Of a stretch of 64,000 bases of DNA, positions 1 through 64,000 are shown piece by piece; position 1 is the stretch's first letter; every line of letters starts with the position of its first letter. The stretch is from Bacteroidota bacterium (GTDB taxonomy: Bacteria > Bacteroidota > Bacteroidia > B-17B0 > Aurantibacillaceae). The notes under the pieces are model-generated. The model saw nothing but the letters and a program-made list of their open reading frames with translations, had not been told where the DNA came from and made no database searches. Position numbers and translations under genes: made by a program. Where the stretch lies: the NCBI GenBank assembly GCA_013697245.1, contig JACCXH010000015.1, positions 1-64,000 of the forward strand, given 5' to 3'.

Positions 1-218
1 CTAATAAGGTTGGTGCAACAGCACGTCTTTACTTTTATTAAAAATGCTTTATATAAATTTAAAATAACCCTGCTAAATATATTTTATCCGAAAATATTTG
101 TTGGACTTATTGAGTGAACCCTAATTATGATAAGATTTATATTTATTAATTTTAATTAATACTTAAAAATAGCAAAACTATCAGTCCTAGATGATGATAG
201 AAAGGTAAAAACTACAGG
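1..218. other. intergenic edge, no gene seen
   Basis: AT-rich sequence with stops in all frames. Near 179-204 there is a weak inverted repeat (CTATCA / TGATAG) which, read on the minus strand, is followed by a short T stretch and could be a weak terminator for the DedA operon. Nothing else is recognisable. Confidence 0.3.
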
Positions 219-848
219 TTACTTTTTCGTTCTACCTTTCAAATATCCAACAATGATAGGTAGTACAGAAACTAAAATTATGCCCAGGCAAACAAGGTCA
301 ATGTGTTTTCGTATAAATTCTACCTCGCCTAATAAATAACCTGCAATAGTTAAACTACCTATCCATAAGGCGCCACCTAAAACATCAAAACTAACAAATT
401 TTTTATAGTTCATTTCCGCAACGCCTGCAGCAAATGGAGAGAAGGTGCGAACGATAGGAACAAAACGTGCCATGATAATTGCTTTGGTACCATGCTTTTC
501 GAAAAATGAATGCGTTTTGGCAAGATACTCCTGTTTAACTATAGCTCTGCCTTTTATTTTAAGTGTAAATATTTTTAAACCTATTTTTCTGCCGATCCAG
601 TAATTACAATTATCGCCTAACACCGCGGCAATAAATAGTAAAATTAATAAGTACGATAAGTTTAAATGTCCTGAGCGCGCAAATAAACCCGCAGTAAACA
701 ATAATGAATCGCCGGGTAAAAAAGGCATGGCCACTAAACCAGTTTCAATAAAAATTACCAGGAACAGAACTGTGTAAATAGCAGTGCCGTAATTAGCAAA
801 CAACCAATCAAAATCTAAATGTAAAATATGTTTAAAAAGATCTACCAT
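219..848 (-). CDS. DedA/VTT family membrane protein
   Basis: A 209-residue polytopic inner-membrane protein. DedA proteins belong to the VTT superfamily, linked to lipid scrambling, undecaprenyl-phosphate recycling and membrane homeostasis. Visible features are an early hydrophobic segment (about 21-45) ending in the typical PFLPGDSLLF turn (42-51), GDN at 79-81, the polar stretch ARFVPIVRTFSPFAAG (127-142) with Arg128 and Arg134, and two C-terminal membrane segments (about 158-175 and 184-203). Length matches the family. It is the last gene of a tight minus-strand run, 5 nt after dps. The exact substrate cannot be read from the sequence. Confidence 0.9.
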   Translation of the reverse strand: MVDLFKHILHLDFDWLFANYGTAIYTVLFLVIFIETGLVAMPFLPGDSLLFTAGLFARSGHLNLSYLLILLFIAAVLGDNCNYWIGRKIGLKIFTLKIKGRAIVKQEYLAKTHSFFEKHGTKAIIMARFVPIVRTFSPFAAGVAEMNYKKFVSFDVLGGALWIGSLTIAGYLLGEVEFIRKHIDLVCLGIILVSVLPIIVGYLKGRTKK

Positions 849-853
849 AAAAA

Positions 854-1333
854 TTATTTATTATTTAAAAATGAAGAATACATCCATACCAATTTTTCCT
901 GCGCGCGAATATAATCACTCATTAAAGCGTTTGTGCCTTCATCATCTATTTTACCGGATAATTTTAAAAGATCACGTTGTAAACTGATGATAATTTCAAA
1001 GGAAGTTAAAATGTCTGCTACTCCCTTTTTTCCATCACTTACTTCATTACTTTCTTTAATTTTTGATAATTTTTTGTATTCAGAATAATTATGATTAGGC
1101 GCGTAACCCAAAGTTAATATACGTTCAGCTACTTCATCTATTTTTAGCTGAAGATCAGTATATAATTCTTCGAATTTTAAATGTAATTCAAAGAATTTCT
1201 CTCCTTTAATATTCCAATGATAACCCCTTACATTCTGATAAAAAATAGAATAGTTTGCTAACAAGACACCTAATTTTTCTGCCAGTTGTTTTGATTTTGC
1301 CGAATCTAAACCAATTAAATTTAATTTACTCAT
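854..1333 (-). CDS. dps: Dps-family ferritin-like DNA-protection protein
   Basis: A 159-residue Dps. Dps dodecamers oxidise Fe(II) with H2O2 and store iron, protecting DNA during starvation and oxidative stress. The inter-subunit ferroxidase signature is visible: His39-Trp40, then Phe47/48, His51, Asp66 and AER (69-71) with Glu70. There is no long Lys-rich N-terminal tail, so DNA binding may be weak or use another surface. The gene lies between rhodanese (12 nt) and DedA (5 nt), consistent with co-transcription in a stress-related operon. No OxyR or Fur site is evident directly upstream because it is internal to the run. Confidence 0.93.
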   Translation of the reverse strand: MSKLNLIGLDSAKSKQLAEKLGVLLANYSIFYQNVRGYHWNIKGEKFFELHLKFEELYTDLQLKIDEVAERILTLGYAPNHNYSEYKKLSKIKESNEVSDGKKGVADILTSFEIIISLQRDLLKLSGKIDDEGTNALMSDYIRAQEKLVWMYSSFLNNK

Positions 1334-1345
1334 CTTTTTATTTTT

Positions 1346-1648
1346 TTAAAGTCCAATTTCTTCAATGTAAGCTAATATGCCGCCTTTTAAATTATAAAGG
1401 TTAGTATAGCCTTGCTGACTTTCTAATGCGTTTATAACAGTTGCGCTACGCTTACCGCTACGGCAATGAATAACAACCTGTTTGTCTTTTGCGATCTCAG
1501 CAGATCTTTCTAGAGCTTCGCCCATTGGAATTAAAATGCCATTAAGGTTAGCTTCATCAAATTCATGTTCTTCGCGCACATCAATTAATTGAAAATTAGC
1601 GTTAGAATCTTTTAATTTTTTTAATTCCTGAACTGTTATTTCTTGCAT
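1346..1648 (-). CDS. single-domain rhodanese-like protein
   Basis: A 100-residue stand-alone rhodanese domain without signal peptide, so probably cytoplasmic. It contains the LIDVREEHEF element (21-30) and the active-site loop HCRSGKRS (61-68) with catalytic Cys62. The six-residue loop is typical of sulfurtransferases rather than Cdc25-type phosphatases. Such proteins carry a persulfide and pass sulfur to acceptors. It sits between dps and a ComA-like gene that uses sulfite in its known family reaction, so a sulfur-handling link is possible but is inference. Confidence 0.92.
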   Translation of the reverse strand: MQEITVQELKKLKDSNANFQLIDVREEHEFDEANLNGILIPMGEALERSAEIAKDKQVVIHCRSGKRSATVINALESQQGYTNLYNLKGGILAYIEEIGL

Positions 1649-1660
1649 AATGATTAATTT

Positions 1661-2452
1661 TTAAACTGTTTGTTTCATTTCTTCGGGTAAAAAAGTAAAG
1701 AAAGTATCGCCACGTAAACCTAAGCGCAATGTTTCTAATGGAATAACATCATCCACGCCAATATTGCCAACGTTTACATTGCAACCAAATAATTTTAGAA
1801 AATAAACCTGCTGACTTTTTTGCGGGGTTTCCCAAATTATATTTTCGATCTTTACTTTATTTACAATTCGGTTAATAAGCATGGTGTGCGCACTTCCATT
1901 CTTATGAAAAATACCTACAGTACCGCTTTCCCTTGCCTCGGCAATAACTTTAAAAGCGCCTGCCTGCAATTCGTTTTCCATCATTTTTATCCATTTTGCA
2001 GGATGAATAATTACGCCTTCTTCTTTGCTTCCCACTTCACTTAAAACAGTATAGTTCTTGGCAAGGGTACTAATGTATTCGCATTTTTTATCGTGCTCTA
2101 ATTCAATACTGCCATCACTTACTTCAGCGCAATCCATTCCAAATTCATCTATGTATCTTAAATAATCGTCAAATTTATTTCGTATCACAAATGCTTCAAA
2201 CAAAGTACCACCAACATATACTTTAATGCCTGCTTGTTTGTATAGCTTAACTTTTTCTTTTACATTTTTTGAAATGATTGATGTGCCAAAACCAAGTTTC
2301 ACAAAATCTATATAATCAGATGATGAACTTAAAAGATCCTCAGCTTCCCTTAGGCTTATGCCTTTATCCATTACCATTGTAACACCATTTTGGCGAGGAC
2401 TAACAGTGCGCTCCGGTAAATGCGATAAATTAAAATTATAATTTGTTGCCAT
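1661..2452 (-). CDS. comA: ComA-like phosphosulfolactate synthase
   Basis: A 263-residue protein resembling ComA, the (2R)-phospho-3-sulfolactate synthase (EC 4.4.1.19) that adds sulfite to phosphoenolpyruvate. That step opens coenzyme M synthesis in methanogens. The TIM-barrel pattern is visible: G-V-T-M-V-M-D-K near 23-30, FVKLGFGTS near 51-59, VYVGGTLFEAF near 79-89, CAEVSDGSIEL near 108-118, and LSEVGSKEEG near 138-147. Bacteroidota have no CoM pathway that I know of, so the product may feed sulfonate or sulfonolipid metabolism; that is inference. It starts 2 nt after the TPR gene, so the two are probably translationally coupled. Confidence 0.82.
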   Translation of the reverse strand: MATNYNFNLSHLPERTVSPRQNGVTMVMDKGISLREAEDLLSSSSDYIDFVKLGFGTSIISKNVKEKVKLYKQAGIKVYVGGTLFEAFVIRNKFDDYLRYIDEFGMDCAEVSDGSIELEHDKKCEYISTLAKNYTVLSEVGSKEEGVIIHPAKWIKMMENELQAGAFKVIAEARESGTVGIFHKNGSAHTMLINRIVNKVKIENIIWETPQKSQQVYFLKLFGCNVNVGNIGVDDVIPLETLRLGLRGDTFFTFLPEEMKQTV

Positions 2453-2454
2453 AG

Positions 2455-3867
2455 TTATTTTTTAAAATTGGAAATTAAGTTCAAAATTTCTTTGTCGTTT
2501 TGCAAGACAGGAGCGTACTCAAATATCTCGTTGTGTTTAGAATAATCCATTGCCAACGCTTTTTCAAAATACTCTAAAGACTCTTTTCTGTTCTCTTTAT
2601 CTAATAAGATCACACCCATACGGTAATATAGTTCAACTACATCCGGAAAATATTTTATGCCTTCGCTTAAAGTTTCTAATGCGTTGGTAATATAACCATT
2701 TTGATGTAAAAGTTTGCTATAATCCAACCACACATCATAGTCAGGATACTCTAACTCAATCACGCGTTGGTAAGCCATTGCGGCTTCTTCCATAAAACCG
2801 AGTTTTTCCTGCACTTCTGCAAACACGTACCAGTATTCAGGATCGTTAGGATTTATTTCGATCGCTTTTTTTACGTAGTGAACGCCTTCTGTTAAACGGT
2901 TCATGGCATCCAAAACAACACCAATGCCCAACCAGGCATCTGCATTGGCAGGATCGAGCTTCACACATTTGTTATAATTAACAAGCGCTTCTTCAAAACG
3001 GTTTAAATTCTCGTAACACTCTGCAATATAGTAGTACGTTGTTGGTTCGTGCTCTTCGTGTTTAAAGGTTTCTTTATAAACAAGAATAGCATCTTCATAT
3101 TTTTCTAACTGCGCTAAAGAATTAGCTTTATTAAAATAAGCCGAGCTAAAATTTTCGTTAATGGCAATAGAATAATCGTAAGCCTCAATTGCTTTTTCGA
3201 AAAGCCCCATACGGCTATAACCGAGGCCTAAATTAAACCAGGCAAAATAGCTGTAGGGATGATTGTCGATATAACTTTCGTAAAAGGCAATGGCTTCGCT
3301 TGATTTACCGGTAAGATCAAAGCAAAGAGAAAGTTCATTTAATGCTACTTCGTTCTTTGGATTTAATTTTATTGCTTTTTTTAAATAATAAAGTGCATCA
3401 TCGGGTTTATCTTCATTTAAAAATTCTACACCAAGCGCTACATAAACTTCATCTTTACTTTCTGCAAGCGGAATGGCCTTTTTAAAATTCTCTATGGCCT
3501 GTTCGCCCAAACCCATTTGACTATAGATATAACCACGGGCCATGTATAGATCAAAATTATTTTGTTCGATCTGTTCAACCTCGTTTAAAATGGTAAGCGC
3601 TTCGTGTGTGTAATGCTGACTAGATAAATATTGTGCCTGACGAATTTTAATGATGCTTGAAAAAGGGAACCGTTCTAAGCCATAATCAATGGCTTTTTTT
3701 GCCATATCATAATTTAGCCATTGTAAGTAATAATCAATTATTTCTTCAATGTCATCAGCGTCAAAAAATTGTGGCTGACCGGAGATCAGCATATCTTCAA
3801 AAAGTTTTAAATTCTCTTCAAATTCATTCTCATTCTGTCCGTCTGCATCGTCATCAAAAGCACTCAT
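2455..3867 (-). CDS. tetratricopeptide repeat protein
   Basis: A 470-residue cytoplasmic protein with no signal peptide. It has an acidic start (DDDADGQNENEFEENL) followed by about a dozen TPR units from roughly residue 60 to 450, recognisable by the A-x(3)-Y/F and L-x-P/D-x(4)-A patterns (for example LNPKNEVALNELSLCF and INPNDPEYWYVFAEV). TPR solenoids bind partner proteins; the partner here is unknown. It is the first gene of the dps operon on the minus strand. I recognise the architecture as common in Bacteroidota but cannot assign a function. Confidence 0.88.
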   Translation of the reverse strand: MSAFDDDADGQNENEFEENLKLFEDMLISGQPQFFDADDIEEIIDYYLQWLNYDMAKKAIDYGLERFPFSSIIKIRQAQYLSSQHYTHEALTILNEVEQIEQNNFDLYMARGYIYSQMGLGEQAIENFKKAIPLAESKDEVYVALGVEFLNEDKPDDALYYLKKAIKLNPKNEVALNELSLCFDLTGKSSEAIAFYESYIDNHPYSYFAWFNLGLGYSRMGLFEKAIEAYDYSIAINENFSSAYFNKANSLAQLEKYEDAILVYKETFKHEEHEPTTYYYIAECYENLNRFEEALVNYNKCVKLDPANADAWLGIGVVLDAMNRLTEGVHYVKKAIEINPNDPEYWYVFAEVQEKLGFMEEAAMAYQRVIELEYPDYDVWLDYSKLLHQNGYITNALETLSEGIKYFPDVVELYYRMGVILLDKENRKESLEYFEKALAMDYSKHNEIFEYAPVLQNDKEILNLISNFKK

Positions 3868-4011
3868 ACAATAATCTAATAATCATTAAAATTACAAGAA
3901 TAATTTTAGCAAAAAAGGTTGATTATTTCAAAAAAAGGTGTATAAATAGTAAGATATAAATTGAAATTTAACAGTTGTTAGCAAGCGGGAACAGTATTAA
4001 AACAAGGACTT

Positions 4012-5115
4012 TTATTTATACCCGTCGGTAAGCGTTTTTAAGAAGGCAACAATGTCTTTTTCTTCCTGTGAATTTAATTTTAAAGCTCCTAATTCTTTAT
4101 GGTTAACAGTTGCAGGAACTTCCGGAAATTTATACAAAGAATCCCGCTTGTTATAAAAAGTAACTGTTTCTTCTAAAGTATTAAATACGCCGTTATGAAA
4201 ATAGGGGGCCGAAACAGCAACGTTTCTTAAGGATGGCACCTTAAATTGCCCGTTAAAGTTACTGTTATTTAAAAAAGCCCCCAGGCCATTATCAATATAT
4301 GACGACCCCATAGGGTTGTAGCTGGTGGGAATAGTATAAAAAGGATTATTGCTGTTTTTTGGTAAACCAATATTGTCATAAGTAAAATCTGTAAACAATA
4401 CTTTACCTGTTTCTTCATCGGGATCAATTAGGTGGCAATTGGCGCATTTTCCTTTAAGAGTATCTTTAAATAATTTTAGGCCTCTTGTTTCTTGAGCTGT
4501 TAGAGATGCCTGCCCTTTTAAGTAATAATCATATTTTGATGTAAATGGGTTTACTTCCGATGATCGTTCGTATGCAGCAATGGCATCGGTCATGTTTTTT
4601 AAAATGGTGTTTTCGTCCTGAAGATCGCCATAAACTTCTTTGTATAAAGAAAGATAATCGGCACTTTTTAATTTTGAAATAAGCATGCTAACACTTTCGA
4701 TATTCATTTCCAATTTATTAAAAAATGGTTTCGAAGCTTGTTCCTGAAGAGAGTTTGTTCTACCATCAAGAAAAAATCCTCCCACGTAAGTAGAATCGAC
4801 ATAATCATAATGCAAAGGCATTGAGAACATGGCGTAAGAAACACCGGGAGCATTTCTATATCCATAAAGACCTTCAACCGCACCTTCTGAAACCATATTA
4901 TGATTTAGATCGCTAAAACCGGTTTCTGAATTATGACAACTTGAACAGGATTGACCGATAGGGTTTGACAAATTTTTATCAAAAAATATTTTTTTACCTA
5001 ACTGAATTTTATCGGTTGGAGTAACAGTAGTCATATTTTTTTCTTTTTTACAAGAGGATAAACCAAGAATTACGCTTAGCAAAAAAAATAATTTAAGATG
5101 GTTTGACCGGATCAT
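4012..5115 (-). CDS. di-heme cytochrome c peroxidase (CcpA/MauG family) lipoprotein
   Basis: A 367-residue exported di-heme protein. It begins with a lipoprotein signal ending in GLSSC (Cys22). Two c-type heme motifs are visible, CSSCH (57-61) and CANCH (near 225), with the family element FFLDGR near 114-119 and APYFHNG in the C-terminal domain. Bacterial CCPs reduce H2O2 in the periplasm; MauG relatives oxidise proteins or metal complexes. The start lies 9 nt from the end of the upstream TonB receptor, so the two form an operon. Lipidation and pairing with an outer-membrane receptor suggest a role in iron or siderophore handling rather than bulk peroxide removal (inference). Confidence 0.9.
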   Translation of the reverse strand: MIRSNHLKLFFLLSVILGLSSCKKEKNMTTVTPTDKIQLGKKIFFDKNLSNPIGQSCSSCHNSETGFSDLNHNMVSEGAVEGLYGYRNAPGVSYAMFSMPLHYDYVDSTYVGGFFLDGRTNSLQEQASKPFFNKLEMNIESVSMLISKLKSADYLSLYKEVYGDLQDENTILKNMTDAIAAYERSSEVNPFTSKYDYYLKGQASLTAQETRGLKLFKDTLKGKCANCHLIDPDEETGKVLFTDFTYDNIGLPKNSNNPFYTIPTSYNPMGSSYIDNGLGAFLNNSNFNGQFKVPSLRNVAVSAPYFHNGVFNTLEETVTFYNKRDSLYKFPEVPATVNHKELGALKLNSQEEKDIVAFLKTLTDGYK

Positions 5116-5124
5116 TTTCTTGTT

Positions 5125-7323
5125 TTAAAATTTAGCACTTATTCCAATATACCAGCTTCTTCCAATTGAAGGAATTATTCCGGGGCCGGGATATTCATCC
5201 GTTCTGCGGGTAAAATAAGCTTTGTCCTGTAAATTATTTCCGCCTAATTTGATCGCATAGCGTTTAAATTTATAAGTAGCGCTGCAGTCAATAACGCTGT
5301 ATGCCGGAATGTAACCTGCAACCGGATCGGGGCTTATTTTTACGTTTGACGCATCGCCAAAGGCATCGCCAACATAATTGTATTGGCAGGTAATTGAGAA
5401 ATGTCGATCGTTCAATATAATGCCAACCCTGTTAATTGTATTCGCAGAGGCCTCAACACGTTTACCTTTAAATTCGCCGGTAGTATATCTTGCATCAATG
5501 TAAGCAAACGAATTAAACATACTTATGCCATACTTTGATGAAGTATTGATGCATTTTAAAATATTAAATTCAATATAACTTTCAATACCCTGGTGAACAC
5601 TGTTGGCAACATTGGTTCTGTATGTGTATTCTTGACCGGTAGTTTCATCTGTTTTTAAAACCACGCCAATTCTATTGTTGTAGGCCATATAAAATCCACT
5701 GATATCGAAGTTCAAATAGTTCTTAAGGGTTCCCCTGTATCCAAGATCTGAATTATATCCGGTAGCGTCTTTTAAATTTGGATCGATCTTTGAAATAACA
5801 CCTAAAGGCTCTAGTTGACTATAATCGATTGGGCGGTAGGCCTGGCTAATATTACCATAAATACTTGTAGAAGAAGTTGGTTTAAATTCCACACCGGTTC
5901 CAAACAACGAAAAATACCTGTTCCTGCTTTGATCTGTATAAATTTTAAACTGATCTTCTGTTTTATAACCTGTTGCAGTACTATTAAGATATTCAAATCT
6001 AAAACCGGGAGTGATGGTGAATTTATTTCCAATTCTAAATACATTTTCAATAAATGGCGCCAGGTTTGTTGTAGAAAAATCCAGATCGTATCCCCATGGG
6101 CCAATTATTGAAAGATCAAAATCGCTTTTGGTTGTTCCTTCTCCGCCACCTTTTCTATTAAACCAGGCGTAGCTATATCTTAATCCGCCTGCAAGCGTTG
6201 ATCTTTGTTTTCCTAATTTATAACGGTTAGAAATGCGTAATTCTGTTGTTGTATTCTGCATTTTTTCTTTACCAACTTCGCGTGGTATATAAACACCTGT
6301 TGAAGGGTCTACATCATCTATTGCAGATGGGCCGCCATCTTCGTTACGCCATACTAAAGCACGGCTGCTGAATAAAAAAGTAGTTTTTAGATCAAACGTT
6401 GTATTTTCATCAGGCGTATATTTTAAACCAGCGGTAACAATATTCCATGGGCTGGTTAACCAGTTACGTGTGCGTGTAGATGCTTTTGGGTTTGCATTAA
6501 ATGTACTGTCATCAAGTCCGCCGGGCATTTTTAATTTGTTGCGCAATAAAGAATATTCTGCAGAGACGGTTAATTTTTCGCTGGGTTTATATTGTAATTT
6601 ACCAAAACCCGATACTTGCCATTGCTCGCTGTTTGGCCTGTAACCCTGTATGGTACGGTATTGCACAAAACCATAATAACTTATTTTTTTATAAGTGCCA
6701 CCAATCGAATTAAACGAATTGAACATGCCAAAACTACCTACGGTTTGAGAAGTACTAAATTCGAACGGTTTATTTTTTGAAGGATCTTTTATAACGTAGT
6801 TTACCAAACCACCAAATTGTGAACCAAACTGTAACGAAGCAGCTCCTCTTACTAATTCAATTCTGCTAACGGCTTCCATTGGAGGCAAGTAATAAGCCTC
6901 ATTATAACCATAAATATCTGCGCTAACATTGTAACCATTTTGGCGCGTGTTCATTTCAATACTTTGCGAAGGGTTTAAACCGCGGGTGGCAATACCATTA
7001 GCGGTAAAGCCACCGGTTTCAGTTTCTACAATGTTCAATCCCGGAATTCTTCCTAATATCTGGCGGGTATTATTTATTGCTTTATTAGCATCTAAACTAT
7101 CGATAATAATTATTTCGGTTTTTTTACCGGCATAAACAATCCCATCTTTTTCATCCGGTAAATGCCCAAGTCCGTTAACAGTGCGATAATCAGTAATTAT
7201 AATTTCATCCAATTTAATTTCTTTTTTTATACTATCTTTTTGTTGCCCAGAAATAGTAAAGGAGAATATAAAAAATGGGATGATAAGAAGACTATAATTA
7301 GTATAAGATCCTGGGCATTTCAT
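5125..7323 (-). CDS. TonB-dependent outer-membrane receptor (FecA-like)
   Basis: A 732-residue TonB-dependent receptor with signal peptide (about 1-26, ending SGQ). The plug domain (about 55-180) includes ILGRIPGLNIVE, NGIATRGL and the typical IELVRGAASLQFGSQFGGLVNY. The 22-strand barrel ends with the aromatic C-terminus SWYIGISAKF. It lacks the long N-terminal carboxypeptidase-like domain common in SusC proteins, so it resembles siderophore or iron-citrate receptors. A Fur-like 7-1-7 palindrome overlaps its promoter (separate entry). It is co-transcribed with the downstream cytochrome c peroxidase. The ligand is not known. Confidence 0.92.
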   Translation of the reverse strand: MKCPGSYTNYSLLIIPFFIFSFTISGQQKDSIKKEIKLDEIIITDYRTVNGLGHLPDEKDGIVYAGKKTEIIIIDSLDANKAINNTRQILGRIPGLNIVETETGGFTANGIATRGLNPSQSIEMNTRQNGYNVSADIYGYNEAYYLPPMEAVSRIELVRGAASLQFGSQFGGLVNYVIKDPSKNKPFEFSTSQTVGSFGMFNSFNSIGGTYKKISYYGFVQYRTIQGYRPNSEQWQVSGFGKLQYKPSEKLTVSAEYSLLRNKLKMPGGLDDSTFNANPKASTRTRNWLTSPWNIVTAGLKYTPDENTTFDLKTTFLFSSRALVWRNEDGGPSAIDDVDPSTGVYIPREVGKEKMQNTTTELRISNRYKLGKQRSTLAGGLRYSYAWFNRKGGGEGTTKSDFDLSIIGPWGYDLDFSTTNLAPFIENVFRIGNKFTITPGFRFEYLNSTATGYKTEDQFKIYTDQSRNRYFSLFGTGVEFKPTSSTSIYGNISQAYRPIDYSQLEPLGVISKIDPNLKDATGYNSDLGYRGTLKNYLNFDISGFYMAYNNRIGVVLKTDETTGQEYTYRTNVANSVHQGIESYIEFNILKCINTSSKYGISMFNSFAYIDARYTTGEFKGKRVEASANTINRVGIILNDRHFSITCQYNYVGDAFGDASNVKISPDPVAGYIPAYSVIDCSATYKFKRYAIKLGGNNLQDKAYFTRRTDEYPGPGIIPSIGRSWYIGISAKF

Positions 7324-7348
7324 AATATAAATTGATAGGCTACAGGCT

Positions 7349-7356
7349 CAAAAGTA
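7349..7356 (-). promoter_or_regulatory. putative -7 promoter box of the TonB receptor operon
   Basis: Read on the minus strand this is TACTTTTG, an exact match to the Bacteroidota -7 consensus TAnnTTTG. It lies 26 nt upstream of the receptor ATG, giving a leader of roughly 20 nt. Assignment rests on the consensus only. Confidence 0.5.
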
Positions 7357-7363
7357 TGGTTAA

Positions 7364-7378
7364 TTAGAATAATTCTAA
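7364..7378. promoter_or_regulatory. putative Fur-type operator (7-1-7 palindrome)
   Basis: The 15-bp sequence TTAGAATAATTCTAA is a perfect 7-1-7 inverted repeat. Each half matches the classical Fur core TGATAAT at five of seven positions. It lies just upstream of the -7 box of the TonB receptor operon, where a bound repressor would block polymerase. Iron-dependent repression of the receptor and peroxidase follows by inference; no fur gene is in the window. Confidence 0.45.
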
Positions 7379-7409
7379 ATACCTCAAAAATGGTATTTTA
7401 TAGAGCATA

Positions 7410-7444
7410 AAAAAGCCCCTTTAAATGAATAAAGAGGCTTTAAA
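7410..7444 (-). terminator. Rho-independent terminator after acyl-CoA dehydrogenase
   Basis: A hairpin with arms AAAGCCcCTTT and AAAGaGGCTTT around a short loop. On the minus strand it is followed by a run of T residues. It lies about 18 nt beyond the stop of the acyl-CoA dehydrogenase gene. Confidence 0.7.
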
Positions 7445-7461
7445 TAAAAATTGAAAATATT

Positions 7462-8601
7462 TTACGCTAACACTTGTCTTGAAATAACAATGCGTTGTAC
7501 TTCGCTGGTGCCTTCATATATCTGTGTGATCTTTGCATCACGCATTAAACGTTCTACATGATATTCCTTTACATAACCGTAACCACCGTGCACTTGAACA
7601 GCTTCTGTAGTTACCCACATGGCAGTTTCGCTGGCGAATACTTTTGCCATAGCACTTTCTTTATCTAAAGGTAAGTGTTGGTCTTTTAACCATGCCGAAC
7701 GGAAAATCAATAAACGTGATGCTTCAATACGTGTTGCCATATCGGCTAATTTAAATTGTATTGCCTGGTGATTACAAATTTCTTTTCCAAATGCTTTACG
7801 TTCTTTTGAATACGCTAATGCTAATTCGTAAGCGCCGCTTGCAATGCCTAATGCTTGCGAAGCAATACCAATTCGGCCGCCACTTAATGTTTTCATAGCG
7901 AATTTAAAACCAAATCCATCTTCACCAATACGGTTTTCTTTCGGCACCTTTACATTATCAAACATTAATGAGTGTGTATCGCTGCCGCGAATGCCCATTT
8001 TATTTTCTTTTGGCCCGATGGTAAATCCGGGCATTCCTTTTTCTACAATTAATGCGTTGATACCACGATGTCCTGCTTCAACATTTGTTTGTGCAATTAC
8101 TAAATAGGTTGATGCGCTGCTACCGTTAGTGATCCAATTCTTTGTTCCGTTCAATAAATAATGGTCGCCCTTATCGATTGCAGTTGTTCTTTGAGAGGTA
8201 GCATCGCTTCCGGCTTCCGGCTCTGATAAGCAGAAGGCTCCTATCTTTTCTCCTTTTGCCAAAGGCACTAAATATTTTTGTTTTTGTTCTTCGCTTCCAA
8301 ATGTTTCTAAACCCCAGCAAACTAAAGAATTATTTACGCTCATAACAACGCTTGCAGAAGCATCTATTTTTGAAATTTCTTCCATGGCTAAAACATAAGA
8401 AATAGCGTCCATACCACCTCCGCCGTACTTTGGATCAACCATCATGCCCATAAAGCCGAGCTCACCCATTTTTTTGATCTGTTCTGCCGGGAATTTTTGG
8501 TGCTCGTCGCGCTCTATAACTCCTGGCTTTAATTCTGTTTGTGCAAACTCGCGGGCCGCTTTTTGGATCATTAAGTGCTCTTCAGATAATTCAAAATGCA
8601 T
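7462..8601 (-). CDS. acyl-CoA dehydrogenase
   Basis: A 379-residue FAD-dependent acyl-CoA dehydrogenase of the short/medium/branched-chain type, catalysing alpha-beta desaturation of acyl-CoA and passing electrons to ETF. Visible signatures are AFCLSEPEAGSDA (about 121-133, flavin and substrate site), WITNGS (156-161), the ERKAFGKEICNHQAIQFKLADM helix region, VQVHGGYGYVKEYHVERLMRDAKI and the catalytic-base segment QIYEGTSEVQR, where the Glu of YEGT is the usual base. Length is standard. It has its own promoter (8722-8729) and terminator, so it is probably monocistronic. The exact chain-length preference cannot be read. Confidence 0.93.
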   Translation of the reverse strand: MHFELSEEHLMIQKAAREFAQTELKPGVIERDEHQKFPAEQIKKMGELGFMGMMVDPKYGGGGMDAISYVLAMEEISKIDASASVVMSVNNSLVCWGLETFGSEEQKQKYLVPLAKGEKIGAFCLSEPEAGSDATSQRTTAIDKGDHYLLNGTKNWITNGSSASTYLVIAQTNVEAGHRGINALIVEKGMPGFTIGPKENKMGIRGSDTHSLMFDNVKVPKENRIGEDGFGFKFAMKTLSGGRIGIASQALGIASGAYELALAYSKERKAFGKEICNHQAIQFKLADMATRIEASRLLIFRSAWLKDQHLPLDKESAMAKVFASETAMWVTTEAVQVHGGYGYVKEYHVERLMRDAKITQIYEGTSEVQRIVISRQVLA

Positions 8602-8702
8602 TATATTTATGTTTTAAGGTTTATACTATTTTATGTTTAATAAAACTTGATTAGTTTCATTTTATGTCTTAGGAATTAGACCTGAAATTTAAAAAATCTA
8701 AT

Positions 8703-8710
8703 TACTTTTG
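8703..8710 (+). promoter_or_regulatory. putative -7 box for anmK
   Basis: TACTTTTG on the plus strand fits TAnnTTTG exactly. It lies 47 nt upstream of the anmK TTG start, in the divergent gap shared with the acyl-CoA dehydrogenase promoter. Confidence 0.4.
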
Positions 8711-8721
8711 GCATTACCTTG

Positions 8722-8729
8722 CAAATATA
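8722..8729 (-). promoter_or_regulatory. putative -7 box for acyl-CoA dehydrogenase
   Basis: Read on the minus strand this is TATATTTG, an exact match to TAnnTTTG, about 120 nt upstream of the acyl-CoA dehydrogenase start. It overlaps the divergent anmK control region. Confidence 0.4.
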
Positions 8730-8757
8730 TACGATTTAAGCTACCAAAACAACAAAT

Positions 8758-9840
8758 TTGGCTAAAGTAAATACACATAAAACAACCATTTTAGGCGTTA
8801 TGAGCGGCACTTCGCTGGATGGGCTAGACCTTGCCCTTTGCGAATTTGAATACGAAAACGGCAAATACAGATACAAGATCTTAAAAGCAGAAACGGCATC
8901 TTATACGCAATTGTGCGCCAGTACTTTAAGGAATGTGCATACTTTTAAAGCCCTGCAATATGCCTCGGTAAACGCTTCTTATGGCAAATTAATAGGCGAA
9001 GAAATAAACAAATTTTTAAAGAAAAGTACCCGAAAAGCAAAGGCAATTGCCTCTCACGGACACACAGTTTTTCATAAACCAGATTTGGGATTTACTACAC
9101 AAATTGGCTGCGGTGCAACCATTGCAGCTGTAACAAAAACAACAACTGTTTGCGATTTTAGAAGCCTGGATGTTGCTAATGGTGGACAAGGTGCGCCTTT
9201 AGTGCCAATTGGAGATAAATTATTGTTTGGCGATTACGATGCTTGTTTAAATATTGGTGGTATTGCCAACATTTCGTTTGATAAAAACAAAAAAAGAATT
9301 GCCTATGATATTTGTGAAGCAAATATGTTGTTGAATTACCTGGCAGAAAGAACCGGTAAAGCTTATGATAAAGACGGAAAAATAGCAAAATCCGGAAAAG
9401 TGAATGCGAAGCTTTTAAAAGAATTGAATGCATTAGCATACTATTCAAAAACAGGAGCTAAGTCTATAGGTCGTGAATGGTTCTTTGAAAATATTTTAAA
9501 GCGCATTGAAAAAAGCCGAGTAGAATTAAATAATTTACTGGCAACAGCAACCGAACATGTGGCGCAAATAATAGCCAACGACCTGAATAAAAATAAAATT
9601 AAAAAAGTGTTAGTAACCGGCGGCGGCGCTTTTAATAAACATTTAATTGAATTGATAAGCGAAAAAACAAATTGCGAGATCATTATTCCAAATGCACAGA
9701 CCGTAAATTTTAAGGAAGCCTTGATCTTTGCTTTTTTGGGTTATTTACGTTTGAACGAAAAAATAAACACTTTAAGTTCTGTAACAGGCGCAAAGATCGA
9801 TAGTGTTGGAGGAGCGGTTTATTTAGGGAATAGCGATTAG
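8758..9840 (+). CDS. anmK: anhydro-N-acetylmuramic acid kinase
   Basis: A 360-residue AnmK. The enzyme opens 1,6-anhydroMurNAc and phosphorylates it to MurNAc-6-P during cell-wall recycling. Visible are the N-terminal phosphate-binding GVMSGTSLDGLDLAL, SHGHTVFHKP in the first domain, NGGQGAPLVPIGD, the NIGGIANISF strand and VTGGGAFN near the C-terminus, all typical of this ASKHA-fold family. I keep the TTG start because the conserved GVMSGTS needs residues before it; the in-frame ATG at the MSGTS methionine would cut the first strand. It is divergent from the acyl-CoA dehydrogenase gene. Confidence 0.93.
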   Translation: MAKVNTHKTTILGVMSGTSLDGLDLALCEFEYENGKYRYKILKAETASYTQLCASTLRNVHTFKALQYASVNASYGKLIGEEINKFLKKSTRKAKAIASHGHTVFHKPDLGFTTQIGCGATIAAVTKTTTVCDFRSLDVANGGQGAPLVPIGDKLLFGDYDACLNIGGIANISFDKNKKRIAYDICEANMLLNYLAERTGKAYDKDGKIAKSGKVNAKLLKELNALAYYSKTGAKSIGREWFFENILKRIEKSRVELNNLLATATEHVAQIIANDLNKNKIKKVLVTGGGAFNKHLIELISEKTNCEIIIPNAQTVNFKEALIFAFLGYLRLNEKINTLSSVTGAKIDSVGGAVYLGNSD

Positions 9841-9865
9841 TTAATAGTTCTAACAGCTCTTGAAT

Positions 9866-10513
9866 TTATTTATCCGGAAATGAAAATTGCCCACAAGGTA
9901 TAGCGAAAGGATTGTCAAGATACAGAACAAGCGGCATAGTTGATGATCTTTTTGCAGAGCTGCTTACATTTAATTTTAATCCAAAATATACTGGTAAAGG
10001 ATATTTCAAATCAGTGAGAACACCAAATCGCACAGTATATTTTTCATGAGGATTTATTGTTTTTATTAAAGAAACAGTTTCTATATTCGATTTTAAAAAC
10101 CTTTTTAACTCTTTTGTCAATCCCAAATCAAATTTTAATTCTTTTGACATAGTCACATTATACTGTTGTTCATCCGAAGTTAATTCTTCTGGTAGTAAAA
10201 ATACTTTTGATTTAAGGCCCTTGTTTACCCTCATATGATCATACTCTTTTGAGAAGGAGATTTTTAAGTCTATTGGAACGGTTGTGTCGTTACTAAGCGT
10301 AATTTTTTTGGAGATGTAAAAGTATTCAGTTCCCAACGAATCAAAATATGGAGACCCTTGTCTTGGCCCATTTTCAATTGAGATACCAAAATATTTTTCT
10401 GAATAAACATCAGTTGTTTTTTCATTTTGAGTCTTATTTGCCTCGTTGTCTGAACAAGAAAAAACAATTACCAAAATAAATGTTAGTATGCCCGAGGATC
10501 TTTTCATTTTCAT
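9866..10513 (-). CDS. hypothetical lipoprotein
   Basis: About 215 residues starting with a Lys-rich signal and lipobox (VIVFSC), so it is predicted to be a lipoprotein. I prefer the internal ATG beginning MKMKRSSG over the longer start because it gives a normal signal peptide. After the Cys comes a low-complexity Asn/Glu/Thr linker and a mostly beta-like domain with no motif I recognise. It lies convergent to anmK and just downstream of the ATL gene. Function unknown. Confidence 0.75.
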   Translation of the reverse strand: MKMKRSSGILTFILVIVFSCSDNEANKTQNEKTTDVYSEKYFGISIENGPRQGSPYFDSLGTEYFYISKKITLSNDTTVPIDLKISFSKEYDHMRVNKGLKSKVFLLPEELTSDEQQYNVTMSKELKFDLGLTKELKRFLKSNIETVSLIKTINPHEKYTVRFGVLTDLKYPLPVYFGLKLNVSSSAKRSSTMPLVLYLDNPFAIPCGQFSFPDK

Positions 10514-10551
10514 AAATTGCCACAACCTAATAACTATTCCCTATTAACTAA

Positions 10552-10887
10552 TCACATTTTTAGTTCTTCAAACGGATCCCAATACAATTTTTTAAAATCA
10601 ACTACTTTATCATCCTTTACTTTTATTTTTTCTTTCTCTAATAATTCCTGCATTTGGTATGGCGTATCAAAATGATGTTTGCCGGTTAACAAACCATTTC
10701 TATTTACAACCCTATGTGCCGGCACTTTTGGTTTTACATTGTGCGCGCCATTCATCGCGTAACCAACTACGCGTGATGATGATTTTGCGCCTAAGTAAGC
10801 GGCAATAGCGCCATAACTTGTAACCCTGCCTTTTGGAATTAAACGCACCACCTGGTAAACCATTTGAAAAAAATCTTTATCCGCCAT
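10552..10887 (-). CDS. alkyltransferase-like protein (ATL, MGMT-like without active Cys)
   Basis: A 111-residue protein with only the DNA-binding domain of O6-methylguanine methyltransferases. It has the helix-turn-helix start IPKGRVTSYGAIAAYLGAKSSSRVVGYAM and the site PAHRVV (56-61), where the catalytic PCHRV cysteine is replaced by Ala57. The Arg finger position (SSSRVVG) is present. ATL proteins flip and bind O6-alkylguanine and hand the lesion to nucleotide excision repair rather than transferring the alkyl group. An AlkC-type gene lies elsewhere in the window (49778-50860). No operon partner is obvious. Confidence 0.9.
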   Translation of the reverse strand: MADKDFFQMVYQVVRLIPKGRVTSYGAIAAYLGAKSSSRVVGYAMNGAHNVKPKVPAHRVVNRNGLLTGKHHFDTPYQMQELLEKEKIKVKDDKVVDFKKLYWDPFEELKM

Positions 10888-10915
10888 TTAAATCTTAATT
10901 CTAATTTCTTAAATC

Positions 10916-12892
10916 TTATATTCTTATTCCAATTAAGCAAACATCGTCAATCTGTTCAAGATCGCCTTGCCATTCTGAGAGTGCTGTTTCTAATTTTTGT
11001 TTTATGCTTTTCATGTCTTCTGTAGCATATTTCATTAATAATTCTTCTAAACGTTTATACATGAATTTTTTTCCTTGTCGGTATAAATTGCCATGTATGC
11101 GCGCTGTTGGCCCCCCAAACTGGTCGGCAAACCCATCGGTAAACATTACTATTATATCTCCTGTCTTTAGATCTATCTCGGTATTTTTAAAAATATGTTT
11201 GCGCATATCCACGTCAGCACTAATAGGTTGTTTGTCTGCTTTTATAACTTGCAAAATACTATCACGAATTAAATAAATACTATTATTGGCACCGGCAAAA
11301 TTTAATTTAAAATTCTTACGGTCTATTTCTATCAGACTCATATCCATGCCATCTTTTATTTGCTGGGTTGGATCTTCTTTTTTGAAAAATCTTGGTAATT
11401 CTATATTCAAATAATTTAGGATCTCTGAAGGATTTTTGTGTTGATCGCCCTCATCTATTTTATTTAATAAAGAGTAGGCCACCAAACTCATAAATGCACC
11501 GGGTACACCATGGCCGGTGCAATCGCAGCAAGCCATTAAAAAAGAATTATCAATTTTCTTACTTGCCCAATAAAAATCACCACTCACAATATCTTTTGGT
11601 TTGTATAATACAAAATGCTCACCTACTTTTTGTTTCAGCTCATTTTCGGTTGGTAAAATACCTTCTTGTATCCGCTTCGAATAATAAATACTATCTAAAA
11701 TTTCTTTTTTCTGGTGTGTGATCTCAGCCTTTTGTACTTCTAATAAAACATTAGCCTTACGCTTATCCCTGAAGAGTTTGTAAAAGAAAAATATACCACC
11801 AATAAGCAATAAAGAAAGCGAGCTTATTAAAATTAAAAAAGCTTTGTTACGTTTTAACTGTAACGATTTATTAATGTTATTTAATTTCTGGATCTCTAAT
11901 TCTTTTTCAACTTTAAAATTTTTGTAGCTGTTCTCTGTTTCGTTTGCTTTTTGCATTTTTTCAGCATTAACAAGGCTGTCAGAGTATTGATAATAGATAA
12001 CAAGCGATGAATATGCCTTCTCATAATCTTTTAAACCATAGTAGGCGGCGTTTAAACCTAAATAATTTTTTCTAAATTCCTGGAAATCTGTGCTTGGTAT
12101 CAGCTTGATGTTTTTCTCAAAAAAATTAATTGCTCTTTTGTATTCTTTGACAAAATTATAATAAGAGCCTGAAAAAAAATTAAGGGCCATTTGCTGATCG
12201 TTATCCTGCTGTGTTATTCTAAAATACTTATTTATCGAATCTAATTGCTCTTTTGCTTTAACAGGATCATTTAAATAAATATAGGATTCCATTTTATTGC
12301 CATACAACGAAGGCAAGAAGTCGTAACTTTTTTTGTCTTTTGCTATTTTTTCGCATTTTGAAATATAGTACAGGGCCATATTCGGCATTAAAATATTGTT
12401 ATAGTCTACACTAAGGTTATTGGCAGATGAGAATTGTGACCCAAGATCATTAATTTCTAATGCAATGTTGTAATTTTTCCTGAAATAGTAGATCGCTTTT
12501 TTACTATTACCCTGATCGGAAGAAATAATGCCCAGGTAATTATATATTCCTGCCTGAAGCCGTTTTAACTTTAACTCTTCGGCCAATGGCAAAGCCTTAT
12601 AAAAATATGTAATAGCATGATCGTATTGCGAGTAATTAAAATAAAAGACCCCTCTTATAACAATAGTTTTTATAATGAATTTTTCCTGTTTTGATTGCTT
12701 GGCTATTGCTTCCAATGTATCACACCATTTTAATTTAAATTCCAGACCGGCCTCAGTATCATATAATAAACTTTCAATTTTTTTATACTTGGTGGTATCG
12801 TTTAGCTTTGAATTTAATACAACACCAAGGCTATCTGTCTGAGAAAAGCCAATGAACGAGAGCAAAAGAAATATGTAGGTGATTTTTTTAAT
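10916..12892 (-). CDS. TPR / PP2C-type (SpoIIE) serine phosphatase, membrane-bound
   Basis: About 658 residues. After a signal peptide come TPR repeats (about 30-310), one membrane segment (AFLILISSLSLLLIGGIFFF), a short coiled coil, the SIYYSKRIQEGILP linker and a C-terminal SpoIIE/PP2C domain with DIVSGDFYW, CDCTGHGVPGAFMS and VMFTDGFADQFGG carrying the metal-binding Asp residues. The TPR part is periplasmic and the phosphatase cytoplasmic. Such proteins act on anti-anti-sigma or STAS partners. The first ATG/GTG/TTG codon (TTG at 12865) falls inside the signal peptide; upstream the frame reads ATT AAA AAA ATC ACC directly after a stop at 12899-12901. I therefore propose an ATT start at 12892 or 12895. 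A paralogue lies at 51001-52995. Confidence 0.85.
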   Translation of the reverse strand: MKKITYIFLLLSFIGFSQTDSLGVVLNSKLNDTTKYKKIESLLYDTEAGLEFKLKWCDTLEAIAKQSKQEKFIIKTIVIRGVFYFNYSQYDHAITYFYKALPLAEELKLKRLQAGIYNYLGIISSDQGNSKKAIYYFRKNYNIALEINDLGSQFSSANNLSVDYNNILMPNMALYYISKCEKIAKDKKSYDFLPSLYGNKMESYIYLNDPVKAKEQLDSINKYFRITQQDNDQQMALNFFSGSYYNFVKEYKRAINFFEKNIKLIPSTDFQEFRKNYLGLNAAYYGLKDYEKAYSSLVIYYQYSDSLVNAEKMQKANETENSYKNFKVEKELEIQKLNNINKSLQLKRNKAFLILISSLSLLLIGGIFFFYKLFRDKRKANVLLEVQKAEITHQKKEILDSIYYSKRIQEGILPTENELKQKVGEHFVLYKPKDIVSGDFYWASKKIDNSFLMACCDCTGHGVPGAFMSLVAYSLLNKIDEGDQHKNPSEILNYLNIELPRFFKKEDPTQQIKDGMDMSLIEIDRKNFKLNFAGANNSIYLIRDSILQVIKADKQPISADVDMRKHIFKNTEIDLKTGDIIVMFTDGFADQFGGPTARIHGNLYRQGKKFMYKRLEELLMKYATEDMKSIKQKLETALSEWQGDLEQIDDVCLIGIRI

Positions 12893-12971
12893 AATGTATT
12901 AAAATTACAATTTTTATTTCAGCGCATCAAAAAGAAAGAGCGGTTCTCTTTTTAAATCTTTATTTAATAGT

Positions 12972-12979
12972 TATCTTTG
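12972..12979 (+). promoter_or_regulatory. -7 promoter box of gltX
   Basis: TATCTTTG matches TAnnTTTG exactly and ends only 7 nt before the gltX ATG. Transcription starting about 7 nt downstream would begin at or near the start codon, so the mRNA is probably leaderless or nearly so. Confidence 0.55.
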
Positions 12980-12986
12980 CGCAGTT

Positions 12987-14501
12987 ATGGAAAAAAGAGT
13001 TAGAGTTAGATTTGCGCCCAGTCCTACGGGTGGCTTACATATGGGGGGTGTGCGCACAGCATTGTTTAATTACCTATTTGCTAAAAAACACGGTGGCGAT
13101 TTTATTTTAAGAATTGAAGATACAGATCAAACGCGCTTTGTAAAAGGCGCCGAAGAATATATTATTGATGCATTAAAATGGTGCGGTATTGAACCTAACG
13201 AAGGTGTTGGTTTTGGCGATGGCCCTCACAAACCTTATCGCCAAAGCGAACGCAAAGAATTGGGGATCTATAAAAAATATGCCGACCGGTTAATTGCAAG
13301 TGGGCACGCGTATTACGCTTTTGATACTGAAGAAGAGTTGAACGATATGCGTAAACGTTTAGAAGCTGCAAAAGTTGTTGCGCCCCAATACAATTCGGTT
13401 ACACGCCAAAACATGCGTAATTCAATTACATTGGGCGAAGATGAAGTAAAAAAATTACTGGCAGACGGAATCAAATATGTGGTGCGTTTAAAAGTACCAC
13501 GTAATGAGGAGATCCGTTTTAATGATATTATTCGTGGATGGGTAACAGTTAATTCTACACAGGTAGACGATAAAGTACTTTTAAAAAGCGATGGTATGCC
13601 AACTTACCATTTAGCGCATATTGTAGATGATATTGAAATGGAAATTTCTCATGCCGTTAGAGGAGAAGAGTGGTTACCAAGTGCGCCGGCGCATATTTTA
13701 ATTTACCGTTATTTAGGTTTAGAAGAACAAATGCCAAAACTGGCGCATTTACCATTGATCTTAAATCCTGATGGCAATGGAAAAATCAGTAAACGCGAAG
13801 CAAGGTTCCCTGTATTTCCTTTAAGCTGGACAGACCCTCGCGAAACCGCGCCATATATAGGTTATAAAGAGTCGGGTTATTATCCTGAAGCATTTGTAAA
13901 TATTTTAGCTTTGTTGGGTTGGAATCCGGGAAACAACGAAGAAATTTTTTCGGTTGCGGAATTAGCTGAATTATTTTCGTTTGAGCGTGTGCATAAATCA
14001 GGTGCAAAATTTGATCCTGAAAAAGCAAAATGGTTTAATCAACAATATCTGCGCAAAAAATCGGATATCGAATTAGCAGAAATTTTTAAACCTATCTTAA
14101 AAGAAAAGGGTTACGAAAAAAGTGATGCTTTCTTAATAGAGTTTTGCAAACTAGTAAAAGAAAAAGTACAGTTCGTGCATGAGTTTTGGGATCATGGAAA
14201 ATATATTTTTGAAGCGCCAACTTCATACGACGAAAAAGTAATTACCAAAAAATGGAACGCGCAAAGCAAAGAAGTCTTTACAAAGGTTTTAGAAACTTTT
14301 AAAAATGTGTCTGACTGGAAAATGCAACCCATTCATGATGCTTTTGAAGCATTGGTAAAAGAAACCGGAAAAATTGATATGCAATTATTACGTGTTTTGA
14401 TCACCGGTGTTGCCGGCGGCCCGCAATTGTTTGATATGATAGCTTTAATTGAAAAAGAAGAAGTATTAAAACGTTTGGAAACAGCGTTGAATAAACTGTA
14501 A
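12987..14501 (+). CDS. gltX: glutamyl-tRNA synthetase
   Basis: A 504-residue class I aminoacyl-tRNA synthetase charging tRNA-Glu. It has the HIGH-type signature in PSPTGGLHMGG near the N-terminus, FILRIEDTD, the GEEWLPSAPAHILIYRYLG stretch and the KMSKS-type motif GKISKRE (near 266-272). The anticodon-binding helical domain fills the C-terminal third, including LRVLITG, which is typical of GluRS. Length is normal for bacterial GluRS. It is monocistronic with its own close promoter. Confidence 0.97.
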   Translation: MEKRVRVRFAPSPTGGLHMGGVRTALFNYLFAKKHGGDFILRIEDTDQTRFVKGAEEYIIDALKWCGIEPNEGVGFGDGPHKPYRQSERKELGIYKKYADRLIASGHAYYAFDTEEELNDMRKRLEAAKVVAPQYNSVTRQNMRNSITLGEDEVKKLLADGIKYVVRLKVPRNEEIRFNDIIRGWVTVNSTQVDDKVLLKSDGMPTYHLAHIVDDIEMEISHAVRGEEWLPSAPAHILIYRYLGLEEQMPKLAHLPLILNPDGNGKISKREARFPVFPLSWTDPRETAPYIGYKESGYYPEAFVNILALLGWNPGNNEEIFSVAELAELFSFERVHKSGAKFDPEKAKWFNQQYLRKKSDIELAEIFKPILKEKGYEKSDAFLIEFCKLVKEKVQFVHEFWDHGKYIFEAPTSYDEKVITKKWNAQSKEVFTKVLETFKNVSDWKMQPIHDAFEALVKETGKIDMQLLRVLITGVAGGPQLFDMIALIEKEEVLKRLETALNKL

Positions 14502-14510
14502 ACTACTAAA

Positions 14511-14612
14511 ACACTAAGTTCACAAAGTTACACTAAGGAATTTTTAGAACGCCAATTGAATTAATACGTTGAAATTGTTTCTTAGCGGCTCTCTGTGTTC
14601 TCAATGCCTTAG
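14511..14612. repeat. degenerate inverted repeat, CACTAAG-type
   Basis: The gap after gltX contains an arm with CACTAAGTTCACAAAG and CACTAAGG, and a later arm reading, in reverse, CTAAGGCATTGAGAACACAG and CGCTAAGAAAC. The two arms are imperfectly complementary. From memory, CTAAG/CACAAAG arms of this type recur in intergenic regions of environmental Bacteroidota. No coding content. Confidence 0.35.
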
Positions 14613-14622
14613 AGGTAAAAAA

Positions 14623-15807
14623 TTAAATTACTTTAAACGGGTTTACATTTGCCGAAATAATTTTGTTGGCATCGGCCTGTAACCAATCTTCCAGAATGTT
14701 TTTATAGATACTTCTAAAATCTACATGGTATTTAAGATCACCATCGTCTAAATTTTCAAGATCAGGTAATTCATTAACAATGCCTTTCTTCTTTAAATTT
14801 TTTCCGAACAAAAAAACGTTGCCTGCAGTACCATGATCTGTGCCGGCACTGGCATTTTCTTCTACACGTCTGCCAAATTCACTAAAAGTAAAAACAGTGG
14901 TATCATCCCATTTATTTAAACCTTTTAAATTGACAATAAAAGCCGACACCGCTTTTGCATATTGGTCTAATAAATTATTTTGGCGGTCGAGCTGTGCTGC
15001 ATGTGTATCAAAACCACCCATACTTACATAATACACTTTTGTAGAAATACCGCTGGCAATAAAATTGGCAATGTCTTTTAATTGTTTTCCTAACTCGCTG
15101 TTTGGATACTCAAACGTATTGTTCACTATTTTATTTTTTTCATAAATATAATCTACACTTGAAGATGTTTCTAATAAAGTCTTGTATAAATAACCCTGGT
15201 TGTCCTCGTTCAAAACATCACTTTTTGCAGCTTGGGCAATATCATTAAAATAAGGCACTTTTAATTCGTTATACAATTGTTTGATATTTTTTACCGCCAG
15301 GCCATTTAATTTTTTTCCTTTTAAAGCAAGCGATAAATAATTATCTACTTCAATACCTTCATAGGAGTTCTTACAATCATTGTCCAAATATCTTCCTAAC
15401 CAACCGGTATGTAAAAACTCATTACTGCTGCTTGCGGTATGCCATATATCCATACTTCTAAAATGCGATCGATCGGGGTTTGGATAACCAACATTATTTA
15501 CAATGGCCATTTCGCCACTATCATAAAATTGTTTTAATACAGCTAAAGAGTTATTAAAAGCAAGATCTTTTTCAAGCAGGATCAATTTATCTTCCTTCAG
15601 GCCAATCTTTGGACGTTTTTTATAATACAGTTCGTTCTTGTAAGGCACAATGGTATTTAACCAATCGTTACCGCCTGAAAGTTGTATGATCACAATATTT
15701 TTTTGCCCTTCGCCTGGGCGCAAATTTTCTAAGGGTTTTAGAAAACCCGGAATTAAAAAATAACCACTGGCCAATGAGCTTGTTCGTATAAAACCTCTTC
15801 TATCCAT
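14623..15807 (-). CDS. DUF1501 family protein with Tat signal
   Basis: A 394-residue DUF1501 protein, a family related in fold to alkaline phosphatase/sulfatase hydrolases. The N-terminus DRRGFIRTSSLASG is a twin-arginine signal, implying export of a folded protein. Family landmarks are IVIIQLSGGNDWLNT (37-51), NVGYPNPDRSHFRSMDIWHTA (near 104-124), STKVYYVSMGGFDTHAAQLDRQ and VFTFSEFGRRVEENASAGTDHGTAGNVFLFG with putative metal ligands (Asp, His). It overlaps almost directly (2 nt) with the upstream DUF1800 gene, the usual partner. The substrate is unknown. Confidence 0.88.
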   Translation of the reverse strand: MDRRGFIRTSSLASGYFLIPGFLKPLENLRPGEGQKNIVIIQLSGGNDWLNTIVPYKNELYYKKRPKIGLKEDKLILLEKDLAFNNSLAVLKQFYDSGEMAIVNNVGYPNPDRSHFRSMDIWHTASSSNEFLHTGWLGRYLDNDCKNSYEGIEVDNYLSLALKGKKLNGLAVKNIKQLYNELKVPYFNDIAQAAKSDVLNEDNQGYLYKTLLETSSSVDYIYEKNKIVNNTFEYPNSELGKQLKDIANFIASGISTKVYYVSMGGFDTHAAQLDRQNNLLDQYAKAVSAFIVNLKGLNKWDDTTVFTFSEFGRRVEENASAGTDHGTAGNVFLFGKNLKKKGIVNELPDLENLDDGDLKYHVDFRSIYKNILEDWLQADANKIISANVNPFKVI

Positions 15808-15809
15808 AA

Positions 15810-17186
15810 CTACGCTAAATTGTATTCAGGTAACGAAACTATTTTTAAGATCATTTCTTTTACTCCTAAAGATGGATCACTTTTAATTTTATCTGTAATT
15901 TTTTGGGAAGGTGATTTTAATAAATACACTTTTAATAATTTATCAAGGTCTAAATTTTTATTTTCTTCAATTATTACTCCCCAATTTACGGTTGTTCCAA
16001 ATTTTTTGTTTTCCAACACTTCTTCTTTTTTTTGATCGTCCGGATCATCGATCTTGTCGGCAATTTCCACTTCGCCATTATTTAAGATCAAAGAAGGCAA
16101 TTTCATTCGTAAAACCAGTGTAGTGCTATCAATATAGGTTTTACCGCCAGGCCATCCTGCCACATTGGGTGGATAAAATAATTGTTGACCTAACACGCGC
16201 TGTAATTTAAAAAGTACATCATAATTACTATATGAAATGGAAAATTGTCTCGATAGGCCTATCAAATAATCAACCGGCGACTTAATATTACAACCCATAT
16301 TTTCGGCATCATAAAACCAGGTACTTGTAAATATTTTTTTGATCAATGCGCCTGTGTTGTATTGGTTTTGATAATAAAAATCTGCTAATTGTTTTACACG
16401 TTCTTCGTTCACATTTTCATTCACATAATATTTGTACATTTTTTTTGTGATGAAATAAGCCGTTTGTTTATTACTGATCAACATATTGATCACATCTTCG
16501 CCACCAAAATTTCCTTTACGTGTAAAAATGGTTTTTTCGCCTGCATCGTGTTGTTTTTCTTTGAACTCAAAAGTGCCATCATCTTTATTAAAACCCCAGC
16601 CTGTAAAGGCACGCGCTACTTCCTGCACATCCTGCTCGGTATAATTTCCGCGGCCAAGCGTAAAAAGCTCCATTAATTCACGTGCAAAATTTTCGTTAGG
16701 GTGCGCTTTTTTATTTTGTTGGTTGTTAAGATAAATAAGCATGGCGGGACTTTTACTAACTTCTACCAGCATATCTCTAAAACTTGAAAAAGCAAATTTG
16801 CGATGAATGTTATTGAGTTCCTGCATTAAGTAGGGATGACGTACCCTGCAGGCAAAATGATTGTGCCAGAACAAAGTTTGTTTTTCGAGCAGTACATTTT
16901 CGGTATTAAGTAGTTTTTTTGTCCAGGAAATGTTTAGTTCCTGTAATTTATCTTTTATTAATTTTTGATATTCTTTTGGTGTCATACCATTATCCATGGC
17001 CTCTTTTTTAAGCAGGATGTCTTCTTTCTTTATCTCGGTTAAATAAGTGCCGGTGCTAGATGTGACAATTAAGCCGTTTATGATCTCGTTTAAGGTTTTT
17101 TGCGAAAGCAGTTTGGCTTTGGCGTAAGAAATTCCAAAACCCAAACGGCTGTAAACATGAAAGATCTGACCAAGTGGAGTTGCCAT
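15810..17186 (-). CDS. DUF1800 family protein
   Basis: A 458-residue DUF1800 protein, nearly always encoded beside DUF1501. Landmarks are the early RLGFGISYAKA, LLEKQTLFWHNHFAC (metal-site-like His pair), NENFARELMELFTLGRGNYTEQDVQEVARAFTGW (about 155-190), QHDAGEKTIF and the C-terminal YPPNVAGWPGGKTYIDS. There is no clear signal peptide at the chosen ATG; partner export may occur by another route. The family function is not established; a joint role with DUF1501 in extracellular degradation or a surface complex is inference from gene pairing. Confidence 0.87.
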   Translation of the reverse strand: MATPLGQIFHVYSRLGFGISYAKAKLLSQKTLNEIINGLIVTSSTGTYLTEIKKEDILLKKEAMDNGMTPKEYQKLIKDKLQELNISWTKKLLNTENVLLEKQTLFWHNHFACRVRHPYLMQELNNIHRKFAFSSFRDMLVEVSKSPAMLIYLNNQQNKKAHPNENFARELMELFTLGRGNYTEQDVQEVARAFTGWGFNKDDGTFEFKEKQHDAGEKTIFTRKGNFGGEDVINMLISNKQTAYFITKKMYKYYVNENVNEERVKQLADFYYQNQYNTGALIKKIFTSTWFYDAENMGCNIKSPVDYLIGLSRQFSISYSNYDVLFKLQRVLGQQLFYPPNVAGWPGGKTYIDSTTLVLRMKLPSLILNNGEVEIADKIDDPDDQKKEEVLENKKFGTTVNWGVIIEENKNLDLDKLLKVYLLKSPSQKITDKIKSDPSLGVKEMILKIVSLPEYNLA

Positions 17187-17225
17187 ATAGTATAAGACAA
17201 TAAAAAAAGCTAAAAGTTTAAAGTA

Positions 17226-18212
17226 CTAAATAATATTATATTCTCCCAGAAAAATAACCAGGATGCACAGTATAAAAAAAGCAAGAATGGTATTGGTTAT
17301 TTTTGTTTGCTTTAAGCCATATAAAAAATCGCCAATAAAAAACGAAAGCGGAAAAGCATATGTTAAAATAATGCTGGAACTATTGGCACCACCCGAGAAA
17401 AAACCAAATGTAGAAAAGAATAAGAACCAGAATAAAATGGTTTTGGTACGTTGTTTTTTCACGGTATTACCAAAGCCATGGATAAAACTTTGAAAAATAG
17501 CTATTAATAAAGTAATAACAAGAAAAGTAGTTAGCGGTAAAAAATATTCACTGAAAGAAGGTGGTTTTAAAAATTGTAAAAATATACTGATAGATTTAAA
17601 AATATACCACTGTGTAAAATCACTTAAGTAGGCAATGCCTTCGCAAATTAAGATGGGTGCAACAAAACCAAGTATGGCAATAGCCCATTCGCGCCAATAA
17701 AAGGGACGTAAAATTAAGAGTACAATAAAAAATAATGGAAAACTGATAACACTTGAAATTGTAATGTAGGCCGAAATGCTTAACCAAAAGGCCGCTTCAA
17801 ACAGATGGTTTAAAACATTTTCCTGACGATAGGTATCCAATAATTTATAAATAGAATAAAGAACAAAAACGTTTGTAAAGATCTGAGGTGTAATTTGCAG
17901 CGGATTGATGGATACAATACTGAGGCATAAAAAAATAAATACCGGAAAATAATTTAGTTTTTCGGTTACCTCCTGCCTAACAGATATAAGGCTAATTAAA
18001 ACCACGCCTAGGCCAACAAATAAAAAGTTTAAAAGAATTATAAAAAACCTGTTGGTAACCTTTTGAGAGAAATAATTATAAAAAAGATCGGGGTAATTGT
18101 TGAATTCCAGGCTTTTAGGGGCAAAATACAAAAAAATGGCCGAGGCTATAAAAATAATGGACAAAAGCACTAAACTCCCCCTGATTCCCTTATTTAATAA
18201 GCCCGCAAACAC
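17226..18212 (-). CDS. polytopic membrane protein, DUF6427-like
   Basis: A 328-residue protein with about nine hydrophobic segments spread over its length (for example near 13-30, 53-77, 88-105, 140-168, 173-193, 223-243 and 280-325). It contains few charged residues and no catalytic motif I can name. Its shape and its divergent pairing with the 66-residue protein at 18273 match the Bacteroidota DUF6427/DUF6341 neighbourhood as I remember it. Transport or envelope function is possible but not shown. Confidence 0.7.
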   Translation of the reverse strand: MFAGLLNKGIRGSLVLLSIIFIASAIFLYFAPKSLEFNNYPDLFYNYFSQKVTNRFFIILLNFLFVGLGVVLISLISVRQEVTEKLNYFPVFIFLCLSIVSINPLQITPQIFTNVFVLYSIYKLLDTYRQENVLNHLFEAAFWLSISAYITISSVISFPLFFIVLLILRPFYWREWAIAILGFVAPILICEGIAYLSDFTQWYIFKSISIFLQFLKPPSFSEYFLPLTTFLVITLLIAIFQSFIHGFGNTVKKQRTKTILFWFLFFSTFGFFSGGANSSSIILTYAFPLSFFIGDFLYGLKQTKITNTILAFFILCILVIFLGEYNII

Positions 18213-18237
18213 TATTTTTTTATTTATAAATTATTGC

Positions 18238-18245
18238 TATTTTTG
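18238..18245 (+). promoter_or_regulatory. -7 promoter box of the 66-residue membrane protein
   Basis: TATTTTTG matches TAnnTTTG and lies 27 nt upstream of the ATG at 18273. Confidence 0.5.
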
Positions 18246-18272
18246 TTCTGTAAACTTACAAATTAAAAAGAT

Positions 18273-18473
18273 ATGACAAGCTTAATGGTTACATGGACAG
18301 ACATTTTTGAAGGAACAGGAAAATTCTTTTATTGGATATTTAAAGGGATGAGAGTTTTAGGTCAAGGTCCAAATATTTTCATTTCGTTGTTTATTGTTGG
18401 TTTGTTAGCTTATTGGACAATGTATTTGGTAAAATACAAAAATCAATCAAAGCGTTCAGGTATTCCTGATTGA
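18273..18473 (+). CDS. small single-span membrane protein, DUF6341-like
   Basis: A 66-residue protein with an amphipathic aromatic N-terminal half (TWTDIFEGTGKFFYWIFKGM) and one clear membrane helix (about 33-53, IFISLFIVGLLAYWTMYLV), followed by a Lys/Arg-rich tail that would lie in the cytoplasm. It has a good promoter and is divergent from the polytopic membrane protein. I believe it corresponds to the conserved DUF6341 family. No function is known to me. Confidence 0.72.
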   Translation: MTSLMVTWTDIFEGTGKFFYWIFKGMRVLGQGPNIFISLFIVGLLAYWTMYLVKYKNQSKRSGIPD

Positions 18474-18631
18474 TCAATTTCCCTCCTTTTATTTTTTTTA
18501 TTTTAAGGATCTTCTTCCTTTCATAGCTCCTATTTAAATTATTTTATATTTAATTGAGCAAACATTCTGTTAATTAATATTAACGATCAATTTCTAAAGA
18601 AAATATTATTTTATATTGTTCTCTAAAAATT

Positions 18632-19897
18632 ATGCGTTTAATATTTATTTTTCTTTTTTTATCTGGTATAGCTTTTTCTCAAAGCCTCATCCTTAAAAAT
18701 GTTACGGTTATTCCCGTTAATCACGATGTAGTTATTACTAACTGCAATGTTTATATTAGAAACGAGAAGATCGAAAAAATCGAAGCTTTCGCTACCAAAC
18801 AGGTAATGAAAGGGTATACTGTTATTGATTGTTCAGGGAAATATTTGGTACCGGGCCTTGCCGATATGCATGCGCATTTTCCGGATAAAGATAGTCCTAT
18901 AAAATTGCAGGAATATTTACGACTTAATTTAGCGGCGGGTGTAACCACATTACGAAGTATGCGCGGTGAGGCCGGACATTTAGCTTTAAGAGACAGCGTT
19001 ATTTTGGGTAAAAAAATAGCGCCTGAAATTTATGTGTCTTATATTTTTCCAACAAGAGACACATTATTAACCAAAGATAGTATTGAAAAAATTGTTGTTT
19101 GCGCAAAGAGTAAAAAGTACGATTTCATAAAATACCTTGGTGGAATAAACGAAACCAATTTTAATTATTTAATCGAAAGTTGTAAGAAAAATGAATTCCC
19201 AATTGCGGGTCATGCCTACAAAAGCCTTCCCAGATCTATAGAAGCGGGATTTACCTCAGTAGAACATTACCAACCACTTTTATCAGCCTATCAAAAAGAT
19301 TCGCTTAATTTTAAAAGAATTTTGGAAGATATGAAAGTTAAAGGCATAGCATTTTGTCCAACCTTATCCTTTTATCATATTTTTTCATTTGAGTTTCCCG
19401 AAAAAGTATTGTTAGAGCGTAAAGGTATGGAATATGTTTCGGCAAAAGTAAAAAGCGAATGGCTAAAAGAATATAACGATGCTTTAAAGTCAACAAAAGA
19501 TAAATTGAAGGATGATTTTAAGATAAAGTATCTTGATGTTTACCAGGCGCAATTCGCAAAATTCAATAAGCTCTTTAAACAGGCAGTAGGTGCCGGCGTA
19601 TTGGTATTATTAAGTCCGGATGATGGAATCTTTAATGTGCCCGGCTTTGGTATGTATGAAGAAATGAAATTGTATAAAAATGCCGGCCTTAGCAATTATC
19701 AGATTTTAAAATGCGCCACTTTAAATGCAGCTATTTATTTTAAACAACAAAAACAATGGGGTAGTGTAGAAGTTGGCAAAAAAGCTAATTTGTTATTGTT
19801 AAACGCTAATCCTTTAGAGAATATTGAGAACATTAAGCAGGTAGAAGGCACCCTTTTAAATGGAAAATATTATTCGCAGAAAGAATTGTTGAAATAA
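18632..19897 (+). CDS. secreted amidohydrolase-family protein
   Basis: A 421-residue metal-dependent hydrolase of the amidohydrolase superfamily with an N-terminal signal peptide (1-17, ending AFSQ). It shows the beta-sandwich/TIM-barrel layout: GKYLVPGLADMHAHFPD with the HxH metal motif, AGHAYKSLP with a later His, EHYQPL, SPDDGIF with the expected active-site Asp, and the closing GSVEVGKKANLLLLNANPLENI. It resembles imidazolonepropionase-like and prolidase-like exported hydrolases; substrate unknown. It is convergent with the gene at 19900, only 2 nt away. Confidence 0.88.
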   Translation: MRLIFIFLFLSGIAFSQSLILKNVTVIPVNHDVVITNCNVYIRNEKIEKIEAFATKQVMKGYTVIDCSGKYLVPGLADMHAHFPDKDSPIKLQEYLRLNLAAGVTTLRSMRGEAGHLALRDSVILGKKIAPEIYVSYIFPTRDTLLTKDSIEKIVVCAKSKKYDFIKYLGGINETNFNYLIESCKKNEFPIAGHAYKSLPRSIEAGFTSVEHYQPLLSAYQKDSLNFKRILEDMKVKGIAFCPTLSFYHIFSFEFPEKVLLERKGMEYVSAKVKSEWLKEYNDALKSTKDKLKDDFKIKYLDVYQAQFAKFNKLFKQAVGAGVLVLLSPDDGIFNVPGFGMYEEMKLYKNAGLSNYQILKCATLNAAIYFKQQKQWGSVEVGKKANLLLLNANPLENIENIKQVEGTLLNGKYYSQKELLK

Positions 19898-19899
19898 AA

Positions 19900-20547
19900 T
19901 TATTTCATTTCATTATAGATACGAACCAATTCTTTTTTTGCTTTTATTTCTTTTTTTCGGAAGTTAAGGTAAAGTAATATGCTTCCCGTAAAACCAACAG
20001 CAGCAGAAGAAAGTAAAATAGCACCATCGTTACCTGTAGATTTTTTTGAATTACTTAAACCTACCAAGCCCGCATAACCTGCTATTACCGCAGTTGCGCC
20101 AAATAACAGCGAGATGCTCTTTTGTTTTCTTGCTTCTTTGCGTTTTAAGTCGAGCTCGGCTTTAGTTGCCTCAAAAGGATAGGTTTTTATCAGAACTTTT
20201 AAATTAGGGTTATTTAATACAACACTTTTATAAAGTAAATTGTTTCTGTCTAAAAAAATTTTGTTGTTAATACTTTCAAATTCGTAATAATGAATTGAAG
20301 ATGGCAAAGGATAGATCTTTACACTATCCACGCTTCCGTCCTGATACCGAACATATTTAATGATCGATTTATTTTCAACAACCACCAAACCGTTTGGGTT
20401 ATTAAATTTTAGATATTCTATTTCGTTAGGTGTTATTTTTTTAACCAGAGCAGCAATTTTACTGTTATCGTTAAAACAAATAGTGTCTTGCGATCTAAAT
20501 TTTGATAAACAAAGAAGAACAAAAAAGCAGATAAGTACCGGTTTCAT
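19900..20547 (-). CDS. hypothetical exported protein with C-terminal membrane hairpin
   Basis: A 215-residue protein with a signal peptide (1-19, ending KFRSQ), an N-terminal beta domain of the kind seen in Bacteroidota (ITPNEIEYLKFNNPNGLVV, then KSIIKYVRYQDGS) and two hydrophobic segments near 145-165 and 175-195 before a Lys-rich tail. It ends 1 nt before the aminotransferase on the same strand, so it is probably transcribed with it. Function unknown. Confidence 0.7.
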   Translation of the reverse strand: MKPVLICFFVLLCLSKFRSQDTICFNDNSKIAALVKKITPNEIEYLKFNNPNGLVVVENKSIIKYVRYQDGSVDSVKIYPLPSSIHYYEFESINNKIFLDRNNLLYKSVVLNNPNLKVLIKTYPFEATKAELDLKRKEARKQKSISLLFGATAVIAGYAGLVGLSNSKKSTGNDGAILLSSAAVGFTGSILLYLNFRKKEIKAKKELVRIYNEMK

Positions 20548-20548
20548 A

Positions 20549-21691
20549 TTACAATTTATTAATTATTTCTGCTGCTTTTTCAAGTGTTTCATCTTTTTTT
20601 GCAAAACAAAAGCGTAAAACTTTATTATCGTATTTGTTGGTATAAAAAATAGAAAGGGGTATAGTGGCGAGTTTATTTTCTTTAGTAAGTTTTATGGCAA
20701 ACTCTGTATCTTTTTCGGAGCTAATGGTTTTGTAGCTCATTAATTGAAAATAAGTGCCGCTTGTTTTTAAAGGTTTTAATCTTGATGAGGAGGTTAATTT
20801 TAAAAACAAGTCGCGTTTGGCTTGGTAAAAATGTTTTAGCTCCAGATAGTTCTTACTATCCGATAAATAATCGGCCAGGGCCAGTTGAAAAGGATGGTTA
20901 ACTGCGAATACAAGAAATTGATGCACTTTTCTAAACTCTGTCATTAATTCTTTTGGTGCGGCAACATAACCAATTTTCCAACCGGTAGTATGAACGGTTT
21001 TACCAAAAGATGAAACAATCACCGATTGATTGACCAATGTTTTACTACGCGCCACGCTTTGATGTAATTGCCCATCAAATACCATGTGCTCATAAACTTC
21101 ATCACTTAGCACGATAATATTTTTTCCTGCAACTATTTTTTCAAGCTCTAAAAGATCATTGGCATTTATTACTGCGCCACTTGGGTTATGGGGAGAATTG
21201 ATGACGATCATTTTTGTTTTGGCGCTTACTTTGGATCTGACATCTTCCCAATTAATCGAAAAATCAAACGGGTTTAATTGCGAGGCGATGGCTTTAGCCC
21301 CGTGTAACTCAATGGCAGGGATATAACAATCATATGCAGGCTCGAGTACAATTACTTCATCGCCGGCAAAAATAAAGGCTGCAATGGCGGTGTAAATAGC
21401 CTGTGTAGCACCGGCAGTAATGGTTATTTCGGTATCCGGATCATAATTTTGCGCATAACAGGTACTAATTATTTTTGCCACACATTCGCGTAACTGAATA
21501 ACACCGGGCATTGGGGCGTATTGGTTAAAACCCTGCTCCATATATTTTTGAGCCAATGCTACAAGCTTTGGATCGCAACCAAAATCAGGAAAACCTTGCG
21601 AAAGGTTAATTGCCTGATGTTCTTTGGCAAGGCCGCCCATAATTGTAAAAATGGTGGTGCCTACGTTGGGTAATTTAGTTGAAATCTGCAT
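20549..21691 (-). CDS. PLP-dependent aminotransferase (methionine/kynurenine-type)
   Basis: About 380 residues, fold-type I aminotransferase. Motifs are INLSQGFPDFGCDP, YAPMPGVIQLRECVA, ITAGATQAIYTAIAAF, VIVLEPAYDCY, INSPHNPSGAVI and the PLP-lysine site SFGKTVHTTGWKIGY. The closest named types are YbdL-like methionine aminotransferase and kynurenine-oxoglutarate transaminase. The longest frame begins at 21745, but the extra residues are untypical; the ATG at 21691 (MQISTKLPNVGTTIF) fits the family. The gene upstream on the plus strand is tRNA-Cys, divergently oriented. Confidence 0.9.
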   Translation of the reverse strand: MQISTKLPNVGTTIFTIMGGLAKEHQAINLSQGFPDFGCDPKLVALAQKYMEQGFNQYAPMPGVIQLRECVAKIISTCYAQNYDPDTEITITAGATQAIYTAIAAFIFAGDEVIVLEPAYDCYIPAIELHGAKAIASQLNPFDFSINWEDVRSKVSAKTKMIVINSPHNPSGAVINANDLLELEKIVAGKNIIVLSDEVYEHMVFDGQLHQSVARSKTLVNQSVIVSSFGKTVHTTGWKIGYVAAPKELMTEFRKVHQFLVFAVNHPFQLALADYLSDSKNYLELKHFYQAKRDLFLKLTSSSRLKPLKTSGTYFQLMSYKTISSEKDTEFAIKLTKENKLATIPLSIFYTNKYDNKVLRFCFAKKDETLEKAAEIINKL

Positions 21692-21729
21692 TTTTTTATA
21701 ATAATGCCACCAAATTGCTAAAAAAATCT

Positions 21730-21737
21730 TATTTTTG
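21730..21737 (+). promoter_or_regulatory. putative -7 box reading toward the tRNA-Cys region
   Basis: TATTTTTG on the plus strand, about 95 nt upstream of the broken tRNA-Cys copy. It could drive a transcript covering the pseudo-tRNA and the intact tRNA. Assignment is by consensus only. Confidence 0.35.
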
Positions 21738-21832
21738 CTACCCATTCAGGAAATTAGATGTAAAAAAGAAGATTTAAGATTTGGTCACCAATTTACTTCT
21801 TCCTTTAAATCATCTAAGATCTTTAATACGAC

Positions 21833-21886
21833 GGTCCTGTGGCCGAGTGGCTAGGCTCTCCCGATAGCTATCGGGACTGCAAAAGC
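21833..21886 (+). pseudogene. truncated tRNA-Cys copy interrupted by an 18-bp palindrome
   Basis: The first 26 nt are identical to the intact tRNA-Cys at 21922 (acceptor 5' strand and D arm). Where the intact gene has AGCT in the anticodon stem, this copy has an 18-bp perfect palindrome with AGCT at its centre. It then resumes CTGCAAAAGC (anticodon loop with GCA) and stops matching. The variable loop, T arm and acceptor 3' strand are missing, so it cannot be a working tRNA. A 7-bp hairpin (21889-21908, AAAGAGC/GCTCTTT with A6 loop) follows directly. Confidence 0.8.
21859..21876. repeat. 18-bp perfect palindrome TCCCGATAGCTATCGGGA
   Basis: A perfect 18-bp palindrome inside the tRNA-Cys remnant. 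From memory this palindrome recurs in other Bacteroidota genomes, but I cannot check that here. It is the only copy seen in this window. Confidence 0.75.
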
Positions 21887-21921
21887 CGAAAGAGCAAAAA
21901 AGCTCTTTAAAAAATAACAAT

Positions 21922-21992
21922 GGTCCTGTGGCCGAGTGGCTAGGCTCAGCTCTGCAAAAGCTGCTACAGCGGTTCGAATCCGCTCGGGACCT
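21922..21992 (+). tRNA. tRNA-Cys (GCA)
   Basis: A 71-nt cloverleaf. The acceptor stem GGTCCTG pairs with CGGGACC (one G-T). The anticodon stem CAGCT/AGCTG encloses loop CTGCAAA with anticodon GCA. The T arm is AGCGG, TTCGAAT, CCGCT. The discriminator base is T and CCA is not encoded. A strong terminator follows. Confidence 0.96.
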
Positions 21993-22000
21993 CACTAAAC

Positions 22001-22029
22001 AAAAAAACCGCTCATAAGGCGGTTTTTTT
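22001..22029 (+). terminator. Rho-independent terminator after tRNA-Cys
   Basis: Arms AAAAAAACCGC and GCGGTTTTTTT around a 7-nt loop, starting 9 nt after the tRNA. The A/T symmetry means it could act in both directions. Confidence 0.85.
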
Positions 22030-22201
22030 GTTTTCTTTATTTCGACTTTAGGTTTGCCCAAAAAATGATGGAATAATCTCCCCGAAACTCAAACAACTTA
22101 CATGTTTCTTGTAGATTAAACAAACTGATTAAATAAGAGGATTTTTGGAAACTATATTTCTAATTGCAATTGCAGCAGTCAATTTGAAGTGTTACAATAA
22201 A

Positions 22202-22603
22202 TTATTTTTTAAAATGTTTTTCGAGTATGGCTTCTACCATTTCTTTTTTTAATGGTTTGTTTATATAATCCGAAACAGAGGCCGAGGCCATGGCTTTCTG
22301 AATGTCTTTGGGATTGGATGAAGTCGATAACATAATAATGATTGTCTTATTTTGTAATTCCTTATCAAGCTTTTTGTACTCTTCTAAAAAATCCCAACCC
22401 GACATACCCGGCATGTTGATATCCAAAAAAATAAGATCAGATGAAGGGTCATTTTTAGTTTTAAGATATTCTAATGCTTTTCTTACAGAATCTTTCACAA
22501 TTACTGTTTTTGCCAGATTATTTTCAATAATTTCTTTCTCGTGGAAAAAGTTATCGTCCTCGTCATCATCGATTAGCATGATGCAATTTAGTTTGTTTTT
22601 CAT
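22202..22603 (-). CDS. single-domain response regulator
   Basis: A 133-residue CheY-like receiver domain with no output domain. The acidic pocket is LIDDDEDD (10-17), the phospho-acceptor is Asp61 in FLDINMPGMSGW, followed by the Thr/Ser position in IIMLSTSS and the conserved Lys in NKPLKK. Its ATG overlaps the stop of the upstream histidine kinase by 4 nt, so the two are translationally coupled and almost certainly partners. Output is probably by protein interaction. Confidence 0.93.
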   Translation of the reverse strand: MKNKLNCIMLIDDDEDDNFFHEKEIIENNLAKTVIVKDSVRKALEYLKTKNDPSSDLIFLDINMPGMSGWDFLEEYKKLDKELQNKTIIIMLSTSSNPKDIQKAMASASVSDYINKPLKKEMVEAILEKHFKK

Positions 22604-23844
22604 AAGGTTACATTTGGTATTGTGAAATAGAATATTGTTCCTTCATTTAGTTTTGATTTAAGCCAGATCTCACCTCTGTGCAGTTGAATTATCTTTTTAC
22701 AATTGGCTAAACCAATACCACTCCCCTCATATGCTTTTTTTTCATGCAAACGTTGAAAGATGTCGAAGATCTTTTCATAGTGAACAGCGTCAATGCCAAT
22801 ACCGTTATCGCTGACGGCGAATTGCCATTTATCTTTTTTTTCCTCAGCCCAAATTTTGATCTTTGGCTGCGAACCGGCTTTTTGGAATTTAATCGCATTT
22901 GTGATCAGATTTTGAAACAACTGGTACATTTCTGTTTCATATATATTTAAAGTCGGCATCGCTTCAATTTCAATAACTGTATTTGTAGATTTTATGAGCG
23001 CATCATGGTCATTGATAATTCCATCCAGAACACTTTTTATACTAATATTCGTCAACTTTCTGTCTTGGCCTAATTGAGAAAATATTAGCAAAGAATTGAT
23101 GAGTAAGCTCATCCTGTTAACAGCGTTATTTACAGATGCAATATGTTTTCCGGCATTTTCATCGAGCTGGCTTAAATATTTTTCCTGAAACAGGTTCATA
23201 TAATTCGAAACTGTACGCAATGGCTGTTGAAGGTCATGTGAAGCGATATAAGCAAATTGCTCTAATTCTTTATTCAACAAATCTATTTCAAAAGCTCTTT
23301 TTTCTTTTTCTTCATTTTGAAAGGCAAGCTCTGTGTTTGCTAATGCTAACTCCGCAGCCCGTTTTTCTTTTTCTTCGTTTTGAAAGATGAGTTCACTATT
23401 GGCAATTATCAATTCTGCTGCCCGTTTTTCTTTTTCCTCATTCTGAAAGATCAATTCAGTGTTGGCGCTAATTAATTCATTAGCCCTTTTTTCTTTCTCG
23501 ATCCTCTCAAAAGCATGTTCTTTGTTTGCTATTATCAATTCGGCTGCACGCTTTGCTTTTTCCTGGTTTTGATAAGCTAATTCAATATTTGCAATAATTA
23601 GTTCAGCGGCTCTTTTACCTTTCTCTTCATTTTGGAAAATGAGTTCTTTATTCGCTATCATTAACTCAGCTTCTTTTTTCGCGTTCTCTGCATTTTGATA
23701 AGCTAATTCAATGTTTATAATAACAAGCTCTGCATCTCTTTTTACTTTCTCTTTATATTCGAGCGCCAATTCTTCTTTAATGGCTTTAAGTTCTTCGGAA
23801 TATTCCTTTATACTCCTGTTTTCCGGGTTTTCTAAATCCTTCAT
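22600..23844 (-). CDS. cytoplasmic histidine kinase with 7 x 21-residue coiled-coil repeats
   Basis: A 414-residue soluble kinase with no membrane segment. Residues 38-184 are seven near-identical 21-residue repeats (type AELIIANTELIFQNEEKEKRA), exactly three heptads each, forming a long coiled coil. This runs into the HisKA helix with FAYIASHDLQQPL (His203) and a HATPase domain with the N box NLITNAIKFQ, VSDNGIGID and YEGSGIGLANCKKII. This resembles the signalling end of phytochrome- or PAS-linked kinases, but no input domain is present. Input presumably comes from partner binding along the coil. It overlaps the response regulator gene by 4 nt. Confidence 0.92.
   Translation of the reverse strand: MKDLENPENRSIKEYSEELKAIKEELALEYKEKVKRDAELVIINIELAYQNAENAKKEAELMIANKELIFQNEEKGKRAAELIIANIELAYQNQEKAKRAAELIIANKEHAFERIEKEKRANELISANTELIFQNEEKEKRAAELIIANSELIFQNEEKEKRAAELALANTELAFQNEEKEKRAFEIDLLNKELEQFAYIASHDLQQPLRTVSNYMNLFQEKYLSQLDENAGKHIASVNNAVNRMSLLINSLLIFSQLGQDRKLTNISIKSVLDGIINDHDALIKSTNTVIEIEAMPTLNIYETEMYQLFQNLITNAIKFQKAGSQPKIKIWAEEKKDKWQFAVSDNGIGIDAVHYEKIFDIFQRLHEKKAYEGSGIGLANCKKIIQLHRGEIWLKSKLNEGTIFYFTIPNVTL
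23293..23733 (-). repeat. seven 63-nt tandem coding repeats
   Basis: The DNA encoding residues 38-184 of the histidine kinase consists of seven 63-nt units. Unit length is conserved exactly while synonymous positions vary, so selection keeps the three-heptad period. Recombination between units could change coil length. Confidence 0.85.
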
Positions 23845-24301
23845 TTATGTTAATTTTAATCAAATTGCACATAACATTTACAAGATGTATTAGGGTTAAG
23901 CAAACCAATACAAACTGTTCAATGCGTTCTGTTAAAGAAATATGATAGAGGTTTGATTGGCCAATAAAAACTTCTTAACAGAGTATTTAAATATACGATT
24001 TATTATGTAATCAGCGTTTACATAATTTTAAGATATATGTTGTAATTTATGAATGAAAATCATCTAAATGTTGACCTTTTTTGTGCCTGGAAAAAGAATA
24101 ATCAGAAAAAATAGATATACTGTATTTACCGCCCTGAGTATTAACACCTGGCCTTTTTCTTGACCGGCAGATTTATAAAAGTAATTTTCAAAAAACTGCT
24201 CATTACGCACACATTGTTGGGTATACCCACCAGTAGGTATTTCGTAGTACAAGGTATTTTTATTCCACTTTTTTCGTCATATTTGACAATCAAATTATCT
24301 G
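23845..24301. other. 457-nt gap with a 10-11-bp inverted repeat
   Basis: No convincing gene. At 23928-23939 and 23972-23982 the arms TCTGTTAAAGAA and TTCTTAACAGA form a stem with one bulge, enclosing the 10-bp palindrome ATTGGCCAAT (23955-23964). Near 24285-24292 CATATTTG is one mismatch from the -7 consensus and could serve the CHAT gene. Confidence 0.4.
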
Positions 24302-27300
24302 ATGAAAAAAATTAATTTAATAGTAGTTTACTTATTTCTTGCTCATTTTTTGTTCGCGCAGAATTATAAAAAACTGCAGGAAGAGGCCGAGAAAGAATTT
24401 GAGCTTTCTAATTTTTCAAACGCATTGGAACTTTCTCGGAAAGCATTAAAAGAAGCAGAGGCAGATAAAAAAATAAGTGCAGATGATCTGTTAATTCTTA
24501 AGTCTGATAATGCCGTGTACCTTGTATTCAATGATAAAGTAGATCAGGGGCTGGATATACTTTATGGCATCTCTGAAATAATTGATGCCAACAAACCAAA
24601 AGCTAATACGGAAATTTACTTGCGCAAAAATTTTGGTGCCGTAATAAAAGATATGGGTTTTTATAGCGATGCCTTACCGCAATTTCAAAAAGCCTATAAT
24701 TTATGTAACACCAATTCGTATAAAAAGAAAGATATCGCTGCCATTACTATTGGCCTGGCAGAATGCAAGCATTACCTCTATAAATTTCAGGAGGCCGAAA
24801 CAATTTACCGGGAAGCAATTTCTTTTTGTGAAAAGGAAAACTTAACGGCAGAAATAGAATATCCCACGGTATATTGTTCGCTGGCACTTTTATATGTGGA
24901 TATGTTATTTGAGAAAAAAGCGCTAGATACTTTTGAAAAAGCGAACGAGCTATTTGTAAAGAATCAAGATACCCTCGATCCACAATTTTCTGTTTTTTTA
25001 ATGGATTATGGTACACTCTTAGCAGATATTTACAGATATGAAGATGCGCTTTCTGTTTTTATGAGAGCAAAAAACCTGGATCTTAAACGTTATGGCGAAA
25101 ACTCAGCCGAGTATGCAGGCACGCTTAATAACCTGGGCTATACGTATGCCCGCATGAATAAATTTACCGAAACAGAACAATATTATACCAAAGCCATTGA
25201 AATAAAACGATCGCTTAAGCGCGTGAGGTTTGATAATTATCTTACTTCGGTAAATAATCTTTTATTTTTTTATACCTCGGTTGGCAGGGAAATAGAAACC
25301 GAAGAACTTGTTGCAGAACTCGAGAAAGGCCTAGATAGCCCTAAATTACAGGATACACTTAAACGCATCACATTTTCTGAGAACCTGGCGCAGTATTACG
25401 CCCAAAGAAAAGTGTATATAAAGGCAAAAAAATATTACGACGATGCTTTAAATTATTCAAAAAGAATTTACGGCGATAATAATATTGAAATAGGTAATAT
25501 TTATATTTCGGTAAGTTATATGTTGTGGGAACAAAAAAAATATGAAGAGGCAGTATCCTACATCTCCAAGATCTCTGAAGTATTAAGCGGAAACTTAAAA
25601 ACTAATGTTGACCAAACTATTTCTTTACTAATAAATTTCAGTTCCGCCTTAAAAGCATTTGGTTTGCCAGAGCAGGCCGAGATCCTTTTAAATGAGGCCA
25701 TTAAATTAATTGAGAGCAAAGTTATTATTTCAAAAAGCGATATTGCTACCATCTATCTTCAAAAAGCAGAGGTATCTGCAGATCTTGATAAAACAAAAAC
25801 GGCCATTGAGTATTTTAATAAATACCTCGAATTAAAATACGGCGAGCTGGATGAAAGTTTTGGTTATATGACGGAAGCCGAGAAATTACAATTTCTGGAT
25901 AATCTTGAAAGTGCAGTAAAGGCATTTTACACAACCATCTCAAATCATGCGGATAAAAACCCGGAGCTCATACAGGTGCTTCTTAATTTCCGTCTTCAAA
26001 CCAAAGGCATTTTACTGAATAACCTATCTAAAATAAAAAAGACACTTGCGCAATTAAATGATCCTGTTTTAAATAAAAAATACGAACAGTTAAAACTTAA
26101 CCGAGAGAATATTTCGAAATTAATATCCTTGAATACTGACGATTACCCAGAAGCAATGAGCGAAGTAGCAATTCTAAAAAAAGAGGCCGACCAAGCGGAA
26201 AAAGAGATCTCGCAAAAGGTTTTACAAAGTAATTTTACCGGTACTAAAAAAATTACTTGGAAGGATATACAAAAACAACTTAAACCCGGTGAGTGTGCTA
26301 TCGAAATTTTGCGCGCAAACCTTGTTTATAAGAATGATAGTGGTGGTACAAATTATACCTACATGATCGTAAAAAATGCCGGCGAGCCAACTTTTTATAT
26401 GATCGATCGGCCTTTAAAGTGGGAGGAAGAAGTATTGGAGCTTTACCGTAAAAGCATCGATCAGAAAAAAAACGATCCTGACCTTTACAGGCGTTTATGG
26501 AAAGGCGTAAGTGAAAAAGCTGGAGCGGTTACAACAATTTATATTTCACCGGATGGCATTTATAATCAAGTTAATTTAAATACAATTTTTAATCCCGAAA
26601 CAAATAAATACCTTATCGAAGAAAAGAATTTTCATTTACTTACCACGTTAAGAGACCTTATTGAAATAAAATCACATCCCTCCAAAGCCCCTAAAAACGC
26701 TTATTTGGTGGGTAATCCAAAATTCAGTTATGATCTTAGTCAACTACCGCAAAACAAACAAAATTTCGGAAACGATCTTGCCAGCAGGGGAGGTTTTGGT
26801 TTTGTTTTAGACGAATTGCCCGGCACAAAAACAGAAGTTGAAACTATAAAAACGCAATTAGAAAAAGGCGCTGTTAAAGTAACGATGCTTACCGAAGAAA
26901 AAGCAAATGAGGCGGATGTAAAGAAGATCAAAGATCCCGGTGTGTTACATTTTGCCACGCATGGTTTTTTCCTGGAAGATTTTCCGGAAGAGACTTTAGC
27001 CGAGCTTTCAAAAACGGAGCAGGCGTATTTTAAAAATCCCATGATGCGATCGGGTATATTTTTTAGTGGCGCAAATAATACTTATTCTATAAACACCACT
27101 AACATTAAACAATTAAAAGAGTTTGAAGATGGCACTTTAACTGCTTACGAAGCCATGAATCTTGATCTTGATAAAACAGAACTGGTGATTTTAAGTGCTT
27201 GCCAAACCGGATTGGGTAAAGTAAAAAATGGCGAAGGTGTTTTTGGTTTGCAGCGTGCATTTAAATTGGCGGGCTCTAAATCCATAATTATGTCGCTATG

Positions 27301-27463
27301 GGCAGTTAGCGACGATGCTACCATGGAGTTGATGATAGCTTTATACAGCAAATGGGTGGTTACAGGCGATCTTTATAATTCATTTAAAGAAGCGCAACTG
27401 GAAGTGAAAAAGAAATACCCTGAGCCTTATTATTGGGGAGCTTTTGTTTTGAACGGACGATAA
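24302..27463 (+). CDS. exported TPR-CHAT protein (caspase-like protease domain)
   Basis: A 1053-residue protein with a signal peptide (1-19, ending LFAQ), about ten TPR units (25-500), a helical linker (about 560-650) and a C-terminal CHAT domain (about 690-1053). CHAT domains are clan CD cysteine peptidases related to caspases and separase. The catalytic His is in HFATHGFF (near 890) and the Cys in [12 protein letters not shown] (near 966), followed by [26 protein letters not shown], typical of the family. Both catalytic residues are present, so it is probably active. Export is notable, since characterised CHAT systems such as TPR-CHAT in CRISPR defence are cytoplasmic. No defence genes are adjacent. 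Confidence 0.9.
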   Translation: [1053 protein letters not shown]

Positions 27464-27467
27464 TAAA

Positions 27468-28982
27468 TTATACAACAGGATTAGAATGTTCAAAATATTT
27501 CAGGTTCAAGTGTGTCGCTGCTTTCTTCCTGGTTGTGTAACACAGCTCTTCATTTTGTGCTAATTGTTTTCCGTACGAAGGAATGAGTTGTTTTAATTTA
27601 CTTTGCCACTCAGGAGTATCTATTTTTGTTTTAAAACATTTTTTTAAAACATCAAGCATAATACCAACAGATGTGGAAGCCCCGGGTGAAGCGCCTAATA
27701 ATGCTGCCAAAGAACCATCGCCGGCACTTACGATCTCGGTTCCAAATTCAAGTACGCCACCTTCCTCTTCATCTTTTTTTATTACCTGCACACGTTGCCC
27801 TGCAATTTCGAGTTCCCAATCCTGCATTTGCCCATAAGGAAAATAATCTTTAAGAGCCTCAATCCGGTCTTCGGGAGATTGACGCGCCTGGTGAATTAAA
27901 TATTTTGTAAGAGGAATATTATGAATGCCCGCAGATAACATAGGAAAAAGATTATCTAATTCAAGTGAGGTGGCAAGGTCCCAAAAAGATCCATGTTTTA
28001 AGAACTTAGTTGAAAAGCCGGCATAAGGGCCGAACAACAGATTTTTTTTACCGTTAATGATCCTTGTGTCTAAATGCGGCACCGACATAGGAGGAGAGCC
28101 TACAGAAGCTTTTCCGTAAACTTTTGCGTGATGTAGATCAATTATTTTTTGATTGGTGCATTTTAGCCATTGTCCGCTAACGGGGAAACCACCAAAACCT
28201 TCGGCCTCTTCAATATTAGATTTTTCTAATAAAGGTAATGAGCCTCCGCCTGCGCCAATAAAAACAAAATTGGCAAGTAGGTGTGTTTTCTCATCGGTTT
28301 TCAGATCTTTTACCGTTACATTCCATTGTCCGGTATCTTCTTTATCAAGATCGCGCACTTCGTAACCAAGCTGGATATTTACGCCGGGTAATGTTTTAAG
28401 ATGTGCAAATAAGGATCTAGTAAGTGCGCCAAAATTTATGTCGGTACCAATTTCCATATAAGTTGCGGCCACTTCAATTCCCGGGTCGCGCCCTTCCATA
28501 ACAAGCGGCATCCATTTTTCGAGTTGTGGCCAATTTTCAGAATAGATCATGCCTTTAAATAAAGGATTTTCTATTAAAGCCTTGTAACGTTTTTTTAAAT
28601 AAAAAACATTTTCAGCGCCCCACACAAAACTTATATGAGGTATATTATTGATAAATGTTTCAGGCGATTTAATAGACCCGCGTTCGGTTAAATAAGACCA
28701 AAATTGTCGCGAGAGTTCAAACGATTCTGCAATTTTTACTGCTTTGGAAATATCAATTGACCCATCTTCTTTTTGAGGAGTATAATTAAGTTCGCAAAAA
28801 GCGGAGTGCCCTGTTCCGGCATTATTCCATGCGTCGGAGCTTTCGCCGGCAATTACATCCAGGCGTTCAATAATTTCTATTGTTAAGGCAGGCTCTAACT
28901 CTTTTAAAAAAATGCCTAGTGTAGCGCTCATGATGCCTGCACCTATTAGAACCACATCGGGTTTTTTAGAGATCGAATTCAT
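27468..28982 (-). CDS. mqo: malate:quinone oxidoreductase
   Basis: A 504-residue FAD-dependent, membrane-associated enzyme oxidising malate to oxaloacetate and reducing quinone. Visible are the FAD-binding start DVVLIGAGIMSATLG (9-23), NNAGTGHSAFCELNYTPQ, FVFIGAGGGSLPLL, GGFPVSGQWLKC, and the C-terminal SAGDGSLAALLGASPGASTSVGIMLDVL, all characteristic of Mqo. Length is normal. It is convergent with the CHAT gene, 4 nt apart, with no visible terminator between them. Confidence 0.96.
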   Translation of the reverse strand: MNSISKKPDVVLIGAGIMSATLGIFLKELEPALTIEIIERLDVIAGESSDAWNNAGTGHSAFCELNYTPQKEDGSIDISKAVKIAESFELSRQFWSYLTERGSIKSPETFINNIPHISFVWGAENVFYLKKRYKALIENPLFKGMIYSENWPQLEKWMPLVMEGRDPGIEVAATYMEIGTDINFGALTRSLFAHLKTLPGVNIQLGYEVRDLDKEDTGQWNVTVKDLKTDEKTHLLANFVFIGAGGGSLPLLEKSNIEEAEGFGGFPVSGQWLKCTNQKIIDLHHAKVYGKASVGSPPMSVPHLDTRIINGKKNLLFGPYAGFSTKFLKHGSFWDLATSLELDNLFPMLSAGIHNIPLTKYLIHQARQSPEDRIEALKDYFPYGQMQDWELEIAGQRVQVIKKDEEEGGVLEFGTEIVSAGDGSLAALLGASPGASTSVGIMLDVLKKCFKTKIDTPEWQSKLKQLIPSYGKQLAQNEELCYTTRKKAATHLNLKYFEHSNPVV

Positions 28983-29046
28983 TACTTAAATATCGCAATT
29001 TATATAACAAAAGCGAAAGTAATTCAGAGAAAAAAATAAACGGTAA

Positions 29047-29445
29047 CTATTTTTTAACGCGAAACGATCTTAACCAATTTTTGGCGTCATTTTCTTCGCT
29101 AAACATCTTAAATGGCACGGGGTGCTTGTAAAAAGCATTAAAAAAATTAACGATCATTCTTACGGCAAGCGATTTGCTGATAACTGCTGAGGCAATAAAA
29201 AAATGTTTGCCATGTTCGGCAGCATATGTTCTGGCATCATGCGCCATAGAGCCGTCTTCCCTGATATCGATAAGCTGTAATACTTTATTAGAAGGGCCAA
29301 AGCCTAATTTTTGATAAGCCTCAAAACAGGCTTTTACCTCTTGCAGGCCTATTTCACCGCATTCAAGTAATTTCAAAACAAGAAAACCTTCTTCGTCAAC
29401 CCAGATCTCATTATAAGTTGTTTTTATTTTATGCGCGGCTGTCAA
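29047..29445 (-). CDS. STAS/SpoIIAA-like hypothetical protein
   Basis: A 132-residue soluble protein. The alternating beta/alpha pattern (EIWVDEEGFLVLKLLECGEI, helix ACFEAYQKL, strand KVLQLIDIREDG, helix HDARTYAAEHG, strand FFIASAVIS, helix RMIVNFFNAFY, then PVPFKMFSEENDAKNWL) matches the SpoIIAA/STAS-like fold seen in many short Bacteroidota proteins. A partner phosphatase or signalling role is possible, because SpoIIE-type phosphatases are encoded in the window, but nothing links them directly. Confidence 0.65.
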   Translation of the reverse strand: MTAAHKIKTTYNEIWVDEEGFLVLKLLECGEIGLQEVKACFEAYQKLGFGPSNKVLQLIDIREDGSMAHDARTYAAEHGKHFFIASAVISKSLAVRMIVNFFNAFYKHPVPFKMFSEENDAKNWLRSFRVKK

Positions 29446-29535
29446 TTATTTGTTTTTTTATTTAAATCAAGTGTAAGAAAAAATTCCGGATAAGTCGGGC
29501 CTAAAATAGTTTTGTTTAAGGATAATATAAAATAA

Positions 29536-29565
29536 AAAACCCCCGAAAATAATTCCGGGGGTTTT
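29536..29565 (-). terminator. strong terminator after the SWIB gene
   Basis: Arms AAAACCCCCG and CGGGGGTTTT with a 10-nt loop. It is symmetrical, but lies 17 nt beyond the SWIB stop on the minus strand, so it most likely ends that transcript. Confidence 0.85.
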
Positions 29566-29582
29566 AATATACGTGTAAATAA

Positions 29583-29993
29583 TTAGCTTAAGTGTTTAGA
29601 TAAGTGTTTACCCATTTCAAACATAGATACTTGACCTTTACCACTAAAAATTGGTTTTAGTTTAGCGTCAGCATTGATCATACGTCTGTTTTTGCTGTCT
29701 TGTAATTTATTAGCTTTAATATAAACCCAAAGTTTTTTTACAACTTCAGTACGAGGCATTGCTTTGTTACCTACAATTTCTCCTAAAGCTGCACTAACGT
29801 TATACGGTTTGTTTAAACCTACTCCCGGGGTACCGGTTCTTTTTTTCTTAGGTGCTTTTGCTTTTTTTGGAGCTGCTTTTTTAGCTGCTTTTTTTGGAGC
29901 TGCTTTTTTAGCTGCTTTTTTTGGAGCTGCTTTCTTAGCTGCTTTTTTTGGAGCCGCTTTCTTAGCTGCTTTTTTTACTGCTTTTTTTGCCAT
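29583..29993 (-). CDS. SWIB-domain protein with histone H1-like Lys/Ala tail
   Basis: A 136-residue protein. Residues 1-54 are extremely basic, with four 9-residue units KKAAKKAAP (7-42) and AKAPKKKR, like eukaryotic H1 tails and bacterial Hc1-type proteins. Residues 60-135 form a SWIB/MDM2 domain (LNKPYNVSAALGEIVG, MPRTEVVKKLWVYIKANKLQD, KNRRMINADAKL). The tail should bind DNA non-specifically, and the SWIB part suggests protein interaction, so a nucleoid-associated role is likely. It has a good -7 box and a strong terminator, consistent with a monocistronic, well-expressed gene. Confidence 0.92.
   Translation of the reverse strand: MAKKAVKKAAKKAAPKKAAKKAAPKKAAKKAAPKKAAKKAAPKKAKAPKKKRTGTPGVGLNKPYNVSAALGEIVGNKAMPRTEVVKKLWVYIKANKLQDSKNRRMINADAKLKPIFSGKGQVSMFEMGKHLSKHLS
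29868..29975 (-). repeat. four 27-nt tandem coding repeats
   Basis: Four 27-nt units encode KKAAKKAAP in the SWIB protein tail. The units are nearly identical at DNA level, so copy number is likely to vary between strains. Confidence 0.8.
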
Positions 29994-30022
29994 TGTTTTA
30001 TAGTTTTTTAAGATTATAGTAA

Positions 30023-30030
30023 CAAATCTA
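30023..30030 (-). promoter_or_regulatory. -7 box of the SWIB gene
   Basis: Read on the minus strand this is TAGATTTG, matching TAnnTTTG, 30 nt upstream of the ATG. Confidence 0.5.
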
Positions 30031-30405
30031 TATTATTTTCTCATTCAAAGCAAATACATTATAGAAAGCAATTGTGTTTTTATGAACAAGTAACGGTGAG
30101 TTTTAAACTATTTTTTTAATCATTTTCTATTGGAAAAAGCGCTTTTTGTCATATTTTACAATACCTGCAGCCCTATGAAATAACAATTTTAGAAGGTAAA
30201 ACCCCTCTAAAAAACATCAACAATCCTAGTCAGCTTTTAGTATTAAAAAACTTGTCGCCAATGAATTTTCCTGATTTGCTTAGGCGTTTGTTGCTTTATT
30301 TGAAATTGACATCATATATTAGGTGGTTTATAGTAAAAAATTATTCTTACCGGCCTTAATCTTATCACCTGTTCTATTTGCTAATGGTTACAATATTGGT
30401 AAATA

Positions 30406-30426
30406 GGTCATATCAAAAATATGACC
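30406..30426. repeat. 8-bp-stem perfect hairpin
   Basis: GGTCATAT, loop CAAAA, ATATGACC. It lies 64 nt before the first decayed ORF. No T tract follows, so it is not an obvious terminator; it may be an operator or a remnant boundary. Confidence 0.5.
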
Positions 30427-30490
30427 AGAGCTATGATTGTTTTATAAAAGAACGCAAAACGTAACGGGGTTTTTTTTGTAATTTTTTTGA

Positions 30491-30742
30491 CATAAAAAAA
30501 CTATAACATATAGCAGCTGCTATTTTATTAAATACGATTCAAATGGTTTAAGTAGAGTTGCCGGTGAATCAATAAATAGTTTACCCGATATCTTTGGCCG
30601 TTTATGTACACTTGAGAGGAAGTTGTATGATATAGGGTTTTATTTTAATAATGAAAAGATGATATATGGTAGAGTGCCAACCTGCAAGAAATTAATTTTT
30701 ATAGCGGTGCATGTTTTGATAAGAAAAATACATCCAAAGTAA
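30491..30742 (+). pseudogene. start-less open frame, possible gene remnant 1
   Basis: An 83-codon open frame bounded by a stop at 30488-30490 and TAA at 30740-30742. Its only ATG is at codon 57 or so. The peptide contains GLSRVAGESINSLPDIFGRL and ERKLYDIGFYFNNEKMIYG, with normal-looking composition. It could be a decayed protein, or a gene using a rare start. I do not recognise a family. Confidence 0.25.
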
Positions 30743-30770
30743 AGGCCTATTAAAAAATAAGAGATATTAA

Positions 30771-30932
30771 TATTACAAGATCTATTTATCGAAATGGAAA
30801 AACATTAGTGATATAAATTTTAAGTTTAAATTTAATAACACTTATAAGCTTTTTAGGGGTCATTATAGAGCAGGTATTAGCAGGAACCTGTCGTTCAGCA
30901 TTTTTTTTGCCCATAAACCCCTTAAAAATTAG
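30771..30932 (+). pseudogene. start-less open frame, possible gene remnant 2
   Basis: A 53-codon open frame in another reading frame, 28 nt after remnant 1. It contains NTYKLFRGHYRAGISRNLSF, an alternating aromatic/polar pattern like a beta strand of an outer-membrane protein. Together with remnant 1 it may represent one frameshifted gene of about 145 codons. No start codon. Confidence 0.22.
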
Positions 30933-30995
30933 AAAATCGTTATAAGCCTTGTTGTTAAAAGGATACGGCGATTTTTATGTCAATTTTTTGAAAGC

Positions 30996-31043
30996 CATAT
31001 AGGTAATTTTACCTATAAAAAAATAGGTAAAATTACCTATATG
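30996..31043. repeat. perfect 21-bp-stem hairpin made of two palindromes
   Basis: Arms at 30996-31016 and 31023-31043 are perfectly complementary over 21 bp around an AAAAAA loop. Each arm itself contains an 18-bp palindrome, ATAGGTAATTTTACCTAT (30999-31016) and ATAGGTAAAATTACCTAT (31023-31040), whose centres are 24 bp apart. It may be a double operator upstream of the 31093 gene, or a cruciform. No T tract follows, so it is not a standard terminator. Confidence 0.85.
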
Positions 31044-31092
31044 CAGGTGATCTTAAATACAGTAAATTTAAAACAATCAATAACCGTATTTA

Positions 31093-31338
31093 GTGTTTAA
31101 AAATCCGACAGATATTCAACCGGGTAAATTGTTCAGCGATGATCCGCAGGGTAGCGCCAGTTTTAATATAATTAAAACCGATGTTCAAGCAGACCTTGAA
31201 AGAATAGACCAGGTTTTTGCATTGGTAAATGCGTTATGCGATGTTTTTATGGATGAACCCAAAAAGGAAATAAACAAATGGGCGAACTCCAAATTAGATG
31301 AACATACAAAAAAAATAAATAATTCGTTCTTGCTTTAA
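31093..31338 (+). CDS. hypothetical protein, 81 residues
   Basis: A small soluble protein opening with GTG. The body (QADLERIDQVFALVNALCDVFMDEPKKEINKWANSKLDEHTKKINN) looks helical and amphipathic. An ATG at 31041 inside the large hairpin opens a 19-codon frame that would join this one with a single-base shift, so the true N-terminus is uncertain. It ends 12 nt before the lipoprotein start and is probably co-transcribed with it. No family recognised. Confidence 0.5.
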   Translation: MFKNPTDIQPGKLFSDDPQGSASFNIIKTDVQADLERIDQVFALVNALCDVFMDEPKKEINKWANSKLDEHTKKINNSFLL

Positions 31339-31350
31339 TTGAAATTTAAG

Positions 31351-31779
31351 ATGAAAAAAATAATTAGTACAACGGTTTTTGCCATAATATTACTTTTAAT
31401 AGCTTGCGACAAACAGGTAGCTCAAAAGCCCGCAGCGCAAGAGGAATTAAATTATGAATCGTTAGTGCAAGAAAAAGATTCACCTTTGTTATTTATGGAT
31501 GTTGAGGCAAAAATCCGCAATGAGAATGATGAGGTTGGTAAACAAAGCAATTTTATGAGCGGAACGATCAGTAACACGGCTATGCAAACAAAATTTAAAG
31601 ATGTACTGTTATTGGTAAAATATTATTCTGCTACAAACGACCTGATTGAAAGTGCCGAATTTGTGGTTTATAAATTTTTTGAACCTAATACGCGTACAAA
31701 ATTTGAGTTAAATATTCATCCACCGGCCTCAATGCACACATTTGATGTTGAAGTAAAAAATGCAAAAGCAACCAATTAA
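31351..31779 (+). CDS. hypothetical lipoprotein, FxLYD-like
   Basis: About 142 residues from the ATG at 31351. A TTG at 31339 would add four residues but abuts the previous stop. The signal peptide ends in the lipobox LLIAC, followed by a short Lys/Gln/Ala linker. The domain (residues 50-140) contains VEAKIRNENDEVG, MSGTISNTAMQTKFKDVLLLVKYYS and a C-terminal FDVEVKNAKA, a pattern like FxLYD/immunoglobulin-type exported domains that measure extra-cytoplasmic ligands. Function unknown. It sits upstream of the sensor kinase at 31946. Confidence 0.75.
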   Translation: MKKIISTTVFAIILLLIACDKQVAQKPAAQEELNYESLVQEKDSPLLFMDVEAKIRNENDEVGKQSNFMSGTISNTAMQTKFKDVLLLVKYYSATNDLIESAEFVVYKFFEPNTRTKFELNIHPPASMHTFDVEVKNAKATN

Positions 31780-31786
31780 TTTTTAT

Positions 31787-31879
31787 ATGCTGCCGGGTAA
31801 ATTTATTTATTTGGTTTTTGCTGCAGCGCTTATGCTGAAAACTGCATGGCAGATACTGTTTACGATATCTGCATTTTAA
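31787..31879 (+). CDS. possible 30-residue membrane peptide
   Basis: A short frame starting 7 nt after the lipoprotein stop encodes 30 residues with one hydrophobic stretch (FIYLVFAAALMLKTAWQILF) and Lys at 5 and 18. Composition is that of a single-span membrane peptide. There is no homology evidence, and a hairpin (31849-31872) overlaps its end, so it may be chance. Confidence 0.25.
   Translation: MLPGKFIYLVFAAALMLKTAWQILFTISAF
31849..31872 (+). terminator. possible terminator hairpin before the sensor kinase
   Basis: GCAGATA and TATCTGC form a 7-bp stem with a 10-nt loop, followed by ATTTTAAT. The T tract is weak. Confidence 0.35.
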
Positions 31880-31927
31880 TGTGTGAGGTATAAAAGCAGG
31901 TAAAGTTTTCTAATTAGAAATTTTATT

Positions 31928-31935
31928 TACATTTG
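31928..31935 (+). promoter_or_regulatory. -7 box of the LytS-type kinase operon
   Basis: TACATTTG matches TAnnTTTG and ends 10 nt before the ATG at 31946, implying a very short leader. Confidence 0.5.
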
Positions 31936-31945
31936 TTAAACCCTC

Positions 31946-34894
31946 ATGAACAGGCTGTTTAATATTGTTAATCTTTTACTGGTTTTTGTATTTAATACCC
32001 GTGCGCAACAAGTGGTATTAAAAAATTTCAATACAAAGAATGGTTTACCGAGTAACGAAACCTATTTTTTGAACCAGGACCGAAAAGGCTTTATTTGGAT
32101 TTGTACAGATGCCGGTATAGTAAAATATAATGGCAATTATTTTAAACATTTTAATTCGGCCAATGGTTTGCCGGACAATACAATTTTTGAAGTTAAAGAA
32201 GATCGGTTTGGACGGATGTGGTATAGGTCTTTTACCGGCAAGGTCGGTTATATTTTTAACGACTCTATAGTTAACCTTGATCTTGAGGGTAAGATAGAAG
32301 AATATATAAAGGATGGTATCATAAGTTCATTTGCTTTTGATGAGCAGGATAATTTAATAATTGGGAAAATAAACTCGGGTAATATTTCTTTTTTAAAGAT
32401 CTCGCCCCCGTATAAAGCAAAAAACGTTTCTACCATATGGGAAAAGTTAAATACCAAAATCGGCATTGATGTGGTTGAGGTAGGAGAAAATGATTTTGTA
32501 TTTTCAGATACCCGTGGCCAGGCTGATGATTATTTAATAAACATTTATAATTTTAAACACGAACTTGTATTAGAAAAAACGTATCAGTTTAAAGATGTTA
32601 CTTTATTTACGCGGATCTATAGGGACAAAGATGATATTTACTTATTATTAAATCATTCGCTTTTAAATGTCAACTTACCGAAAAGAACAATCAATGAAAA
32701 TAAATTCGAAGAAGTATTGGTAACAGTAGTCTCGGTAGATAGCAATGTGCTTTTGATTGGCGAAAGACAAAAAGGTATTTCCTTTTATAAAAAAGACCTC
32801 ATTGATGAGCCTTCTTCTAGATTACTAAACGGTTTTACATTTACATCGGCACTAAAGGATTATCAAAACGGCCACTGGTTCTCAACGCTAGAGTCGGGAG
32901 TTTTTTACATGCCTAGCCAGGGCACAAAATATACTGTGCCGATAAGTTCCAACGGCGATCTTATTTCCTGCATTAGTAATTTTAACGATTCAAGTATTTT
33001 GATAGGGTATAATTCGGGAAGAATTTTTTTAAGTACGTTATTTAAAAATGGTTCCTTAGTTAATACTGAAATATATAATGATAAAGAAAAGTTAATTTCT
33101 AAGGTCAATACTTTTTTTATTGTCGATCCACAAACAGTTCTTGTTTCCGGTTCAAATGGAAGTTTAAGGATCGATCTTAAGAGCAAAAAAACAAAAAAAA
33201 TATTTTACCTGAACAATGGCGCAATGCCTTGTAGAAAAATCATTACTTATAAAGACAGTCTTTTATGCTTGATGATCGGTAATCTTTTTGTGAGCGGTAA
33301 GAGCACTGTAGAAACCAATGTGAATTTATATGGCAGTGATGACCGTTTGACATCTATTACATACGAACCTAAAAGCGATCAGATCTATGTTGGTGGTTTA
33401 AGAGGATTGTATAGTTTTCATTTTCAGCAAAAAATAACTGAAAAAGATAAGGTCTTAAATTGTAGGATCGAAGACCTGCAGGCGGAAAACGGTCTTTTAT
33501 ATATAGCTACCCGAACAGAAGGGGTTATTATTAAACAGGGTAATGCATATGATACCATCAATGAAAAAAGAGGTCTAATAAGCAATATTTGTAAATCAAT
33601 TACTTTGCAGGGCAATACTATTTGGATAAGTACAAATAATGGTATAAGCAAAATAAATTATTTTTCTAAAAATAATTTTCAAATCCAAAATTACGCCTTA
33701 GTAAGCTTTATGGATGCTTCGTCGGTAAATAAAACCTGTTTCTTAAAAGGAAAGACTTTCTTCTATTCGGGTGCGAATATGTTTTGGTTCGAAACAAGAA
33801 TAGATCCCAATAATTCTAAGTTTTATATTTCATCTTTTTTCGTAAATGATAAAGCAATGGCTATAAAACCTTCAATAGGTCTTAGCTACGATCAATCAAA
33901 TATAAAAATAGGTTTTGAAGCACTTTTTTATGATTGCAATAATAGCATTAACTACCGTTATAAAATTAGCAAGAATAGCAGACTTTGGAATTATACGAAT
34001 GAAACAAATATTAATTTACCAAATCTTTCTCCCGGGCAATATGAGCTTATTGTAGAAGCAAAAAATTTAAAGGGCGATTGGATAAAAGCAGAAACGAACA
34101 TTTGCTTTAATATTGAAAAACCTTTTTGGCAAAAGGCTTGGTTTATTTTATTGGAAATATTAATTGGCGCTTTTGCTTTAGTGATGATCATTCGTTATAG
34201 ATACCTTGAGGTTTTCAAACAGGAACGGACTAAGAATGAGCTTCGGATAAATATGCTTGAGTTGGAAACAAAAGCTTTAAAAGTACAAATGAACCCACAT
34301 TTTATTTTTAATTCACTTAACTCGATCCAGCAATTTATTTTGGCGAATGAAAACGATAACGCCTATTTATATCTTTCAAAATTTTCTAAACTCGTAAGAA
34401 AGCTATTGGAAAGTACAACCTCAGAAAGCATTGTTTTAGAAGAAGAAATAGATATTTTAAAACGTTATGTAGAAATAGAGGCTCTTAGGTTTGAAGATGT
34501 ATTTAGTTATGAATTTTACATTGATGAAAAATTGGAAGTTCAAAAAACGAGGATCTCGCACATGTTGATACAACCATTTATTGAAAATGCTATATGGCAT
34601 GGTTTATTACATAAGACCGGTGAAAAAAAATTAAAGGTCAGTTTCTTTTATATTGATCAAAAAACCTTAAATTGTGTGGTAGAAGATAATGGGGTAGGGC
34701 GTGATTTTAAAAAAGGCAAAGAAATTGTTACGCTGGAAAAAAAATCATTGGCAATAGAATTTATAACTCAGCGTTTAGAATTAATAAGTAAAACACGGAG
34801 TATAAATTGCGGTTTTGAGATCATTGATAATTTGAGTGCCGAAGGCATAGGTTCAGGAACAACTGTAAAGATTATAATACCCATGGTAAATTAA
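31946..34894 (+). CDS. LytS-type sensor histidine kinase with two-component beta-propeller
   Basis: A 982-residue membrane sensor. Signal peptide (1-20, ending TRAQ); periplasmic region of Reg_prop propeller repeats (for example GLPSNETYFLNQDRKGFIWICTDAGIVKYNG and GLPDNTIFEVKEDRFGRMWYRS); Y_Y_Y-type domain near 650-735 (YRYKISKNSRLWNYTN, LSPGQYELIVEAKNLKGDW); one membrane helix (about 737-758); and a His_kinase module with MNPHFIFNSLNSIQQFI (His785) and the ATPase boxes PFIENAIWHG and VVEDNGVGRDF. It is followed 5 nt later by its LytTR regulator. It lacks an AraC output, unlike classical hybrid systems. The signal sensed is unknown. Confidence 0.93.
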   Translation: MNRLFNIVNLLLVFVFNTRAQQVVLKNFNTKNGLPSNETYFLNQDRKGFIWICTDAGIVKYNGNYFKHFNSANGLPDNTIFEVKEDRFGRMWYRSFTGKVGYIFNDSIVNLDLEGKIEEYIKDGIISSFAFDEQDNLIIGKINSGNISFLKISPPYKAKNVSTIWEKLNTKIGIDVVEVGENDFVFSDTRGQADDYLINIYNFKHELVLEKTYQFKDVTLFTRIYRDKDDIYLLLNHSLLNVNLPKRTINENKFEEVLVTVVSVDSNVLLIGERQKGISFYKKDLIDEPSSRLLNGFTFTSALKDYQNGHWFSTLESGVFYMPSQGTKYTVPISSNGDLISCISNFNDSSILIGYNSGRIFLSTLFKNGSLVNTEIYNDKEKLISKVNTFFIVDPQTVLVSGSNGSLRIDLKSKKTKKIFYLNNGAMPCRKIITYKDSLLCLMIGNLFVSGKSTVETNVNLYGSDDRLTSITYEPKSDQIYVGGLRGLYSFHFQQKITEKDKVLNCRIEDLQAENGLLYIATRTEGVIIKQGNAYDTINEKRGLISNICKSITLQGNTIWISTNNGISKINYFSKNNFQIQNYALVSFMDASSVNKTCFLKGKTFFYSGANMFWFETRIDPNNSKFYISSFFVNDKAMAIKPSIGLSYDQSNIKIGFEALFYDCNNSINYRYKISKNSRLWNYTNETNINLPNLSPGQYELIVEAKNLKGDWIKAETNICFNIEKPFWQKAWFILLEILIGAFALVMIIRYRYLEVFKQERTKNELRINMLELETKALKVQMNPHFIFNSLNSIQQFILANENDNAYLYLSKFSKLVRKLLESTTSESIVLEEEIDILKRYVEIEALRFEDVFSYEFYIDEKLEVQKTRISHMLIQPFIENAIWHGLLHKTGEKKLKVSFFYIDQKTLNCVVEDNGVGRDFKKGKEIVTLEKKSLAIEFITQRLELISKTRSINCGFEIIDNLSAEGIGSGTTVKIIIPMVN

Positions 34895-34899
34895 ATTAT

Positions 34900-35646
34900 A
34901 TGTTAAGAGCAATAGTAATAGATGATGAACAAAAAGGAATCAATAGCATTAAGCTATTGGTGGAAAAATTTGTTAAGGATGTTAGGATCGTTGCGGAAAG
35001 CATAGAGGCCGAAAAGGGAATTTCGTTGATTGAAGATTATAAACCCGAAATTGTTTTTTTGGATATTAATATGCCACATATGAATGGTTTTGAATTATTG
35101 CAACAATTAAAGTTTAAAGAGTTTAGTTTAATTTTTACAACTGCCCATACGGAATATGCATTGCAAGCCATTAAAAATAATGCGTTGGATTATTTATTAA
35201 AACCTATTAACCACGAAGATCTGATAGCCGCTGTTGAAAGAGTAAAGAAAAAAACAAAACAGGAAACCTTGCCCGACCTTGGAAAATTGCTTGAAGAATT
35301 AAGCTCACCAAATAAAGGTAAGATTCCTTTACATGTAAAAGATAAAGTAGAGTACGTAAATAAAAATGATATTATTCGTTTAGAATCAGATTCAAATTAC
35401 ACCAATGTATTTACTACTGGAGGGAAAAAGCTGATGATTTCAAAGACCCTTGGCGATTATGAAACATTATTGTGTAATAAGGAGAATACTTTTATGCGTG
35501 TGCACCAATCGCACATTATTAACCTTAACTATGTTGTAAAATTCACAAAAGATAATGGTGGTTTCATTATTACAAAAGATAATTGCTCAGTTCCTCTCTC
35601 CAAAAACAAAAAAGACGAATTCTTAACCTGGCTGGATGTTAAATAA
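34900..35646 (+). CDS. LytTR-family response regulator
   Basis: A 248-residue transcription factor. It has an N-terminal receiver domain with VIDDEQ, the phospho-acceptor Asp in FLDINMPHMNGF, FTTAHTEYALQAI and LLKPI, and a C-terminal LytTR DNA-binding domain (about 140-248) with IIRLESDSNYTNVFT and FMRVHQSHIINLNYV. It is the cognate regulator of the kinase encoded 5 nt upstream. LytTR proteins bind tandem repeats upstream of targets; no autoregulatory site was identified. A paralogue is at 55242-55988. Confidence 0.95.
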   Translation: MLRAIVIDDEQKGINSIKLLVEKFVKDVRIVAESIEAEKGISLIEDYKPEIVFLDINMPHMNGFELLQQLKFKEFSLIFTTAHTEYALQAIKNNALDYLLKPINHEDLIAAVERVKKKTKQETLPDLGKLLEELSSPNKGKIPLHVKDKVEYVNKNDIIRLESDSNYTNVFTTGGKKLMISKTLGDYETLLCNKENTFMRVHQSHIINLNYVVKFTKDNGGFIITKDNCSVPLSKNKKDEFLTWLDVK

Positions 35647-35649
35647 GCC

Positions 35650-35715
35650 AAAACCCTTATCAATTCTACACTCTGTAGAAAACTACAATTAATTAAAGTC
35701 TCCTAAAGGGTTTTA
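35650..35715 (+). terminator. possible two-tier terminator after the LytTR gene
   Basis: AAAACCCTT (35650-35658) can pair with AAGGGTTTT (35707-35715), enclosing a second hairpin TTCTAC/GTAGAA. T-rich sequence follows. The long loop makes this a moderate call. Confidence 0.4.
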
Positions 35716-35826
35716 AGTTTTTAATTCTAATTTTTCAACTTTTTTAAATTCTCAATAAAAGCTACCACTTATATGTTGTATTGCTATGTAGGCTAATTAC
35801 CTGTTTTAATTTCTTGAGATTGATTT

Positions 35827-35834
35827 TATGTTTG
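35827..35834 (+). promoter_or_regulatory. -7 box of the T9SS metalloprotease gene
   Basis: TATGTTTG matches TAnnTTTG, 19 nt upstream of the ATG at 35854. Confidence 0.5.
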
Positions 35835-35853
35835 CGGTATAAAATTTATAATC

Positions 35854-38800
35854 ATGAAAAAAATATTTTTTAAATGCCTATTAGTAGTAACAATAGTTAA
35901 TTTTACTGCAAAGGCGCAAACCATGAGATGCGACTACGAAACAAGAACTGTCTCAAAAAATTCAGACGCAAATACCCGGCCAACTATTTCAAATATGCCT
36001 GGTTTTGTATGCAGTTCAACTATTAACAATTATATTCCTACAGCTTCTACCGACCCACTTGTTTATCGTTTAAATATCCATTTATTCAAAAGAACATTCG
36101 GTCCGGGAGTTTATGATAATGTTACAACTGCTGATGTAAACTACTTTATTTATTTATTAAATCAACAGTACTCAACGCTTCAACCACCCCAGTTATTAGC
36201 AAACCCGGTAGCTCCTTTTATTTCAAATTCAAAAATAACTTTTGTTTTGAATAACATTTATTGGCATACAGATGATATTGCTTTTCAAAATAACGCCTAC
36301 TTTAATGATCCAGTAATTGATGCAATGTATGGTGTTGATAGACTCAAAGCCTTTAACATATATTTTATATCAGACCCCATAAATAATGGTGGCGCTTTTG
36401 GTGGTAGCTCATATTCATTCGGAACGTTTATTGGCAGTCCTACTTCAATGTGGTTTCCTGGATTAGCCGGTTTGTTTGGCCATGAACTCGGACACTCCTT
36501 TGGTTGGTTAGATCATACCGGTGGGGCAACGGCGGGAGGTTTTATGCCACCCGATGTGTTTTTTGAACCTTCTGGGATTTGGAATGTAGCAGGCGTGTGC
36601 GGTACACCAAATACCTCTAATAATATAATGGGTTATAACTGGCAATGTAGAAATTATCTTTCGCCACAACAAATAGGTTTGTTTTTTTATAATTCGATGG
36701 CTGGAGGCCCTTATACTGCAAACTACCCTGGCATCCCTGGTGGTAATACGATAATATATACAACACAATGCGATTATGATAATACAAAAAGTATCACAGT
36801 TTCAAGTAATCAAACCTGGACAAAATGTAATAATATTCGTGGCGACATCACGATAAACAGCGGCGTGGAGCTAATAATAAAATGTAATATAAACATGACC
36901 AAAGACGCCAAGATCTATGTAAATAAGGGTGCTAAATTAACATTAGATGGAGGAACGATTTCAAATTATTGTGGTGAACTGTGGGGAGGAATAGAAGTAT
37001 TTGGTGATAACACTTTACCTCAGTATATCGATCCAACTACATTTATGCCTTTGTATCAAGGAATGGTTGTGCTAAAAAATTCCGCTAAAATTGCGAATGC
37101 AAAAAATGGAGTTTCTTTGGGCCAAAGAAATTCTACATCCGGTTTATTTATTTCCGGAACGGGAGGAGGAATAGTTCAAGCAAATCCATTAACAACGTTC
37201 GAAAACAATATTGTTGATGTTGATTTTTTAAATTACGTTTATGTTGACCCAACAAAACCTGCTAAAGCAATACTTAATGTAAGCTATTTTAAACAAACAA
37301 GTTTTAACGCTAATAACAGTCAAATGAATAGTTTGGCTACAGCTGATACTCGTGTGATCTTATATGGAGTAAGAAGCGTTAAATTTCTTGGTTGTAATTT
37401 TTCCGGCGACGGTAATTATGGCATTAGAAGTACTAATGCCAGTTTTATTATACAGGATTATTGTTCGACAATGACAGGGGGTGTTTGCACTGGAGCAATA
37501 ATTCAAAATGTATTCAATTCTGGAAGTTTTTATTATGGTATCTATGCATCTAATAGTTCTAATTTTTGGCCTTCTACGATAGATCATGCAACATTTACCG
37601 GAAATTATAAAACTTCCGGTATTTATTTAGGCGCAGTTAATAGCAGCAAAATTGCAAATTGCTATTTTAATATTTCCAATTTTCTTTATCCTTCCTCTGT
37701 TATTTGCGGCGCATATTTAAATGGCTGTACTTTATATACTATACAGAATAATGTATTTTATGGCATGGGCAGTCCGGTAGAAGGTTTAATAATACAAAAT
37801 TCAGGAACTTTGGCGAATGAAGTATACAATAACACTTTTACCAACCTTACCTATGGACTTTGGGCGCAACGCCAAAATGTGAATTGGGGCAATGGAGTTG
37901 GCTTAAAATTAAATTGTAATGATTTTAACAATTGTGATTATAATATCGGAGTACAGGGACCTTTAACGTCTAATAATCAACATGGTATTGCTTTTACACA
38001 GGGTATCGAAAATGGAACTGTACAACAAAATGCACGTAACAAATATAATACCTCAGCGTGCAACACTAATGGGGAAAATAAATTCTATATTGACACTTGG
38101 AACACTTTATATCTATATCATGGATCATTTTCAGCCACCCAATTCCATCCAACCCCTCAAACAAATGCAAGTTGCAGCAATGCAAGCGAAATACAAGATG
38201 TGTTTGGAACTACAATCGCACCAGCTAAATCAGTTTATTGTCCTTCAGCTAATCCTCCTGTTTCGGAAAATAAATTAATAAATACAAGTCAACAACAGTT
38301 AAGTTCAATAAACAGTAATATTGATGCTGCACGCTCTACAATAAAACAATTAGAAGAAGAGTTAACCAATTCGTCTTCACAAAAAGGAAAACAAAATATC
38401 GAGTCGCAATTAAGCCTTGCGCGAACTGACTTAGGATTATTACTTAATAAAAAAATAAACTATTTATTAAATGATGAATCAGCTGAAAACCCCTGGGAAG
38501 AAATAGAAACTATTTTTGCTTCAGGTGATATGGCAGAAGAAGAACGTTTTCTTATCATCTCTGCCATTGAACAACAAGATTTTTCAAAAGCAACCCAAAG
38601 AATTAATCAATTAAGAATTAAAAACAATAAAGAGGATAATGACTTTTGTGACCTAGAGGAAATAATCATAGTTCTTAAAAACGATAAAGATTATTTCTAT
38701 AAAGTGAATTCTGATGGAGCTATGAAAGCAAAGTTAAAACAATTGGCAGATAATGAAGGACCTGCACAATTAGGCGCGGTTAATATCCTTCAAAAAGTCG

Positions 38801-39117
38801 CTGCTTATAAATATATGGAAGAGCTTTTGCATCCAAGAATTGCTACAAGCACCTCTATTTCTCAAAACCAGATCTTATTTGGGAATGGTATTAAAGTATT
38901 CCCAAATCCTGCAAGCAATATTTTGAATGTTGAAATGAATGAAAGGGAAGCCTCTGAGATACAAATAACAGATGTAACTGGTAAGATCATACTTAACCAG
39001 ATGATTGAAAATAAGACCACGATTAGTGTTGAAAAACTGATTAACGGTATTTATTTTGTCAACCTAGTAGATAAGGGTAAAATAATAAGTACTAAGAAAA
39101 TTGTTATTATTAAATAA
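35854..39117 (+). CDS. T9SS-exported M43-like metalloprotease with beta-helix region
   Basis: A 1087-residue secreted protein. Signal peptide 1-22. The metalloprotease domain carries HELGHSFGWLDH (210-221), the HExxHxxGxxH zinc motif, and the Met-turn-like NIMGYNW downstream, as in pappalysin-type M43 enzymes. Residues about 310-740 are rich in N, G, S and short strands with repeated FxGNY/IxNCYF/VYNNTF turns, suggesting a right-handed parallel beta-helix. A helical, charged region (about 800-990) follows. A type A T9SS sorting domain (about 1010-1087) starts at VFPNPASN and ends KKIVIIK. It is likely surface-attached or released; the protein substrate is unknown. Confidence 0.88.
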   Translation: MKKIFFKCLLVVTIVNFTAKAQTMRCDYETRTVSKNSDANTRPTISNMPGFVCSSTINNYIPTASTDPLVYRLNIHLFKRTFGPGVYDNVTTADVNYFIYLLNQQYSTLQPPQLLANPVAPFISNSKITFVLNNIYWHTDDIAFQNNAYFNDPVIDAMYGVDRLKAFNIYFISDPINNGGAFGGSSYSFGTFIGSPTSMWFPGLAGLFGHELGHSFGWLDHTGGATAGGFMPPDVFFEPSGIWNVAGVCGTPNTSNNIMGYNWQCRNYLSPQQIGLFFYNSMAGGPYTANYPGIPGGNTIIYTTQCDYDNTKSITVSSNQTWTKCNNIRGDITINSGVELIIKCNINMTKDAKIYVNKGAKLTLDGGTISNYCGELWGGIEVFGDNTLPQYIDPTTFMPLYQGMVVLKNSAKIANAKNGVSLGQRNSTSGLFISGTGGGIVQANPLTTFENNIVDVDFLNYVYVDPTKPAKAILNVSYFKQTSFNANNSQMNSLATADTRVILYGVRSVKFLGCNFSGDGNYGIRSTNASFIIQDYCSTMTGGVCTGAIIQNVFNSGSFYYGIYASNSSNFWPSTIDHATFTGNYKTSGIYLGAVNSSKIANCYFNISNFLYPSSVICGAYLNGCTLYTIQNNVFYGMGSPVEGLIIQNSGTLANEVYNNTFTNLTYGLWAQRQNVNWGNGVGLKLNCNDFNNCDYNIGVQGPLTSNNQHGIAFTQGIENGTVQQNARNKYNTSACNTNGENKFYIDTWNTLYLYHGSFSATQFHPTPQTNASCSNASEIQDVFGTTIAPAKSVYCPSANPPVSENKLINTSQQQLSSINSNIDAARSTIKQLEEELTNSSSQKGKQNIESQLSLARTDLGLLLNKKINYLLNDESAENPWEEIETIFASGDMAEEERFLIISAIEQQDFSKATQRINQLRIKNNKEDNDFCDLEEIIIVLKNDKDYFYKVNSDGAMKAKLKQLADNEGPAQLGAVNILQKVAAYKYMEELLHPRIATSTSISQNQILFGNGIKVFPNPASNILNVEMNEREASEIQITDVTGKIILNQMIENKTTISVEKLINGIYFVNLVDKGKIISTKKIVIIK

Positions 39118-39140
39118 ATCAAAAAAATAATTATTAAAAA

Positions 39141-39166
39141 GGGAAGCAAACACTTCCCTTTTTTAT
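39141..39166 (+). terminator. Rho-independent terminator after the metalloprotease
   Basis: GGGAAG, loop CAAACA, CTTCCC, then TTTTTTA. It starts 24 nt after the stop codon. Confidence 0.85.
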
Positions 39167-39184
39167 TTACTATTTAAAAAACAC

Positions 39185-39388
39185 ATGAGATCACCAAGGC
39201 CTCCTCATAAAAATAAAGTGTTATTGATCTTTTTTATAATTATCATTCAAATTACTATAATATATATTCTTGCCTGCTATTACAATTGTTCTGTTCTCTT
39301 TTATTGTTCTGTTCCTTTAATAGCTATGGTGCTTGGTATGCAATATCTTTTAAAGGATAATAGCTTCGAAAATAGAGACGCTAAGTAA
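39185..39388 (+). CDS. small two-span membrane protein
   Basis: A 67-residue ORF with ATG start and a basic N-terminus (RSPRPPHKNK), two adjacent hydrophobic stretches (about 11-30 and 35-52) and a polar tail. Codon usage looks like its neighbours. No homologous family recognised; it may be species-specific. It lies between a terminator and the barrel gene. Confidence 0.4.
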   Translation: MRSPRPPHKNKVLLIFFIIIIQITIIYILACYYNCSVLFYCSVPLIAMVLGMQYLLKDNSFENRDAK

Positions 39389-39496
39389 GATAAATAATTG
39401 GCAAAAATTAACTGCAAAAAAAGGTTAAAATAAACTAAAAACATTTTCGCAACACCTTTTACTTTTTAGCTTTATAAAAATTTAAAAACAGGTAGT

Positions 39497-40150
39497 ATGA
39501 AAAAATTTGTCTTAGCAACAGTATTAAGTTTCTCTTTTGTTTTATCAAACGCGCAGGATAGTCTAAGGCACTTTGAATTTGGGGCTACTTTCCTTACAGC
39601 CAACAATTACAATAGGCCTTTCTTTTTTCAGAACAATAATGTTCCAATAGATTTTATGAAAGGATTGTTCTTTCGCTATACAAAAAACCGTTTTGGTTTT
39701 AGGTCACAAATAAATTATTCCAAACATTATTCTTCAGGTTATAATCAAAATGGTATAGGCGATGTTATTACGGTAAGCAACGTAAATAAGAATTTTGATA
39801 TTGGCATTGGTGGACAATATTCCTTACTCAAGAAAAAAAATTGGCTCTATACTTTTGTAGACCTTAGCTATAGAAATCAGTTTTCAAAAGGTTTTAATTA
39901 TTTAAGTGGTGCAGGTATAAATGCCTATACGAATTCAAGCACTGGTTTAAACACTTCGGTTGGTTTAGGTTTCAAAATTAAAACCTTAAATAATCTCTAT
40001 CTTTCTCCTGAACTAGGCTACAATATTTTTTATGGTAATTTAAAACATTCAAATACTATAGTCTCTACAGGCGAGACATTTAATTACAACGGTATCGACA
40101 AAAATTTTAGCCCTTTTCTAAAACTACATTTTACTTATAAGTTTAAATAG
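39497..40150 (+). CDS. outer-membrane beta-barrel protein
   Basis: A 217-residue protein with signal peptide (1-19, ending SNAQ) and a short eight-to-ten-strand barrel pattern of alternating aromatic and polar residues, ending FSPFLKLHFTYKFK with the aromatic C-terminus typical of BAM substrates. It includes FGFRSQINYSKHYSSGYNQ and GLNTSVGLGFKIKTLNNLYLSPELGYNIFYG. It resembles small porin-like/OmpW-like Bacteroidota barrels, but no specific family is certain. Confidence 0.78.
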   Translation: MKKFVLATVLSFSFVLSNAQDSLRHFEFGATFLTANNYNRPFFFQNNNVPIDFMKGLFFRYTKNRFGFRSQINYSKHYSSGYNQNGIGDVITVSNVNKNFDIGIGGQYSLLKKKNWLYTFVDLSYRNQFSKGFNYLSGAGINAYTNSSTGLNTSVGLGFKIKTLNNLYLSPELGYNIFYGNLKHSNTIVSTGETFNYNGIDKNFSPFLKLHFTYKFK

Positions 40151-40173
40151 ATTACCCAAGGGCAGAAGTATAA

Positions 40174-42336
40174 TTATTTTACAATCGTAATAAAGCCGGT
40201 GTACTCGTGATTTTTTTTGTAATTGTCATTCAACTGGGCTTTATAGATATATTCGCCAATTGGAGCAATTTCGCCTTTTACGGTGCCATCCCAGCCCTTA
40301 GTATAATCCTGGGTATGAAATATTTTTTGTCCCCAACGGTCAAAGATCATTAAACTGTAAGTTTTAGTATCCCATCCCATTCCTTCCGGTAAAAAAATAT
40401 CATTTAAGCCATCGCCATTTGGTGTAAATGCATTGGGTACATAAAACGTAAATTCCGGCAATACATTAATAATTTTCATCACATTGCTACTGCAACCATA
40501 AATATTACTCACCGTTAACATAATAGGGAATTGGCCGACGTTTGTAAAATTATAACTTGGGTTCTGTAAAATAGAACTTTCCATTCCTCCAAAATTCCAT
40601 TCCCATTTGGTTGGCGCTGCACTAGAAACATCTGTAAAATTAACCAGGGGGTGTAACTCAGAAACTTCTTTATTATCAGTTTCAAAATCTGCAACCGGAG
40701 TTGGGTAAACCTCTATGGTTACAAAATTATTAGTGGTACTTGTACATCCAAAATTATTGGTCGCGCTATGATTACCTGTATAAATTCCTGCTTTATTAAA
40801 ACACATGCTTGGGTTTACCGATGCGGTAATGCTTCCATCGCTAAAACTCCAGGTGGTTAATGTAATAGTGCCACTGCTTGAACTTTTATCTTCAAAATTC
40901 ACACACAATGGCGCGCAGCCCTTTGTTCCTGAATTGATACTGGCTACTAACGGTTTTGGCACTACCATAACAGTATACAATTTTTGCTCACTTATTGGGC
41001 AATTTCCCGAAACAACTACATTAACTGAATAAATAGTATTGCTTTGCGGCGAAACACTTATTGAACTGGTGGTGTAAGATCCCGGCGACCATAAATAAGT
41101 AATGGGATCGGTGATCCCGCTGGTACTCACTTCCAGTAAAGTATTATCTCCCAAACAATTCATAAGGGTTTTTGTCGAAACACCCGTAGAAATTGCCGGC
41201 TCTTGTATACTAACGGTAGTGGAGTTGGCGCAACCTTTAGAATCCTGTATAGCAACTGTATAAATACCGGCACTTAATGAATTAGCGCTTGCGTTATTGC
41301 CACCGCTTGGATACCAGGTGTAATTGTATGCCGGACTTCCAAATAAAGGCAAAACAGTAGCGCTGCCATTATGCCCGCCAAAGCACGATACGCTTGATGT
41401 GGCTGTAACCGAAGCACCAATAACAGAAACCAATTGTGTGCTTGTGCCAACCGAATTGCAAGGACCATTGGTCGTACTTAATGATACTGTATAAACACCG
41501 GGTGTATTAAAAACATGTGTTGGGTTTGAAAGAGTAGAAGTATTGCTTGCCGAACTTTGATCCCCAAAATTCCAATGATATAATAAACCTTGTGTACAGG
41601 TGGGTGTTGCTACCGAAAAATTACTACAGGTATAAGTAAAACTGGTGGTATTATTTCCGGCATCGCCTATCATAAAATCATCGATTGCAAAGCCGTCAAA
41701 CGCATTGCAGGTTGTACCAGATCCAAAATTAAAACGGAATTTTACATTTTGTTTACCTGCCAGGCCACTTAAACAATGTTTTGCGGTAACCCAGTTTAAG
41801 CTTCCGCCGCCGCCTTGGCAGCTGCCCGAAGTTAATTTACTGTTGCCCGACCAGCCGCCGGTGTTTGACCATGCTAAATAATTTATGTTCCCATAATTAT
41901 ACCAATTCTGTGTCATGCAATTGGCAGGATCGTTAAATCCACCAACTAAACCCCAGGTTGCGCCATTATTAATGGTATATAATAAACTGGCCCCATCGTA
42001 TTGATGCTCCATCTCCCAAAAAACTTTAAAGCTTACAAAAGGTGAGGTTAAAGCGGAAAAGTCGTAACACGGACTTTCAATATAAGATTTTTCGCCGCTG
42101 TTATAATTAGAACCGGAGAGACCGCCAATTATCCAACATTTAGAACCGCCGCCGGCACCGGTAATAACACCTTTATTTGGTGTGCCCCATGCCCAATCTG
42201 AATTTACACCACCGCTGGTCCATGTGGCTGAGGTTTCAAAATCTTGTATATTTGGAAAAGTATTTATGCACTGCGCCGATCCGTTTTTTACAGACAGCGA
42301 AATAAAAAAGAAAAAGATTATTTTTTTTAAGCGCAT
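40174..42336 (-). CDS. PKD/SprB-repeat surface protein with gliding-type C-terminal domain
   Basis: About 720 residues from the ATG at 42336 (MRLKKIIFFFFISLS), which gives a clean signal peptide; the longer frame starts at 42381. The N-terminal domain (about 30-240) is a jelly-roll-like adhesion module with many G/N/W residues. PKD domains follow (LLYHWNFGDQSSASNTSTLSNPTHVF, CVNFEDKSSSSG, WEWNFGGMESS), with one SprB-like repeat (SVSCFGGHNGSATV ... AIQDSKGCANSTTVSI). The C-terminus is the gliding-associated/T9SS type B domain (YVPNAFTPNGDGLNDIF ... FITIVK). It is probably a surface adhesin or gliding-related protein exported by T9SS. Confidence 0.92.
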   Translation of the reverse strand: MRLKKIIFFFFISLSVKNGSAQCINTFPNIQDFETSATWTSGGVNSDWAWGTPNKGVITGAGGGSKCWIIGGLSGSNYNSGEKSYIESPCYDFSALTSPFVSFKVFWEMEHQYDGASLLYTINNGATWGLVGGFNDPANCMTQNWYNYGNINYLAWSNTGGWSGNSKLTSGSCQGGGGSLNWVTAKHCLSGLAGKQNVKFRFNFGSGTTCNAFDGFAIDDFMIGDAGNNTTSFTYTCSNFSVATPTCTQGLLYHWNFGDQSSASNTSTLSNPTHVFNTPGVYTVSLSTTNGPCNSVGTSTQLVSVIGASVTATSSVSCFGGHNGSATVLPLFGSPAYNYTWYPSGGNNASANSLSAGIYTVAIQDSKGCANSTTVSIQEPAISTGVSTKTLMNCLGDNTLLEVSTSGITDPITYLWSPGSYTTSSISVSPQSNTIYSVNVVVSGNCPISEQKLYTVMVVPKPLVASINSGTKGCAPLCVNFEDKSSSSGTITLTTWSFSDGSITASVNPSMCFNKAGIYTGNHSATNNFGCTSTTNNFVTIEVYPTPVADFETDNKEVSELHPLVNFTDVSSAAPTKWEWNFGGMESSILQNPSYNFTNVGQFPIMLTVSNIYGCSSNVMKIINVLPEFTFYVPNAFTPNGDGLNDIFLPEGMGWDTKTYSLMIFDRWGQKIFHTQDYTKGWDGTVKGEIAPIGEYIYKAQLNDNYKKNHEYTGFITIVK

Positions 42337-42673
42337 TTCAAAAAATAAATTTTTATTGAAGCGGCTTCGGGTTAAAAACAAATTTTAATTAACCATCAAG
42401 GGTGTTCACTTGCGACTTTAAAGATAAAAAATTTAAAGACACTTTTTCATAATTGTATATTACTAAATCGTAAATAAACACAAGAAATGAACATTTAATA
42501 GCCTGTTTTTAACAAAATGGCGGCTTTAATGTTGCAATCTCAATGTTTTCACCACCGGCACCCTATGTAGATTAATTTCCTCACTTATGGGAATTGTATT
42601 AAGGAAATGTTGGGTATTTCGACTTAAAATAGCAGGAATGATCTTTGCAATTAAAAATGATCAATTAATAACT

Positions 42674-43825
42674 ATGGCAAATTCTATCCCAAATTATTTT
42701 AAAGTATCTATTATCATTTTAGGGATGCTTGGTTTTTTCTTTATTTTATGGCTTGGCCAAAACATCCTTATTCCTTTAACCTTTGCTGGTATAATTTCAA
42801 TTTTATTAAATCCATTGGTTAATTTTTTTGTTGGCAAAGGTTTTAACCGGATCATTGCCATAACTATTGCAATTATACTTTTGTTAGTGGTTGTAACAGG
42901 CATTTTATTATTTATTGGTTCGCAGGTAAGTATGTTTAGTGATTCATGGCCACAGTTAAAAATTAAATTTAATGCACTTGTTAACGATGGCCTGAAATGG
43001 GTATCTGAAACTTTTAATGTAGGTAAATCAAAAGTAAATGCCTGGATAAATGAACGCAAAGCAGAAAGTTTAAATGATGCGGGAGGCTTTATAGGCGATA
43101 CGGTTAGCGCCATTGGTTCTATGCTGGTAAATGTTTTTTTATTACCGGTTTATATTTTCCTATTCTTATTTTACAAACCCTTACTGCTTAACTTTATGGC
43201 GCAGGTTTTCGCAAGCGATAAACGTACTGCCGTTGCAGAAGTATTGTTCAATACCAAATCTTTGATCCAAAATTACCTTGTTGGTTTATTAATAGAGTTG
43301 ATCATTGTAGCCTCTATGAATTCTGTAGCGCTTTTAATTATTGGTATTGATTATGCCATTATGCTGGGTGTAATTGGCGCTATCTTAAATCTAATTCCTT
43401 ATATCGGCGGCATTGTAGCAATTAGCCTGCCAATGTTAATGGCGGTGATTACTGATACGCCTTTTGATGCGGTTTTAGTTTTAATTGCTTACATCATTGT
43501 TCAGCTGATCGACAACAATTTTTTAGTGCCAAAAATTGTGGCTTCAAAAGTTAAAGTAAATGCTTTGATCTCTATCATAGTTGTATTAATTGGCGGGGCT
43601 TTATGGGGCGTTGCAGGCATGTTCCTTTCTATACCCATAACGGCTATTTTAAAAGTAATTTTTGATAAGATCCCACATCTTAAACCCATTGGTTTTTTAA
43701 TTGGCGATACAATGCCACCTATCGGTAAAGCGATCTTTGATTTTAGAGAGATACAGGCCCGTTTAACTCCTAAAAAGAAGATCAAAAAACCTAAAGCGGA
43801 GATAGAAGATCCAAAAGTTGCCTAA
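42674..43825 (+). CDS. AI-2E family transporter (PerM-like)
   Basis: About 383 residues from the ATG at 42674 (MANSIPNYFKVSI); the frame extends further upstream to 42587 but with untypical residues. It has about eight membrane segments with the family layout: two N-terminal helices (about 9-60), the cytoplasmic or periplasmic loop (85-150), then FLLPVYIFLFLFYKPLL, LIELIIVASMNSVALLIIGIDYAIMLGVIGAILNLIPYIGGI, and INAL-like VNALISIIVVLIGGALWGVAGMFLSIPITAI near the end. The Lys-rich tail is cytoplasmic. Members export small solutes or AI-2; the substrate here is unknown. Confidence 0.9.
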   Translation: MANSIPNYFKVSIIILGMLGFFFILWLGQNILIPLTFAGIISILLNPLVNFFVGKGFNRIIAITIAIILLLVVVTGILLFIGSQVSMFSDSWPQLKIKFNALVNDGLKWVSETFNVGKSKVNAWINERKAESLNDAGGFIGDTVSAIGSMLVNVFLLPVYIFLFLFYKPLLLNFMAQVFASDKRTAVAEVLFNTKSLIQNYLVGLLIELIIVASMNSVALLIIGIDYAIMLGVIGAILNLIPYIGGIVAISLPMLMAVITDTPFDAVLVLIAYIIVQLIDNNFLVPKIVASKVKVNALISIIVVLIGGALWGVAGMFLSIPITAILKVIFDKIPHLKPIGFLIGDTMPPIGKAIFDFREIQARLTPKKKIKKPKAEIEDPKVA

Positions 43826-43837
43826 TCTATTTTCATA

Positions 43838-44120
43838 AAGCGTAAGCAAACAATGTGAGTTGGCCGCATAAGATTTTTCATAAAAACTCATCGTCGGTTA
43901 AAAGAGTGGCTTGTGTGAAAGATGATTTTTGTCTCTCGCGGAGCGCTTAAATCATCAGGTTTGAGCGATGATGAATTTTAGAAAAATATTATGCAGCCTC
44001 GATTTTTGCTCCACTTTTTATCAAAGAAAAAGTGGATTGATAATTTTTTATAAAGATCTCGCCTTTCTTTTCATCAAGCAAAAAGTAATGGCAAGAAATG
44101 AGTTCAGGAATTGATTTTTT
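43838..44120 (+). repeat. structured repeat A, copy 1
   Basis: First copy of a four-member family. It begins AAGCGTAAGCAAAC. A long hairpin runs from 43862 to 43998, with outer arms of 16/18 matched positions and inner arms AAAACTCATCGTCG / CGATGATGAATTTT. An inner stem GATGATTT...AAATCATC (43921-43956) holds a conserved GCG-rich apex. Then follows a second hairpin CCACTTTTT/AAAAAGTGG and the 3' tail GAAATGAGTTCAGGAATTGA. It lies between the AI-2E transporter and the OmpA-fusion gene. No coding potential. Confidence 0.85.
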
Positions 44121-44140
44121 TGTCCGCAAACAAACTAGTC

Positions 44141-44191
44141 ATTCCGGGCCTGAGCCGGAATCTCAGCACTAAACCTGTTTGAGTGCTGAGA
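44141..44191. repeat. two adjacent perfect hairpins
   Basis: ATTCCGG/CCGGAAT (44141-44161, 7-nt loop) directly abuts TCTCAGCACT/AGTGCTGAGA (44161-44191, 11-nt loop, 10 bp). Short palindromes starting CATTCCGGG and CCGGAATCTC are familiar repetitive-element sequences in many bacteria. It follows repeat A copy 1. Confidence 0.7.
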
Positions 44192-44319
44192 TGCTGAACC
44201 CTAAATTATGATGCTTTTTTACCTTTTTTTAAGATTTCGCCTAAAATACTGTAACTTTTTTTGTGGATATTTATTATAAACTGCATCTAAAGATAAATAC
44301 CCTTTTTAAAAACTCTCTC

Positions 44320-45810
44320 ATGAAAAAAATCTTACTTGCTTTAACCGTATTTACAGGGTTTACAGCTTCTTCTACTTTTGCCCAAGCCGTAGCTAACTTT
44401 AAAACCTACAAAACACAGCCAACAGGTAACTTCGATGCCCGCAACTTATTGCAAACATTGGTGGGCGAAGGTGTAGTGCTAAAAAGTTTTTCCATTACCA
44501 AAGCCTCGTCTGACGAAGCTTTTGGTTTTTTTGAGGATAAAAAAGCCGTTTTGGGTATGAAAAAAGGCCTGATTATGACAACGGGCGGCATTAACGGACT
44601 TTGCTCCGGCAATACTTCCGTAGGTATGTCCAATTACACACACGATAAAATGGAGAGTAGGGGTAAAACAGTTGTTTCTGATAATACCAGCGTTGATCTT
44701 GAAAAAATATTGCACGGACAAAAAACGTTTGATGCCTGCGTGATAGAATTAGATATTGTACCAACAGCAGATACTTTAAGTTTTAATTATGTTTTTGGTT
44801 CCGAAGAGTATGATGAATATGTTGGTTCGCAATACAACGATGCTTTTGCTTTTTTTATTAGCGGTAAAGGAATTACCGGCGATAAAAATTTAGCGGTAGT
44901 TCCAAATTCAGATATCCCGGTAAGTGTTAACTCTATTAATGGTGGCGGTACAAGATATTCGCGCACGGTGCCATCCAACCCAACTTATTTTGTAAGCAAT
45001 GTGGCAGGAAATGTAGCAATAGAATACGATGGTTTAACGAAACTGATGGAGATCCGCCAACCGGTTACGCCTTACGAAACTTACCATTTAAAAATGTGCA
45101 TTGCCGATGTAAGCGACGATTCTTTTGACAGTGGTGTTTTTATTGAAGGCCAAAGTTTTGTATCCTACGAAAAAAGTTACAATGTATTATATGGTACCAA
45201 TAGTTCTGAAATTGATAAAGGATATAAAACATTGTTGGATAATTTAGCGAAGTTGTATAAAGATAATACCAAAGGAAAGATCCTAATTACCGGTCATACC
45301 GATAATCAAGGTTCAGAAGAATTGAACCAGCAATTATCCTGCACACGTGCAAATGGTGTGGTAGATTATTTAAAATTAAAAGGCGTAGATCCTTCGCGTA
45401 TTGTTATGAATTGTAAAGGCGAAACAATGCCACGCGCAACCAACGAGACGGAAGAAGGACAGTTTTTGAACCGTCGTGTACAAATAAAGATCAGCGGTTC
45501 GAACGAAGAATACGCTAAGAAAAAAAATGAAGGAACCATCGCAGAAGAGCAATCAAAATTATTGACCAACTATCCAAACCCTTTTGCAACTAGCACAACT
45601 ATTGAGGCATTTTTGTTAGACGATGTAAAAAATGCGCAGGTCCTTATTTATGATATGACGGGTAAAATGATAAAAACAATTTATTTGCTAGAGCGTGGTA
45701 AAACGAGTACTACTTTCGACGGACAAAATTTAACCAACGGCACTTACCCTGCCACTTTAATTGTAGATGGTAAACCTGCAGGAAGTATTAAATTAGTTGT
45801 TGCGCACTAG
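44320..45810 (+). CDS. choice-of-anchor L / OmpA / T9SS fusion protein
   Basis: About 496 residues from the ATG at 44320, giving a normal signal peptide (MKKILLALTVFTGFTASSTFAQ); a GTG at 44263 would extend it. Domain order is a choice-of-anchor L domain (about 30-270, with GLIMTTGGINGLCSG, FNYVFGSEEYDEYVGSQYNDAFAFFISG and CIADVSDDSFDSGVFIEG), an OmpA-like peptidoglycan-binding domain (about 295-405, with ITGHTDNQGSEELNQQLSC and NRRVQIKI) and a C-terminal type A T9SS sorting domain (about 418-496, NYPNPFATSTTIEAF). Carrying both OmpA and T9SS modules in one chain is unusual. It could tether the cell surface to the wall. Confidence 0.88.
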   Translation: MKKILLALTVFTGFTASSTFAQAVANFKTYKTQPTGNFDARNLLQTLVGEGVVLKSFSITKASSDEAFGFFEDKKAVLGMKKGLIMTTGGINGLCSGNTSVGMSNYTHDKMESRGKTVVSDNTSVDLEKILHGQKTFDACVIELDIVPTADTLSFNYVFGSEEYDEYVGSQYNDAFAFFISGKGITGDKNLAVVPNSDIPVSVNSINGGGTRYSRTVPSNPTYFVSNVAGNVAIEYDGLTKLMEIRQPVTPYETYHLKMCIADVSDDSFDSGVFIEGQSFVSYEKSYNVLYGTNSSEIDKGYKTLLDNLAKLYKDNTKGKILITGHTDNQGSEELNQQLSCTRANGVVDYLKLKGVDPSRIVMNCKGETMPRATNETEEGQFLNRRVQIKISGSNEEYAKKKNEGTIAEEQSKLLTNYPNPFATSTTIEAFLLDDVKNAQVLIYDMTGKMIKTIYLLERGKTSTTFDGQNLTNGTYPATLIVDGKPAGSIKLVVAH

Positions 45811-45815
45811 GTGCA

Positions 45816-46055
45816 ACCGCGTAAGCACACAAAGTATATCGGCCTTTTAAAATTTTGCGTAAAAAATCTTCTTCTTCGAAAGGGTAGGAGTGTGTGAAGA
45901 TGATTTTGGCTGTTCGCGAAGCGCTTAAATCATCTGGCTTGAAGAAGAAAGATTTTTAGCGAAAGTTTAATAAAGCCTTGATTTTTGCTCCACTTTTTAT
46001 CAAGAAAAAGTGGATTGAAGATTTTTTATAAAGATCACGCCTTTCTTTTTCCTTG
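45816..46055 (+). repeat. structured repeat A, copy 2
   Basis: The long hairpin spans 45841-45977. The inner arms are CTTCTTC / GAAGAAG extended by AAAAA/TTTTT, so they pair with sequences unlike copy 1. The same inner stem GATGATTT/AAATCATC (45898-45933) and GCG-rich apex are present. A second hairpin CCACTTTTT/AAAAAGTGG follows. It starts about 5 nt after the OmpA-fusion stop codon. Confidence 0.85.
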
Positions 46056-46056
46056 A

Positions 46057-46084
46057 TGACGGCAATGCAAAGCATTGAGCGAGC
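46057..46084. repeat. small hairpin, inverted copy of 47512-47537
   Basis: The segment contains CAATGCAAAGCATTG, a 6-bp stem. Read in reverse it matches 47512-47537 almost exactly (CTCAATGCTTTGCATTG then CCGTCA or ACGTCA). The element occurs in opposite orientation at the two A-repeat copies. Confidence 0.6.
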
Positions 46085-46100
46085 TAGTGTGTATGATAAA

Positions 46101-46312
46101 CAAAAAATCAAGACTGCAAAGAAATTCCTTGATTTGATCTTTTAATTTTTTTGGAATCGCCCTGAATTTAGCTTCTTTGGAAATAAAAACTAGTCAGGCT
46201 CAATGTAATTTTAAAATGGTATTATGCCAAAATGCACAACTTAATTTACATTTTAAAATTACCGGTGATTAAAAAATTAAAACACAAATCCTACAGAATT
46301 TCTTTGAGGCCG
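46101..46312 (+). repeat. structured repeat B, copy 1
   Basis: Shared with 49300-49510. It begins with a hairpin AATCAAG...CTTGATT around TGCAAAGAAATTC. It then has TTTAATTTTTTTG, a variable middle, and a perfect 14-bp inverted repeat GTAATTTTAAAATG (46205-46218) / CATTTTAAAATTAC (46249-46262), followed by a conserved tail TTAAAACACAAATC and ACAGAATTTCTTTGAGGCCG. It lies after A copy 2 here. Confidence 0.8.
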
Positions 46313-46406
46313 TTATACTGTATTTGCTTGCGCATAAATGAACATAGCTTAATGGCCAAACTGGTATAAAATTTTCATAGTTATTATGAACTTAAAATAT
46401 AATATC

Positions 46407-46958
46407 ATGGAAAAGAAATTAAGTGGGAAAAAAATTGCCATAATTGTTACAGATGGCTTTGAGCAATCAGAATTTGAAAAACCAAAGCAAGCCCTTGAGG
46501 AACAAGGCGCTAAAATAGATGTGATCTCTTTAGAAAAAGGAAAAATAAAAGCCTGGAAGGACAAGAACTGGGGAGATGAATTTGAAGTTACCGCAACAAT
46601 TGAGGAAGTAGAAAGTGGAGATTATGACGCACTTGTTTTACCGGGTGGCGTTATGAACCCCGATAAATTACGTGTAAATAATAATGTAGTGGATTTTGTT
46701 GCCGACTTTTTAGACGAAGGCAAACCTATTGCCGCAATTTGTCACGGACCATGGACATTGATCGAAACGCATAATATTGAAGGCCGTAGAATGACCTCTT
46801 TTCCCTCTATTAAAACCGACCTTATAAATGCCGGTGTAAAATGGGTAGATGAAGAGGTTGTTGTAGACGAAGGTTTGGTTACCAGCCGCAGCCCAAAAGA
46901 TCTGCCTGCTTTTTGCAAAAAAATGATAGAAGAATTTGCCGAAGGCGTACATCACTAA
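46407..46958 (+). CDS. DJ-1/PfpI family (GATase1-like) protein
   Basis: About 183 residues from the ATG at 46407 (MEKKLSGKKIAIIV); an upstream in-frame ATG at 46386 adds a short tail. Motifs are ALVLPGGVMNPDKLR, the nucleophile elbow AICHGPWTLIE with the reactive Cys, and TSFPSIKTDLINAGVKWVDEEVVVDEGLVTSRSPKDLPAFCKKM. This pattern matches YhbO/PfpI-type stress proteins that act on glyoxal-derived damage or as chaperone/protease-like hydrolases. It is followed 11 nt later by a small lipoprotein, probably in the same transcript. It is flanked by repeats on both sides. Confidence 0.92.
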   Translation: MEKKLSGKKIAIIVTDGFEQSEFEKPKQALEEQGAKIDVISLEKGKIKAWKDKNWGDEFEVTATIEEVESGDYDALVLPGGVMNPDKLRVNNNVVDFVADFLDEGKPIAAICHGPWTLIETHNIEGRRMTSFPSIKTDLINAGVKWVDEEVVVDEGLVTSRSPKDLPAFCKKMIEEFAEGVHH

Positions 46959-46969
46959 AATTTTAAAAC

Positions 46970-47182
46970 ATGAAGACAAAAATAATTTATATCGTACCAA
47001 TTGCGGTATTTATTTCAGTAATAGTTGCCTGTAGCTCTAATGGTAATACGGGTAATGGCGCCGCCGATACCGGAATAAAAGTAGGTTCAGGCGTTTCAGA
47101 TTCATTGGATCCTGAAAAAGGAACTTATGATACCAGTACTACGCCCAGGGAAAGTAAAAAAGATGTGAGCGTACATCATTAA
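46970..47182 (+). CDS. small lipoprotein
   Basis: A 70-residue lipoprotein: signal peptide with lipobox VIVAC (Cys22) and then a low-complexity Gly/Asn/Ser/Asp-rich mature part ending KDVSVHH. It is predicted to sit at the membrane; the mature region looks unstructured. It lies directly after the DJ-1 gene. No family recognised. Confidence 0.7.
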   Translation: MKTKIIYIVPIAVFISVIVACSSNGNTGNGAADTGIKVGSGVSDSLDPEKGTYDTSTTPRESKKDVSVHH

Positions 47183-47243
47183 AAAGCCTTGATTTTTGCT
47201 CTAATTTTATCAAGAAAAAAGGGATTGATGATTTTTTATAATG
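47183..47243 (+). repeat. partial repeat A (second hairpin module only)
   Basis: Begins AAAAAGCCTTGATTTTTGCT right after the lipoprotein stop. It keeps only the second-hairpin part of repeat A, with mutated arms (CTAATTTTATC/AAGAAAAAAGGG), followed by TTGATGATTTTTTATAATGAT. A truncated or decayed copy. Confidence 0.65.
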
Positions 47244-47262
47244 ATTCTAGGGTGGTTTGCTT

Positions 47263-47495
47263 GGCGCGTAAGCAAACCAAGTGTTACGGCCTTTTAAAAT
47301 TTTGCGTAAAAAATCTTCTTCTTCAAAAGGGTAGGCGTGCGCGAAGATGATTTTGGCTGTTCGCGAAGCGCTTAAATCATCTGGCTTGAAGAAGAAAGAT
47401 TTTTAGCGAAAGTTTAATAAAGCCTTGATTTTTTGGTTACTTTTTGATCAAGCAAAAAGTGACGGCGGGAAATGCGTTCAGAAATTGATTTTTTG
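47263..47495 (+). repeat. structured repeat A, copy 3
   Basis: Closest to copy 2 (inner arms CTTCTTC/GAAGAAG, same apex). The second hairpin differs: GGTTACTTTTTG pairs imperfectly with GCAAAAAGTGACGGC around ATCAA. The 3' tail GGGAAATGCGTTCAGAAATTGA matches the tail of copy 1. It lies between the small lipoprotein and the 47568 gene. Confidence 0.85.
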
Positions 47496-47511
47496 ATTCT
47501 TTCGCAAAAGC

Positions 47512-47537
47512 CCGCTCAATGCTTTGCATTGACGTCA
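47512..47537. repeat. small hairpin, inverted copy of 46057-46084
   Basis: CTCAATGCTTTGCATTGACGTCA: a 6-bp stem with TTT loop, the reverse complement (one mismatch) of the hairpin at 46057-46084. Confidence 0.6.
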
Positions 47538-47567
47538 TTAATCAAAAATTGAGGTGAAAATTAAAAA

Positions 47568-47753
47568 CTAAAACTTACCAAAGATCTCTAGGATCTCTGT
47601 TTGATACTCATTACCAAAAGTAGCTAAACACCAAACCTTTAAAAGTGTTTTTTCATCGGGCTTAACCCAATTAATGGCTTTGGTTAATTCTTTACAAAAA
47701 AGTGTTCTATCAAAACTTACTTTTTCTAAAACTGTTTTACTAAACTCGAACAT
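47568..47753 (-). CDS. small conserved-looking hypothetical protein
   Basis: From the ATG at 47753 it encodes 61 residues, MFEFSKTVLEKVSFDRTLFC and KELTKAINWVKPDEKTLL and KVWCLATFGNEYQTEILEIFGKF. The longer frame from 47786 adds a stretch that looks like intergenic translation. It is a compact helical protein with FxKTVLxKVSFD, a pattern I recall from other Bacteroidota, but I cannot name a function. It is on the opposite strand to the repeat copies around it. Confidence 0.65.
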   Translation of the reverse strand: MFEFSKTVLEKVSFDRTLFCKELTKAINWVKPDEKTLLKVWCLATFGNEYQTEILEIFGKF

Positions 47754-47925
47754 AAGTGATAATACTGGTAATAAATTATAACGCAAATGTAAATGCTTTA
47801 TTGTGTGACTTATTACTATTTAAGTTTTGTTAACAAATGCTTAATATTAAAAAAAGAAAAGCTTGCCTTTTAGAGTGTTTGGTTACCACTTGTAATTACA
47901 ATTTTTTATATAAAGAGAACTTGAT

Positions 47926-48155
47926 TTAATCAATTTTGCAGGGAATAGAGGCAATAAGAACATCATTGCTATAAGTATCAGTTTTTTTCTTTTTGCCGTT
48001 CACTTCAAATTCTTCCATTGTAATTCTTTTGTTTCCGAAAAAACTACCGAACCTGTATGGTTTTTGCAAGAATAGGTTTTTGATTTTTTGCATGAACCAA
48101 TACTCAAGCTAACTAGAAATAACCATAAAATTGTTTTTTCTTTTTTTTTGATAAT
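47926..48155 (-). pseudogene. frameshifted small lipoprotein
   Basis: On the minus strand the frame beginning ATT ATC AAA AAA (48155) encodes a signal peptide and lipobox (KTILWLFLVSLSIGSCKK). It stops after NLK. One frame over, the continuation reads PYRFGSFFGNKRITMEEFEVNG and then KKKKTDTYSNDVLIASIPCKID to a stop at 47926. Adding one A to the A5 run just after SC would join them into one 75-residue lipoprotein. Either the gene is broken, or the read has a homopolymer error. The start codon would be ATT or ATC. Confidence 0.6.
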
Positions 48156-48179
48156 TTAAGTAAAATAAATAAATGATCG

Positions 48180-49124
48180 TTAAACCAACTCTCTCCAAAA
48201 ACCCATTCTAACATTTGGGTATTGCGTAAGGTCATAAGAATTTAGAGACTTATATTCTAATACGCGGCTATCAAAATAGTTTTGATCAATGCCGGGGTAA
48301 TCAATACCATCATCTTGCTCCAGCAAATTAAGATCATCAGAAATAAGGTGCACCATTAGTTCGGCGCAGTTTTTATCGTTAGCAATAAAATTTTTAAAAA
48401 AGCGGTTAAGCCTTTTGTGTTTATGATTTATTTCCAGTTTAGCGGCGGCATCTAAAAAACCCGATTGCGGTATGGGGCCATAATGGCTACATTCTAAAAT
48501 ATTTGGCGCTAAGATCTTTATTTCAAAATTACTGTAGTAATTGTTTATCTCCCTTCCAAACTTTCTTACCTCGCGTAATTTTTTTAAGGGCACGTAACGC
48601 AGCAGCATAATATCAAGCACGGTGCGAAAGGTACAATCTTTACCACCGGGGCTGAGGTTAATAGAGCGTATAGGCAATTTAAGATCTTCTGCCACTTTTA
48701 AATATACTTTAAATAAACCGGCTGTTGTTGTTAAGGTAGTGTGGTGGCAACTTAAATTAGAAACAGGTATGCCATTGTCTAAAAATACCTGCACCTGTGC
48801 TTTTAATTCTTTTTCTAAAAGTTTTGGCACGGCTTCAATGGCATTAATATTTAAATTACTAAAGGGCCTAAACGTATTTCCGTAACAAAAGGCATCGTTA
48901 TTTTGTACTGTTAGTGCATTACCCGATGAGATGGTTAAATGGCAACCAATATCTGCTTTGGTACCAAACTCGGCAATAAGTTCTTTTACATTTTTAACCG
49001 AATCTTTATAATTAGCAATGCAGGCAACAGAATTTACTTTGTTGTTGCGAATGGCATCTTTTACACCTTGGTTAATAGACGGAAAAACACCAAAGTCATC
49101 AGCAGTAACAATTAGATTTTTCAT
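48180..49124 (-). CDS. YdjC/ChbG-type carbohydrate deacetylase
   Basis: A 314-residue YdjC-like (ChbG/HpnK) protein, a metal-dependent TIM-barrel enzyme removing acetyl groups from N-acetylated sugars. Metal-binding elements are IVTADDFGVFPSINQGV (with the DD pair), DIGCHLTISSG with a His, and SCHHTTLT. C-terminal elements are HYGPIPQSGFLDAAAKLEI and CAELMVHLIS ... YPGIDQNYFDSRVLEYKSL. Length matches. It is isolated from other sugar genes, so the substrate is open (chitin-like oligosaccharide or polar lipid head group). Confidence 0.9.
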   Translation of the reverse strand: MKNLIVTADDFGVFPSINQGVKDAIRNNKVNSVACIANYKDSVKNVKELIAEFGTKADIGCHLTISSGNALTVQNNDAFCYGNTFRPFSNLNINAIEAVPKLLEKELKAQVQVFLDNGIPVSNLSCHHTTLTTTAGLFKVYLKVAEDLKLPIRSINLSPGGKDCTFRTVLDIMLLRYVPLKKLREVRKFGREINNYYSNFEIKILAPNILECSHYGPIPQSGFLDAAAKLEINHKHKRLNRFFKNFIANDKNCAELMVHLISDDLNLLEQDDGIDYPGIDQNYFDSRVLEYKSLNSYDLTQYPNVRMGFWRELV

Positions 49125-49299
49125 GACAAGATTTATGATATATAAAGATAAAAAATAATTTTATTTCCTTTTCCAGCTACCCAAAAAATAACCTCTTAAA
49201 AGGCTACAAGACTTATGGCACCCTCTCTAAAGGGGTTCAGATAATTTAAATTAATTTTTTTATAATTTTTCGCTTCAACTTTTTCTTGATAAAAAGTTG

Positions 49300-49510
49300 A
49301 TCAAAAATCAAGGCTGCAAAGAAATTCCTTGATTTGATGTTTTAATTTTTTTGCGTCGCCTACGAACTCGCTCATTCTTCGCTCAAACAACGTAGGCCCA
49401 AATGTAATTTTAAAATGGGATCGCGCTCAAATGACTACTTACCATATATTTTAAAATTACCGGTGGTTAAAAAATTAAAACACAAATCATACAGAATTTC
49501 TTTGAGGCCG
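49300..49510 (+). repeat. structured repeat B, copy 2
   Basis: Second copy of repeat B. It has the same opening hairpin AATCAAGG...CCTTGATT. The inverted repeat GTAATTTTAAAAT / ATTTTAAAATTAC (13 bp) is kept, with a different middle. The tail ACAGAATTTCTTTGAGGCCG is identical. Here B is followed by A, the opposite order to 45.8-46.3 kb. Confidence 0.8.
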
Positions 49511-49526
49511 ACTAGCAATGTATAAT

Positions 49527-49737
49527 GCCGCGCAAGCACGCATCGGTTTAGGGCCTCATAAGATTTTGCGTAAAAATTCATTATAGATCAAAAGCGTAGG
49601 CTTGTGCAAAAGATGATTTTTGCATCTCGCGAAGCGCTTAAAATCATCAGGCTTGATCTGTGATGAATTTTAGCAAAATATTATGAAAGCCTTGAATTTT
49701 TTGCTTACTTTTTTGTTCAAGCAAAAAAGTGAGGCCA
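49527..49737 (+). repeat. structured repeat A, copy 4
   Basis: Long hairpin 49552-49691. The inner arms AAAATTCATTATAGATCAA and TTGATCTGTGATGAATTTT pair over 19 positions (two G-T), a sequence unlike copies 1-3. Inner stem and GCG-rich apex are conserved, with one extra A. The second hairpin is CTTACTTTTTTG/CAAAAAAGTGAG. It lies between YdjC and AlkC. Confidence 0.85.
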
Positions 49738-49744
49738 AAATGAA

Positions 49745-49764
49745 TAAAAAAGATCTCGTTGAGA
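49745..49764 (-). terminator. terminator after alkC
   Basis: On the minus strand ATCTC, loop AAC, GAGAT, then CTTTTTTA. It starts 14 nt beyond the AlkC stop codon and abuts repeat A copy 4. Confidence 0.55.
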
Positions 49765-49777
49765 TTATTACAGTTTA

Positions 49778-50860
49778 TTATATACTTAATTTAAACGCAA
49801 GCTTTGCAAGCACTTTCCCATTCACTTGTATCTCCAACAAATGTTCTCCTGAAAAATGTTTGCGGGTTGTAAAATCTTTTATCATTTGTTTTTTTGAGAT
49901 GCTTATTTTTTCTTTTGCTTTTAATTCTAGTTCTTTTAATTTAAAAACTTTGGCAGAAAGCTCTTTCCCTTTTTTTTGGTAATGAATAATATAATCAACT
50001 ACCAATTTTTGTTTTATATTTTTTTCTGAGATCAAGTCAAACTCAAATTCTAAATTAGTTCCCAATTTTATTTTTGGTTTAAGGATCTTAAAATTTTGAA
50101 TTTTTATTTTTGGGTTTTTTTCAAAATCAAACAGCGCTAATGAACTGGCATTACCTTTTTTTATCAAACTGCGGCTGGCATGTTTCACGATCCAGGCAGT
50201 GTGCGCATTGCTTTTATCCCAGCTTTTTAAAACCCGCAGCATAAAATCGGTATTATCTTTTGAATGATCGTTTAAATGATTGGCCACTGATTTACGCACG
50301 TACAATTCATCATCTGTTTTTAAAATTTCTAAAATACCTTGCGTGCTTTTTGGGTTCTTAATTACTTCGTCTAGTTTAAAAGACCAGGGTAAGCGTGGGC
50401 GACTACCTTCTGAAGCTAAACGACGCACATCGGCATTTTTATCTTTGGCCCAAACATGCATTACTTTAATGGTACGATTAAAATCACGTTTTAAAAATTC
50501 GCGAATAGCAAATTCAGAAGAACCAAACTGTGTAAAATATTTTAAAGCCTCTAAAGAGAGGTCAACGTTATCATGTCCGTAAACCCCAACAAGATCCGGA
50601 AACACCAAATTAGTATACCCTCTTTGAGTGGTTGGAATAACTTTGTAAAGTACTTCGATGGCTTTTTTATAATCGGCCGGTAAATGTTTTCTCAATATAT
50701 GCGATGTCTTGCGCATCCGTTCATTCAAAGAAAGTGGCTCCATATCTTTAGTCACTTCTTTTATAAATTTCGTGGCGCCAAAATTTTCATCTGCTTTACT
50801 AAATGCCAATGCCAATTCGTTGTAAAATTTTTTATTGAACATTTCTTTTAAGGGCTCCAT
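49778..50860 (-). CDS. alkC: AlkC-type DNA alkylation repair protein
   Basis: A 360-residue HEAT-repeat glycosylase-like protein. The N-terminal two-thirds form HEAT-type helices with the family stretch VRRLASEGSRPRLPW (about 150-164), TDDELYVRKSVANHLND and WIVKHASRSLIKKG. The C-terminal third (about 255-360) is beta-rich (LEFEFDLISEKN, VDYIIHYQKKGKELSAKVFKLKELELK), matching the Ig-like extension in some AlkC proteins. AlkC/AlkD enzymes excise 3-methyladenine-type lesions. Another alkylation-related gene (ATL) is at 10552. Confidence 0.82.
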   Translation of the reverse strand: MEPLKEMFNKKFYNELALAFSKADENFGATKFIKEVTKDMEPLSLNERMRKTSHILRKHLPADYKKAIEVLYKVIPTTQRGYTNLVFPDLVGVYGHDNVDLSLEALKYFTQFGSSEFAIREFLKRDFNRTIKVMHVWAKDKNADVRRLASEGSRPRLPWSFKLDEVIKNPKSTQGILEILKTDDELYVRKSVANHLNDHSKDNTDFMLRVLKSWDKSNAHTAWIVKHASRSLIKKGNASSLALFDFEKNPKIKIQNFKILKPKIKLGTNLEFEFDLISEKNIKQKLVVDYIIHYQKKGKELSAKVFKLKELELKAKEKISISKKQMIKDFTTRKHFSGEHLLEIQVNGKVLAKLAFKLSI

Positions 50861-50969
50861 AATGGGTTGATTTGTTATACGAATATACTAAATAATGAAA
50901 TTTAGTACGTAATAAAGCGTGTTATCTTAAAAAAAGAACTAATTTTTTTTGCTTAGCTTAAATTTATAA

Positions 50970-50987
50970 CTAAGTTTATAAACTTAG
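50970..50987. promoter_or_regulatory. 18-bp perfect palindrome upstream of PP2C gene
   Basis: CTAAGTTTATAAACTTAG is a perfect palindrome ending 13 nt before the TTG start at 51001. It contains TAAGTTTA, one mismatch from the -7 consensus. It may be an operator overlapping the promoter. Confidence 0.5.
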
Positions 50988-51000
50988 AACTAATTCAAAA

Positions 51001-52995
51001 TTGAGAGGGTCTAAAAGAAATATTCTTTTATTTTTTTGTGCAATAATTTGTGCACCCTATTTTTCTTTCGCGCAAAACGAAAGAGTTGATGCTTTAAAAG
51101 ATTCAATAGCTGCTGAAAAGAACGATTCTGCAAAAGTGATGCAAATTGCCGCCTTATTTGATATTTATCAAAGAGACTATAAATTGGAAGAATGTAAGAA
51201 GCTGGCAGACGATGCTTTGATACTTTCAGCCAACTCTAAAGTAAAAATCGTTATTGGCATGGCCAACCTTTTAAAAGGTATAAGCTTTAAAGATTACGAA
51301 GACTATCCTAATGCACAAACCTATTTATTAATTGCACTAAAAAATTTAGATAGAGAAGCAAATAAAAGAGCATTGGGCAATGCCAACTCATACATGGGTT
51401 ATATCCAGGAGCAAATGAACGATGATACCAGAGCTATATCCTATCATCGCACGGCTTTAAAATTACGCATGGAAATTTCAGAAAAGCTAACTATAAATTC
51501 GTTATTACGAATTGCGAGCTGTTTTACTGATCTAAAAAAGTTTGATTCGGCCTATCATTATTTTTATAAAGGCATCGGGTTATGTAACAAATACAATAAT
51601 AAAAGAAGTAGTTCGGGTTTCTATAATAATTTGGGCATTGCATATAGTCATGATAAAAAACCTGATAGCTCTTTGGTTTATTATCAAAAAGCACTTAATG
51701 TCCTCATTGAGTTTAAAGATTCGGCAAGTATTGCCGGCGCTCTTATTAATGTTGGTGGTTTATATTACGAGCTTAAAAATTACGATAAAGCCATAGAGTA
51801 TTATAAACGCGGCTTATGGATGGCAAATAAAACCGGCTATAAAGAATGGATCGCTAACGGCGCTTCCGGTCTCGCAAGTGTATATTACGAGCGCCAGGAA
51901 TACAAACTGGCATATGATAATTATAAGCTTAGCAGAGATTATAGAGATAGCCTTTTTAACGAAGCAAAAGCAAGTGATATTGCCAATGCCGAAGAAAAAT
52001 ACCAAAGCGAAAAAAAGCAACAGGAATTACAAATTGCCGATCTTAAAATAAAAATGCAGGGCGATCAGTTACACAAAAGTGATACGCAGCGTACAATGTT
52101 GATCGTGGGACTGATTATTTCCTTGATCGTTTTTTTATTAATGTTGTGGGGTTACCGCAAAATGAAAAAGTTAACCAAAGAACTTTCATTCGTAAATAAA
52201 GAAGTGGTAAAACAAAATTCTATTATTGAAGAAAAAAATAAAGACATTACAGATAGCATTCAATATGCCAAACAAATTCAAAAAGCTTTATTATCGTCTG
52301 ATGATCTGTTTGCAAAGAGTTTTAAAGATTATTTTATTTTCTTTAAACCAAAAGATATTGTGAGTGGCGATTTTTATTGGGCCTATAAAGATGATAAAGA
52401 GATCTTGATCGCGAACGCCGATTGCACGGGGCATGGTGTGCCGGGTGCATTTATGAGTTTAATTGGCGTTTCAAAACTGAACGAGATTGTAAAAGAACGC
52501 AACATTCGCGATACCGATAAGATCATGGATCAGTTAAGGGATGGGATCCTGGAGATATTTTCTACAGCTAACCAAAAACAGCAATCAAAAGATGGCATGG
52601 ATATGGTAATGATGCGTTATAATTTTACAACCGCTAAACTTCAATTTTCCTGCGCTAATAATTCTTTATGGTTATTGCGTAATGGCGAATTAATAAAACA
52701 CAAGGCCGATAAATTTCCTGTTGGTTTTTCTTATGGCAGCAAACAGCCATTTACGTTGAACGAAATTACCTTGCAGGAAGGTGATGTGGTATTAACTTTT
52801 TCCGACGGTTATGCCGACCAGTTTGGTGGAGTAGGAGGAAAAAAATTCAAATACAAGAACCTGCAAAAAATAATTGTAGATATGGCACAGCAACCACTAA
52901 CCGAAATGAAGAACGTTTTAGCCGATACCTTAAAAAAATGGCAGGGCGATCTGGAGCAGGTAGATGATATTACGGTGATAGGGTTTAAAGTGTAA
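51001..52995 (+). CDS. TPR / PP2C-type (SpoIIE) serine phosphatase, membrane-bound
   Basis: A 664-residue paralogue of the 10916 gene. TTG start, signal peptide (1-25, ending SFAQ), TPR region (about 30-320), coiled coil, one membrane helix (LIVGLIISLIVFLLMLWGY), linker DSIQYAKQIQKALLS and a C-terminal PP2C/SpoIIE domain with DIVSGDFYW, ADCTGHGVPGAFMS and LTFSDGYADQFGG. The catalytic Asp residues are present. The TPR part lies in the periplasm and should sense a ligand that controls dephosphorylation of a cytoplasmic partner. TTG is used because no in-frame ATG lies upstream of the signal peptide. Confidence 0.9.
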   Translation: MRGSKRNILLFFCAIICAPYFSFAQNERVDALKDSIAAEKNDSAKVMQIAALFDIYQRDYKLEECKKLADDALILSANSKVKIVIGMANLLKGISFKDYEDYPNAQTYLLIALKNLDREANKRALGNANSYMGYIQEQMNDDTRAISYHRTALKLRMEISEKLTINSLLRIASCFTDLKKFDSAYHYFYKGIGLCNKYNNKRSSSGFYNNLGIAYSHDKKPDSSLVYYQKALNVLIEFKDSASIAGALINVGGLYYELKNYDKAIEYYKRGLWMANKTGYKEWIANGASGLASVYYERQEYKLAYDNYKLSRDYRDSLFNEAKASDIANAEEKYQSEKKQQELQIADLKIKMQGDQLHKSDTQRTMLIVGLIISLIVFLLMLWGYRKMKKLTKELSFVNKEVVKQNSIIEEKNKDITDSIQYAKQIQKALLSSDDLFAKSFKDYFIFFKPKDIVSGDFYWAYKDDKEILIANADCTGHGVPGAFMSLIGVSKLNEIVKERNIRDTDKIMDQLRDGILEIFSTANQKQQSKDGMDMVMMRYNFTTAKLQFSCANNSLWLLRNGELIKHKADKFPVGFSYGSKQPFTLNEITLQEGDVVLTFSDGYADQFGGVGGKKFKYKNLQKIIVDMAQQPLTEMKNVLADTLKKWQGDLEQVDDITVIGFKV

Positions 52996-53045
52996 TAATT
53001 TTAGCAAAAAATTTCTTTTTTTCAATCCAAAAATTTCTTTTCAGG

Positions 53046-53072
53046 AGCCGTTTATCCGTTTAACGGTTTTTT
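53046..53072 (+). terminator. terminator after the second PP2C gene
   Basis: AGCCGTT and AACGGTT with a 9-nt loop, then TTTT. It is about 50 nt after the stop. The rest of the 52996-53310 gap is the SSB upstream region, with a near-match CACCTTTG for the -7 box at 53210-53217. Confidence 0.6.
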
Positions 53073-53310
53073 ATTTCAAAATTTTATATTTTTCATTTTT
53101 TGTTGTAATTTATTGATAGTCAATAATATTAATCGACAACAAACGCTTACAAACGACTTTATCCATCTACAATTGTTTAATAACCGAATAAAGTTTGGAT
53201 GTCGCCGCACCTTTGTCCTGTCGATTTGAAGTAGCGCAATTTTAATTAAGCTTTAAACGATAAAACGTAAAAACAAAAAAATAAATAATAACAAGTAAAA
53301 AACAAAAAAC

Positions 53311-53652
53311 ATGATGAACATTAAAAATCACGTACAATTAGTAGGCCGCTTAAGTGCAAACCCGGAAGTAAAAATTTTAGATAACGGAAGCAAGCTGGCC
53401 CGTTTCGCAGTAGCGATAAACGAGACCTTCACTAACAAAAAAGGAGAGAAAGTAACCCACACACAATGGCACACAATTACTGCCTGGGGCAGCCTGGCAA
53501 ATATTGCCGAGCGTATCTTATACAAAGGCACACAGGTTACTATAGACGGTAAGTTGGTTAACCGCACCTACACAGGTAAAGATGGCTCAAAAAGAACAAG
53601 TACAGAAATAATGGCGAACGAATTATTTGTATCCTATCAAAAAGCAGCCTAA
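53311..53652 (+). CDS. ssb: single-stranded DNA-binding protein (SSB 1)
   Basis: A 113-residue OB-fold SSB. Family landmarks are NHVQLVGRLSANPEVK, LARFAVAINETF, THTQWHTITAWGSLANIAERILYKGTQVTIDGKLVNRTYTGKDG and EIMANELFVSY. The usual acidic C-terminal tail (DDDIPF) that recruits other replication proteins is missing; the protein ends right after the OB fold. It is followed 61 nt later by a second SSB. This one may be specialised or assemble with the neighbour. Confidence 0.95.
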   Translation: MMNIKNHVQLVGRLSANPEVKILDNGSKLARFAVAINETFTNKKGEKVTHTQWHTITAWGSLANIAERILYKGTQVTIDGKLVNRTYTGKDGSKRTSTEIMANELFVSYQKAA

Positions 53653-53713
53653 TTCATCACCGGCAAAAACAATTAAGAAACAAATTAAATAATAAAATAT
53701 AAAAACAAATATC

Positions 53714-54049
53714 ATGAGCACAACAAACAAAGTACAATTAACAGGTAACTTAGGTAACAACCCGGAAGTTAAAATTTTTGAAAATGGTAACAAAGTAGCA
53801 CGTTTTTCAATGGCTACTAAAGAAGAGTACAAGACTCGCAGTGGCGAAAAAGCCGAAGATACCCAATGGCACTACATCTCTGCATGGGGTAAAATGGCCG
53901 AGCAAATAGAGGCAGATCTTAAAAAAGGAAGCTTTGTAAGCGTTGAAGGTCGCTTAACCACCCGTAATTATGTAGATAAGAATGGGGTAAAAAAATACAT
54001 CACAGAAATTGTAGCCAACGAAGTGATCTTAAAGCAAAAAGAAAGTTAG
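53714..54049 (+). CDS. ssb: single-stranded DNA-binding protein (SSB 2)
   Basis: A 111-residue OB-fold SSB, clearly a paralogue of the gene before it (NKVQLTGNLGNNPEVK, VARFSMATKEEY, DTQWHYISAWGKMAEQIEADLKKGSFVSVEGRLTTRNYVDKNG). It also lacks the acidic tail and ends VILKQKES. The pair probably arose by tandem duplication. A strong terminator follows, so they may share a transcript. Confidence 0.94.
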   Translation: MSTTNKVQLTGNLGNNPEVKIFENGNKVARFSMATKEEYKTRSGEKAEDTQWHYISAWGKMAEQIEADLKKGSFVSVEGRLTTRNYVDKNGVKKYITEIVANEVILKQKES

Positions 54050-54070
54050 TTAAACTCTCTTAAAACCTTT

Positions 54071-54107
54071 AAAATGCCCGAAATACTTATGTTTCGGGCA
54101 TTTTTTG
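54071..54107 (+). terminator. Rho-independent terminator after the SSB pair
   Basis: AAAATGCCCGAAA and TTTCGGGCATTTT around an 8-nt loop, followed by TTTTTTG. Strong, 21 nt after the stop. Confidence 0.9.
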
Positions 54108-54123
54108 TTTCAAAATGTTTTGT

Positions 54124-54131
54124 TATATTTG
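54124..54131 (+). promoter_or_regulatory. -7 box of the helical protein gene
   Basis: TATATTTG matches TAnnTTTG, 33 nt upstream of the ATG at 54165. Confidence 0.5.
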
Positions 54132-54164
54132 ATATAGAAGTTAACTCACTAAATCAATTATTTT

Positions 54165-55124
54165 ATGCCTCTTTCACCTCACTTTCCTTTTCAGCTATTT
54201 TGCAAACAATTAACCGATATTTTTAAAAAGGCAAAAACAAATTCTAATCCTGCCATGTTCCTTTATAAGAACAAAGCAAGGATGCAATTATTTATGGCAG
54301 AATCTATTTTGCGTGTCTCCAATAAATTATTTGAAGACAAAGAAATAATAGAATGGCATGCTACTATTAAAAAACTAGAAGATTATTTAGGTGAGATCGA
54401 TCATTACCTGGTATTATCTGCCGATTTTTCAAAATTAAAGACCGTGCAAATGCCGCAATTAAAATATATTTCCGATAAATTAGAAAAAGCGGTTGACAAG
54501 TTGAATAAAAAACTGATTAAACACGATTTTTATTTGGCGGACCTTAAAAAAATGAATGAAGGTTTTAAAATTAATTTTAACGACAAAAAACTTATTTTAA
54601 AATTGCAGGAAGAAATAAGATCTGAATTAAAAGAAAGCTGCGATTTTTTTGACCAATATCCAAAGGCCTTTACCGACATGGAAGAGCAGGTGCACGAATT
54701 GCGCCGCAAATTAAGATGGATAAGTATTTATGGCGAAAGCTTTCAAGGATTGATCGTTCTAAAAGAAACAAAAGAAAAATACCCCTGGGAAAAAGAATTT
54801 ATTACAAAGAACGAGGTGATAAACCCTTTTAATAAATTGCCCGTTAAAAAAAACCTGGTAAGCCATATCACATTTAACAAAAAAGCTTTTTATGCTTTAA
54901 GTTATGTGATAGAGAATATTGGCAAGATCAAAGATAAAGGCCTTTCACTGGAAGCTCTCGAAAAATCTGTCCGTAAAACCAGTCACGAAAAAAATGGCGA
55001 ATCGGTAAAAGTTGCAACAAAACAATTAAATGCAAACTATACACACGACTCTCTTTTAAAAGAAGCGCACGCGCTCTTAAAAAGTTACTTTAAAAAATAT
55101 AAACTTCATGAAGCGTTAGCCTAA
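54165..55124 (+). CDS. helical protein of unknown function, CHAD-like
   Basis: A 319-residue soluble protein, mostly helical and Lys/Glu-rich. The segment EEQVHELRRKLRWISIYGESFQG (about 170-192) resembles the HxLRxxLRxLR helices of CHAD domains, which bind polyphosphate, and HDFYLADLKKM is another His/Lys-rich helix. The match is weak, and the full repeated CHAD pattern is not obvious. It is monocistronic, with promoter 54124 and upstream of the LytTR regulator. I do not recognise it otherwise. Confidence 0.5.
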   Translation: MPLSPHFPFQLFCKQLTDIFKKAKTNSNPAMFLYKNKARMQLFMAESILRVSNKLFEDKEIIEWHATIKKLEDYLGEIDHYLVLSADFSKLKTVQMPQLKYISDKLEKAVDKLNKKLIKHDFYLADLKKMNEGFKINFNDKKLILKLQEEIRSELKESCDFFDQYPKAFTDMEEQVHELRRKLRWISIYGESFQGLIVLKETKEKYPWEKEFITKNEVINPFNKLPVKKNLVSHITFNKKAFYALSYVIENIGKIKDKGLSLEALEKSVRKTSHEKNGESVKVATKQLNANYTHDSLLKEAHALLKSYFKKYKLHEALA

Positions 55125-55241
55125 ACCATAAATACACGGTTAAATGTTTATCAAATGTTCATTTACTCAATAAAAACCATGTTTCAATAAGTCAGAAATT
55201 TTATTTAATATTAATGTTTAGATTAGTAAAAAATTAATGCC

Positions 55242-55988
55242 ATGCAAAAATACACCGCAGTTATTATAGATGATGAAGAAGATAGCAGGAGCAATACCCG
55301 CAGTATGCTACAGAATTATTGCAGCGAAATTGAAGTAATTGGCGAGGCGGCCAGCGGTCCGGAAGGTAAGACAAAGATACAAGAGCTAAAACCCCATGTA
55401 GTTTTTTTGGATATTAATATGCCGGGCATGAATGGTTTTCAGATGCTGGAAGGCATTTATAACCGCGATTTTTGTGTTGTATTTTTAACTGCTTACAGCG
55501 AACATGGTATTACTGCCGTTAAAGCTGGCGCTACCGATTATTTATTAAAACCGTTAATGCTAAGCGAGCTGCAAGGCGCAATACGCAAAGTGGTGCAGCA
55601 TTACGAAAGCAAGCCCGCTGTTACAACAGGTAAAGGAGAAACTGATAAGAACATTGTACTGATAAGCCATAGCAAAGGTTTTACTTTGGTTGATTTTAAA
55701 GATATTGTTTGGTTGGAAGCAAGTGATAATTACACCAATTTATTTTTAAACGGCCAGAAAAAAATAGTTGCCAGCAAAACATTAAAAGAGTTTGAAGCTA
55801 TTTTACCACCCATTGATTTTTTCAGGATCCATCGCTCTGCTCTTATAAACGTTAATTTTGTAAAAGAGTACAGCAATAACGAAGGTGGTGAGGTAATTTT
55901 GAGTGATGGCACACACGTTCAGGTTAGTAAAGCCCGCATACAGGAGTTTTCGGAGTTTATTAAAACTAAATCTGTTTCGCCCAAATAG
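55242..55988 (+). CDS. LytTR-family response regulator
   Basis: A 248-residue receiver plus LytTR regulator. Receiver: VIIDDEEDS, phospho-acceptor Asp in FLDINMPGMNGF, FLTAYSEHGI and LLKPL. LytTR domain (about 135-248): IVWLEASDNYTNLFL, RIHRSALINVNFVKEY, VQVSKARIQEF. It is the likely partner of the kinase immediately downstream, separated by a terminator hairpin. The same length as the paralogue at 34900. The arrangement regulator-kinase is the reverse of that pair. Confidence 0.94.
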   Translation: MQKYTAVIIDDEEDSRSNTRSMLQNYCSEIEVIGEAASGPEGKTKIQELKPHVVFLDINMPGMNGFQMLEGIYNRDFCVVFLTAYSEHGITAVKAGATDYLLKPLMLSELQGAIRKVVQHYESKPAVTTGKGETDKNIVLISHSKGFTLVDFKDIVWLEASDNYTNLFLNGQKKIVASKTLKEFEAILPPIDFFRIHRSALINVNFVKEYSNNEGGEVILSDGTHVQVSKARIQEFSEFIKTKSVSPK

Positions 55989-56010
55989 TTTAAAAATTCG
56001 TTCAAATACT

Positions 56011-56031
56011 AAGCCCGTTTACGGGCTTTTT
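56011..56031 (+). terminator. terminator between LytTR regulator and kinase
   Basis: AAGCCCGT, TT, ACGGGCTT followed by TTTGT. Stem of 8 bp with a very tight loop (can open to 6 bp with loop GTTTAC). It lies 22 nt after the regulator stop, so the kinase probably has its own start or read-through. Confidence 0.75.
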
Positions 56032-56110
56032 GTATTTTTATACTTTAAAGGTAAATTATGTTTAATTAATACTTAAAAGTATAAGATCTCATTACATATA
56101 CCCGGTTTTT

Positions 56111-59002
56111 TTGTTCGCCTTAATTCTAAATTTAGGCAAAGCGCAAACGCCATCCTTTAACTTTCAAAAATTAGGTAGCGAGGAAGGTTTAAATAACTCC
56201 AACATTTTTAATATCGAACAGCATCAAAATGGTTTAATGTATTTTACCACGCAAAACGGTATTTATTTTTACGATGGGTATAAGTTTGATAAATTAAGTA
56301 TAGATAGTTTAAAGAGCAATGCTTTATTAAATGTGTCGTTAAAAAATTCTTCCGAATTATTGTTGTCCATTCGCGACGAAGGAATCTCGAGCTTTAACCT
56401 TAAAACAAAAAAATACCGGTTCGAACAAAATTTAAAATACGCTAACGCAGCCGATAATTTTATTATTACCGATAAGTTTGCTTATTTATTAACGACGCAA
56501 ATAAGAGTAATTATTATTGACCTTGGTACCGGCCAAAAAATGCCAGATGCTTTTAAAAAGAATAAGAAAGACGATATTAACCAGGCCTTTTGTATTTTTA
56601 AAACAGCCGATAATAAAATACTGGTTGGGCGTAGCGATGGTTTGTATGATGCTACCGATGGAACACAGAAACAATTAGAAGTGTTAAAGAATTCTAAGAT
56701 CAATTCCATTTCCCAGTCAAAAGACGGTAAACTAATAATTGGAAGCGCAGGCAAGATCGTTATCTTAAACGATTATAAAATTGAAAGTGTCATTACTCCA
56801 AAGTATAAAAACAAAGGCGTTACGTTTCAATTAGGCGGCGAAAAAAGTATTTCAAAAATTATCCCCGATGATTATGGCCGCATTTGGTTTACCTCTTATC
56901 CTGATGAGAACATTTATCTTTATCAAAACGAAATAACCTACGATGTGTTTGAAATTCTTGGTGTGCCGCCAACATTAATCAATTGCATTTATAAAGACAA
57001 GCAACAAAATATTTGGGTGGGTACTTACAGCGATGGTGTTTATTTTATTCAAAACCCTTTCTTTAATTCTATTAACTTTAATTTAAAAGGCAAAGTTTTA
57101 AATGTGAACGAGGTTTACTTTAAACAGAACTTATTATTTGCTGCTACCAGCAACGGTTTGTTTGGCTTAAACATAAATAATCACCAAACAAAGATCTTAT
57201 CGCACCCGGATGAGTTTATTACGGAGCCTATTAACGGCATTAGCGAGATAAATGGTATTATTTATTATTTTAAAAGAAGCCAGTTCGATATGAACCCTTC
57301 TTTGTTTTCTGATTCAAAAAAGATCTACCGTTTTAAACCCATCATTGTAAAACAATTTCTACCCTTAGATAACAACAAAAGTATTGTAGCCGATTGGCAG
57401 GCCAATATTTTACTGTGCAATGGCGATGCGTCAAAAACATTGGATACATTAATTTCTTTTCCCGATTACCGTGTGTCGGTAAATGCGCTGCTAAAAGATA
57501 ACGACTCGTTATTTGTAGCAACAAGCACAGGATTTTATGTGTATGATTTTAAGAGCAGATCTTATCACAATGTAATTAGTCCCGAATTAAATTATAAGAT
57601 CAACGATATTGCACTTATTAACGGTAAGCTTTACGCCGCGCATGAAGCGGGCATTACAGATGTTCGCGCAAAAAAACTGATTCAGCAGGTTGGTAACTTA
57701 AGACTAAATGGCGTAAAAAAAATAAAAGAGTTCAATAACCAAATTTGGTTGGCAACACTCGATGGGGTTTTTATTTGTGATAAAGATCTGAAACCGGTTA
57801 AAATCTTAAATAAATCAACGGGCTTGCCTTCTAATTCTATTAACGATATTACCTTAAACGAACAAAACGTATGTATCTCTACTGCACGGGGAATATCTAT
57901 TGCTACCTTAAAAGATATTACAGATTTTGATCCTGTATTAAAACCGGTGGTTATTAATTACATTTATGTGGATGGAAAAAATTTAAATGCCAACAGCGAT
58001 ACAGTAACATTAGGTTCTGATCAAAGCGATATTTCTATTTATTTTTACAGCCCATTTTTTAATAAACCAAGTAAACAATATTACCGTTACCGCAGGGATA
58101 ATGGCGATTGGAAGATCATCGAAAATACTTCTTTTGAATTAGGGTCAATAGAAGGAGGGAAACATGTGATCGAGATTTCTGCCTCATCCGACAATATTTC
58201 GTGGAGCCAAAGCGCCATCGTTCTTATTAAAAAAGAACAAAAATTAACTGAAACGCAGTGGGTCTACTGGTTATTTACCATCGGCGGTCTACTATTAATA
58301 AGTGGCATAAGTTTTGTGTGGGTAAAGCGGGTAAAATTTAAAGCAACCAAGCGCCTGCAGGAAGAGCAGCAGGTTAATTTATTAAAACATCAGGCAATGA
58401 ATGCGTTACTGAGCCCACATTTTATTTTTAACTCCTTAACTTCCATTCAAAATTACATTAATACAAATAATAGTTTAAAGGCAAGCGAGTACCTTGCAAA
58501 ATTTTCTCGTTTGATCCGTATGATCATTGAAAAAGCATCGCAAAGCGATATTACTTTAAATGATGAGATAGCGCGCCTTACATATTATCTTGAATTAGAG
58601 AAAGAACGTTTTAAGAATAAATTTGATTACGTCATTACACTCGACGAAAAATTAAACGGTGCAGAGATAAAGATTCCAAATATGATCATTCAACCTCATG
58701 TTGAAAATTGCATCATACACGGTATCCTGCCAAAACAATCGCACGGCACATTACATGTAACATTTAAAAAAGAAGGCAAATCAAATCTTTTAATTACAAT
58801 AGAAGATGATGGAATAGGATTGATAAAAGCAAAAGAGCATGCCAAAACAGGACATAAATCTTTAGGCACAAGCACCATTAAAACTATTTTAGAGATCAAT
58901 TCTAAATTAACGGGTAAGAGTCAAAAAGTAACCATGTTAGATAAATCTACGGTTAATGCAAAAGATTCAGGAACTAAAATAACAATAGAGTTGGAGCAAT
59001 AG
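56111..59002 (+). CDS. LytS-type sensor histidine kinase with beta-propeller
   Basis: 963 residues counted from TTG at 56111. The signal peptide cleavage region (LNLGKAQ) is clear, but its basic start is missing from the TTG form; upstream in frame are only ATA codons (56069, 56081) after a stop at 56063, so the true start is uncertain. The periplasmic part has Reg_prop repeats (GLNNSNIFNIEQHQNGLMYFTTQNGIYFYDG; IWVGTYSDGVYFI). The Y_Y_Y-like domain is near 650-720, one membrane helix follows (about 725-745), then His_kinase LLSPHFIFNSLTSIQNYI (His770 in this numbering) and ATPase boxes QPHVENCIIHG and IEDDGIG. It pairs with the LytTR gene just upstream. Confidence 0.9.
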   Translation: MFALILNLGKAQTPSFNFQKLGSEEGLNNSNIFNIEQHQNGLMYFTTQNGIYFYDGYKFDKLSIDSLKSNALLNVSLKNSSELLLSIRDEGISSFNLKTKKYRFEQNLKYANAADNFIITDKFAYLLTTQIRVIIIDLGTGQKMPDAFKKNKKDDINQAFCIFKTADNKILVGRSDGLYDATDGTQKQLEVLKNSKINSISQSKDGKLIIGSAGKIVILNDYKIESVITPKYKNKGVTFQLGGEKSISKIIPDDYGRIWFTSYPDENIYLYQNEITYDVFEILGVPPTLINCIYKDKQQNIWVGTYSDGVYFIQNPFFNSINFNLKGKVLNVNEVYFKQNLLFAATSNGLFGLNINNHQTKILSHPDEFITEPINGISEINGIIYYFKRSQFDMNPSLFSDSKKIYRFKPIIVKQFLPLDNNKSIVADWQANILLCNGDASKTLDTLISFPDYRVSVNALLKDNDSLFVATSTGFYVYDFKSRSYHNVISPELNYKINDIALINGKLYAAHEAGITDVRAKKLIQQVGNLRLNGVKKIKEFNNQIWLATLDGVFICDKDLKPVKILNKSTGLPSNSINDITLNEQNVCISTARGISIATLKDITDFDPVLKPVVINYIYVDGKNLNANSDTVTLGSDQSDISIYFYSPFFNKPSKQYYRYRRDNGDWKIIENTSFELGSIEGGKHVIEISASSDNISWSQSAIVLIKKEQKLTETQWVYWLFTIGGLLLISGISFVWVKRVKFKATKRLQEEQQVNLLKHQAMNALLSPHFIFNSLTSIQNYINTNNSLKASEYLAKFSRLIRMIIEKASQSDITLNDEIARLTYYLELEKERFKNKFDYVITLDEKLNGAEIKIPNMIIQPHVENCIIHGILPKQSHGTLHVTFKKEGKSNLLITIEDDGIGLIKAKEHAKTGHKSLGTSTIKTILEINSKLTGKSQKVTMLDKSTVNAKDSGTKITIELEQ

Positions 59003-59003
59003 T

Positions 59004-59993
59004 ATTAAAAAATTAATTACATATTTATTTTTACTTTTTGCGGCAAATGTTTTTTCACAAAAAAATCTTTTGCCGGATACTACCGGCTTTTGTATTGGCG
59101 ATAGCGCTATTATTGAACTAAAACAAACTTTCGAAAAAAACGCTTCTACGGAGTGGCGAGCAAAAAGCATTGGGATCATTTATAACACCAAAAAAATAAA
59201 AGTAAAGAACCAGCTGGAAAAATATTATGTAAAAGTGGTTTCCGGTAAAACAACTTACTTAGACAGCACGGTTGTAAAAATGTATGCCAAACCAAAATTA
59301 CTTTTAAGAGACACGACTTTGTGTAAAGGCAAACCTTTAATTCTTGATGCGAGAAACCCCGGCTTATTATTTTTTTGGAGCACCGGCGAGCTCACACAAA
59401 AAATTAAAGTAGAAAATACAGGTAACTATTGGGTAAAAATTACCAATTTGGGTTGCACGGTAATAGATACAGCCCGCGTAAAATTTTTACCGGGTGCTGT
59501 TAGTGGCATTAGCAATGATATTACCTTTTGTTTAAGCGAAGAAAATAAAGTGATAGGCGTAAAGCCAAGTGCGGGTACAAAAATTTTATGGAACACGGGT
59601 TCAACATCTCCATCAATAACTGTAAGTGGCGAAGGCACGTATTGGATAAGGTCGGAGAGTAAGAATTGCGGACAACAGACCGATAGCATTAAAGTAAAAT
59701 TAAAAGCCTGCAATTGCGAAATACTGATCCCAAATAGTTTTACGCCCAATGAAGATAATCACAACGATTATTTTTACCCGGTTTTACAATGCGAATACAC
59801 CTATTTTAAAATGACCATACAAGACCGATGGGAAAATACAGTGTATACCACTAACAGTACAAATGGCAAATGGGATGGGCGTTTTAAAGGAAATCTTTGC
59901 CCTGAAGACATTTATACGTTTGTAATAGAAAGTGTTGAGAAGGGGAGTGAAAAGAAAAATTCACGGTTGGGAAAGATCTCGTTGTTTAGGTAA
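59004..59993 (+). CDS. gliding-motility-associated C-terminal domain (T9SS type B) protein
   Basis: Only from ATT at 59004 does the frame give a full signal peptide (ATT AAA AAA TTA ATT ..., KKLITYLFLLFAANVFSQ); the first standard start is a TTG at 59070 after the cleavage site. From 59004 it has 329 residues. The body has three Ig-like/beta modules (LCKGKPLILDARNPGLLFFWSTGELTQ, ITFCLSEENKVIGVKPSAGTKILWNTGS, SITVSGEGTYWIRSESKNCG). The C-terminal T9SS type B domain is NSFTPNEDNHNDYFYPV ... FKMTIQDRWENTVYTT ... GRFKGNLCPEDIYTF. It begins 1 nt after the kinase stop, and is probably co-transcribed with it. Confidence 0.88.
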   Translation: MKKLITYLFLLFAANVFSQKNLLPDTTGFCIGDSAIIELKQTFEKNASTEWRAKSIGIIYNTKKIKVKNQLEKYYVKVVSGKTTYLDSTVVKMYAKPKLLLRDTTLCKGKPLILDARNPGLLFFWSTGELTQKIKVENTGNYWVKITNLGCTVIDTARVKFLPGAVSGISNDITFCLSEENKVIGVKPSAGTKILWNTGSTSPSITVSGEGTYWIRSESKNCGQQTDSIKVKLKACNCEILIPNSFTPNEDNHNDYFYPVLQCEYTYFKMTIQDRWENTVYTTNSTNGKWDGRFKGNLCPEDIYTFVIESVEKGSEKKNSRLGKISLFR

Positions 59994-60014
59994 TTTTAAA
60001 AGCTTAACTTTAGT

Positions 60015-60020
60015 AGGAGG
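60015..60020 (+). promoter_or_regulatory. strong Shine-Dalgarno sequence
   Basis: AGGAGG with an 8-nt spacer before the ATG at 60029. Most genes in this window lack such a site, so it decides the start and predicts strong initiation. Confidence 0.7.
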
Positions 60021-60028
60021 ATCAAGCT

Positions 60029-62059
60029 ATGCGTATTTTTTTTATACTTATTTATTTTTTTACTTTATTAACCAGCTATTCACAACAAGGAGGTAAGGAA
60101 ACATCTGCCGCAAATTCCTTCACATGGTATCCATTTACAGGATCAGCAAATATTCATAGTGTATTAAATAGTTTCTCTAAACCTTTACAATATAATCCTG
60201 CACTTAACACTATAACTTTTTTTCATCAGGCAAGCGTTACTTATTCTTCTTATCCATCAACCACACTTACTGCTAAAGGAGCTGTTGTGGCTATGATCTC
60301 TACAAACTTTGGCCAGACTTGGGATAGTGCTTGTGTTTGGTCGGATAATAATTTACTCGCAAAAAACCCGCAAGGCGCTGTATATAATCCTCCCGGTAAT
60401 ACCAATCCGGTAAATGCATATTTGGTAGGCTGCGGCCCGGTTCTAAATTCAATAGGTAATTATAGCGGAAATTGGTATGCAAGCAAACAAATGGTTTCTG
60501 CTAGTTTTAATTCTACAATAAGTGCCGCACCCGGGGCAGTACAATTTATGCCAAACACTCTACCTTATGGCGCGTTAAGCAAGCATGACAAATCGTGGTC
60601 ATCATTCACATCTACAAATGATGGAAAAGTAAGATCTGTAAGCATACTGGCTGCTAATGCAAATGCCACCACAAATATTGGCTTTGGTTTGCGGGGCGCA
60701 TTAATAGAAACCGGTAATTTTAATGCAGGTAATTTTAACTGGACAGCGGATTCAATAATTCCTCCAACAACTCTTAGGTCTGATGGAACAAAACAATTGT
60801 ATTCTACTCCTTTAATGGCATGGAATCAAAGTGGCACAGTAGGCTATCTTGTTTTTATTGGTTCAAGAAGCGGCGCGAGCTTAAGTAATCAAGGATGGCA
60901 ACCTATTATTTATAAAACAAATAATAGCGGAGGTTCGTGGGCTTTAACTACTGGGATAGATTTTAATACTAACACTATTGCAAATAATTATATTAAAGGT
61001 CATATCGCAGGGGTTACAACTAACACCGCTTTAAAATTACCATATTTTAATACGAATGAAGGAATAGGTTTAACTGTAGATAATCATGATAATTTGCACA
61101 TTGCAACAACCATTGCAAGTACAAAAAGTAATCACATGGATTCGTTGGAGTATGCAAAAGATTTTTTAATACAAGGTGAGTTATATAAATGGTCACACAT
61201 ACCTGGAGAAACACCATATCTTTACGATTTTATTGGAGACGGTAATATCATGGGTTGTGCGCTCATCGATTCATTATCATCAGAAGCACCGGGTTCTATA
61301 AGCAGCGCGCCCGGCTATAGTTATAATCCCTGGGATCCTGATCCCTCAAATAACAATAATAAAGTTACTTCGGGAAGTAGAATTCAATTGAGTCGTACTG
61401 AAGATGGAAAATTTATTTTGTTTACATGGGCTGAATCGGACACAAATTTTACTTTAAACTCAGCAAAGTGGAATGAGTTACCAAATGTAAGAGTAAGGAC
61501 TTTATCGATCATTCCAAACTATGGTATTTCTAATGAAATTGGAGTCAGTAATGCCGGTGTGCCTTCCCCATCAAACATATTTGTAAGAAACAGAGCGATG
61601 TTTCATTACGCAGCACCCGTTACCCAAACCGCCGCCATCCAGATAAATACTCTAAGTATTATGCTGCCAATTACGGTTTCAAATAGTTTGCCATATTCTC
61701 AACTAACAGCTTCCACGCATTGGTTTGCTGGAGCTCGCTTAAATTTTGATACGTTTTTTCCTTGGCCAAATCCAATTCTTTCAATAAAAGATAATGGAGC
61801 AAAGGAAGTTTTAAATAACACACATGTATTTCCTAATCCCGCGCAGGATATTTTATATATCAGTACTAATGAAAAAAATGAATTTGAGGCAGCGATTATT
61901 TACAATAATCTTGGACAAAAAATAAAAGAAGAAAAAATAATTTTCGAAAATAATATCGCGCTAATGAAAACTTATGATCTACCTAATGGCCTGTATATTT
62001 TAAATTTAAAGACGCACGAACAAATTAGCTTTAGCAAGCACTTTATAATTGCACGATAA
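60029..62059 (+). CDS. T9SS type A sorting-domain protein, sialidase-like propeller
   Basis: A 676-residue exported protein with signal peptide (1-19, ending SYSQ). The body (about 20-590) has repeated beta-propeller-type segments with Asp-box-like turns (STNFGQTWDSACVW, YKTNNSGGSWALTTG, LSRTEDGKFILFTWAES), as in BNR/sialidase-type propellers. The C-terminus (about 595-676) is a type A T9SS sorting domain starting HVFPNPAQDILY and ending FSKHFIIAR. Substrate or binding partner unknown. It follows the type B protein by 35 nt. Confidence 0.85.
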   Translation: MRIFFILIYFFTLLTSYSQQGGKETSAANSFTWYPFTGSANIHSVLNSFSKPLQYNPALNTITFFHQASVTYSSYPSTTLTAKGAVVAMISTNFGQTWDSACVWSDNNLLAKNPQGAVYNPPGNTNPVNAYLVGCGPVLNSIGNYSGNWYASKQMVSASFNSTISAAPGAVQFMPNTLPYGALSKHDKSWSSFTSTNDGKVRSVSILAANANATTNIGFGLRGALIETGNFNAGNFNWTADSIIPPTTLRSDGTKQLYSTPLMAWNQSGTVGYLVFIGSRSGASLSNQGWQPIIYKTNNSGGSWALTTGIDFNTNTIANNYIKGHIAGVTTNTALKLPYFNTNEGIGLTVDNHDNLHIATTIASTKSNHMDSLEYAKDFLIQGELYKWSHIPGETPYLYDFIGDGNIMGCALIDSLSSEAPGSISSAPGYSYNPWDPDPSNNNNKVTSGSRIQLSRTEDGKFILFTWAESDTNFTLNSAKWNELPNVRVRTLSIIPNYGISNEIGVSNAGVPSPSNIFVRNRAMFHYAAPVTQTAAIQINTLSIMLPITVSNSLPYSQLTASTHWFAGARLNFDTFFPWPNPILSIKDNGAKEVLNNTHVFPNPAQDILYISTNEKNEFEAAIIYNNLGQKIKEEKIIFENNIALMKTYDLPNGLYILNLKTHEQISFSKHFIIAR

Positions 62060-62073
62060 AAGTATTATAAGAT

Positions 62074-62589
62074 CTATTTAGCCGAGCGTTTCATTAATGC
62101 AGATGTAATAAATGCACTAATGGTACCAATTAAAATGTATGAAAATAATTTACCGGTAGTTGCTTTAAATGCCGAAACCTCTGAAGCTTTGATCTGTTCA
62201 ACAATAATTTTTTGATAATCTTCCGCTTTAATTTTAGGTTGCGCTTTTAAGAAGGTCATAAATTGTTCGCTGTTATAATAAGCAATGGCCAAAGCTTTAC
62301 CGCTGTACTCGAATTCAAAATAATTATAAATGCTTACTAAAACCGCACCTACTGCAAAAATGGTGAGACAGATACGCAATACCTCTCTGCCGCCGATCAC
62401 TCCGCTGTAATCATTCCTGGTGCCACGTACCGCTAAATAATAAAAAGGAACGAGCAATAACACGCTTGTAATGCCCGAATAAAAATAACCGAAAGTTGAT
62501 AAGGAGTAACCACCAAGAACAATTAATAATTTAAAAATAATAACAGTAATACTATAGGCAATACCAAAATAAAGGGCTCTTCTGTTCAC
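62074..62589 (-). CDS. DUF4199 family membrane protein
   Basis: A 171-residue protein with four hydrophobic segments (about 8-27, 32-52, 71-90 and 146-165) and the loop FEFEYSGKALAIAYYNSEQFMTFLK between the third and fourth, typical of DUF4199. The family is common in Bacteroidota with no known function. It is convergent with the upstream plus-strand gene and precedes rho on the minus strand. Confidence 0.8.
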   Translation of the reverse strand: MNRRALYFGIAYSITVIIFKLLIVLGGYSLSTFGYFYSGITSVLLLVPFYYLAVRGTRNDYSGVIGGREVLRICLTIFAVGAVLVSIYNYFEFEYSGKALAIAYYNSEQFMTFLKAQPKIKAEDYQKIIVEQIKASEVSAFKATTGKLFSYILIGTISAFITSALMKRSAK

Positions 62590-62637
62590 GATCTGTTTTG
62601 CTTCTTATAAATTTTCAACTTTGAATTTTGAATTTTC

Positions 62638-64000
62638 TTACCCGTTCATACTGGCTAAGAACTCTTCGTTATTTTGTGTACGGCGCAATCTTTCTAATAA
62701 AAATTCCATTGCTTCCTGCGGGTTCATATCACCAAGGTGTTTACGCAATACCCATAAACGCGTTAAAGTTTCTTTGTCCATTAAAAGATCATCTCTTCTT
62801 GTTGATGAAGCTAAAAGATCAATTGCAGGATAGATACGGCGGTTAGATAATTTACGATCCAACTGCAATTCCATATTACCTGTTCCTTTAAATTCTTCAA
62901 AAATAACTTCGTCCATTTTAGAACCTGTTTCTGTTAAAGCAGTTGCTAAAATAGTTAAGGAGCCGCCGTTCTCAATTTTACGGGCGGCACCAAAAAAACG
63001 TTTTGGTTTATGTAATGCATTCGCGTCCACACCACCGGTTAATACTTTACCGCTGGCAGGCGAAACTGTATTATAGGCACGCGCTAAACGTGTAATACTA
63101 TCTAATAAAATAACCACATCATGTCCGCACTCAACCATACGTTTTGCTTTTTCTAAAACAATGTTGGCGATCTTTACATGTTTCTCTGCAGGCTCATCAA
63201 AAGTACTTGATACAACTTCTGCTTTTACGCTACGCGCCATATCGGTAACCTCTTCCGGACGTTCATCAATTAATAAAATAATTAAATAAACTTCAGGATG
63301 ATTATAGGCAATGGCATTGGCAACATCTTTTAACAGAACTGTTTTACCGGTTTTTGGTTGTGCTACAATTAAACCACGTTGTCCTTTACCAATTGGCGAG
63401 AACAAGTCCATTACACGCATGCTCATGTTTTCTTGCGGGTGACCGGTTAATTTTAATTTTTCGTTCGGGAATAAAGGTGTTAAATAATCAAAGATCACAC
63501 GATCACGCACAAAACCCGGATCGCGGCCATTTATTTGTTCAACTTTAATTAACGGGAAATATTTTTCTCCTTCTTTTGGCGGGCGAACACCACCTTTTAC
63601 AACATCACCGGTTTTTAAACCAAATAATTTAATTTGCGATTGCGAAACATAAACGTCATCGGGTGAGTTTAAATAATCATAATCAGAACTGCGTAAAAAA
63701 CCATAACCATCAGGCATAATTTCTAACACACCGGTTGCAAAAACAATGTTGTCAAAGTTATAATTTACTTTTTCGTGTTTTCTTACAGGCTCAACTTCAA
63801 CATGGGGCATGCCCGAAACACCGCTTTCTTCTGAATCATTATTTTCAATGGTAGTTTCATCAATCGTGGTAATTTCATCAGATGTTTTTTCTTCTGATTC
63901 AACTTCCGCTATTTTAACTATCGGCTGAACAATAATTTCTTCTTCAGTAGGAACATTTATAGTTTCCTGTTTGGTATCTTCAATAATAGGATCAAGTTTT
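62638..64000 (-). CDS. rho: transcription termination factor Rho (5' end beyond window)
   Basis: The frame is open from the stop at 62638 to the window edge, so the N-terminus is missing. The visible part has the acidic Bacteroidota-type insert (E/D/T/V-rich, decoding 63811-64000, for example [16 protein letters not shown]), then the RNA-binding domain ([31 protein letters not shown]), and the ATPase domain with Walker [13 protein letters not shown], Walker [16 protein letters not shown], the Q-loop [17 protein letters not shown] and R-loop [27 protein letters not shown]. Rho is a hexameric helicase that ends transcription. Only about 455 codons of the gene are present. Confidence 0.97.

Follow-up and report, generated by a model that had tools for sequence, protein, structure and literature searches.

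What are the long structured repeats in this stretch of a Bacteroidota genome, and what has kept their arms pairing while the letters of those arms changed? They lie in the interval 43838-49737 of the window, by which we mean the whole stretch of 64,000 nucleotides that was analysed. From the letters alone, the original prediction had placed four copies there, all on the plus strand, starting at 43838, 45816, 47263 and 49527, and had given each the same layout: a shared 5' end, a long hairpin, an inner stem with a GCG-rich apex and a second, T/A-rich hairpin. Sequence reading, a repeat finder and a covariance model search all agree on the positions and strands of the window copies, and the layout is present in every one of the four. 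The covariance model, R1, scores the window copies at 175.8-224.3 bits and was itself built partly from them. The features of the interval are as follows.

43838..44042, plus strand: A unit, copy 1 (R1 175.8 bits); 5' end GCGTAAGCA, long GGCC..GCC hairpin at 43862-43998, inner stem GATGATTT at 43921 and AAATCATC at 43949, then terminal hairpin H
to about 44096, 3' of copy 1: second, H-like hairpin (nhmmer 11.6 bits over 44066-44096)
45816..46021, plus strand: A unit, copy 2 (R1 200.8 bits), starting 6 bases beyond the end of the stop codon in the OmpA/Por_Secre_tail gene at 44263-45810
46035..46334, minus strand: degraded B-type unit (R1 27.8 bits, E 3.6e-4)
47185..47231, plus strand: H hairpin alone, GCCTTGATTTTT..ATCAAGAAAAAA, direct repeat D4 (R1 24.2 bits over 47147-47231)
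47263..47469, plus strand: A unit, copy 3 (R1 224.3 bits)
49268..49532, minus strand: B-type unit, left half of the head-to-head pair 49268-49740 (R1 64.7 bits, E 7.8e-12)
49527..49740, plus strand: A unit, copy 4, right half of that pair (R1 202.9 bits)

All four A copies begin with GCG(T/C)AAGCA and continue with the long hairpin from GGCC to GCC, the inner stem GATGATTT/AAATCATC around a TCGCG(A/G)AGCGC apex, and then the T/A-rich hairpin H. Across the family, a unit measures about 200-290 bp (the model has 204 positions) and carries no shared gene. Its parts are a GGCC/GCC clamp, a long hairpin with variable but pairing arms, an inner module that varies and, on the 3' side, a nearly constant tail, TTGATTTTTTG, which leads into H. 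Because H is also found by itself, at 47185-47231, and at the termini of units of other types, it is a separate module. Different unit types can join head-to-head, with an H at each outer end, and the reversed units at 49268-49532 and 46035-46334 belong to the same family as the A copies. The former has its H at the outer, left end of the pair, and the whole pair 49268-49740 is found again in genome G000, on contigs C44 and C22. The latter is degraded: over 46103-46312 it has 81% identity with the B half of 49240-49760, and it begins, at its 5' end, with what reads TGCTTGCGC in plus-strand letters, at about 46325-46335. A pseudoknot between GCGTAAGCACAC and a TGTGCG strand was dropped, as by eye it is absent from some copies.

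The arms were predicted to fall into types, with the second arm changing to match the first. Since copies 2 and 3 have 92% identity across 181 bases, the four copies hold three arm types; by their sequence, these two look like a recent pair. The matching change stood in part: within the window alone, compensating change shows clearly mainly when the type of copies 2 and 3 is set against that of copies 1 and 4, and under neutral scoring the 3' arm of copy 1 reaches 12 with its own 5' arm versus 14 with that of copy 4. Among 41 aligned A copies, two-sided changes occur in 22 of 40 pairs, and the cells with such changes number 164, compared with 42.0 in shuffles. Paired cells make up 97.1%, compared with 52.7 and 52.3% after the partners are shifted one column to either side. 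The covariation test proposed with the prediction thus came out far above both controls. Pair counts from alignment A3 lean toward structure, since A3 was fitted to the model.

Matched arms could also arise mechanically: template switching or hairpin repair would rewrite one arm after the other, and the fold itself would be under no selection. Long palindromes readily undergo correction of this kind, and the minus strand folds stably too: against 200 dinucleotide shuffles, the folding energy of the hairpin part has z between -3.0 and -6.0 for the plus strand and between -4.5 and -6.0 for the minus strand, as any palindrome would show. Repair would leave G.T and A.C mismatches in equal numbers. 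Instead, the plus strand of A shows 48 G.T versus 4 A.C (17 and 3 columns; p 0.0026 by columns), and pairs picked from the minus-strand fold show 31 versus 5 (12 and 4 columns; p 0.077, not significant). Strand-neutral arm counts, which are weighed on by constant mismatches such as the clamp C.A, have no consistent bias and so speak for repair: G.T/A.C is 44/27 in A (p 0.057), 3/7 in ten B/C units and 14/26 in 23 class-wide rows. The G.T excess is seen for A only; the cruder counts on other unit types are without it. The apex letters of A stay nearly constant while the arms vary, which also argues against repair, and we regard it as a very improbable source of the pairing. Covariation alone cannot separate DNA from RNA.

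The family is dispersed in multiple copies. A search for further copies, suggested at the outset, was positive: the own genome has 7 long A copies plus B-type units, and most of the genus carries the family too. With a cutoff of E<=0.001, R1 matches 31 of 40 genus genomes and leaves 9 without a match; the 262 matches in those 31 genomes are summed over rows and include opposite-strand readings. For G000 the 17 R1 matches likewise include opposite-strand readings of one palindrome, and 12 places are listed. Among genomes drawn from the class Bacteroidia, 36 of 149 have covariance model matches. By genus, 30 of the 99 sampled have them, our own included, and units were read in 12; the class-level regions were chosen among the stronger matches. 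The strict H pattern occurs in 4 of 296 genomes, the own genome among them, and is therefore not phylum-wide. Two genomes, G015 and G024, hold copies that are 94-99% alike within a genome, several of them at contig ends, which suggests recent activity. Contig C185 of G026 carries largely alternating arrays of units. The 40 regions fetched from the listed matches were mostly strong ones, and the copy statistics lean to well-kept units.

We compared the syntenic sites of copies 1-3 in relatives, and these sites differ between genomes. Neither G006 nor G019 has any of the three; G021 lacks copies 1 and 2 and has an A unit in the opposite orientation where copy 3 sits; and G007 lacks copies 1 and 2, the site of copy 3 being outside its coverage. 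A gap of 897 bases in G006 contains a pair of units; the same gap measures 91 bases in G019 and 90 in G021. In the empty-site comparison, the flanks at the window sites are too diverged for a target duplication to be read. Sites that are empty or oppositely occupied argue against ordinary decay of one duplicated segment, the explanation that the original prediction had set against its own. That proposal, selection on pairing or the spread of a hairpin-dependent element, gains support from the further copies, the covariation and the site differences.

Units prefer the 3' ends of genes, in convergent or tandem gaps. The gene context of 46 units is convergent in 20 cases, co-directional in 12 and 11 by orientation, and divergent in 3; these remain from 57 units examined, 11 having no called neighbour on one side. 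Neighbouring genes were mechanically called ORFs of 100 aa or more, and units entered the count from an A-profile score of 90 bits upward, a few of these units not being strictly A. Such a location, with copies 1 and 2 at most 15 bases from a stop codon, is what would be seen if the units were structured RNAs serving the host: 3'-UTR or terminator elements that stabilise mRNA or end transcription, kept by selection on host transcripts, with spread being secondary. The strong fold and the covariation would fit as well. However, in tandem gaps a unit is antisense to its upstream gene (11) as often as sense (12), so that a role in that gene's transcript is not supported by gene context. The sites of copies 1-3 are not common to the close relatives examined, and the nine genus genomes without a match also count against a host function, which we consider unlikely.

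The units could instead be MITEs: a DDE transposase would move them by way of short terminal inverted repeats, and the hairpin would be cargo. In G015 and G061, inverted repeats of TAGTCGNCNCTCAA bound stretches of 357-388 bp in five pairs, a sixth spanning 111 bp. They enclose an A-like unit on contigs C2 and C15 (by nhmmer) and C7 (by R1) of G015, and a C-type module, read by eye, on C20 of G061; the G015 copies have TA at both ends, again read by eye. A short gene-less element of the MITE kind is reportedly present in Porphyromonas gingivalis. The family is likewise short and gene-less, with terminal inverted repeats in its G015 and G061 forms, whereas no such termini are seen at the window copies: the G015-type terminus is absent from the window at up to one mismatch. 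G000 has 4 near matches to the TAGTCGNCNCTCAA-type terminus, below the 11 of the reversed-pattern control. An autonomous copy with the G015-type terminus was sought in four genomes at up to one mismatch, and the matches listed include no two termini that face inward at the distance expected around a transposase gene. A cargo hairpin would also leave the covariation unexplained. Movement by a DDE transposase therefore seems improbable as an account of the family.

We wondered whether an enzyme, a vehicle or a known family could be matched to the units. The searches for Y1 transposase and TnpB genes pointed to no mobility enzyme. No A unit was found in 34 loci at Y1 transposase genes (30 places of 78 matches, four seen twice), in a search that used the A profile, which detects B and C types weakly; there was one weak H-like match, of 9.4 bits, in locus L263. 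Both G006 and G015 have units and zero Y1 matches. With no A unit beside the 30 Y1 places, a RAYT-borne REP was rejected. By inspection, the columns before GGCC in alignment A2 hold no conserved GTAG/GTGG, that is, no GT(A/G)G foot. A TnpB-type (IS605) guide RNA was rejected, as TnpB (OrfB_IS605) is in 0 of 21 genomes, the control being found in 7 of 14. Integron attC sites have RYYYAAC/GTTRRRY as their core sites; by inspection the foot in A2 and A3 is GGCC/GCC or a near form. As for a plasmid or phage vehicle, blastn of 49240-49760 gave no match in plasmid and phage collections; an 18-base motif had a single viral-contig match, which at 12.3 bits with R1 is not a unit, and a second motif matched nothing. 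In the stretches scanned against Rfam, no element matched at gathering score. The sole match above threshold is a tRNA in locus L309, and sub-threshold ones are listed (e.g. MIR7807, E 3.2e-4; MIR2630, E 0.0085). A literature search found no published description of this family. Both results agree with the prediction, which knew of no named element with this layout.

Among described systems, the CGTC-tagged REPs come close in several respects. PMC3733652 describes them as palindromic, intergenic sequences of 20-40 bp with 8-9 bp stems, downstream of genes in convergent or unidirectional gaps, often in oppositely oriented pairs, with Bacteroidetes among their hosts and no transposase beside them; their CGTC tag is unpaired, at one end, with TGTC and CCTC as variants. 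As in that description, our units are palindromic and intergenic, lie downstream of genes in convergent and unidirectional gaps (20 convergent, 23 tandem and 3 divergent of 46) and often form pairs of opposite orientation. In the outward direction H often starts with CGTC and finishes with AACCA, with five exact cases in G000. Over 41 A copies the tag at the H end is CGTC in 17, CCTC in 6, TGTC in 1 and other in 8, with 9 unparsed. Unlike the REPs so described, the family unit is 200-290 bp and has a long covarying hairpin beside H. Mechanistically, we consider the RAYT/TnpA-REP systems most alike, as dispersed structured DNA read single-stranded by a trans-acting HUH enzyme. According to PMC6006769, 'atypical secondary structures' flank the RAYTs of subclass 2.6, from Bacteroidetes. 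The family differs in the absence of both A units near the 30 Y1 places examined and a conserved GT(A/G)G foot, subclass 2.6 being compared by description only. BIMEs are REP pairs of E. coli with a mosaic head-to-head arrangement. The family shares mosaic head-to-head pairs and largely alternating arrays with them and differs in unit size and internal structure. The bcr1 element is about 150 bp long, gene-less and structured, with mobile features. These traits recur in our family, in another phylum and compared by description only. PMC2267715 names bcr1, an element of the Bacillus cereus group.

Taken as a whole, the family probably consists of non-autonomous mobile elements, similar to REPs, BIMEs or MITEs, that need a folded plus strand, as single-stranded DNA or as RNA, in order to spread. 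The plus strand would fold either in single-stranded DNA, at a replication fork or once the unit is excised, or in the unit's own transcript. A putative enzyme made elsewhere in the cell would then recognise the folded shape and copy or move the unit. Since recognition would be by shape, compensated changes in the arms would be tolerated and could accumulate. More tentatively, the units may represent an undescribed mobile element found across the class Bacteroidia, recognised by a shape made up of a GGCC clamp, an asymmetric bulge of the CGTAA type, a long stem that stays paired but is otherwise free to vary, and a terminal hairpin that is nearly constant, and moved by a putative enzyme that reads one folded strand, be it single-stranded DNA or the element's own RNA.

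To our knowledge, the structured mobile repeats of Bacteroidia are little charted. In this family, natural covariation shows what is kept (the shape, the clamp and the terminal hairpin) and what is free. The family may account for some of the contig breaks in assemblies of the group, and it allows a sharp question to be put to the test, namely what enzyme could spread a hairpin in which the letters of the arms can change all along their length.

The four A units of the window lie where the original prediction had placed them, as the sequence itself, a repeat finder and a search with the covariance model of the family (R1) all bear out:

43838, plus strand: A unit, copy 1
45816, plus strand: A unit, copy 2
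47263, plus strand: A unit, copy 3
49527, plus strand: A unit, copy 4
49268-49740: head-to-head pair of a B-type unit (49268-49532, minus strand) and copy 4

Each A unit begins with a GCGTAAGCA-like end, followed by GGCC, an outer arm and an inner arm; between the inner arm and the inner stem (GATGATTT/AAATCATC, apex TCGCGAAGCGC) lies a stretch that is conserved and unpaired (AAAGCGTNGGC..TGTG type), and the returning arms lead into GCC, TTGATTTTTTG and the T/A-rich terminal hairpin H. B-type units share the clamp and tail of A and differ in their arms and inner modules. Head-to-head joined units also occur on contigs C44 and C22 of the same genome (G000; 4.44 Mb in 74 contigs). In three other genomes (G007, G019, G021) many A units have a C-type module upstream, and in G006 yet another module type, read from the sequence, takes this position. 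B-type and other units are arrayed in largely alternating orientation on contig C185 of G026 (locus L097, 1000-4048), forming a BIME-like cluster. Three closely similar units stand in tandem at a spacing of about 380 bases in L320 (G056:C51, 102-1094); those read are preceded by a sequence resembling a tRNA T-arm in reverse complement (CAGGACTCGAACC type), at which ARAGORN called no tRNA. Window positions 9606-9774 match weakly (14.7 bits with R1, 11.2 bits with nhmmer) and are possibly a decayed H tail.

The exact A apex motif was found in 32 stretches of an 84,980-species set, titled as uncultured Bacteroidota, Bacteroidetes or Bacteroidia MAGs (e.g. UBA2475). A DNA search gave matches in 35 of 60 genomes (G000 included), many to B or H parts only. 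Within the genus, R1 matched 31 of 40 genomes; across the class sample at E<=1e-4 it matched 36 of 149 genomes in 30 of 99 genera (own genus counted; E-values rough). From the stronger matches we picked a class-level set of 20 regions in 13 genomes and 12 genera, L307 belonging to the same family as G000; R1 gave 27 matches there, including one on the opposite strand of another (L307, plus), one cut off (L323) and one short (L317:864-948). A G(G/A/C)C clamp was present in 25 of these 27 matches (GGCC in 14) and in 40 of 41 A copies (GGCC in 37), the CTTGA-TTTT tail in 23 and 38, and CGT in the bulge region in 18 and 31, respectively. The strict H pattern alone was rare across the phylum (4 of 296 genomes).

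RNAalifold returned 40 pairs for the alignment of the 41 A copies, with two-sided change in 22. Paired cells made up 97.1%, compared with 86.8% after shuffling and 52.7 and 52.3% with partners slid by one. Two-sided-change cells numbered 164 versus 42.0 in shuffled controls (0 of 500 shuffles as high) and the covariation score was 0.296 versus 0.102, counts that are not probabilities, since the rows are related and hence not independent. Some pairs took four or five types (columns 59/140: UA 10, AU 9, GC 9, CG 5, GU 4). The class-level alignment, whose fitting to R1 tilts its pair counts in favour of the structure, was 92.5% paired versus 59.6% shuffled, with two-sided change in 33 of 40 pairs. 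Class-level arms scored a mean of 18.4 for pairing within their own unit (minimum 10; 25 rows) versus 7.4 against arms from other genomes (maximum 15), which did not pair, in 568 comparisons that include G095 and G131 of the same genus.

Mismatches in the A alignment were biased by strand. Pairs with at least 60% Watson-Crick held 48 G.T, spread over 17 columns, and 4 A.C, over 3 (p = 0.0026 by columns). Re-choosing pairs on the minus strand, to take out bias from plus-strand choice, gave 31 G.T in 12 columns and 5 A.C in 4 (p = 0.077); pairs found on both strands gave 31 and 4 (p = 0.035), and the union 48 and 5 (p = 0.007). The consensus energy was -29.6 on the plus and -17.6 on the minus strand. 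In a cruder, strand-neutral arm alignment, on whose counts constant internal mismatches weigh, G.T/A.C was 44/27 in A (p = 0.057), 3/7 in ten B/C units and 14/26 in 23 class-wide rows. The bias is thus shown for A only, the strand-neutral counts of the other unit types giving no such excess.

The genes near the A copies are ordinary (AI-2E transporter, OmpA/Por_Secre_tail protein, DJ-1/PfpI, YdjC, TPR/SpoIIE protein); a DNA_alkylation match among the window's neighbour genes was sub-threshold. No long ORF common to the elements was found, and a 99-aa ORF at 49683-49982, starting within the tail of copy 4, looks like a chance ORF. In the loci analysed, 57 units reached 90 bits or more with the A profile; ORFs of 100 aa or longer, called mechanically, supplied both neighbours for 46 of them: 20 convergent, 12 same-direction sense, 11 same-direction antisense and 3 divergent. 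Since any genome has about as many convergent as divergent gaps, the ratio of 20 to 3 (two-sided binomial about 0.0005; units not fully independent) indicates that the units avoid promoters or favour gene 3' ends. The split of 12 sense versus 11 antisense speaks against a role in the upstream gene's transcript. In G015, the units of L228 and L232 lie directly 3' of genes with, by eye, secretion-system-like C-terminal tails, and similar copies are located near contig ends.

The genes flanking copies 1-3 are syntenic in relatives, with the ortholog of 44320-45807 as anchor; its identity is 92% in G021, G006 and G019 and 84% in G007. The copy 1 gap, about 390 bases long in the window, spans about 20 bases in G021 and roughly 38 in G019; the site carries a lone H-type hairpin in G006 and other repeats in G007. 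Copy 2 is absent from all four relatives, and copy 3, compared in three, is absent from G006 and G019, while G021 holds an oppositely oriented A unit there. A pair in G006 occupies an 897-base gap; the matching gap is 91 bases in G019 and 90 in G021. Beside copy 1, a G+C-richer palindrome at 44138-44180 (GTCATTCCGGGCCTGAGCCGGAATCTC) resembles an ordinary GTC-tagged REP-like repeat, and L095 has a similar sequence, CGTCATTGCGAGG..GAAGCAATC, in its G006 gap (between 1606 and 1820).

Selection on the fold, which in A at least is strand-specific, indifference to host-gene orientation and site turnover together point to a fold that the element itself needs. Among working models, single-strand transposition of the HUH type (REPs, IS200/IS605 relatives) comes closest. 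No A unit was found beside Y1 (HUH-type) transposase genes at the 30 places examined of 78 listed, no Y1 matches were found in the unit-bearing genomes G006 and G015, and TnpB was absent from 21 of 21 genomes searched. Two G015 copies, 97.1% identical across 379 bases, are bounded by TAGTCG..CGACTA, and in G061 a C-type module lies within related bounds; for some units at least, these termini fit a DDE-type MITE. No description of the A-unit layout was found in the literature searched, subscription papers lying mostly outside it; PMC3733652 and PMC6006769 describe the closest kinds of element, and PMC2267715 names a comparison element, bcr1 of the Bacillus cereus group. Weighing the fold and site evidence, the lack of a Y1 or TnpB partner at the places and in the genomes searched and the MITE-like termini of some units, we conclude that the units are most probably a non-autonomous mobile element that requires a folded strand.
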